From a virus: a DNA stretch of 23,578 nucleotides. The notes under the pieces were generated by a model. It saw only the letters and a list, made by a program, of their open reading frames with translations. It ran no database searches and was not told the origin of the DNA. Within the stretch, counting starts at the first letter, position 1. Each line of letters begins with the position of its first letter. This document shows positions 1-23,578 of this stretch, in pieces. The stretch is from the IMG/VR virus record IMGVR_UViG_3300031857_001424, positions 1 through 23,578 of that record. One strand, given 5' to 3'. The translations under genes and the position numbers were made by a program.

Positions 1-1
1 A

Positions 2-226
2 ATTTCTTTTATCTAAAGCCTGTTGATATTTAAAATTATCAAATATTTCTTCTTTTAATATTTTTTCTGTCTTTGCTTCTCCTTGTTTAAATTTATCTTC
101 ATTAATTTTAATTTTAATTTCATCTAAAAGTTCATTAATTTTATCATCAGATAAAGTGTCGCCTGACAACCTTTTCATTTCTTGAAAACATTTACTAAAA
201 GATTTTATGCTTGGTTTTTTAGCCAT
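2..226 (-). CDS. N-terminal part of a virion-operon protein (cut by window edge)
   Basis: An open frame of 75 codons starts with ATG at 226 (MAKKPSIKSF) and runs off the left edge without a stop. The visible part is rich in Lys and Glu and looks helical. It starts inside the stop of the upstream gene (TAATG overlap), so it is the next member of the late operon. By position, after the T7 gp14- and gp15-like slots, it may be another internal virion or DNA-ejection protein, but no diagnostic motif is visible in these 75 residues and the function is left open. Overlap and composition support it being real. Confidence 0.7.
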   Translation of the reverse strand, partial: MAKKPSIKSFSKCFQEMKRLSGDTLSDDKINELLDEIKIKINEDKFKQGEAKTEKILKEEIFDNFKYQQALDKRN

Positions 227-1497
227 TATATACTTCTCATAACACAGTTAATTCCAGCGTCTATTGAATCTGCAATAGATACTTTTTTATTTAAAACATT
301 GCTAATGTCTGATATTTTTTTTCTATCTTGTAAAAATTCTTCAGATAAATCTTCATCTTTAATATTAAGTTGTTTTTGATGTAATATATTTCTTTGATTT
401 ATATTTTCAGCTTCTGCCTCAAGTTCAGATGATTGTTTATCTTTATATTGTATTTCTGATTCTGGTATTAATCCTTTTTCATCTCTAATGTTAGGATCGT
501 TTACTTTTTGTTGAATAGCTAAATCATTTTTTTGTTTTTTAGCTTCAAATAATTCTCTTTCAGTTTTTTGTAAATTTCTTAAATTTTCTAAGTAAATCTT
601 AGCAGAAGAAACGTCATTTCTGTCAATTGCATTTTGATACAAACCTTTAAACTCATTTATCTGATCATCAATTCTATTTAATTGCTCATCACCAATTCTT
701 GTTTTAGAATTAATTAGATCTCCAGTATCAACCTTTTCTCCTCTAAGAGTTTTACCAATTGAGTATCTTAATAACTCTTGTTGATTTTCAGGTGATATAG
801 CTGCTAGTCTTTGATAAATATTTGGCTTACCAGTTCTTTCAGCAATAACATCTCCTATTTTGCCGAAACCAACATGCAAAGAAGATCCTAAAATACCACC
901 AGCTGCTATGTTAAAAAAAGCATCATACTGATCATAGTCAGATTGTTCTGATCTTGCTACACCATAAACAATAGGTTCAACAGCAGCGTTACCAACAAAA
1001 CCTTCAATAAATCCTCTTTGTAATCTAGCAACATTTTTTCCTGATCTTGCAACCATATTTGCAAATCTTGCTTGACCAACAACTGGAACAAACGCTGCTC
1101 CTATATTTATTGGATCTGCAAAGTTTGTAGCAAGACTAGCAAGAAAAAAAGTACCATAAGTATTTTGTGGTCCACGACTAACAACGCTTGCTCTTTCTTG
1201 TTCAATTTGTTTTCTATTAACTAAATAATTAACTACACCTTCTCTAGTATCTTCTTCAAAAAACAAACCAAGATCAGCATATTGTTTATTTAATTCATCT
1301 TTGTTTAAATAAACATTACTTTCATTATATGCTTCTGTTTGTTCTGTTAATCTAAATAAAGAAGATGTAGGATTATAATCCCAAGAACTAGCTATGTTAG
1401 CACCTTGAGCTTCCCAGTAGGTTGTTTTAACATTACCTAAAGCTGAACCTATTTGTTCTTTTGGAGTTTCAAATTGTTCAAGACTAATACCAATCAT
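226..1497 (-). CDS. Putative internal virion / DNA-ejection protein
   Basis: 423 residues. A central segment around residues 125-215 is Gly/Ala-rich and partly hydrophobic (FIEGFVGNAAVEPIVYG, then a DYDQYDAFFNIAAGGILGSS stretch). I recognise this pattern from internal virion proteins of marine and other podoviruses, thought to form the ejected core that helps DNA cross the envelope. The rest (residues 260-390) is charged, probable coiled coil rich in Gln, Lys and Glu. It starts one base inside the stop of the 683-residue gene and its stop overlaps the next start, so it is translationally coupled on both sides. The family is recalled from memory of such sequences, and the exact T7 counterpart (gp15 or gp16) is uncertain. 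Confidence 0.65.
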   Translation of the reverse strand: MIGISLEQFETPKEQIGSALGNVKTTYWEAQGANIASSWDYNPTSSLFRLTEQTEAYNESNVYLNKDELNKQYADLGLFFEEDTREGVVNYLVNRKQIEQERASVVSRGPQNTYGTFFLASLATNFADPINIGAAFVPVVGQARFANMVARSGKNVARLQRGFIEGFVGNAAVEPIVYGVARSEQSDYDQYDAFFNIAAGGILGSSLHVGFGKIGDVIAERTGKPNIYQRLAAISPENQQELLRYSIGKTLRGEKVDTGDLINSKTRIGDEQLNRIDDQINEFKGLYQNAIDRNDVSSAKIYLENLRNLQKTERELFEAKKQKNDLAIQQKVNDPNIRDEKGLIPESEIQYKDKQSSELEAEAENINQRNILHQKQLNIKDEDLSEEFLQDRKKISDISNVLNKKVSIADSIDAGINCVMRSI

Positions 1498-3548
1498 TAT
1501 GGAGCTACTTCGTAAAATTCAGATTGTAAAAGTCTTATAGGTAATCCAGTTCCTGGTTCAATAGAATCTATACTTTTAATTTTAGGATTTTTATTAGGAA
1601 TATCAGCAAAGTAAAATTCTATTTTTTCTCCTTTAGCATTTACAATTGGTATTGTTCCATTTGCTAATTCAACATGCAAAACTATTCCTGTTGAATTACT
1701 ATTTAACAACCATTTAGAATGTTTTTTCATAGAATTAATCATTGTATTTTTTACATAAGTATTAAATGTATTTTCGTCTGATAGTTTTATGTTTTCAGGC
1801 AAAACATTTTGTTTTCCAGCTAAAGTAGCATAATGAGCAAAACCACCATCAACATGAAATCTTTCTAAGTAATCTGATTTTTCAACTAATAATAAAAGTG
1901 CATCAGCTTTATCTTTAACAGCAGCATTATTAACAGCTATTCCATTTACATCTTTTGGAATAAAATAAGTTCCTGGTGTTGTGTCATAATCATTTTTAAA
2001 TTCTTTTGTAACACTTTTTCTTGCATTTTCTGGATTTAATCCATCTTTAACAATTCTTTGTAATGTTGCTTGATACAAAGTATTTTGTAAAGAAAGAATT
2101 AATTCTTGTTTATTTACAGCTCCATCTGATTGACTTAAAATAACTTTTTCAAAATCTTTTATATCTGTCATTATGTTAGTTTTAATATTTGCAAAACTTG
2201 CATTTTTAAGACCAGATATTTTTGATTTAGCTAATGACTCTAAATCTTTTGTAGAAATAGCAGAAAGAATATCTTTTTTTAAAGCAGAACTATTTGTGCT
2301 TACAGCAACTTGAATGTCTATTGGCAAACCATCTTTTACAAGTTGTTTAAAAATACTAGGAGCTACATCAGTTCCATAAGTGTTTTGCAAAGAATTAATA
2401 ACTTTTAATTTTTGATCAACATTTTGAGTTCCTTTTAATACATCACCAATTTCTTTTATTTTATTATAAGGAACATAAGTTCTGTATTGTTCTGGTATAT
2501 TTTGTTCATTATATTTTTTATCTAATGCTTGTTTAAATAAACCAAATTGAGAAGGATCTTGTACAACTTTTGCATAAGCTAAATTAACTTGAGGATCTTT
2601 ATTTATAAAATATTCTGCTGAACCTTTTTCACTAATTGTTTTTAATTTAAAATTTATTTCTTTATCTATTAAAGAAGTAGCTTCTACTCTTTTTTCAGAA
2701 TCTGTAACTTTTGATGTTAATTGAGTAGAAACAACAGCTTCTATATCTGACATTAAACCATAAGGAGCATTTACTGCTATTGTTTCAGCTATAGCAGATG
2801 TTTCAAACTTACTAACTTTTTGATAAAGCTCAGCTCTTTTTTCAGCTTTTAAAAATTTACTAGATTCTATATCTTCAAGTTTTTTCTTTGCTGATCCATA
2901 ATTTTTATTAGATAAATCTTTTTCAATATCCATTTCAAATATTGAAGCATTTGATTTATTTAATTCTTCTTGTAGTTTTACTTCACCATCATTGTTATAA
3001 AAATTTTTGCTAAGAATATTAGAATCAATAGTTGTTTTTAAAATACTTCTTTCATTTTCATCTTTTGATAATAAATATTTAGATATAAGAACTTGTTGTT
3101 CTGTGTTCCAAGTATTGTTATATTGTAAATCTAATTGATCTCTTGAGCCTTTTACAACTTTAGAAGATCTAGTAATTAAATCTAAACTAAGTTTATCTTC
3201 TAATAATTTAGCTGCAGCTTTATTTTCCATTGCATCAATTTTTTGTTTTGCTAGAAAACTAAATTGATCTTTAAATGTATTTTGAGCTTTAACTGGATCT
3301 AAGATTTTAGAAGAACCTTGTTCTATAGTATCTAATTCATTTGATAATTCTAAATATGCTTTTGTTGATTCTGTTTTATCTTTTAATGCTTGTTCTCTAA
3401 CATAATACTCATCTGCAGCCGAAATTACTTTTTGAGCAGAACCAAACATAGAACCAGCAGATTCTACTGGAACTTGAAATTGTGTTTTAAGTGATGCAAC
3501 TTCTGCTGTTGGTCTTACTTGTGCTTCAAATGTAGGTATCTTTGGCAT
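1497..3548 (-). CDS. Putative internal virion protein (T7 gp15-like position)
   Basis: 683 residues. It begins MPKIPTFEAQVRPTAEV, an N-terminus of the kind seen in podovirus internal virion proteins that follow the gp14-like protein. The remainder is almost entirely helical and Lys/Glu/Ser/Asn-rich, without a signal peptide or clear membrane segment, as expected of an elongated core protein packed inside the capsid and ejected with the DNA. Its place, directly after the gp14-like gene and before a second core protein, matches T7 gene 15. It overlaps both neighbours by one base (TAATG). No enzymatic motif is apparent. The role is inferred from position, size and N-terminus, not from a catalytic signature. 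Confidence 0.65.
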   Translation of the reverse strand: MPKIPTFEAQVRPTAEVASLKTQFQVPVESAGSMFGSAQKVISAADEYYVREQALKDKTESTKAYLELSNELDTIEQGSSKILDPVKAQNTFKDQFSFLAKQKIDAMENKAAAKLLEDKLSLDLITRSSKVVKGSRDQLDLQYNNTWNTEQQVLISKYLLSKDENERSILKTTIDSNILSKNFYNNDGEVKLQEELNKSNASIFEMDIEKDLSNKNYGSAKKKLEDIESSKFLKAEKRAELYQKVSKFETSAIAETIAVNAPYGLMSDIEAVVSTQLTSKVTDSEKRVEATSLIDKEINFKLKTISEKGSAEYFINKDPQVNLAYAKVVQDPSQFGLFKQALDKKYNEQNIPEQYRTYVPYNKIKEIGDVLKGTQNVDQKLKVINSLQNTYGTDVAPSIFKQLVKDGLPIDIQVAVSTNSSALKKDILSAISTKDLESLAKSKISGLKNASFANIKTNIMTDIKDFEKVILSQSDGAVNKQELILSLQNTLYQATLQRIVKDGLNPENARKSVTKEFKNDYDTTPGTYFIPKDVNGIAVNNAAVKDKADALLLLVEKSDYLERFHVDGGFAHYATLAGKQNVLPENIKLSDENTFNTYVKNTMINSMKKHSKWLLNSNSTGIVLHVELANGTIPIVNAKGEKIEFYFADIPNKNPKIKSIDSIEPGTGLPIRLLQSEFYEVAP

Positions 3549-4099
3549 TAAAATGATCCTGAGTATCCTGTTGGGTTAGCTGCATATTGACTAAAAGAAC
3601 TAGCACCATCAAATGTTCCTGCTGGTTTTGTTCCACCTAATAAAGTTTTTCCTGCAGAAGAACCTGCAAAACTTAATCCTGTTGATACTAATGTGCTAAT
3701 AGCAGCAGATCTTCCTTGTTGTCTAGCAAATTGTCCCTGTATTCTGAACATATTACCAGCTTCTCTTCTTTGTGCTGCAGCAACTTTTGAATTGTAAGTT
3801 ATAGTATTTTTTTCAACTTCTGCTTCTTCAGCATTTCTTCTTAAAACTCTTATTCCAGTTCCTCCTAATTCTGCACCTGATTTTAAAATTCTAGTTGTAG
3901 TTTGTGATTGTAATTGTGCAAAATTTTGATCAAATCTTGCTAAATCAAATTCTGCTTGTTTTTCTATTTGTGTAGCTTCTTGATCAGCTAATTGTGCATT
4001 TCTATTTTGAATTGATTGATTATATTTTCCTGCAGCATTTTGCTGTGATGCCTGCATTACTCCTAAGCCAACTGCTACATAAGGTAAAGCTGGTGCCAT
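3548..4099 (-). CDS. Virion core protein, T7 gp14-like
   Basis: 183 residues. The N-terminus (MAPALPYVAVGLGVMQA) is hydrophobic and Gly/Ala-rich, followed by a long amphipathic helix rich in Gln and Asn (NQSIQNRNAQLADQEATQIE, then R/Q-rich repeats to about residue 130), and a Gly/Ser-rich tail. This is the make-up of T7 gp14-type internal core proteins, which are ejected and thought to line the channel through the outer membrane. The gene sits between the GNAT-like gene and the large core protein, as in T7 (13-14-15), with one-base overlaps at both ends. Assignment rests on composition, the NRNAxLAxQEA-type helix and gene order. Confidence 0.75.
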   Translation of the reverse strand: MAPALPYVAVGLGVMQASQQNAAGKYNQSIQNRNAQLADQEATQIEKQAEFDLARFDQNFAQLQSQTTTRILKSGAELGGTGIRVLRRNAEEAEVEKNTITYNSKVAAAQRREAGNMFRIQGQFARQQGRSAAISTLVSTGLSFAGSSAGKTLLGGTKPAGTFDGASSFSQYAANPTGYSGSF

Positions 4100-4590
4100 T
4101 AGAAAATCCTCGCAAATCTATAATGATCAGTACCATCAAAACCATACTTTTTCATTAATCCTTCATTACTTAATCCCATCCATTTGGCAAATCTAATTCC
4201 AATACCAAAGTCTGCACGAACTGCAGTTTGTATTCTTTCAAATTTATAATCTCTAGCTAAGTCTTCAAAATTCTTTTTAATTGCACGAGCAATAGTAATT
4301 GGGTGATTCCAAATATCATAAGTTGCAAGAACCCAACCTTCTCCAACATTTCCCCAAATTCTTTTTATTCCAGCACAAGCAATAATTTGTCTATTGATTG
4401 CTCCTGTAAATGCTAATCCATTTTCTTCTAAATTCATACACTCATTCATATTATCATTTACTAAGAAGTTTGCATCTAATTGCATAAGTTTATGATTCAT
4501 TTGAGATTGCATTACTATTTTACCATGATCAGATATGTATGGTATAATTACTAATCTATCTTTATCTTCATCCATAATATTAACCATCAT
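4099..4590 (-). CDS. GNAT-like internal virion / assembly protein, T7 gp13-like
   Basis: 163 residues. Residues 50-160 look like a degenerate GNAT acyltransferase fold: a beta strand with GAINRQIIACAGIKRIW, a GEGWVLATYDIWNHP segment, a helix with AIKKNFEDLA, then RIQTAVRADFGIGIRFAKWMGLSNEGLMKKYG and a final tyrosine/phenylalanine strand. The typical GNAT C-terminal signature (aromatic residue, Gly, F/Y) is present as KYGFDGTDHYRF. Such proteins (DUF2833-type) occupy the gene 13 slot in many podoviruses, where the T7 protein is needed for virion morphogenesis. No substrate can be named, and acetyltransferase activity is not shown. It overlaps the tail tube B gene by 11 bases, and the tandem ATG ATG start is poorly preceded by a ribosome site. 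Confidence 0.7.
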   Translation of the reverse strand: MMVNIMDEDKDRLVIIPYISDHGKIVMQSQMNHKLMQLDANFLVNDNMNECMNLEENGLAFTGAINRQIIACAGIKRIWGNVGEGWVLATYDIWNHPITIARAIKKNFEDLARDYKFERIQTAVRADFGIGIRFAKWMGLSNEGLMKKYGFDGTDHYRFARIF

Positions 4591-6841
4591 TTGTAATCAA
4601 TTCTGGATATAACGATAAAACTGTTAAAGGTAAAGGTTGAGTTTGACGAACATAGATATATCCATCTGTTTCGTAATTGCCTCTAAACTCAACTTCCTTA
4701 TCCCCAGTATATACAGGAATAGCTGTATCCATTAATTGTGCTGAGGATCTAAATGGAATAGCTTCCATATTAGACAAGTTTGGTCCAACTTCTACACCAA
4801 TAGACTCATAAAGTCTAACTGTAATATTGTATATTCGTTTTGTTTTAGCTTGAGATGTACCATTTTGAGATCCAGCATCTATTCTCATAGTTTGTAATAT
4901 AGATGTATAAGGTAAACCAACTTTAACTTTAGTAGATGATCTTGCTAAAGTAATAGATCCATTAGTTACTGTTCTATCAGGATGCGTTGAACCATTTGCA
5001 AGAACAGATACAGTTTGCCCCTCAAGATGATCTAAGCCAGTAATAGTAGTCGTTGCAGATCCAGAATAAGATAACTGCGAATCTAAAAAATTAAATGTTG
5101 TGTTATCTGTTTCTGTAAAATCAAATTGATTAATGTATTCTACATAACGTCTTGTAACACCATTGATTGTACGTTTAATAATAACCCATGTTTGATATTC
5201 TTTATCGTTAGTTGGAATTGTTGCTACAGTTTCGCATACAGCATTACCTGTGCTGAATGCACCACCAAATATATGTCTATGCCAAGCAACAACTTGTTGT
5301 TCTCTTTGATAAGTTAAACCAGCTAATTGACCATCTTCTCTTACAGCCCAGATAATTTGATTAGGTTCTTGCTGATAAGATAATTCATTAAAACCAGTTT
5401 CAGAAATATGTTCAGCTAAGATTGTCATATCAGGTGCAACATAACCATCAACATCAAAGTTATAAGCTAGTTCTCTAATCTTTCTTTTAGCACGCTGTAA
5501 AAATAAAGTTACGTTACCAACTGGAATAGCATCTGTATTTGCACAGCCATGGTTAGATTGTTTTTTAATTAAAATATTTGTTGGAGTAATAGGATCATCT
5601 GTACCACCTCCTGATACTGAAAACTCACCACCTACTGTTCCTACAATTAATGTTCGTGTTGCAGATAAGAAACGAACTGCATTAACTTGGTTAGAAGCGA
5701 TTGTATAAATAATTGCATCATCATCTGCAATCGTTCCACCTCTATTCTCGTGCATGTTTTCATAATCTCCTGATTTAGAAAAATATAAAGTTTGCGGTTG
5801 TGATTCTGTTCCTGCAAATACTAATCGTTGTTCATAAAAGGTTACGCAAGAAGGATGTCCAGTAGTATCTGAAAAAGCTCCTAATGCCCAGTCATTGGTA
5901 GTAGAGGAAGAACCCATATCTTTTATAACTGTTGCTGTTACAACTGTTGTGCTAGTAATAGCTGTAATTTCTCCATAACCATCTCTAAAAGTAAAAAGTC
6001 TACCAACATCAGTAGATTGAAAACCTGTATCATTATTAATTCCAGTTACAGCAGATGCTGTTAATGTTCTTCCTGTTCCAACAGTATGTGAAGACATACC
6101 AAATGTTGTGGTTGTAGTATTATCATCTAAGTATGGTCCATCAGTAAAATCTACTTCTGTAATAGTCCAAGAGGTATGACCAGTTCTTGATAATTTTTTA
6201 ACTGAATAATCAGGATGACATAAATACATAACATCTGCTGATTGAGCATATTTAATTTGAAATAGATCTGCAGTTAAATAAGTTGTGCTTATTTGATAAA
6301 CTCTATTTGCAACACCACCAGATGTATAAGCAGTGTAAGATGTTGTGTTTACATTTGTTCCATCAATGGTTTGTAATTCAAATGTATTAGCTGTTACATT
6401 TGCTACTTTAAATCTTTTACCATTTACTTGTGTCATTCCTACAACACCAGAAATAACAATAGTATTTCCATTAGAATAACCATGAGCTGTTGATGTAACA
6501 ACACCTGGGTTTGCTTGAGTAATACCTGTAATTGTTTTATTGGATTCTAATATTGCACCACCATCTTTATAAAAACGAATATACTGATCACCAAATTCTA
6601 AGATGTAAGTTTGTGTTGTTGAAAATTCAAAAGGGATTAATCTTGTTTTCTCTGCAGAGTTTTCTACTTCTGCTACAAAGTTTGTACCTGGTCTTCTAGA
6701 TGCAGAACCATGAGGATAAACAATCATGTTCTGTAATGTTTTGCAACCAGATGAATATTTAGCTAAATCATTTCTACCATCTAGTCGTGGTGATAATTCA
6801 CCCCCTGTAAAGTTTGTTAATTGTACCGCAACTCTAGCCAT
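4580..6841 (-). CDS. Tail tubular protein B / tail nozzle-like protein (T7 gp12-like)
   Basis: 753 residues. The N-terminus MARVAVQLTNFTGGELSPRL, followed by GRNDLAKYSSGCKTLQNMIVYPHG and ASRRPGTNFVAEV, is the well-known start of the podovirus tail protein family that makes the tail tube nozzle. A Thr/Asn/Gly-rich beta segment near residues 100-180 (GVVTSTAHGYSNGNTIVIS) resembles the inserted beta domain found in many family members. The centre has KYAQSADVMYLCHPDYSVKKLSR and ASNQVNAVRFLSATRTLIVGT, also typical. It lies six bases after the tail tube A gene, the usual order. Length fits the family (about 700-800). The protein would form the lower tail through which DNA and core proteins leave. 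Confidence 0.88.
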   Translation of the reverse strand: MARVAVQLTNFTGGELSPRLDGRNDLAKYSSGCKTLQNMIVYPHGSASRRPGTNFVAEVENSAEKTRLIPFEFSTTQTYILEFGDQYIRFYKDGGAILESNKTITGITQANPGVVTSTAHGYSNGNTIVISGVVGMTQVNGKRFKVANVTANTFELQTIDGTNVNTTSYTAYTSGGVANRVYQISTTYLTADLFQIKYAQSADVMYLCHPDYSVKKLSRTGHTSWTITEVDFTDGPYLDDNTTTTTFGMSSHTVGTGRTLTASAVTGINNDTGFQSTDVGRLFTFRDGYGEITAITSTTVVTATVIKDMGSSSTTNDWALGAFSDTTGHPSCVTFYEQRLVFAGTESQPQTLYFSKSGDYENMHENRGGTIADDDAIIYTIASNQVNAVRFLSATRTLIVGTVGGEFSVSGGGTDDPITPTNILIKKQSNHGCANTDAIPVGNVTLFLQRAKRKIRELAYNFDVDGYVAPDMTILAEHISETGFNELSYQQEPNQIIWAVREDGQLAGLTYQREQQVVAWHRHIFGGAFSTGNAVCETVATIPTNDKEYQTWVIIKRTINGVTRRYVEYINQFDFTETDNTTFNFLDSQLSYSGSATTTITGLDHLEGQTVSVLANGSTHPDRTVTNGSITLARSSTKVKVGLPYTSILQTMRIDAGSQNGTSQAKTKRIYNITVRLYESIGVEVGPNLSNMEAIPFRSSAQLMDTAIPVYTGDKEVEFRGNYETDGYIYVRQTQPLPLTVLSLYPELITNDG

Positions 6842-6846
6842 GGTTA

Positions 6847-7428
6847 TTAAAACCTAGAGTTGATAAATGTATTTGAATCTATAACAGATGATGATCCTGC
6901 TTCTGGATCTGTATTGTATCCTTCAGTAGCATCTACAAATCTAGCATCTTTTAATTTCTCTTGGTAAAGCTGATACATTTGTTGAGCAACTGGATTAGAA
7001 GATGTAACTGCATAAGCAATGTCAGCAGCTAACGCAGCAGATAAAACTTCTCTTAATAATTCATCATACTCATTTGGATCAGTTACTCTTGATACATATA
7101 AAATTTTCATTGTAGAACTATTTGATAATATCTTTCTACCCTCTACTAAATGATCAGATTCATAATCAAATATTCTAAGTAGTCTTAAGCAGTCTGCAGG
7201 TAGTGTAAATTGTTTTGTAAATCCCCAAGCTGGAGCTTCTGAATCAGCAGGAAGTGCTAATCTTTTTTGTAAGCAATTCCAAGGGTGATGTCTAAATACT
7301 GCATCTCTTACGTTCTCATATCTAGCATTGCAAAGCCTAGCGTTCTTAGAATCTTCTGTAAGAGTTAAGATTGTGGATGCACCTAATTGATTTAAAGCAC
7401 CATTACATATTTGAACAACTGAAGCCAT
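6847..7428 (-). CDS. Tail tubular protein A / head-tail adaptor (T7 gp11-like)
   Basis: 193 residues. The start MASVVQICNGALNQLGASTI with TEDSKNARLCNARYENVRDAVFRHHPWNCLQKRLAL is the classic pattern of the T7 gp11-type adaptor: an N-terminal helix, then 'Y..vRd.vLr.hpWnfA..ra.L'. The segment GFTKQFTLPADCLRLLRI (residues 69-86) follows as expected. The protein forms a ring under the portal that joins the head to the nozzle. Length matches the family (about 190-200). It is immediately upstream of the nozzle gene and follows two small genes of unknown role. Confidence 0.9.
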   Translation of the reverse strand: MASVVQICNGALNQLGASTILTLTEDSKNARLCNARYENVRDAVFRHHPWNCLQKRLALPADSEAPAWGFTKQFTLPADCLRLLRIFDYESDHLVEGRKILSNSSTMKILYVSRVTDPNEYDELLREVLSAALAADIAYAVTSSNPVAQQMYQLYQEKLKDARFVDATEGYNTDPEAGSSSVIDSNTFINSRF

Positions 7429-7429
7429 A

Positions 7430-7654
7430 TTAATCTTTCTTTACTACAATATTGTATTTTTGCCAAATCTCTTCTTGAGATAATTGAATTTCGTCTAATT
7501 TCTGTTTAGTTCTTGAACTAAGGTTATTTTGTTTAATAATCTCAACTAATGCGTATCTATAGACATCGCTAGATCCATTCCATTCAAAGTGTAATAGATG
7601 TTTAGGTTCTGCATAGATGTCTAATAATCTTGGATCAAAATCACTTAGAGTCAT
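7430..7654 (-). CDS. Small protein of unknown function, paralogue of its upstream neighbour
   Basis: 74 residues, not recognised as a named family. Residues 17-66 align by eye with the protein encoded just upstream (7641-7850): both have a LH motif, then YRYxLVE/D with a basic/hydrophobic continuation, then a LS/TxxEI stretch. It overlaps that gene by 14 bases and ends one base before the tail tube A start, so it is tightly inside the late operon. A role in the virion or in assembly is likely from position only. There are no cysteine, membrane or catalytic motifs. Confidence 0.7.
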   Translation of the reverse strand: MTLSDFDPRLLDIYAEPKHLLHFEWNGSSDVYRYALVEIIKQNNLSSRTKQKLDEIQLSQEEIWQKYNIVVKKD

Positions 7655-7850
7655 TCTTAATAATGTACTTTCTTCTTAGTTTTCTTGGTTTAACTAAAGC
7701 AAATATTTCTGCCTCTGTAAGTTCTAAATCTTTATCAAAACCATGATGTGCTGTTGATGTATGTTTAAATCTATCAACTAGAACATAGCGATAGATATAA
7801 TCTTTATTTTGTAAATGTAAAATGGTTTTTATTTCGTTGGTTTTTTTCAT
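7641..7850 (-). CDS. Small protein of unknown function, paralogue of its downstream neighbour
   Basis: 69 residues, basic C-terminus (KPRKLRRKYIIK). It shares with the next gene the core ILHLxN..YIYRYVLVDRFK and LELTEAEIFAL. The start ATG at 7850 comes directly after a strong hairpin (7857-7882) and has no clear Shine-Dalgarno sequence. Expression may therefore depend on readthrough and reinitiation. It lies at the border between the capsid pair and the tail genes. Function unknown. Confidence 0.65.
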   Translation of the reverse strand: MKKTNEIKTILHLQNKDYIYRYVLVDRFKHTSTAHHGFDKDLELTEAEIFALVKPRKLRRKYIIKNDSK

Positions 7851-7856
7851 TAATAG

Positions 7857-7882
7857 ATAGTGGGGATTTTACTCCCCACTAT
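7857..7882 (-). terminator. Strong hairpin after the capsid gene pair (terminator/attenuator or processing site)
   Basis: A perfect 10-base-pair inverted repeat: ATAGTGGGGA (7857-7866), loop of six, TCCCCACTAT (7873-7882). Four consecutive G-C pairs in an A+T-rich genome make it stand out. It lies 13 bases after the stop of the capsid-associated gene and ends seven bases before the start codon of the next gene. On the minus-strand transcript no U-run follows (it reads CTATTAATG), so it may be an attenuator, an RNA-end stabiliser or a processing site rather than a canonical intrinsic terminator. T7 has a terminator (T-phi) after its capsid gene at a similar place. Confidence 0.6.
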
Positions 7883-7895
7883 TTAAAGTCAGTTA

Positions 7896-8393
7896 TTAGC
7901 TAACTGTGTATTCAATAATGAAACTTAAATCACCAGCTTGATCTCCAGCCGCAGGGAAAACAATTCCTACGAAGTAAGTCAAAGCAGGATCAGAAGAAAG
8001 TCCAGCATCTTGCCAAACTTTTTGTCCCATTTTGTTTATATCTCTAGCTTCAAAAGCCACTTCAGTTCCTGTTTTTACAGCAGCTCTTAAGTCTGTAATC
8101 GCAGAAGCGTAAGCGTCAGCATCTACAACAGATAAATCCTGTTTGTATAAGCCAACATCAGCAGTGATAACAGTACTAGAATCTAAATCATCGTTAAATA
8201 ATTTGATTGAAGTAATGCTCGCATTGCTTGGAATTGGAGCTAGCATAACTGTGTCTGTGGCACTTAAATCGCCAGCAGCAAGTGCTATTGTTCCTTGAGC
8301 AACTCTTTTCACACCATGTAATTGTTGTGCAGAGTTTAATACTTGAGGAATAGCAACAAAGTTAGTTACTAGATCTGTATTTACGTTTGCCAT
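7896..8393 (-). CDS. Capsid-associated (decoration or minor capsid) protein, putative
   Basis: 165 residues, acidic, rich in Ala, Asp, Val and Thr, predicted mostly beta by eye (GTIALAAGDLSATDTVMLAPIP, ITSIKLFNDDL, VITADVGLYK, TYFVGIVFPAAGD, LSFIIEYTVS). No signal peptide or membrane segment. It follows the major capsid gene by 22 bases and has a good ribosome site (AGGAGA, about nine bases before ATG). Like the capsid gene, it has a less A+T-rich codon choice than the core-protein genes, as expected for an abundant product. A decoration or stabilising role is inferred from position, length and composition. No family is named with certainty. Confidence 0.6.
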   Translation of the reverse strand: MANVNTDLVTNFVAIPQVLNSAQQLHGVKRVAQGTIALAAGDLSATDTVMLAPIPSNASITSIKLFNDDLDSSTVITADVGLYKQDLSVVDADAYASAITDLRAAVKTGTEVAFEARDINKMGQKVWQDAGLSSDPALTYFVGIVFPAAGDQAGDLSFIIEYTVS

Positions 8394-8415
8394 ATTTTTA
8401 TTCTCCTATTGTTAA

Positions 8416-9288
8416 TTATTCGTCGCAAGCGATTTCTACAACTTTTTCTTCTTCCATTCTAGTTGCACCAATGCTCATAGCGTAATAAACTTGAGTGCTG
8501 TACGATTTGTCAGCTCTCTCATCAATTCTAGCTAGAACATCTTGACCAACCGCTAATTTAATAGCGTCTTGTGTGAAGGCGTAACATAGTCTGTCGTCAG
8601 TGTTAGTTGCATCAAACTTTAATCTATTGCTAACAATAAATTTAAAACCTAGGAAAGAGTCTAATTGTCCCTGTGCTAGTGCTTTAACTGTATTGAAATC
8701 AGCAGATGTGATTTGCGTTGTGCCTAATAAATCAGAGATTTGTTTTGGTCCACATACAATATATCTTTGTATAGATGGATCAACATCATTTAAATCTAAG
8801 ATTTTTTTAGCTTCTAATAGTTTAGCAATTGTTAAACCATCAGTTTGTGATGCAGTATATGGTTTTTGACCAGATGGAAGCGATACAGAAGTAGATCCAG
8901 TTTCACCTGAAAATGCTGTTCCGCCTAAAGCTGTGATGATTACATCATCCATCGCTCTTCCCATAGCAGCAGCCGCAGCTTTTGCATAAGAAGATGTTGG
9001 ATCAATTAATAATCTAACTTTATCTGCATTGTCTATTAGATCTGCCCACTCGTAGTCTGCAAGACTTACTCTTCTTCTTGAGTGTGGTGTATCTAATTGT
9101 GGAGTGTCAGCATGACGAGATGTTCTCAATTGAGCAGTTGTTTTACCAACTTGATCAAAGAAAGCATTCTTTCCTACTACTGACTCAACATCCACAGCTC
9201 CTCTTAAATACGATCCCATTTGTTGAGATAGCATTTGTACGTTTGAACTGTACTGCTGTACAAAAGCAGTTGTTATTTGATTTGACAT
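8416..9288 (-). CDS. Major capsid protein
   Basis: 290 residues. The pattern SNQITTAFVQQYSSNVQMLS, then GSYLRGAV, KTTAQLRTSRHADTPQLDTP and HSRRRVSLADYEWADLIDNAD is characteristic of the podovirus major capsid family (Phage_capsid_2-like, HK97 fold). The C-terminal part carries DDRLCYAFTQDAIKLAVGQDV and ends with ATRMEEEKVVEIACDE, also usual. It follows the scaffold-like gene after a structured leader of about 255 bases, the longest gap in the late operon, consistent with separate control of an abundant product. The ribosome site AAAGGAAA lies 7-13 bases before the start. Confidence 0.9.
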   Translation of the reverse strand: MSNQITTAFVQQYSSNVQMLSQQMGSYLRGAVDVESVVGKNAFFDQVGKTTAQLRTSRHADTPQLDTPHSRRRVSLADYEWADLIDNADKVRLLIDPTSSYAKAAAAAMGRAMDDVIITALGGTAFSGETGSTSVSLPSGQKPYTASQTDGLTIAKLLEAKKILDLNDVDPSIQRYIVCGPKQISDLLGTTQITSADFNTVKALAQGQLDSFLGFKFIVSNRLKFDATNTDDRLCYAFTQDAIKLAVGQDVLARIDERADKSYSTQVYYAMSIGATRMEEEKVVEIACDE

Positions 9289-9342
9289 AGTGTCATTTCC
9301 TTTTGTTAAGTTAAGTTTAAGTTTAGTTTCAGAAAGTTCCCC

Positions 9343-9411
9343 ACCTTATAGATAGGCTATCTTGCATTTAACGACTGTTAGTCGGTTGTCTTTCCAACAG
9401 GCATGTAAGGT
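9343..9411 (-). ncRNA. Cloverleaf-like structured RNA leader upstream of the capsid gene (candidate)
   Basis: On the minus-strand transcript a closing stem ACCUUA (9411-9406) pairs with UAAGGU (9348-9343). Inside are three hairpins in order: GUUG/CAAC with a GAAAGA loop (9398-9385), CGACU/AGUCG with an AAC loop (9384-9372), directly abutting the first, and AGAUA/UAUCU with a GCC loop (9362-9350). Between the last two is the unpaired stretch UUAAAUGCA. It is not a tRNA: the loop and arm sizes do not fit and no T-loop sequence is present. It sits 55 bases upstream of the capsid ATG. A role in capsid mRNA translation, stability or processing is inference. Confidence 0.45.
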
Positions 9412-9431
9412 TCTAATAGAATTGTCTTACA

Positions 9432-9469
9432 ATTTCTAAGAAGATTTAATTAAAAATCTCCCTAGAAAT
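9432..9469 (-). promoter_or_regulatory. 16-bp hairpin in the scaffold-capsid intergenic region
   Basis: The minus-strand RNA can form a stem of 16 pairs: AUUUCUAGGGAGAUUU (9469-9454) with AAAUCUUCUUAGAAAU (9447-9432) around a UUAAUU loop. Two of the pairs are G-U, which exist only in the minus-strand RNA (the plus strand would have A-C mismatches), so the structure fits the late transcript. Possible roles are an RNase III processing site, as T7 uses between genes, or a transcription attenuator. Confidence 0.5.
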
Positions 9470-9544
9470 CGCAATATAGTATTTTTGATTTGATTGCAAT
9501 AAGATTATTGAGATAGCTTTTATTGCAAGCAATAAATTAATAGC

Positions 9545-10414
9545 CTATTGGCTAAGCATTTCTCTTAATGCTAGCACCTGATTAACTACTTTGTTGTGAT
9601 TAGGGTGCATTTTATTCCAATAAGCACCTTGTCTATCAGATGTTAATTCTTCAATTTCTTTCTCAACATCTCTACCTTGAAGAATATTTTCGGCTTCTGT
9701 ACCGATAATTTTATCTTCAGATAATAGATTAGCAATATTAGCAAATGCTTTAATGATCTTTGGATTATCACCTAATCTAGATCCATCTCTTAATTGAGTA
9801 TCAAGAAGTTCTGGTTCTAAATAAGTTTGAGCAACATTGGCAGCTTTTCTTAAGTTGTCATCGTATGCTCTTCCCCATTCAGCTCTTAAAGCATTAGTAG
9901 CTTCAGCTTGTGCAGATTCCATATTCACTGCCATTTCTTTTGCTGAACCTTCTAATGTTGATTTATAAAACTCTAGAATACCTTGAGCTTGTTTATTATT
10001 TAAACCTAGCTTGTGAGCATTCTGTGCGAATCCTTTGATTATATTTTCATCAACAGGAGCAACATCAGTTTTAAGTTCTAAAGTATATTTATCAGGAGAT
10101 TCTGGTCTGCCTAATTTATTATATACTTCATTCCACTGTTCATCTGTTGCAGACTTTCCTGGAAGAGGAATCTTATCAGTTCCAATCATAGATACTGCAT
10201 TGATGTAGCTTTTAGCTAGTGCATCTAATTCAGTAAACTTTTCTATATTTGGATTTGATCTGTACTCTTGTGAGATTGCTTCTTTCCAAGTCTTACCAGA
10301 AAGTGGTTGAGTTGGTTGTTGTGTTGTACTTAGTATTGGTGGTGTTGCTGTTGCGGTTGTTTGTTCAGTTGCAACAGGCTGAGTTACCTCAGTTGTCTGT
10401 ATTTGTTCTGACAT
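9545..10414 (-). CDS. Capsid assembly scaffolding protein
   Basis: 289 residues. The N-terminal 45 residues are low-complexity Thr/Gln/Pro-rich. Then comes a typical podovirus scaffold pattern: WKEAISQEYRSNPNIEKF, LAKSYINAVSMIG, IPLPGKSATDEQWNEVYNKLG, PESPDKYTL and a long helical part with LRAEWGRAYDDNLRKAANVA. The acidic helical C-terminus resembles the capsid-binding end of scaffolds. It lies just upstream of the capsid gene and downstream of the Bbp19-like and portal genes, the usual order. It would direct procapsid assembly and then leave or be degraded. The gene ends next to a short 5-bp hairpin (UAGCC/GGCUA). Confidence 0.82.
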   Translation of the reverse strand: MSEQIQTTEVTQPVATEQTTATATPPILSTTQQPTQPLSGKTWKEAISQEYRSNPNIEKFTELDALAKSYINAVSMIGTDKIPLPGKSATDEQWNEVYNKLGRPESPDKYTLELKTDVAPVDENIIKGFAQNAHKLGLNNKQAQGILEFYKSTLEGSAKEMAVNMESAQAEATNALRAEWGRAYDDNLRKAANVAQTYLEPELLDTQLRDGSRLGDNPKIIKAFANIANLLSEDKIIGTEAENILQGRDVEKEIEELTSDRQGAYWNKMHPNHNKVVNQVLALREMLSQ

Positions 10415-10633
10415 TTATTTTCCTTTTAGTTTATCATTAAGCAGCATGTTTTTAATAAATAGAAGAACGCTGCGTTGTCCCTCCATATATGCACTTTCAT
10501 GGCTATCCCCTCTTACGTTAGTGGTAGCATTATAGTGGCATCTCTTTTCTAAATCTTGCATGACTTGTTTGCCATGATCAGATTCAAAAACTATTTTATA
10601 TATTTCTTTTAATTTATTTATTTGTTCTTCCAT
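10415..10633 (-). CDS. Bbp19-like small structural protein
   Basis: 72 residues. The pattern 'IYKIVFESDHGKQVMQDLEKRC ... DSHESAYMEGQRSVLLFIKNML' matches the small podovirus proteins related to Bbp19 of Bordetella phage BPP-1 (vF.s.~G~~VL~DL ... A~~EGqR~v~l~I). Proteins of this type are found between portal and scaffold genes, as here. Its exact function in the particle is not known. It ends directly before the scaffold start and begins 18 bases after the portal stop, with TTTCC (GGAAA) as ribosome site. Confidence 0.65.
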   Translation of the reverse strand: MEEQINKLKEIYKIVFESDHGKQVMQDLEKRCHYNATTNVRGDSHESAYMEGQRSVLLFIKNMLLNDKLKGK

Positions 10634-10651
10634 TTATTTTCCTTTCTGTTG

Positions 10652-12277
10652 TTATTCTGATCTAACGAGTGCTTGAGCCTCCTCAGGTAATGCTTTTGCA
10701 AGTGGAGCTATTTGACCACCAGCTTGTGCAATTTGTTGTAACTGTTGCATTTGCATTTGTTGATCTTGTTGTTGTTGTTTCTGTTGTCTTATAGCATTAA
10801 CTTCTGATTTAGAATTTAATACTTTAGCAGGAACTCCAACAATATCAGCTAAGTGTGTAACTAGATTATCAATATTAATATGATCAAATACTGGAGATAC
10901 TTGTGCAAGTGATCCAAATATTTCTATTGCTCTCATAATAGATTGTAATTCAGAAGCTCTTTGTGCTTTAGCTAAAGGTGATACATATTCAATTTGAATA
11001 TCTTGACCAGCTAAAAATTCTGGTGCTGGTCTAAATAGTTTCTTTCTAAGTAGAATAGCAAATGTTCTATCAATCATTGGTCTTAATAATTCCGACTGCA
11101 GTCTTCCAAGAACTGGACCAAGTAATCTCATCTTCTCTTCGTTACGTTGTACAACTTCTGTTGCAGTCATTTGTGGACCATTCTGCATCATTAATTGATT
11201 TACATAGAAAGCATCTCTAATTGCATTTCTTCTTTGCTCTTCCATGTTTAAACCTAATGGATTATTTGCACCAATGTTTAATGGTTCAATTCTATCTCTA
11301 GTACCTGCTCTATAAAAATTTAATCCACCTGGTACTGTTCTTACTGGTAATATAAATCCATCATCAGGAACTAATAGTGGAGGATCAACTTGTTTTTGTG
11401 CAGCTTTAATAGTTGTCTTAGACATTTCATTTAACATCTTAACATCTGGTAAAGCAGTCATTGCTGGAGATCTTCCATAGATTTCAAATGATGCTTTTAA
11501 ATAACGTGGTACAACGTATGGGAACTCATTAAATCCTGATTGAGATATTTCGTGTTTATTATCTGGTTCAATATAGCAAGAAGCAAATGGCATGTTCTTG
11601 TTATCTTTTTTTGTAGGATTATAATTTTCTCTTGGATATACAACATGAAGAATTGTAATTTCTTCATAAGGATCTTTTAATGCAATCCCTCTAGTTGTTT
11701 TAGAAACATTCTGTTCACCAAACTGCATAATCGCAGCACGAGCTGTTAATTTAAATTTTCTAAATACTGTATCTACTTTTCCTTTATTGTTTTCTGAAAT
11801 GTAAACTTCACCAATGTGTCTTGTAGAAAATCTAACAATATCTTCTTCATCTTCTTCAATGTACATTGCTGCTGTACCAAAGGTAATTAGATCATGATAC
11901 AGTTCAAATATTTCTTGTTGAAAATTAGATCTATTAAATGCTTCATACATTTTTTCTGTAGCATCTTGCAGCCATTCATTCGCTGCATCTTCATCAATCA
12001 TATCTATGTTTTTAAATTTTAATGAGAACCATGGTGTTGCAGGGTTTGTTAGCATACCATGTAGAGATGCAGATAATAATTCAACTGCATGTAATGGTGA
12101 TGAATCAAATATTAATTCAGATCGTTTATCGCCTGGTGATCTTCTTTTAGTTACATCTGCTTTTCTTGGCATCATGTAATCTGATACTTCTTGCCAATGC
12201 GATTCCCACGTTTGTCTTTGTGTTACTAATTTTCCAAATCTCTTTAAGAGATCCTTTACTAAATCTGTTTCACCCAT
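10652..12277 (-). CDS. Portal protein (T7-type head-tail connector)
   Basis: 541 residues, in the range for T7 gp8-type connectors. The N-terminus has LLKRFGKLVTQRQTWESHWQE followed by VSDYMMPRKAD, then the family hallmark SSPLHAVELLSASLHGMLTN and PATPWFSLKF. Further on come LITFGTAAMYIEEDEED, the stretch FPYVVPRYLKASFEIYGRSP and MTATEVVQRNEEKMRLLGPVLGRLQSELLRP, all in the usual order of Head-tail_con proteins. The C-terminus is Gln-rich (QQKQQQQDQQMQMQQLQQ), seen in many family members. The dodecameric ring occupies one capsid vertex, holds the terminase during packaging and binds the tail adaptor. The gene follows two small paralogues and the terminase large subunit. Confidence 0.93.
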   Translation of the reverse strand: MGETDLVKDLLKRFGKLVTQRQTWESHWQEVSDYMMPRKADVTKRRSPGDKRSELIFDSSPLHAVELLSASLHGMLTNPATPWFSLKFKNIDMIDEDAANEWLQDATEKMYEAFNRSNFQQEIFELYHDLITFGTAAMYIEEDEEDIVRFSTRHIGEVYISENNKGKVDTVFRKFKLTARAAIMQFGEQNVSKTTRGIALKDPYEEITILHVVYPRENYNPTKKDNKNMPFASCYIEPDNKHEISQSGFNEFPYVVPRYLKASFEIYGRSPAMTALPDVKMLNEMSKTTIKAAQKQVDPPLLVPDDGFILPVRTVPGGLNFYRAGTRDRIEPLNIGANNPLGLNMEEQRRNAIRDAFYVNQLMMQNGPQMTATEVVQRNEEKMRLLGPVLGRLQSELLRPMIDRTFAILLRKKLFRPAPEFLAGQDIQIEYVSPLAKAQRASELQSIMRAIEIFGSLAQVSPVFDHINIDNLVTHLADIVGVPAKVLNSKSEVNAIRQQKQQQQDQQMQMQQLQQIAQAGGQIAPLAKALPEEAQALVRSE

Positions 12278-12278
12278 T

Positions 12279-12506
12279 TTATCCTAATAGTGTTGGTGTG
12301 CCTAAAGTTGCACCTTCTGAAAGACCAGCTGATCCTGTAAGTATAGTTGGAGATCTACCACGTCTTCTTCTTCTAATTCCTTTTTCATCCATATCAGTTG
12401 TTGTAGCTTGAGATACTTCTGCAGTTGTTGGTGCAACAGCTACTGGTGCAGGTTGAGGTGCAGGAGCAGATGGAGATTTAAAAGGATTTGGAATTGGACC
12501 ACCCAT
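12279..12506 (-). CDS. Small Pro-rich protein with RRRRGRSPTILTG motif, first of a paralogous pair
   Basis: 75 residues. The N-terminal half is Pro/Ala/Val-rich and probably disordered. The C-terminal half has RRRRRGRSPTILTGSAGLSE and ends PTLLG. Proteins with R(K/R)GRxSTILT and a TLLG end are common just before the portal gene in podoviruses; their role is unknown, possibly structural. The gene upstream (12508-12720) has the same layout, so the pair looks like an old tandem duplication. It ends one base before the portal start. Confidence 0.75.
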   Translation of the reverse strand: MGGPIPNPFKSPSAPAPQPAPVAVAPTTAEVSQATTTDMDEKGIRRRRRGRSPTILTGSAGLSEGATLGTPTLLG

Positions 12507-12507
12507 A

Positions 12508-12720
12508 TTACATTCCTAATAAAGTTTTTTTCTCTGTCGTTGCTTCTTCAACTAATGGAGATGTTAAAATCGTTGAAGCTCTACCTTTACGTCTTCTTTG
12601 AATTTCATCTTGCTCAGCTTTTATTCTCGCCTCTTCTTCTTCTGACAATTTAGTAGAAGGTGGTTCTGGCAATGGTTGCACTGGTGGCAACGCTGGCATT
12701 TTTGGCGATAAGAATCCCAT
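12508..12720 (-). CDS. Small Pro-rich protein with RRKGRASTILT motif, second of a paralogous pair
   Basis: 70 residues: MGFLSPKMPALPPVQPLPEP, an acidic helix (SEEEEARIKAEQDE), then RRRKGRASTILTSPLVEE and a KTLLGM end. It shares the MG start, Pro-rich spacer, RRxGRxSTILT box and TLLG end with its downstream neighbour. The acidic helix is present only here. It is the first gene after the terminase tail duplication and is separated from the terminase gene by about 90 bases. Confidence 0.75.
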   Translation of the reverse strand: MGFLSPKMPALPPVQPLPEPPSTKLSEEEEARIKAEQDEIQRRRKGRASTILTSPLVEEATTEKKTLLGM

Positions 12721-12732
12721 ATTTATATAATC

Positions 12733-12816
12733 CTATATAATTTTGTAATTACTATCAGCTATATTTGATTTATCAAATATTTCAATAGTATTTAATAAAT
12801 CAAACAAGAAGATCAT
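12733..12816 (-). CDS. 27-residue micro-ORF ending in a copy of the terminase C-terminus
   Basis: An ATG at 12816 overlaps the terminase stop codon (ATGA). The frame reads MIFLLFDLLNTIEIFDKS followed by NIADSNYKII and a stop. The terminase itself ends SVADSNYKII, so the last eight residues are identical. The DNA shows the same thing: a segment near 12741-12767 repeats that near 12821-12847. It may be a remnant of an insertion or duplication rather than a working gene. No good ribosome site is visible, but coupling to terminase translation is possible. Confidence 0.3.
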   Translation of the reverse strand: MIFLFDLLNTIEIFDKSNIADSNYKII

Positions 12817-12847
12817 ATTATCTTGTAGTTACTATCAGCTACACTTT
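12741..12847. repeat. Imperfect direct repeat, 80-base period, at the terminase 3' end
   Basis: The segment TTGTAATTACTATCAGCT (starting 12743) recurs with one change as TTGTAGTTACTATCAGCT (starting 12823), and similarity continues for several bases on both sides. The downstream copy lies in the spacer, the upstream copy codes for the terminase tail. Between the shared parts lies a 10-base inverted repeat (TTTGATTTAT at 12764-12773, ATAAATCAAA at 12795-12804). Confidence 0.75.
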
Positions 12848-14123
12848 GCGGTGCAGATTGTCTAGTATTTATTTCTTGGATTCCAACTGCAAGGTAACGC
12901 ATAGCATCACAAGCGTGTGAACTCCAATCATGTACAGGCTTAGATCTAAACATTCTGTTTTTATCTATAAACTTCCTATGGTAGTGTCTTAACGCATCTA
13001 TTAGTTTTTTGCAACTGTCTGTATCAATCCAACATCTAGGTAATAACATTGTGGTAGCATGGATTCCATCTTCAAAAGGAATCTTAGGAACTACTTTAAA
13101 ATTAACACCTAATTGATAAGCAACCTCACGTCTTGTTTTACCATTACTAAAATCAGTAACTTCAATATCATGGGGTGCAAAATGATCTTTATAAACATAA
13201 TCTTTGCTTTGTAGCATTTGAATATAGTGCGGTAACCCTTGACCACGTTCTTCGTAGTAATCAATAATATTTATAGCTCTACCCATTTGTTGAAAGAATA
13301 TAACTGCTGAATGATCTGACACACCTAAATCCCACGCTGTACTAACTGGCAATGATGGATCATAAGGCACTCTTGTCAGCTGCCTAGCATCTTCCATCTT
13401 AGTAACTACATCTCCATAAACAGCACCTTCTATATTTGCAATCCAATCGCATTCAAACTCTTGTAGGTATTTTTTTTCACCCATTACTTTTTTCGCAGCG
13501 TCTAATTCTGCTTGATCAACTATTTTAGTTTCAGATGCTTTAGCTTTATAATTAAACCATTCTTTATCGCCTTGTGCATGCTGATATAATTCATAGAAGT
13601 TATTATTAGTTCCTTGTGGAGTTCCAATAAATACGCACCATCCTTTTCTATCTGATAATGCTGGTCTAATAATTTCTGTAAATAACTTACCTTGTACGTT
13701 TGCATACTCATCAATTACGCAACCATCTAAATAGATACCTCGTAATCCATCTGAGTTCTCTGAACCTAATAATGTTATTCTAGATCCATTTGGTAAATCA
13801 CAACGTAATTCTGTTTCATTGAATTTAACGCCTGGTATTAATGCTGTGTATTGTTTCATATAATCCCAAGCAATTGATTTAGCTTGTTTGAAGGTGGGTG
13901 CTATATAAGCGTATCTGGGTGCTTTGTTTGTAGAACGTAGTGCTGACATAAGTAAATGATTAATCATACAAACTGTTTTGCCAAATCTTCTATGGCAGAC
14001 TAATACCGACCAGCGATATTTCTTCATATTAAAATGAAGTTCTATTTGCTTTTCTCTTGGGTAGTATGGAATTTTATATTGTACAGTTCCACTGTTAATT
14101 ACTGTTTCTGTAATCTGTGTCAT
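12813..14123 (-). CDS. terL: Terminase large subunit (packaging ATPase and nuclease)
   Basis: 436 residues. ATPase domain: Walker A-like HRRFGKT (residues 44-50), AYIAPTFKQAKSIAWDYMK (72-90), Walker B CVIDEYA (135-141) with its catalytic Glu, and coupling motif FIGTPQGTNNNFYEL (165-179). The RNase H-like nuclease domain has TAWDLGVSDHSAV (Asp 265), IIDYYE (Asp 288) and a final HACDAMRYL (Asp 406), the expected three acidic residues. The length is usual for this class. It pumps DNA through the portal and cuts concatemers. It overlaps the gene upstream by one base. The small subunit is not adjacent but lies 2.6 kb away at 16729-17229. The C-terminal codons are duplicated just downstream. Confidence 0.95.
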   Translation of the reverse strand: MTQITETVINSGTVQYKIPYYPREKQIELHFNMKKYRWSVLVCHRRFGKTVCMINHLLMSALRSTNKAPRYAYIAPTFKQAKSIAWDYMKQYTALIPGVKFNETELRCDLPNGSRITLLGSENSDGLRGIYLDGCVIDEYANVQGKLFTEIIRPALSDRKGWCVFIGTPQGTNNNFYELYQHAQGDKEWFNYKAKASETKIVDQAELDAAKKVMGEKKYLQEFECDWIANIEGAVYGDVVTKMEDARQLTRVPYDPSLPVSTAWDLGVSDHSAVIFFQQMGRAINIIDYYEERGQGLPHYIQMLQSKDYVYKDHFAPHDIEVTDFSNGKTRREVAYQLGVNFKVVPKIPFEDGIHATTMLLPRCWIDTDSCKKLIDALRHYHRKFIDKNRMFRSKPVHDWSSHACDAMRYLAVGIQEINTRQSAPQSVADSNYKII

Positions 14124-14332
14124 TAGTGTATCGCTTTAGACTTTGCATCATTTATGATTGCATTCTCAATATTCAATAACATCATTAACCAAGAACTAAA
14201 TATTGCTGAATGTTCTTTGCTTTCAAATCCTGTAAACTTAACAGTTATGGAATTATCCTTTTCTATAAATACAACTGCTTTTACATTAGAGTTGTAAAAG
14301 TCATCATCATCTTGGTGCATATTTTCAAACAT
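14123..14332 (-). CDS. Small protein of unknown function, first gene of the late operon
   Basis: 69 residues, acidic N-terminus (MHQDDDDFY), then a beta-like stretch KAVVFIEKDNSITVKFTGFES and a helix SSWLMMLLNIENAI. Not recognised as a named family. Its stop overlaps the terminase start (TAATG). No Shine-Dalgarno sequence precedes either possible ATG (14332 or the one four codons later). The start is only about 20 bases after the palindromic AT-rich box at 14351-14365, so the leader would be very short. Confidence 0.65.
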   Translation of the reverse strand: MFENMHQDDDDFYNSNVKAVVFIEKDNSITVKFTGFESKEHSAIFSSWLMMLLNIENAIINDAKSKAIH

Positions 14333-14350
14333 ACTACAATAGGTAGTGTT

Positions 14351-14365
14351 TTAATATTATATTAA
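14351..14365. promoter_or_regulatory. Palindromic -10-like box, possible bidirectional promoter of the late operon
   Basis: TTAATATTATATTAA is a perfect 15-base palindrome around a central base. Read on the minus strand it contains TATAAT, 13-18 bases before a start site that would precede the first late gene. Read on the plus strand it contains TATTAT facing the G-rich island. No convincing -35 hexamer is seen at 17 bases on either side, so it may need an activator or extra contacts. Confidence 0.4.
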
Positions 14366-14590
14366 GGTTGGTCAGGCAAAGGAAAAGGTGGTGGGTTGTT
14401 TTGGGGATATACCCATTTGTGTTTTTGGAAACTTTGGTGCGGCGAAGGCTAAGTGGCTACAGCTATGTAAATGACTATGTGGCTAAAGGTATCCTAACAA
14501 GTCCCATCATATACATATTGCGACATGCGACTCAACTTTGGGTGGTATGGGGGGTATTGCTTTCAAAATTGTTTGATCCAATAGATAAAC
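14366..14590. other. G-rich island in the divergent intergenic region
   Basis: About 44% G+C by hand count over 14366-14571, against roughly 30% in the surroundings, with most G on the plus strand (runs such as GGTGGTGGG and TGGGGGG). An open plus-strand frame (14368-14649) exists but begins with TTG, has no ribosome site, uses G-ending codons unlike the real genes, and runs through the hairpin at 14591. A non-coding role (RNA, packaging or replication site) is more likely. Small hairpins are possible, for example TGGG/CCCA around GATATA. Confidence 0.45.
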
Positions 14591-14615
14591 TTCCGATAAC
14601 ATTTAATTATCGGAA
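14591..14615. terminator. Hairpin at the end of the G-rich island
   Basis: TTCCGATAA (14591-14599), a seven-base loop, TTATCGGAA (14607-14615): a perfect 9-bp stem. AT-rich sequence follows on the plus strand (ATATATTTATGG) but without a clean T-run. It could end a plus-strand transcript of the island or one coming from the right on the minus strand. Confidence 0.45.
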
Positions 14616-14654
14616 ATATATTTATGGTTGTATTGATCTAATACTGTGACATTT

Positions 14655-14746
14655 ATGCAACACATTGTGATATAAATGCAACACCGATGCAAATACACAC
14701 AATGCAAGTGAATGCGATGTATTAATAAATAGCAACTTAATCGCAT
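14655..14746. repeat. ATGCAA repeat cluster (iteron-like)
   Basis: ATGCAACAC occurs at 14655 and 14676, ATGCAA again at 14687 and 14702, then ATGCGA at 14712 and its inverse TCGCAT at 14741. Start-to-start distances are 21, 11, 15 and 10 bases. Such a cluster in a gene-free AT-rich region could bind a replication initiator or regulator. Nothing else is recognised from here to 15091 apart from AT-rich sequence. Confidence 0.4.
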
Positions 14747-15071
14747 AATATTTATTCACACAACTAATGCTTTTATTTCTTATTATGTTTTTAATTGGTT
14801 GCTTTTAAATTCCTAAAATACAACTTTTAATTATGCTGTTGATAATTAGTTTTAATAATTAGATCTAATAATTACTTATAACTTTTAAATTTATTATTGG
14901 GTCCATTTAACCAGGCAACTTCTTTTCTATTATTAATCTTTTCTATTTATCTTATTTTTCTTTTTGGCGATTTTACTGCACTAAAAATTAAAAGATAATA
15001 ATTTCAATAGTTTAATATTTTAATGTTTTTTTTGTATTGCATTATTATTATTAGTACCCTAAAAGGTTATT
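14747..15071. other. Gene-free AT-rich stretch before the plus-strand cassette
   Basis: About 325 bases, very T-rich on the plus strand, with a palindromic TTAGATCTAA near 14870 and no open frame of note in either direction. It probably holds the promoter of the cassette. A TTGCAT is present near 15034, but no -10 at the right distance convinces me. Confidence 0.4.
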
Positions 15072-15091
15072 AAACAACAAAGGATAATAAA
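15072..15091 (+). repeat. Shared leader sequence, copy 1
   Basis: AAACAACAAAGGATAATAAA directly precedes the ATG of the 50-residue gene. The same 20 bases precede the 119-residue gene at 15571-15590. The core AAAGGATAA is the ribosome site and also occurs before the minus-strand micro-gene at 21590. Confidence 0.7.
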
Positions 15092-15244
15092 ATGACAAAC
15101 AAAATAGAAAAGCTAATAAAAGAAATAGAAGTTTTAACAGCTCAATCTTTTAATGATAATTATCCAGCATGGATTTCTAATTCATTAACAACGATTGAAT
15201 TAAAATTAAAAAAAACTTTAGAAGAAATTAAGGAGGTTGCTTAA
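15092..15244 (+). CDS. Small helical protein of unknown function
   Basis: 50 residues from ATG at 15092: MTNKIEKLIKEIEVLTAQSF, then a short polar stretch with NYPAWISNSL and a Lys/Glu-rich helix ending KEVA. The product is probably two short helices. A good ribosome site (AAAGGA, 8 bases before ATG) supports expression, and its stop directly touches the next start (TAAATG). The AAGGAGG ribosome site of the next gene lies in its last codons. First gene of the plus-strand cassette. No known family. Confidence 0.6.
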   Translation: MTNKIEKLIKEIEVLTAQSFNDNYPAWISNSLTTIELKLKKTLEEIKEVA

Positions 15245-15469
15245 ATGATCCAATACTTAACTGAATGCAAAACTGATAAAACAATTATTCATAAAATTGA
15301 ATGGAGTTCAGGAAGACAATCTGACTTTGAACAAACATACAAATCAGGAGAAAAAACATTACACAAAACAAAAAAACAGGCTATTGAATATATTGATAGA
15401 ATGAAAGTTCATGGAATTGATATAGTTTTTATTGGTAAACATATATCAATACACAGAAGAGCAGCTTAA
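15245..15469 (+). CDS. Small protein of unknown function
   Basis: 74 residues. It starts beta-like (MIQYLTECKTDKTIIHKIEW) and continues with a basic segment and a helix KKQAIEYIDRMKVHG, then a beta strand DIVFIGKHISIHRR. The ribosome site AAGGAGG, nine bases before the start, is the best in the region. It follows the 50-residue gene without a gap, and the pair is closed by the tandem hairpins at 15482-15531. Not recognised; a small DNA- or protein-binding early protein is possible. Confidence 0.65.
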   Translation: MIQYLTECKTDKTIIHKIEWSSGRQSDFEQTYKSGEKTLHKTKKQAIEYIDRMKVHGIDIVFIGKHISIHRRAA

Positions 15470-15481
15470 TTTTAATAACTT

Positions 15482-15531
15482 ATTACCCTATATTTTTTAT
15501 AGGGTAATGAGATCTTAAAATAATAAGATCT
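15482..15531 (+). terminator. Tandem hairpins after the first gene pair
   Basis: Hairpin 1: ATTACCCTATA (15482-15492), loop TTTTT, TATAGGGTAAT (15498-15508), an 11-bp stem. Hairpin 2: AGATCTTA (15510-15517), loop AAATAA, TAAGATCT (15524-15531). A near-identical arrangement recurs at 15967-16015. No T-run follows, so termination may be partial or the hairpins may act as RNA ends or processing signals. Confidence 0.55.
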
Positions 15532-15591
15532 ATACTTGCATAACTTTATTGGTTATGATAGTATAAAACAAAACAACAAAGGATAATAAAA
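15531..15591 (+). promoter_or_regulatory. Possible promoter and leader of the 119-residue gene
   Basis: After the hairpins the sequence reads TATACTTGCAT, giving TTGCAT, 17 bases, then TAGTAT, followed by the leader copy AAACAACAAAGGATAATAAA (15571-15590) with its ribosome site. The decamer TATACTTGCA also occurs before the annealing-protein gene (near 23073), so it may be a recurring promoter element of this phage. Confidence 0.35.
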
Positions 15592-15951
15592 ATGATAAAA
15601 GTAGAAAAACAATGCAATACAATTCAACAGGGTATTGAATGCTTAATTGAAGCTGCTAAAGAAGATTATAAGCGATATTCATTAAGACATTCAGGAATTA
15701 GTGATTATTCTCAAAAACAATTAGATCAATGGAATAATTTAATGTCTTTTAAAGAGGGTAAAAAATACTTTAAAGTTATAAAAGAAAATTCTGTTTTTGC
15801 TTTTATAGTTAAAGAAGACTTTAAACATTTTAAAAAAGGAGATGTTTTAAAACCTGCTAGTTGGAAAACACCTGCTTTAAATTCAGCTCGTGGAAATGTT
15901 TTAAGCGGTAATTATCCAATAGAGTGGACTGGACCATTGTATTTAAAATAA
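15592..15951 (+). CDS. Conserved phage protein of unknown function
   Basis: 119 residues. The C-terminal two thirds read KYFKVIKENSVFAFIVKEDF, then FKKGDVLKPASWKTPALN, SARGNVLSGNYPIEWTGPLYL. I recall this KYxKI ... GDILKPASWxxPAxNxARGNI ... WTGPxYL pattern from small proteins in many phages, where its function has not been named. The N-terminal third is helical and polar. Its own leader, ribosome site and flanking hairpin modules suggest a single-gene unit. The conserved Trp, Gly and Asn residues suggest a folded beta protein. Its role could lie in early takeover, but this is not shown. Confidence 0.75.
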   Translation: MIKVEKQCNTIQQGIECLIEAAKEDYKRYSLRHSGISDYSQKQLDQWNNLMSFKEGKKYFKVIKENSVFAFIVKEDFKHFKKGDVLKPASWKTPALNSARGNVLSGNYPIEWTGPLYLK

Positions 15952-15964
15952 ATAACTTTAAGAA

Positions 15965-16015
15965 CTTGATACCAGGTTTTTACTTGGTATCAGGATCTTA
16001 AAATAAATTAAGATC
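15965..16015 (+). terminator. Tandem hairpins after the 119-residue gene (second copy of the module)
   Basis: Hairpin 1: TGATACCAGG (15967-15976), loop TTTTTA, CTTGGTATCA (15983-15992), with a G-U pair that favours the plus-strand RNA and two more pairs outside. Hairpin 2: GATCTTAA (15994-16001), loop AATAAA, TTAAGATC (16008-16015). Hairpin 2 is almost the same as that at 15510-15531, while hairpin 1 has a different stem but the same T-rich loop. Confidence 0.55.
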
Positions 16016-16038
16016 ATAACAACTGAAAGGGTTATAAA

Positions 16039-16221
16039 ATGACTAAAAAAACAATGAGTACTGAAGATGCTTTGTTAATTATTTCTGAAGTAATTACTTT
16101 TTATTTTGAAATAAGAGGCAATTCTAACGATGATAAAACAGAAAAAAAATGGCGTAATCAAATTCTTAATGCTGAAGATGTTATAAACAAAGCATTAAAA
16201 AAACAAAAGGAGGCTGCATAA
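16039..16221 (+). CDS. Small helical protein of unknown function
   Basis: 60 residues: MTKKTMSTEDALLIISEVIT, then FYFEIRGNSNDDKTEKKWRNQ and a helix NAEDVINKALKKQKEA. It looks all-helical with a basic end. AAAGGG precedes the ATG by 9 bases. The stop overlaps the next start (TAATG), and its end carries the AAGGAGG site for that gene. Not recognised. Confidence 0.6.
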   Translation: MTKKTMSTEDALLIISEVITFYFEIRGNSNDDKTEKKWRNQILNAEDVINKALKKQKEAA

Positions 16222-16382
16222 TGAATAAACAATTAAAAAATATACCTAGAAATTTTTTAGATTATTTAAGAACGATAGTTTTTAAAAATATAGATTTCTA
16301 TGAAATATCTACAAATGATATTGTTCAAATGTGGAATGAAACAGAAAATAAACAAGACTTTATAAAACTGGAGAAACAATGA
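16221..16382 (+). CDS. Small protein of unknown function
   Basis: 53 residues from the ATG overlapping the previous stop: MNKQLKNIPRNFLDYLRTIV, then FKNIDFYEISTNDIVQMWNE and a polar end. AAAGGAGG lies about 8 bases before the start, a strong site. The stop overlaps the next ATG (ATGA). The coupled start and good site support a real gene; no family is recognised. Confidence 0.55.
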   Translation: MNKQLKNIPRNFLDYLRTIVFKNIDFYEISTNDIVQMWNETENKQDFIKLEKQ

Positions 16383-16549
16383 AAAAAATAATTAAAAAAA
16401 TTAATGGTATTAAAATAGATGTTAGATCTAAACAATGTCTATACATAACCATCAAAGACTGGATCATATACATAGACAACAGCACCAATGAAAAAATCAT
16501 TGATGTATGGAATGAAAAAAAAGATATAACAGTACAGGAGCTACATTAA
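16379..16549 (+). CDS. Small basic/beta protein of unknown function
   Basis: 56 residues: MKKIIKKINGIKIDVRSKQC, then LYITIKDWIIYIDNSTNEK, IIDVWNEKKDITVQELH. Alternating hydrophobic residues suggest a small beta sheet. It overlaps its neighbours by four bases (ATGA) and one base (TAATG). A weak site (GGAG) sits before the start. The local codon use (ATC, TAC, ACC, AGC) is a little less A+T-rich than in the genes around it. Confidence 0.55.
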   Translation: MKKIIKKINGIKIDVRSKQCLYITIKDWIIYIDNSTNEKIIDVWNEKKDITVQELH

Positions 16550-16638
16550 TGAAAAACTTTTATTATACTTTGGCTGCAATACTTGGCTTTGTTAATATGG
16601 TTGGTATTATAGCGATTATGTACGTGGTATTGAATTAG
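16549..16638 (+). CDS. 29-residue membrane peptide A
   Basis: MKNFYYTLAAILGFVNMVGI followed by IAIMYVVLN and a stop: almost the whole chain is one hydrophobic helix (about residues 6-28). It begins one base inside the previous stop, with CAGGAG 9 bases before. The next peptide begins right at its stop. It could be a holin-like or membrane-altering early peptide, but nothing in the sequence decides this. Confidence 0.45.
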   Translation: MKNFYYTLAAILGFVNMVGIIAIMYVVLN

Positions 16639-16728
16639 ATGATTGAAACACTTTCAGATTACAGCATTATTGAAGCTATATTTTTAGTCTTGGCTTTGTA
16701 TTTTGTTGTAATCTGGAAGTATAAATAA
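16639..16728 (+). CDS. 29-residue membrane peptide B
   Basis: MIETLSDYSIIEAIFLVLAL followed by YFVVIWKYK and a stop at 16726-16728: an acidic start, one membrane helix (about residues 9-25) and a basic end, so probably N-out/C-in. It starts at the base after the stop of peptide A and has the same length. The opposing terminase small subunit gene ends at the very next base (16729). No ribosome site is evident, so translation would depend on coupling. Confidence 0.4.
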   Translation: MIETLSDYSIIEAIFLVLALYFVVIWKYK

Positions 16729-17229
16729 TTACTGTTCTATAATTTCTTTTTTTTCTTCGTTTATCTTTTCATATTGAGTATATTTCTGCTCAAGTTCTGG
16801 ACTATCAAGCCAGCTCACAATAATTTGGTTGGTAGTTTTGTTTAATGTTAAATCTTTTTTATCTGAATATAGATCTGAAGTTTTCCCTGCAATCCATTGT
16901 ATGAACTTTGTTTTTTCTCTTATCCAAGAAATCAAATTTGGATCTAAAGTGTCTTGGTTTATATCGGCTTGGTAAATATCTAATAGTTTATCTACTATAT
17001 TTTGAACACCAATTTTACGAGCTTCCTCAATCTTGGCTTTCGTTTCCTTGTTTCCCTCTTGATTTAAGAATTGATAAAACTTGATCAAGCTGCAAGGTAA
17101 GATCCCTTCCTTCCTTATACTTGCTAGTGTTTTGCCTTCGCTTAATTGCTCTAATACTGTATTCAGAATGGTATCTTCCAAGACTATCAACTCTTGGCTT
17201 GACTTTTTCGTAGTAGTAATTTCTGACAT
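16729..17229 (-). CDS. terS: Terminase small subunit (Sf6-like DNA-recognition protein)
   Basis: 166 residues. Residues 20-75 read as a helix-turn-helix DNA-binding part: ILNTVLEQLSEGKTLASIRK, EGILPCSLIKFYQFL and an Ala/Lys/Glu helix KAKIEEARKIGVQNIVDKLLDIYQ, followed by WIREKTKFIQWIAGKTSDLYSDKKDL. This is the layout of Sf6-type small terminase subunits (I..~~G.sL..i......ps..t...WL ... A~~~~ad~l.d~i~~ia ... W.a.k~.P..YgdK). It marks the packaging site and hands the DNA to the large subunit, which is 2.6 kb away. AAGGA lies 8 bases before the ATG. It overlaps the preceding gene by 203 bases in another frame and ends against the convergent membrane peptide. Confidence 0.75.
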   Translation of the reverse strand: MSEITTTKKSSQELIVLEDTILNTVLEQLSEGKTLASIRKEGILPCSLIKFYQFLNQEGNKETKAKIEEARKIGVQNIVDKLLDIYQADINQDTLDPNLISWIREKTKFIQWIAGKTSDLYSDKKDLTLNKTTNQIIVSWLDSPELEQKYTQYEKINEEKKEIIEQ

Positions 17230-17500
17230 AATCTAAATCCTTATCTCTAAATTGTTTTAAACTTGCAAGAGATTTAATCTTTTTCTCATCTGTATAACCT
17301 GGCTTGTTATATCCTCCTCTATTTGCTCTGTCCCTAAACCCATAAAAATTTGTATTCTGACCACCATGAAACCTACATTTATAAATCTGAATGCCTTGCT
17401 TATTAAAGCTATTAGTAGGAAAACCTTTTGCCTGACAAGGTTTGCCAGATAATCTTGACATATCCATACAAAAGATTTTTTTAGATTTGAAACCTGCCAT
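17027..17500 (-). CDS. Cys/His-containing phage protein with CRFHGG motif
   Basis: 157 residues. The N-terminal 50 residues contain Cys 11, SGKPCQAKG (Cys 22) and YKCRFHGGQ (Cys 42, His 45). This is a likely zinc-binding module of the CRxHGGxSTG type found in many phage and prophage proteins of unknown function. The rest is basic and helical. The last 67 codons overlap the terminase small subunit start in another frame (17027-17229), an unusually long overlap, so the native C-terminus may be nearer the motif or may be a true dual-coding end. It begins two bases from the stop of the winged-helix gene. Role unknown, possibly DNA-binding. Confidence 0.65.
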   Translation of the reverse strand: MAGFKSKKIFCMDMSRLSGKPCQAKGFPTNSFNKQGIQIYKCRFHGGQNTNFYGFRDRANRGGYNKPGYTDEKKIKSLASLKQFRDKDLDYVRNYYYEKVKPRVDSLGRYHSEYSIRAIKRRQNTSKYKEGRDLTLQLDQVLSILKSRGKQGNESQD

Positions 17501-17501
17501 T

Positions 17502-18227
17502 TCACTTTTTAGGATTGCCTTTCCAGTCTAGGTTATTTCTTTTATTGAACTCAACCTTTTTTCTGTAATTAAAACTGCGTTGCTTTGCATTCTTTGATAC
17601 CGCTGCTTTCATGGCTTGATCTACAATGTGCTTTGGTAATGATCTTTTATCACGCAGCTCTTGCTCTTGGTACTCAATGGCTTTCTGTACATAGTAAGGA
17701 TGATTGATACATTCTTTTAAGTCTCGCAAAGGTAGACTAGCCAGTTTAATAATCTTACTTTGTTTATCTATATCTCTACTATTAACTATCTTATCTATTT
17801 CATTATTCATTTTATTATTATAATTATTTCTATTAAGATATATATTAAAGTTATCTTTATTAATACCAGTCAGCCTGACTGCACTGATCAGTCCCCCTGA
17901 CGTATCACTCACGTCACCCTGACTGCTCCCTACCATTAAAATAGGGTTAAGTTTATACAAATTAGTAGAGGAAAGCCGCTTCTTTTTAAGCAAACCAATA
18001 GACACCATTAATTTAATACGTCTATAAATTGTAGCCTTAGATAGTCCAAGTAAGCTGTGCATATGAGCAAGACGTGGGTAGCATTCGCCTGTCTTCTGGT
18101 TTGAGTACCTTAAAAGCACAACAAGTATCGCTAGGCAATCGGCTTTATTCCTACCTGCCAAGCCTAAAAATATATCGTTTTTAAATAAACTTACAGGAAC
18201 TCGTATATGACTTGCGTATTTAGCCAT
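17502..18227 (-). CDS. Winged-helix replication-initiator-like protein
   Basis: 241 residues from the ATG at 18227 (MAKYASHIRV), chosen over the ATG seven codons earlier because AAAGGAAAG lies about ten bases before it. Residues 1-100 look like the winged-helix part of phage O-type or RepA-type proteins (HTH_36): FKNDIFLGLAGRNKADCLAI, KTGECYPRLAHMHSLLGLSK, ATIYRRIKLMVSIGLLKKKR. The middle is Asn-rich and probably a linker; the C-terminal 80 residues are helical and basic. It might bind an origin or act as a regulator. No helicase-loader motif is seen. It overlaps the methyltransferase stop by eight bases. Confidence 0.65.
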   Translation of the reverse strand: MAKYASHIRVPVSLFKNDIFLGLAGRNKADCLAILVVLLRYSNQKTGECYPRLAHMHSLLGLSKATIYRRIKLMVSIGLLKKKRLSSTNLYKLNPILMVGSSQGDVSDTSGGLISAVRLTGINKDNFNIYLNRNNYNNKMNNEIDKIVNSRDIDKQSKIIKLASLPLRDLKECINHPYYVQKAIEYQEQELRDKRSLPKHIVDQAMKAAVSKNAKQRSFNYRKKVEFNKRNNLDWKGNPKK

Positions 18228-18906
18228 TATTAATTCTTTCCTTTGCAATATTAAAATTGTTTGGGTTTAATTCTATACCAATAAAATTCCTATTAAATTT
18301 TTTACAAGCAACACCTGTCGTTCCACTACCCATAAAATTATCTAAAACAACATCATTATCTTTTGATGCAACTGTTAATATTCTTTCAACTAAAGCGATT
18401 GGCATTTGAGTAGGATGAACTCTTTCTTTAGCAGGAATATTGTGTGGTATATACCAAACAGAACTTAATGGATCTTTAATATCACATTTATCATTTAAAT
18501 AAATATCATTACCTTTTGATAAGTGATAAATAATTTCATAATCTAAATGAAATCTTGCTTTTGTACTATCAAAAGATCCTGCATACTTCCAAATAATAAA
18601 TGATTTAAATATTAAATTTTGAAATCCTTCAGTAAACTCTAGCCAATGAGGAGTGCGTAAAGTTTTATTTAATGTCTTGCTTTTTATATTAAAAAATATT
18701 TGACCATTATCTTTTAAAACCCTTTTGTATTGTTTAAATAAATTATCTATAAACTCTGAATATAATTTTAAAAATAATACATCTTTATTTTGAGCTGCAT
18801 ATCCAGCACCTGATATATCTTCGTATGGTGGTGAAGTAATTATTAAATCAACACTGTTATTTGGTAGTGTTGGAAGTATCTTTAAACAATCATCATTATA
18901 AATCAT
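18220..18906 (-). CDS. Beta-class DNA methyltransferase (N4-cytosine or N6-adenine)
   Basis: 228 residues. Catalytic motif IV is TSPPYED (residues 24-30). The AdoMet-binding motif I comes near the end as DNFMGSGTTGVA (189-200), followed by motif II FIGIELN (208-214). This order (IV before I) defines the beta class. A conserved HPTQMPIALVERIL stretch (164-177) lies in between, as expected. SPPY is typical of N4-cytosine enzymes but also occurs in N6-adenine ones, so the base cannot be named. No separate target-recognition domain is visible beyond residues 40-150. It would protect phage DNA from host restriction. The start overlaps the previous stop by four bases (ATGA). Confidence 0.9.
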   Translation of the reverse strand: MIYNDDCLKILPTLPNNSVDLIITSPPYEDISGAGYAAQNKDVLFLKLYSEFIDNLFKQYKRVLKDNGQIFFNIKSKTLNKTLRTPHWLEFTEGFQNLIFKSFIIWKYAGSFDSTKARFHLDYEIIYHLSKGNDIYLNDKCDIKDPLSSVWYIPHNIPAKERVHPTQMPIALVERILTVASKDNDVVLDNFMGSGTTGVACKKFNRNFIGIELNPNNFNIAKERINNG

Positions 18907-19307
18907 TGATTTCCCTTGTATTTACACACTTTATTATGCTCAATCTGCAGTTTAAGCATTTCGTAGTACCATTCCTCCTCTAAAATAGGGTTTAAATCGC
19001 TTTTAAAGGGGTATAGACGCTGAACTTTGAACTCTAGGCTATCCGAGCTAGGTATAGGCTTATAGTACAGCAAAAAACAGGGTATATTTAAGCCTTTGGC
19101 TATATACTCCACAACATTGGTATATTTCTTGTAATTTTTACCAGTATCATAGACAGTTTCAATGACTGCTAATGGCTGCCAACAAGGTTTATTAATACAA
19201 ATAGGAACTGAATCAATATCTATATAAGCAATATCTTGGCATTTATTTCTATGCCATTCGGAATAGAAGTCGCCAAATCCACCTACAAAATAGTTATATC
19301 TTGCCAT
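18903..19307 (-). CDS. Possible PD-(D/E)XK-like protein of a phage modification cluster
   Basis: 134 residues. The segment SEWHR (16-20), IAYIDIDSVPICINKPCWQP (26-45) and LAVIETVYDTGKNYKK (46-61) resembles phage proteins with 'WHR ... yliDiD.ve......PlAliE', which I associate with the restriction-endonuclease-like fold: Asp 30 or 32 and Glu 50 would be the metal ligands. The usual Lys two residues after Glu is Val here, so activity is doubtful unless Lys 58, 60 or 61 substitutes. A strand IPCFLLYYKP (75-84) follows. It lies between two methyltransferases with one- and four-base overlaps. The enzyme class is inference. Confidence 0.5.
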   Translation of the reverse strand: MARYNYFVGGFGDFYSEWHRNKCQDIAYIDIDSVPICINKPCWQPLAVIETVYDTGKNYKKYTNVVEYIAKGLNIPCFLLYYKPIPSSDSLEFKVQRLYPFKSDLNPILEEEWYYEMLKLQIEHNKVCKYKGNQ

Positions 19308-19912
19308 TATTTGTTTGCTTCATAAAAAGCATTTGCAAATCCAGGCGGAGTTATAGATCTTACTTTTGCTCTTTCATTAGGTTTCATTGAAAAACTTTTG
19401 TAATGAATTTCTGACATTCGTTTACCATTTATGGTTATAAATTTTGGTTCAACCGGATTCTTAGTTGGAATATTAAATTCACCCCATAAACAAGTTTTTT
19501 TTGTATAAGGATCTCCATAATCACAAGGATTAAATATAAGTTTTGGTTTACCAATATAATGAACTAATCTTCCAACTGGATTTTCCATTACCCAAAATTT
19601 TGGTTTGTGTGCAAAGACAATTCTAAATACAGAATCAACTATTGATAATCCTTCTTGCAGCGGTTTTAATCCTTTATCTTTCCACCATCTAGCTCCACTT
19701 CCTGCAAACTGAGTACATGGTGGTGCTGCTAAAATTCCATATATAGGTTCTTTAATTTTTTTTAACATTCTAATATCTCCATCTAAATTAGTACCTTCAC
19801 CAACAGTATTCCATTCATTAAAATCTATAATACGAACATCATAACCATTATCTTTGTATGGTTTGCTCCAAGATCCTGTGCCACCACACAAATCAAGTAT
19901 TATTTTTTTCAT
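19307..19912 (-). CDS. C5-cytosine DNA methyltransferase-like protein
   Basis: 201 residues. Motif I LDLCGGTGSW (6-15), motif IV AAPPCTQFA (62-70) with catalytic Cys 66, motif VI MENP (109-112), KKTCLWG (138-144) and a final GFANAFYEA (191-199). These are the motifs of Dcm-type enzymes in the right order, although ENP replaces the usual ENV and the target-recognition region is very short. Many phages encode such compact enzymes. It would methylate cytosine or, less likely, make another change at C5. The specificity cannot be told. Start ATG at 19912 lies 20 bases inside the preceding coiled-coil gene. Confidence 0.85.
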   Translation of the reverse strand: MKKIILDLCGGTGSWSKPYKDNGYDVRIIDFNEWNTVGEGTNLDGDIRMLKKIKEPIYGILAAPPCTQFAGSGARWWKDKGLKPLQEGLSIVDSVFRIVFAHKPKFWVMENPVGRLVHYIGKPKLIFNPCDYGDPYTKKTCLWGEFNIPTKNPVEPKFITINGKRMSEIHYKSFSMKPNERAKVRSITPPGFANAFYEANK

Positions 19913-20051
19913 TCTTGGCTCTTTCTTGCATCAATTGAATATTAAGAACTTGTATCTCTTCGTTTAACCTATCTATTTCTTTTTTAAGAACTAAGATTTT
20001 TTCGTCATACATTTCTATGACATCTTCTACTTCCAATTGTTTATCTAACAT
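19893..20051 (-). CDS. Small coiled-coil protein
   Basis: 52 residues from ATG at 20051: MLDKQLEVEDVIEMYDEKIL, then VLKKEIDRLNEEIQVLNIQL, MQERAKNEKNNT. Hydrophobic residues at heptad spacing over about residues 11-42 suggest a coiled coil. AAAGG lies six bases before the start. It begins two bases after the DUF7220-like stop codon and overlaps the methyltransferase start by 20 bases. A partner or assembly role is possible; no family is recognised. Confidence 0.6.
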   Translation of the reverse strand: MLDKQLEVEDVIEMYDEKILVLKKEIDRLNEEIQVLNIQLMQERAKNEKNNT

Positions 20052-20052
20052 A

Positions 20053-20262
20053 TTAGCCTTTCAGTTTGTTAAATATTAATCTCCAAAACCAAGATCTTAA
20101 AATAGATACAGCAGTAAATATTAAAGCAATCTTAATTCCAACTAGAATAGTAGGGTATAGATTGAACATTGGAAAAATAAATATCTGTATTAATAATGCT
20201 AATACAAATCCACTTCCAACATCAATCATAGACTCTACTAAACTCCGCACATTCCCTCGCAT
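20053..20262 (-). CDS. DUF7220-like small membrane protein
   Basis: 69 residues. The pattern SLVESMIDVGSGFVLALLIQ, IFIFPMFNLYPT and IKIALIFTAVSILRSWFWRLIFN is that of the phage family with two membrane helices (about 17-31 and 38-55) and a closing 'FT.vSi~RSy.~RRlFN' motif. Its function is not known; it is often found in phage accessory regions near modification genes. It overlaps the PP-loop gene by 25 bases. Confidence 0.75.
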   Translation of the reverse strand: MRGNVRSLVESMIDVGSGFVLALLIQIFIFPMFNLYPTILVGIKIALIFTAVSILRSWFWRLIFNKLKG

Positions 20263-21050
20263 TCGTTATTAAACATATCAGGTTGATCTGTTTTAATATC
20301 AAAGTTTACCTCATCCAAAGGAATACATTTTCTATGTAAATATAAATGATCATTAATCTTTCTTGATCCTGTTCTAATTTTTTTATCAAACTCAACAGCA
20401 TCAGCAAACTCTTCTGGTCTATTGTGTTTCATAAAGTACCAATACTTATCATCATGGAATGGACAACATATACAAGCTGATTTCTCAGGTAATGGAAAAG
20501 CATTTTCACTCATCCATTTAAGACAATCTTTTCTACTCATCTTCAGATCAATTAATGGATGAACATTGTTAATATATTTATCTCTAGCTGGTTTCATTCT
20601 ACTAATCTCATCCATAGATATACCAATCCACTGATCTACAATTTTATCTTTAGGAAAATGTTTTCCCTTTTGTATATTACATAGTTCTCTAATCTTTTTT
20701 CTTATTGGTTGTATCTTGTAATCATTAGTACATTGACGCATTAACATTCCTTTCTTTCCTGTTTCTGCATTTCTTGTAAAGAATGGAGCTGTTGGAAATC
20801 TAGTTCCATTATCAATAGATCCAATCATATCATCTTTAATATTACCTTTAGCAACAGTATAAACTGGAAATGGTAATTGAGTTTTAATCCACTCTAAATA
20901 TTCATAAACTTTCTTTGGCTCATACCCTGTGTCTGCAAAGATAGCACAATCAACTTTTGGCAATACTCCTTTAGCTGACATCAATGCCATGGTAGATGAT
21001 TGAACTCCAACTCCTAAAGATATTACAGTTAAAACTTTTGATCGTTCCAT
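20238..21050 (-). CDS. PP-loop (PAPS-reductase-like) protein
   Basis: 270 residues. N-terminal PP-loop ISLGVGVQSSTMALM (10-24), FADTGYEPKKVYEYLEWI (38-55), RQCTNDYKIQPIRKKI (105-120), IGISMDEISRMKP (142-154) and a Cys pair ACICCPFHDD (192-201), with a C-terminal ECEGMCGV. These match the phage family related to phosphoadenosine-phosphosulfate reductase and to the ATP-pyrophosphatases of sulfur transfer (DndC-like). The reaction in phages is unknown. AMP-activation of a substrate is expected from the PP-loop, and the cysteines could hold a metal or Fe-S cluster. Its place in a cluster of DNA-modifying genes makes a nucleic-acid or nucleotide modification plausible. Confidence 0.85.
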   Translation of the reverse strand: MERSKVLTVISLGVGVQSSTMALMSAKGVLPKVDCAIFADTGYEPKKVYEYLEWIKTQLPFPVYTVAKGNIKDDMIGSIDNGTRFPTAPFFTRNAETGKKGMLMRQCTNDYKIQPIRKKIRELCNIQKGKHFPKDKIVDQWIGISMDEISRMKPARDKYINNVHPLIDLKMSRKDCLKWMSENAFPLPEKSACICCPFHDDKYWYFMKHNRPEEFADAVEFDKKIRTGSRKINDHLYLHRKCIPLDEVNFDIKTDQPDMFNNECEGMCGV

Positions 21051-21311
21051 TTAGTTCTCCAATTTTTTAATAGATAAAATTACGCCACGAGGAATAACCA
21101 CAGCATCTCCAACATCTAATGTTGAGTCTGAATTAAAACTATATGTAGCAAATGTTTTAACCCAATCTTTATTCTCTTCATAAAGATAACCAATAGTTGT
21201 GCATGTAGCAGGAACTAAATCTTTTAGATCCTCTTCTGTATTCCATGCGTTTTCGCAGCTGTTTATGTCTAACCAACTTATAATAACTTTATCAAAGTTT
21301 ATGGGTTTCAT
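21051..21311 (-). CDS. Small conserved phage protein of unknown function
   Basis: 86 residues from the ATG at 21311 (MKPINFDKVI), preferred to the ATG four codons upstream because GAGGAG lies just before it. The pattern VIISWLDINSCENAWNTEED, TTIGYLYEENKDWVKTFATY and GDAVVIPRGVILSIKKL resembles small phage proteins with 'W.Di.s.~~W....e ... ~T.G~l ... iP.gvv~~i'. It looks like a small beta barrel. No activity is known to me. It overlaps the Cro-like gene and touches the PP-loop gene (TAAATG). Confidence 0.65.
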   Translation of the reverse strand: MKPINFDKVIISWLDINSCENAWNTEEDLKDLVPATCTTIGYLYEENKDWVKTFATYSFNSDSTLDVGDAVVIPRGVILSIKKLEN

Positions 21312-21507
21312 ACCACTCCTCATAAAAGCTATTAGGTTGAACGCCTGTCTTTTCTGTTATTACTTTCATAAATCTAGGATGAGGTATTCTCTCTGACTTT
21401 AAATACCTAATTACAGATACGATAGGATTCTTACCTGTTAATCCTATTAACTTTGCAAGATCTTTGTTGCTAAGTTTATGCTTTTCTTTGTACTCGTTTA
21501 GTGTCAT
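21292..21507 (-). CDS. Cro/CI-type helix-turn-helix regulator
   Basis: 71 residues. Residues 1-50 form a classical helix-turn-helix: MTLNEYKEKHKLSNKDLAKL, IGLTGKNPIVSVIRYLKSER, IPHPRFMKVITEKTGVQPNS. This resembles short Cro-like repressors, although Gly-Lys-Asn in the turn is slightly unusual. The gene is second in its operon, its ATG overlapping the stop of the micro-gene at 21504-21590. It is the natural candidate to bind the inverted repeats at 21612-21659, controlling its own operon and the exonuclease operon. Fold confident, targets inferred. Confidence 0.8.
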   Translation of the reverse strand: MTLNEYKEKHKLSNKDLAKLIGLTGKNPIVSVIRYLKSERIPHPRFMKVITEKTGVQPNSFYEEWYETHKL

Positions 21508-21590
21508 TTAGTTTTCTTTCTGTTGCCAAAACAATCAAATGTTTTGTGATATTTTTTTAGTAGTTTTTTTATTTGTAGTTTAAGTTTCAT
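21504..21590 (-). CDS. 28-residue basic peptide, first gene of the operon
   Basis: ATG at 21590: MKLKLQIKKLLKKYHKTFDC followed by FGNRKKTK and a stop that overlaps the regulator's start (ATGA). A good ribosome site (AAAGGATAA, ending two bases before ATG) supports translation. The peptide is very basic and forms an amphipathic helix in its first 16 residues. It may be a leader that couples regulator translation, or a small nucleic-acid- or membrane-binding peptide. Confidence 0.5.
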   Translation of the reverse strand: MKLKLQIKKLLKKYHKTFDCFGNRKKTK

Positions 21591-21611
21591 TGTTATCCTT
21601 TCGTTGAGCAG

Positions 21612-21632
21612 TAATAACCATAAAAGTTATTA
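21612..21632. promoter_or_regulatory. Operator-like inverted repeat over the minus-strand promoter
   Basis: TAATAAC (21612-21618), CATAAAA, GTTATTA (21626-21632): perfect 7-base arms with a 7-base spacer. It overlaps the -10 and spacer of the minus-strand promoter, TTGACT (complement of 21635-21640), 17 bases, TTATTA (complement of 21612-21617). Confidence 0.5.
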
Positions 21633-21634
21633 AC

Positions 21635-21690
21635 AGTCAATCTTTATTTTGCATTGACTTAAATTAATAATATATGTATTGGTTATCTAA
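21635..21690. promoter_or_regulatory. Divergent promoter pair with symmetric -35 boxes
   Basis: AGTCAAT (21635-21641) and ATTGACT (21653-21659) are a perfect inverted repeat 11 bases apart, and each arm carries a TTGACT -35 hexamer facing away from the other. On the plus strand a TATTGG lies 17 bases after TTGACT, and TTGCAT with TATATG 16 bases later is an alternative. This would drive the exonuclease operon to the right and the regulator operon to the left, both open to control by one bound dimer. Confidence 0.5.
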
Positions 21691-21707
21691 ACAATGAAAG
21701 GTTTAAA

Positions 21708-22658
21708 ATGGTTATTGATTTAACAAAGAATAATTCTACTGCGTCTATAAAAAATATAGATGAAGATATTGCATTACAATATTATAAAAAATTAAATTTA
21801 GATCACAGCTCACCATCTCAGGAAGCATTAACAGATAGCGATTGGTTAGTTAGATATTGCCACTTCACACAGGAGGATCGTAGATTAATGAACATCTCTT
21901 ATCGTATGACTGCTGGTGTATCTATTGGTAGAGCTTCGCAGCGATATGTTTCTAAGTATATGTATGATGCTGAGAAAAAATTATTAAATGAAAAAAAATC
22001 TTTAGATCAAATCATAGATGAAGAATTAAAAGAGTATGATAAATACCAGGCACACAACGAAGCAGATAAAGAGCAACACGAAGATACTAAAAATTATTTA
22101 GTTGATATGATTAAGATAACAGTGAAAGCTGTTAATGACATTGGCTTAGGTGAAGAGTCTGCCAGCGAAAGATATTGCTCACATAAATTTAAAGAATTAG
22201 TTTTACCAAAGATAGGTAGAATTGATTATGAAGATTCTAAAAATAAATTTATTGAATTAAAAACTAAGCATAGATCAAAAAGAAAATCAGATACAAAAGC
22301 TGGCTTCAGTTGGGTTAAAGGTTATTTACCTAAGACACCAGACATCAACCATTTAAAACAATGTGCTTTCTATTGGTACAGTACAAAGAAAACTCCACAC
22401 TTACTTTATGTCAATCAAGATAACTACAATGTATTTACACCTGATACTTGTGATCTATTAACTCCTGAGTACATGGAATTTTTAATTCAACAAGATTTAA
22501 TTAAAGCAAAGATCAGACAAAACTTAGTTTATATTTGTAAAGGTAATCCTTTTGAGATGGCTAAGTTAATTGCACCACCAGATTTTTCTGGTTTCATGTG
22601 GAAAGATATTCAAGAAGAATATGTACGCAAAGCTGCTAGTCTATGGGACAATGTGTAG
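21708..22658 (+). CDS. PD-(D/E)XK exonuclease
   Basis: 316 residues. The nuclease core is PKIGRIDYED (167-176, Asp 173), FIELKTKHRSKRK (181-193, Glu 183 and Lys 185) and LKQCAFYWY (216-224, with Gln 218), the motifs II, III and IV of Cas4/RecB/lambda-type exonucleases. The N-terminal 160 residues include a helical part with SIGRASQRYVSKYMY, a place where such enzymes bind DNA ends. It would resect double-stranded DNA to give single strands for annealing, in line with the annealing-like gene 450 bases downstream. AAAGG lies seven bases before the ATG. The length is in the usual range. Confidence 0.8.
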   Translation: MVIDLTKNNSTASIKNIDEDIALQYYKKLNLDHSSPSQEALTDSDWLVRYCHFTQEDRRLMNISYRMTAGVSIGRASQRYVSKYMYDAEKKLLNEKKSLDQIIDEELKEYDKYQAHNEADKEQHEDTKNYLVDMIKITVKAVNDIGLGEESASERYCSHKFKELVLPKIGRIDYEDSKNKFIELKTKHRSKRKSDTKAGFSWVKGYLPKTPDINHLKQCAFYWYSTKKTPHLLYVNQDNYNVFTPDTCDLLTPEYMEFLIQQDLIKAKIRQNLVYICKGNPFEMAKLIAPPDFSGFMWKDIQEEYVRKAASLWDNV

Positions 22659-22662
22659 AGTT

Positions 22663-22836
22663 ATGGATATAAATTATTATCATAAGCAACATGAAAAGAT
22701 TAGACAACAATTTAGACATGATGCTATAATGCGTGAGATAAAAAAACGAGAGGATAAATTATTTAAAGATATGTTTATTAAAATATTTTTAATAATAACA
22801 ATATTTATATTGTTAGTTTATTTAATTGCTAAATGA
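22663..22836 (+). CDS. Small single-pass membrane protein
   Basis: 57 residues from the ATG at 22663. A longer in-frame reading from 22570 is not preferred, since it would cover the end of the exonuclease. The N-terminal 38 residues are very charged (HKQHEKIRQQFRHDAIMREI, KKREDKLFKD) and helical; residues 39-56 are a membrane helix (FIKIFLIITIFILLVYLIA). So it is a tail-anchored small protein. It ends in an ATGA overlap with the next gene. Ribosome site is weak (GAG). Function unknown. Confidence 0.55.
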   Translation: MDINYYHKQHEKIRQQFRHDAIMREIKKREDKLFKDMFIKIFLIITIFILLVYLIAK

Positions 22837-23048
22837 AAATTATACTCACAATAATTCTTATGAATGGTTATAGTCATTCATACGAATATAAAGTAGATAA
22901 TATTGATCCTCGTTTGTGTGATGCTTTGTTTAATAAGCATACTTATGTACACACAAGTAGGTTCAGTACAGCAAGAAACAAGACAGGTATATACTACAAG
23001 TCTAAGGAAGTGTTTGCTCATTCATGTTCATACGAGAAAATAACATGA
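22833..23048 (+). CDS. Small, possibly exported protein
   Basis: 71 residues: a short hydrophobic start (MKIILTIILMNG), then a polar part with two or more Cys (RLCDALFNK, HSCSYEKIT) and several Tyr/His. The start looks like a very short signal or membrane-attachment sequence, but no cleavage site is convincing. It is coupled to the previous gene by ATGA. It is not recognised; an envelope-located product is possible. Confidence 0.5.
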   Translation: MKIILTIILMNGYSHSYEYKVDNIDPRLCDALFNKHTYVHTSRFSTARNKTGIYYKSKEVFAHSCSYEKIT

Positions 23049-23103
23049 TTGAGAAATAAGAGTATGCATATACTTGCAATTATAAAACAATATAGAGGAA
23101 ACA

Positions 23104-23578
23104 ATGAAAGAGAAAATAAAACAAGTTAATGATTTATGTGCAGCCAATGGCACATACTTAAATCAACATGGTAAGAAAACAATATCAGCTTGGTCAAAAA
23201 TTAAATATTTTAGAGAAGTATTTGGCACTGAGTTTGGTATTAACTGCGTAATACAAGAACACTCTGATCGTTATGTTATAATGAAATGTATTATAACTAA
23301 ATCAGATCCTGAACATATTGTAGCAACAGGTTATTCTAAACAATACAGAGATAAACCAGGCTACTTAGAGATTGCTGAAACATTTGCAATCACACGAGCT
23401 TTATCATTCTTTGGAATTTGCTTGGAAGATTTAACAAGCAAAGAAGAGTACGAGGATTTAGAGATCCCAGTACAACCAATGAATGGAAAGAGTATTGGAC
23501 CAGAAAGTTCTGATACTAATACAATAAATGAACTGATGAAGAAGGTACATTATGCACCGCATACAGCAAAGTTAGATT
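23104..23578 (+). CDS. Single-strand annealing (Rad52/ERF-like) protein, cut by window edge
   Basis: 158 codons from the ATG at 23104, without a stop before the edge. The stretch GYLEIAETFAITRALSFFG (residues 86-104) resembles the AETxAigRAL...G signature of ERF/Rad52-like phage annealing proteins, and the preceding part (YVIMKCIITKSDPEHIVATG) would be the beta sheet of that fold. Such a protein coats single strands made by the exonuclease and anneals them. AGAGGAAAC lies before the ATG. An ssDNA-binding protein without annealing activity is an alternative. The rest of the gene is beyond the window. Confidence 0.6.
   Translation, partial: MKEKIKQVNDLCAANGTYLNQHGKKTISAWSKIKYFREVFGTEFGINCVIQEHSDRYVIMKCIITKSDPEHIVATGYSKQYRDKPGYLEIAETFAITRALSFFGICLEDLTSKEEYEDLEIPVQPMNGKSIGPESSDTNTINELMKKVHYAPHTAKLD

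Follow-up and report, generated by a model that had tools for sequence, protein, structure and literature searches.

The window analysed here, a stretch of 23,578 nucleotides, is an ocean-derived fragment of an HTVC010P-type pelagiphage, a relative of the SAR11 phage HTVC010P, and its capsid protein is 74% identical to that of HTVC203P. The late genes lie on the minus strand in the order terminase, portal, scaffold and capsid, with an intergenic gap of 255 nt (9290-9544) ahead of the capsid gene (Table 1). The scaffold assignment also draws on relatives, in which the gene so annotated has a matching position and size. On the same strand, a hairpin, GTGGGGAGTAAAATCCCCAC, is found at 7860-7879, 3′ of the gene that follows the capsid gene. 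We note that HTVC034P (L149) has a textbook intrinsic terminator at the position of this hairpin, downstream of its capsid gene, a placement comparable to that of T-phi in T7.

Table 1. Genes and RNA features around the capsid leader of the window, listed from the capsid gene upstream.
Feature	Position	Strand	Basis
Major capsid protein gene	8416..9288	-	Pfam Phage_capsid_2 (PF19821), E 2.9e-97; PHROG 3437, major head protein
Ribosome-binding site AAAAGGA and capsid start ATG	9286..9304	-	Sequence
G-free unstructured spacer (0/27 G), RNA element to ribosome-binding site	9302..9328	-	Sequence
P4/P5 (module 2), AGAUAG-C-CUAUCU/AGGUGGG-[GGA]-A-CUUUCU	9331..9362	-	Covariation, helices 5-7
J3/4, UUAAA(U), unpaired, nearly invariant	9363..9372	-	Invariant A columns in leader alignment
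P3, CGAC-UAACA-GUCG, abuts P2	9372..9384	-	94.8% of cells paired
P2, GUUG-GAAAGA-CAAC, conserved loop GAAAGA	9385..9398	-	4/4 pairs change on both sides
P1 (module 1), GUAAG-[ACA]-A.C wobble-UUC..GAA-C-CUUAC, 3-nt bulge on 5′ strand	9405..9430	-	Covariation, helices 1 and 2
P0, 17-bp AU-rich hairpin GAUUUCUAGGGAGAUU/AAUCUUCUUAGAAAUU, directly upstream of P1	9431..9470	-	Both-sided changes in clade members
Promoter-like block TATTGCAATCAA...TATATTGCG, just after the scaffold stop codon	9470..9501	-	Conserved in about 30 distinct clade contigs; flanks vary
Capsid assembly/scaffold gene, upstream of capsid	9545..10414	-	PHROG 3742; weaker match to PHROG 458, 'protease'

Read on the late strand, the gap holds a structured RNA of about 110 nt (approximately 9321-9436), made up of the bulged hairpin P1, the abutting hairpins P2 and P3, and P4/P5, which has a bulge of its own and is joined to P3 by a conserved UUAAA. 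P5 is a hairpin set within P4, the 3-nt bulge is on the 3′ strand, and P4 carries a conserved 1x1 mismatch (U.U in the window). When 9321-9432 is folded, P1 and P5 each form with a pairing probability of about 0.9. A structured, conserved RNA in this gap and on this strand had been proposed in an earlier note made from the sequence alone, and both the position and the idea are borne out. The fold drawn there, a cloverleaf confined to 9343-9411, was too narrow in its boundaries and differs in its helices. Its two abutting hairpins are P2 and P3; its third hairpin, GAUAG/CUAUC, is not conserved, and the conserved helix in its place is P5 (CCUAUCU/AGGUGGG), for which the haplotypes of close relatives supply compensating variants (CCUAUCU-AUA-AGGUGGG, CCUAUC-AAU-GAUGGG and CCUGU-UU-ACAGG). 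The isolated 69 nt do fold as first drawn, and the 6-bp closing stem (ACCUUA/UAAGGU) has a pairing probability of 0.6-0.8 there; with flanks, in any longer stretch tested, this falls to 0.00, and we conclude that the stem is an edge effect of cutting the sequence at 9343-9411. Its column pairs hold in 14/48, 17/28, 10/15, 1/6, 1/7 and 8/21 leaders, and the 3′ arm UAAGGU is found in only one of 16 leader haplotypes of close relatives. Both arms are used elsewhere, ACCUUA as the 3′ strand of P1 and UAAGGU as part of P5. The check for compensatory changes in related phages, which the same note had recommended, thus supports P1-P5 and refutes the closing stem and with it the cloverleaf. A pseudoknot between the P2 loop (GAAAG) and CUUUC was considered and dropped because the CUUUC strand belongs to P4. 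The leaders of L004 and L143 carry a tandem duplication of part of P1 (GAACCTTAT..GGAACCTTAC), apparently a recent insertion tolerated in the upper stem.

Folding energy is not unusual compared with shuffled sequence (z -1.21 for the 69 nt, z -0.41 for 112 nt), so the case for the structure rests on covariation. We aligned, by sequence only, the leaders of 48 distinct relatives, including the isolates HTVC010P, HTVC203P, Lederberg, HTVC100P and Skadi. The 23-pair structure is paired in 84% of cells against 63% in shuffled controls, 22 of the 23 pairs change on both sides, and double-change cells number 253 against 94 shuffled; the shuffles, like those used below for the module, ignore relatedness, which inflates the statistics. 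The covariation score is 0.621 against 0.257 for shuffles and 0.240 for the best slid control, and whilst reading the structure partly from the same 48 sequences gives it an advantage over slid versions, this bias could not by itself produce so wide a margin. A 27-mer taken from the centre of the element has exact matches in 67 viral contigs and lies directly ahead of the same capsid start wherever the contig reaches the gene. A covariance model (R1) gives one strong match per pelagiphage locus searched, always in front of the capsid gene: 78.8 bits at 9321-9436 in the window and 78.6 bits at 5752-5868 as the single match in the complete HTVC010P genome, where the end of gp08, the preceding gene, extends over P1 and part of P2. 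Weak extra matches (12-17 bits) after the capsid gene were, on inspection, terminator-like hairpins or chance. The suggestion of a conserved phage mRNA element is thus upheld by strong covariation and by its single occurrence before the capsid gene in all pelagiphage leaders searched. The element is neither a tRNA nor a tmRNA as judged by ARAGORN, and it matches no known riboswitch or ribozyme: Rfam 15 gave no match in the window or in 40 loci from relatives, permissive searches returning weak matches far below gathering scores. We found no description of the element in the open-licence PMC papers searched.

P1 and P4/P5 share a motif in which a 3-nt bulge adjoins an A-C or G-U wobble pair. 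In P1 the bulge (consensus AUA/ACA, third base A) is on the 5′ strand with the wobble next to it, and in P4/P5 the motif is on the 3′ strand. With any base allowed at the wobble position of P1, the distinct leaders show A.C 38 times, G.U six times, other combinations three times, and A-U or G-C never; a position at which A.C and G.U replace each other to the exclusion of Watson-Crick pairs is what one expects where wobble geometry is required. The corresponding position in P5 is A.C in 69, A-U in seven and G.U in two (covariance model alignment), A-U being accepted here as well. The strand that carries the bulge differs between groups (5′ in both modules of ZP6, 3′ in both of Baldr, one of each in the pelagiphages). 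Modules occur in either orientation and with very different linkers, and their recurrence does not establish one global geometry. In a contig binned as Chloroflexi (L432), three near-identical tandem modules (GGC-C-CCGG..CCGG-NYA-A-GCC) precede the capsid gene, upstream of the match at 1501.

The same two-module plan, with other linkers, is found before related capsid genes in Vibrio CKB-S2 and K300/H1, Alteromonas ZP6, Baldr, and freshwater and soil contigs. Of 22 independent GTDB loci, none of which played a part in defining the motif, 14 have module 2 a short way ahead of the capsid gene (shuffles: mean 1.28, maximum 4), as do seven of 11 other phages (shuffles 0.15); the module's background rate is 37/758 windows (4.9%). 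Because a few leaders are misplaced in them, the sequence alignments made for the Baldr and soil clades were left out of the counts. R1 has no significant match in ZP6, K300 or CKB-S2, so this model does not span the clades, and the proposed homology between the pelagiphage element and the distant leaders is argued from a short module and its position. The element is absent from phages in which the scaffold gene abuts the capsid gene (L397 and L398), and a strict pattern scan of bacterial genomes gave no matches. Nine alphaproteobacterial loci, several from rumen samples (L410, L412, L414, L416, L417, L418, L420, L423 and L431), have a plain intrinsic terminator with a T-run and no two-module element, and these terminators sit immediately before related capsid genes. 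In a second Baldr subgroup (L286-L365, for example L287, L289 and L351), GAAUAGGUAG just 3′ of module 1 can be paired by eye with CCCCUAUUC near the ribosome-binding site; this pairing closes the whole leader, and its variants covary.

In some lineages, module 2 has a second possible partner. In the L379-L390 clade its 3′ strand is complementary to the Shine-Dalgarno region (mean -13.5 kcal/mol against -4.8 shuffled), with partner swaps equally good in only 2 of 2000; in L381, for example, GGAUAACCUUUCC pairs with GGAAAGGUUAUCC. Strong Shine-Dalgarno pairing is also seen in L158, L373, L430, L433 and L438 (p 0.005), and in L429 the strand can, by eye, form an intrinsic terminator (GGGGACAAUCC...GGGUUGUCCCC-U7). 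Since one strand is shared, the fold and the OFF structure would be mutually exclusive in these lineages. In the window's clade neither a Shine-Dalgarno nor a terminator switch is visible: pairing with the Shine-Dalgarno region averages -3.6 kcal/mol against -3.0 shuffled (mean z -0.27), and none of 73 leaders reaches p<0.01. Sequestration of the Shine-Dalgarno sequence as a general mechanism was rejected by pairing tests for the window, Baldr and rumen sets.

Upstream of P1, the window's clade has two further features. The conserved block TATTGCAATCAA...TATATTGCG could be read as a -35 element (TTGCAA) and a -10 element (TATATT) separated by 15 nt; our sigma-70 scan, which needs a spacer of 16-18 nt, does not call it. 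The block is a possible non-consensus late promoter of pelagiphages. P0 is confined to this clade, and we regard it as a candidate 5′-end stabiliser or RNase III site. Elsewhere, a near-consensus sigma-70 promoter lies just upstream of the element in Vibrio K300 (a score reached by 0.2% of background windows) and ZP6 (0.1%), and Vibrio H1 and the Baldr group have a strong match (about 1% of background windows). In all four, two stem-loops stand directly downstream of the promoter match; in the window, the only counterpart of that match is the promoter-like block.

What was observed directly is a covarying fold on the late strand, placed once ahead of the capsid gene, and a module that recurs in distant relatives. 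From these findings we favour, with rather more conviction than doubt, the reading that the element belongs to an undescribed family of cis-regulatory capsid leaders in which a trans-acting factor would be bound by both modules and would determine capsid expression. A conserved fold that is absent from Rfam and recurs before the capsid genes of distant phages probably controls the amount of capsid. We suggest that P1 and P4/P5 would each offer the same recognition module, the 3-nt bulge ending in A beside the required A.C/G.U wobble, and that both would be bound by a putative factor, either a phage protein or conserved host machinery. The factor would stabilise the fold and so set expression of the capsid gene, most likely at the level of translation or mRNA. 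In the distant clades, where the module 2 strand pairs alternatively with the Shine-Dalgarno sequence or (in one case) the 3′ half of a terminator, the fold would be the ON state; in the window's clade, the fold would be followed by the G-free stretch as a ribosome-loading spacer. The missing switch in the window's clade and a folding energy no better than that of shuffled sequence both count against this reading. A broader proposal, which we make tentatively, is that these leaders form a large undescribed class of RNA sensors or operators for one gene, that of the podovirus major capsid, whose building block is a wobble-bulge module that can stand in either orientation and is present twice (in L432, three times), with lineage-specific outputs (ribosome-binding-site sequestration, a terminator, or none visible).

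Other functions can be imagined for the same structure. The nascent two-module RNA could, in the manner of put RNA, bind host RNA polymerase just after a late or capsid promoter, so that the enzyme is less prone to pause or terminate along the long late operon. In favour of such a role, two bulged hairpins follow directly on strong sigma-70 matches in Vibrio K300 and H1, Alteromonas ZP6 and the Baldr group; the complete genomes of these phages have no annotated phage RNA polymerase; HTVC034P has a terminator downstream of the capsid gene; and HK022 putL offers a precedent, consisting of two stem-loops right after PL (PMC9378689). On the other hand, the element keeps its place immediately ahead of the capsid gene in cases with no evident promoter, and Shine-Dalgarno pairing in several clades points to translation. 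Membership of the put family itself was rejected, as R1 has no match in HK022 and putL and putR lack the G-NNA-R/Y-C module; overall, we consider antitermination of this type fairly unlikely. A passive role at the 5′ end of the mRNA, in which P0 and P1-P5 only protect or process the capsid message (as an RNase III site or 5′-end stabiliser) and give the ribosome a standby site, would fit the compensated 17-bp P0 directly upstream, the promoter-like block before it and the G-free spacer. However, the invariant unpaired bases and the wobble-bulge constraint exceed the needs of a generic stabiliser, and P0 is absent outside the window's clade; we consider this explanation unlikely.

The earlier note had also raised a separate small RNA, here one released from the late transcript to act in trans. 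The compact, conserved fold of about 110 nt would suit one, but the element adjoins the capsid ribosome-binding site with no terminator seen 3′ of it, ahead of the capsid gene, in this clade, is always tied to the capsid start, and in other clades pairs in cis with the Shine-Dalgarno sequence; we find no support for this idea and think it very improbable. Least credible of all is a DNA-level packaging or replication signal whose palindromes merely resemble RNA structure. One copy per genome in a fixed place is what such a signal would show, yet G.U/U.G cells outnumber A.C/C.A cells (102 against 64), favouring the late RNA strand, and neither the bulge and wobble constraints nor the alternative pairing with the ribosome-binding site in relatives agrees with it.

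The HTVC010P-type pelagiphages rank among the most abundant marine viruses. We know of no described late-gene regulation for them, and a search of open-licence papers found no literature on the subject. A conserved RNA directly before the capsid gene offers a concrete, testable control point. The module precedes the capsid gene in phages and prophage-like loci of Vibrio, Alteromonas, Ensifer and Nevskia, as well as in Pelagibacter-binned sequences, a spread that points to an RNA family of old origin and wide occurrence which Rfam lacks. Should the class of sensors or operators be real, capsid dosage in some of the most abundant phages of the ocean would be set by an RNA switch responding to a factor from phage or host.

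As a proposed structured cis-regulatory leader the element is of a known kind, although no described family was found in the open-licence papers. In T7, the message of the major capsid gene (gene 10) is headed by a leader that is structured upstream and rich in A/U/C between that structure and the ribosome-binding site, an arrangement which the present element shares; to our knowledge, the T7 leader is not a covarying two-module RNA, and T7 transcription uses promoters for its own RNA polymerase. Riboswitches and ribosomal-protein leaders with Shine-Dalgarno or terminator platforms are matched by the pairing in L379-L390, L430, L433, L438, L373 and L158 and, by eye, by the terminator of L429, but the candidate has no known ligand, protein or Rfam match, and the window's clade has no visible platform. 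The hallmark of put RNA is binding to the zinc-binding domain of the RNA polymerase beta′ subunit and suppression of termination. Like the present element, putL and putR of HK022 are phage-encoded structured RNAs of two bulged hairpins, and putL follows PL much as the elements of several relatives directly follow a strong sigma-70 promoter. The put RNA of HK022 includes non-canonical C.A and G.U pairs (PMC9378689), but its bulges and non-canonical pairs are placed differently and it lies after early promoters, not before the capsid gene. We suggest that the element perhaps works like put, and more likely as a leader switch or operator.
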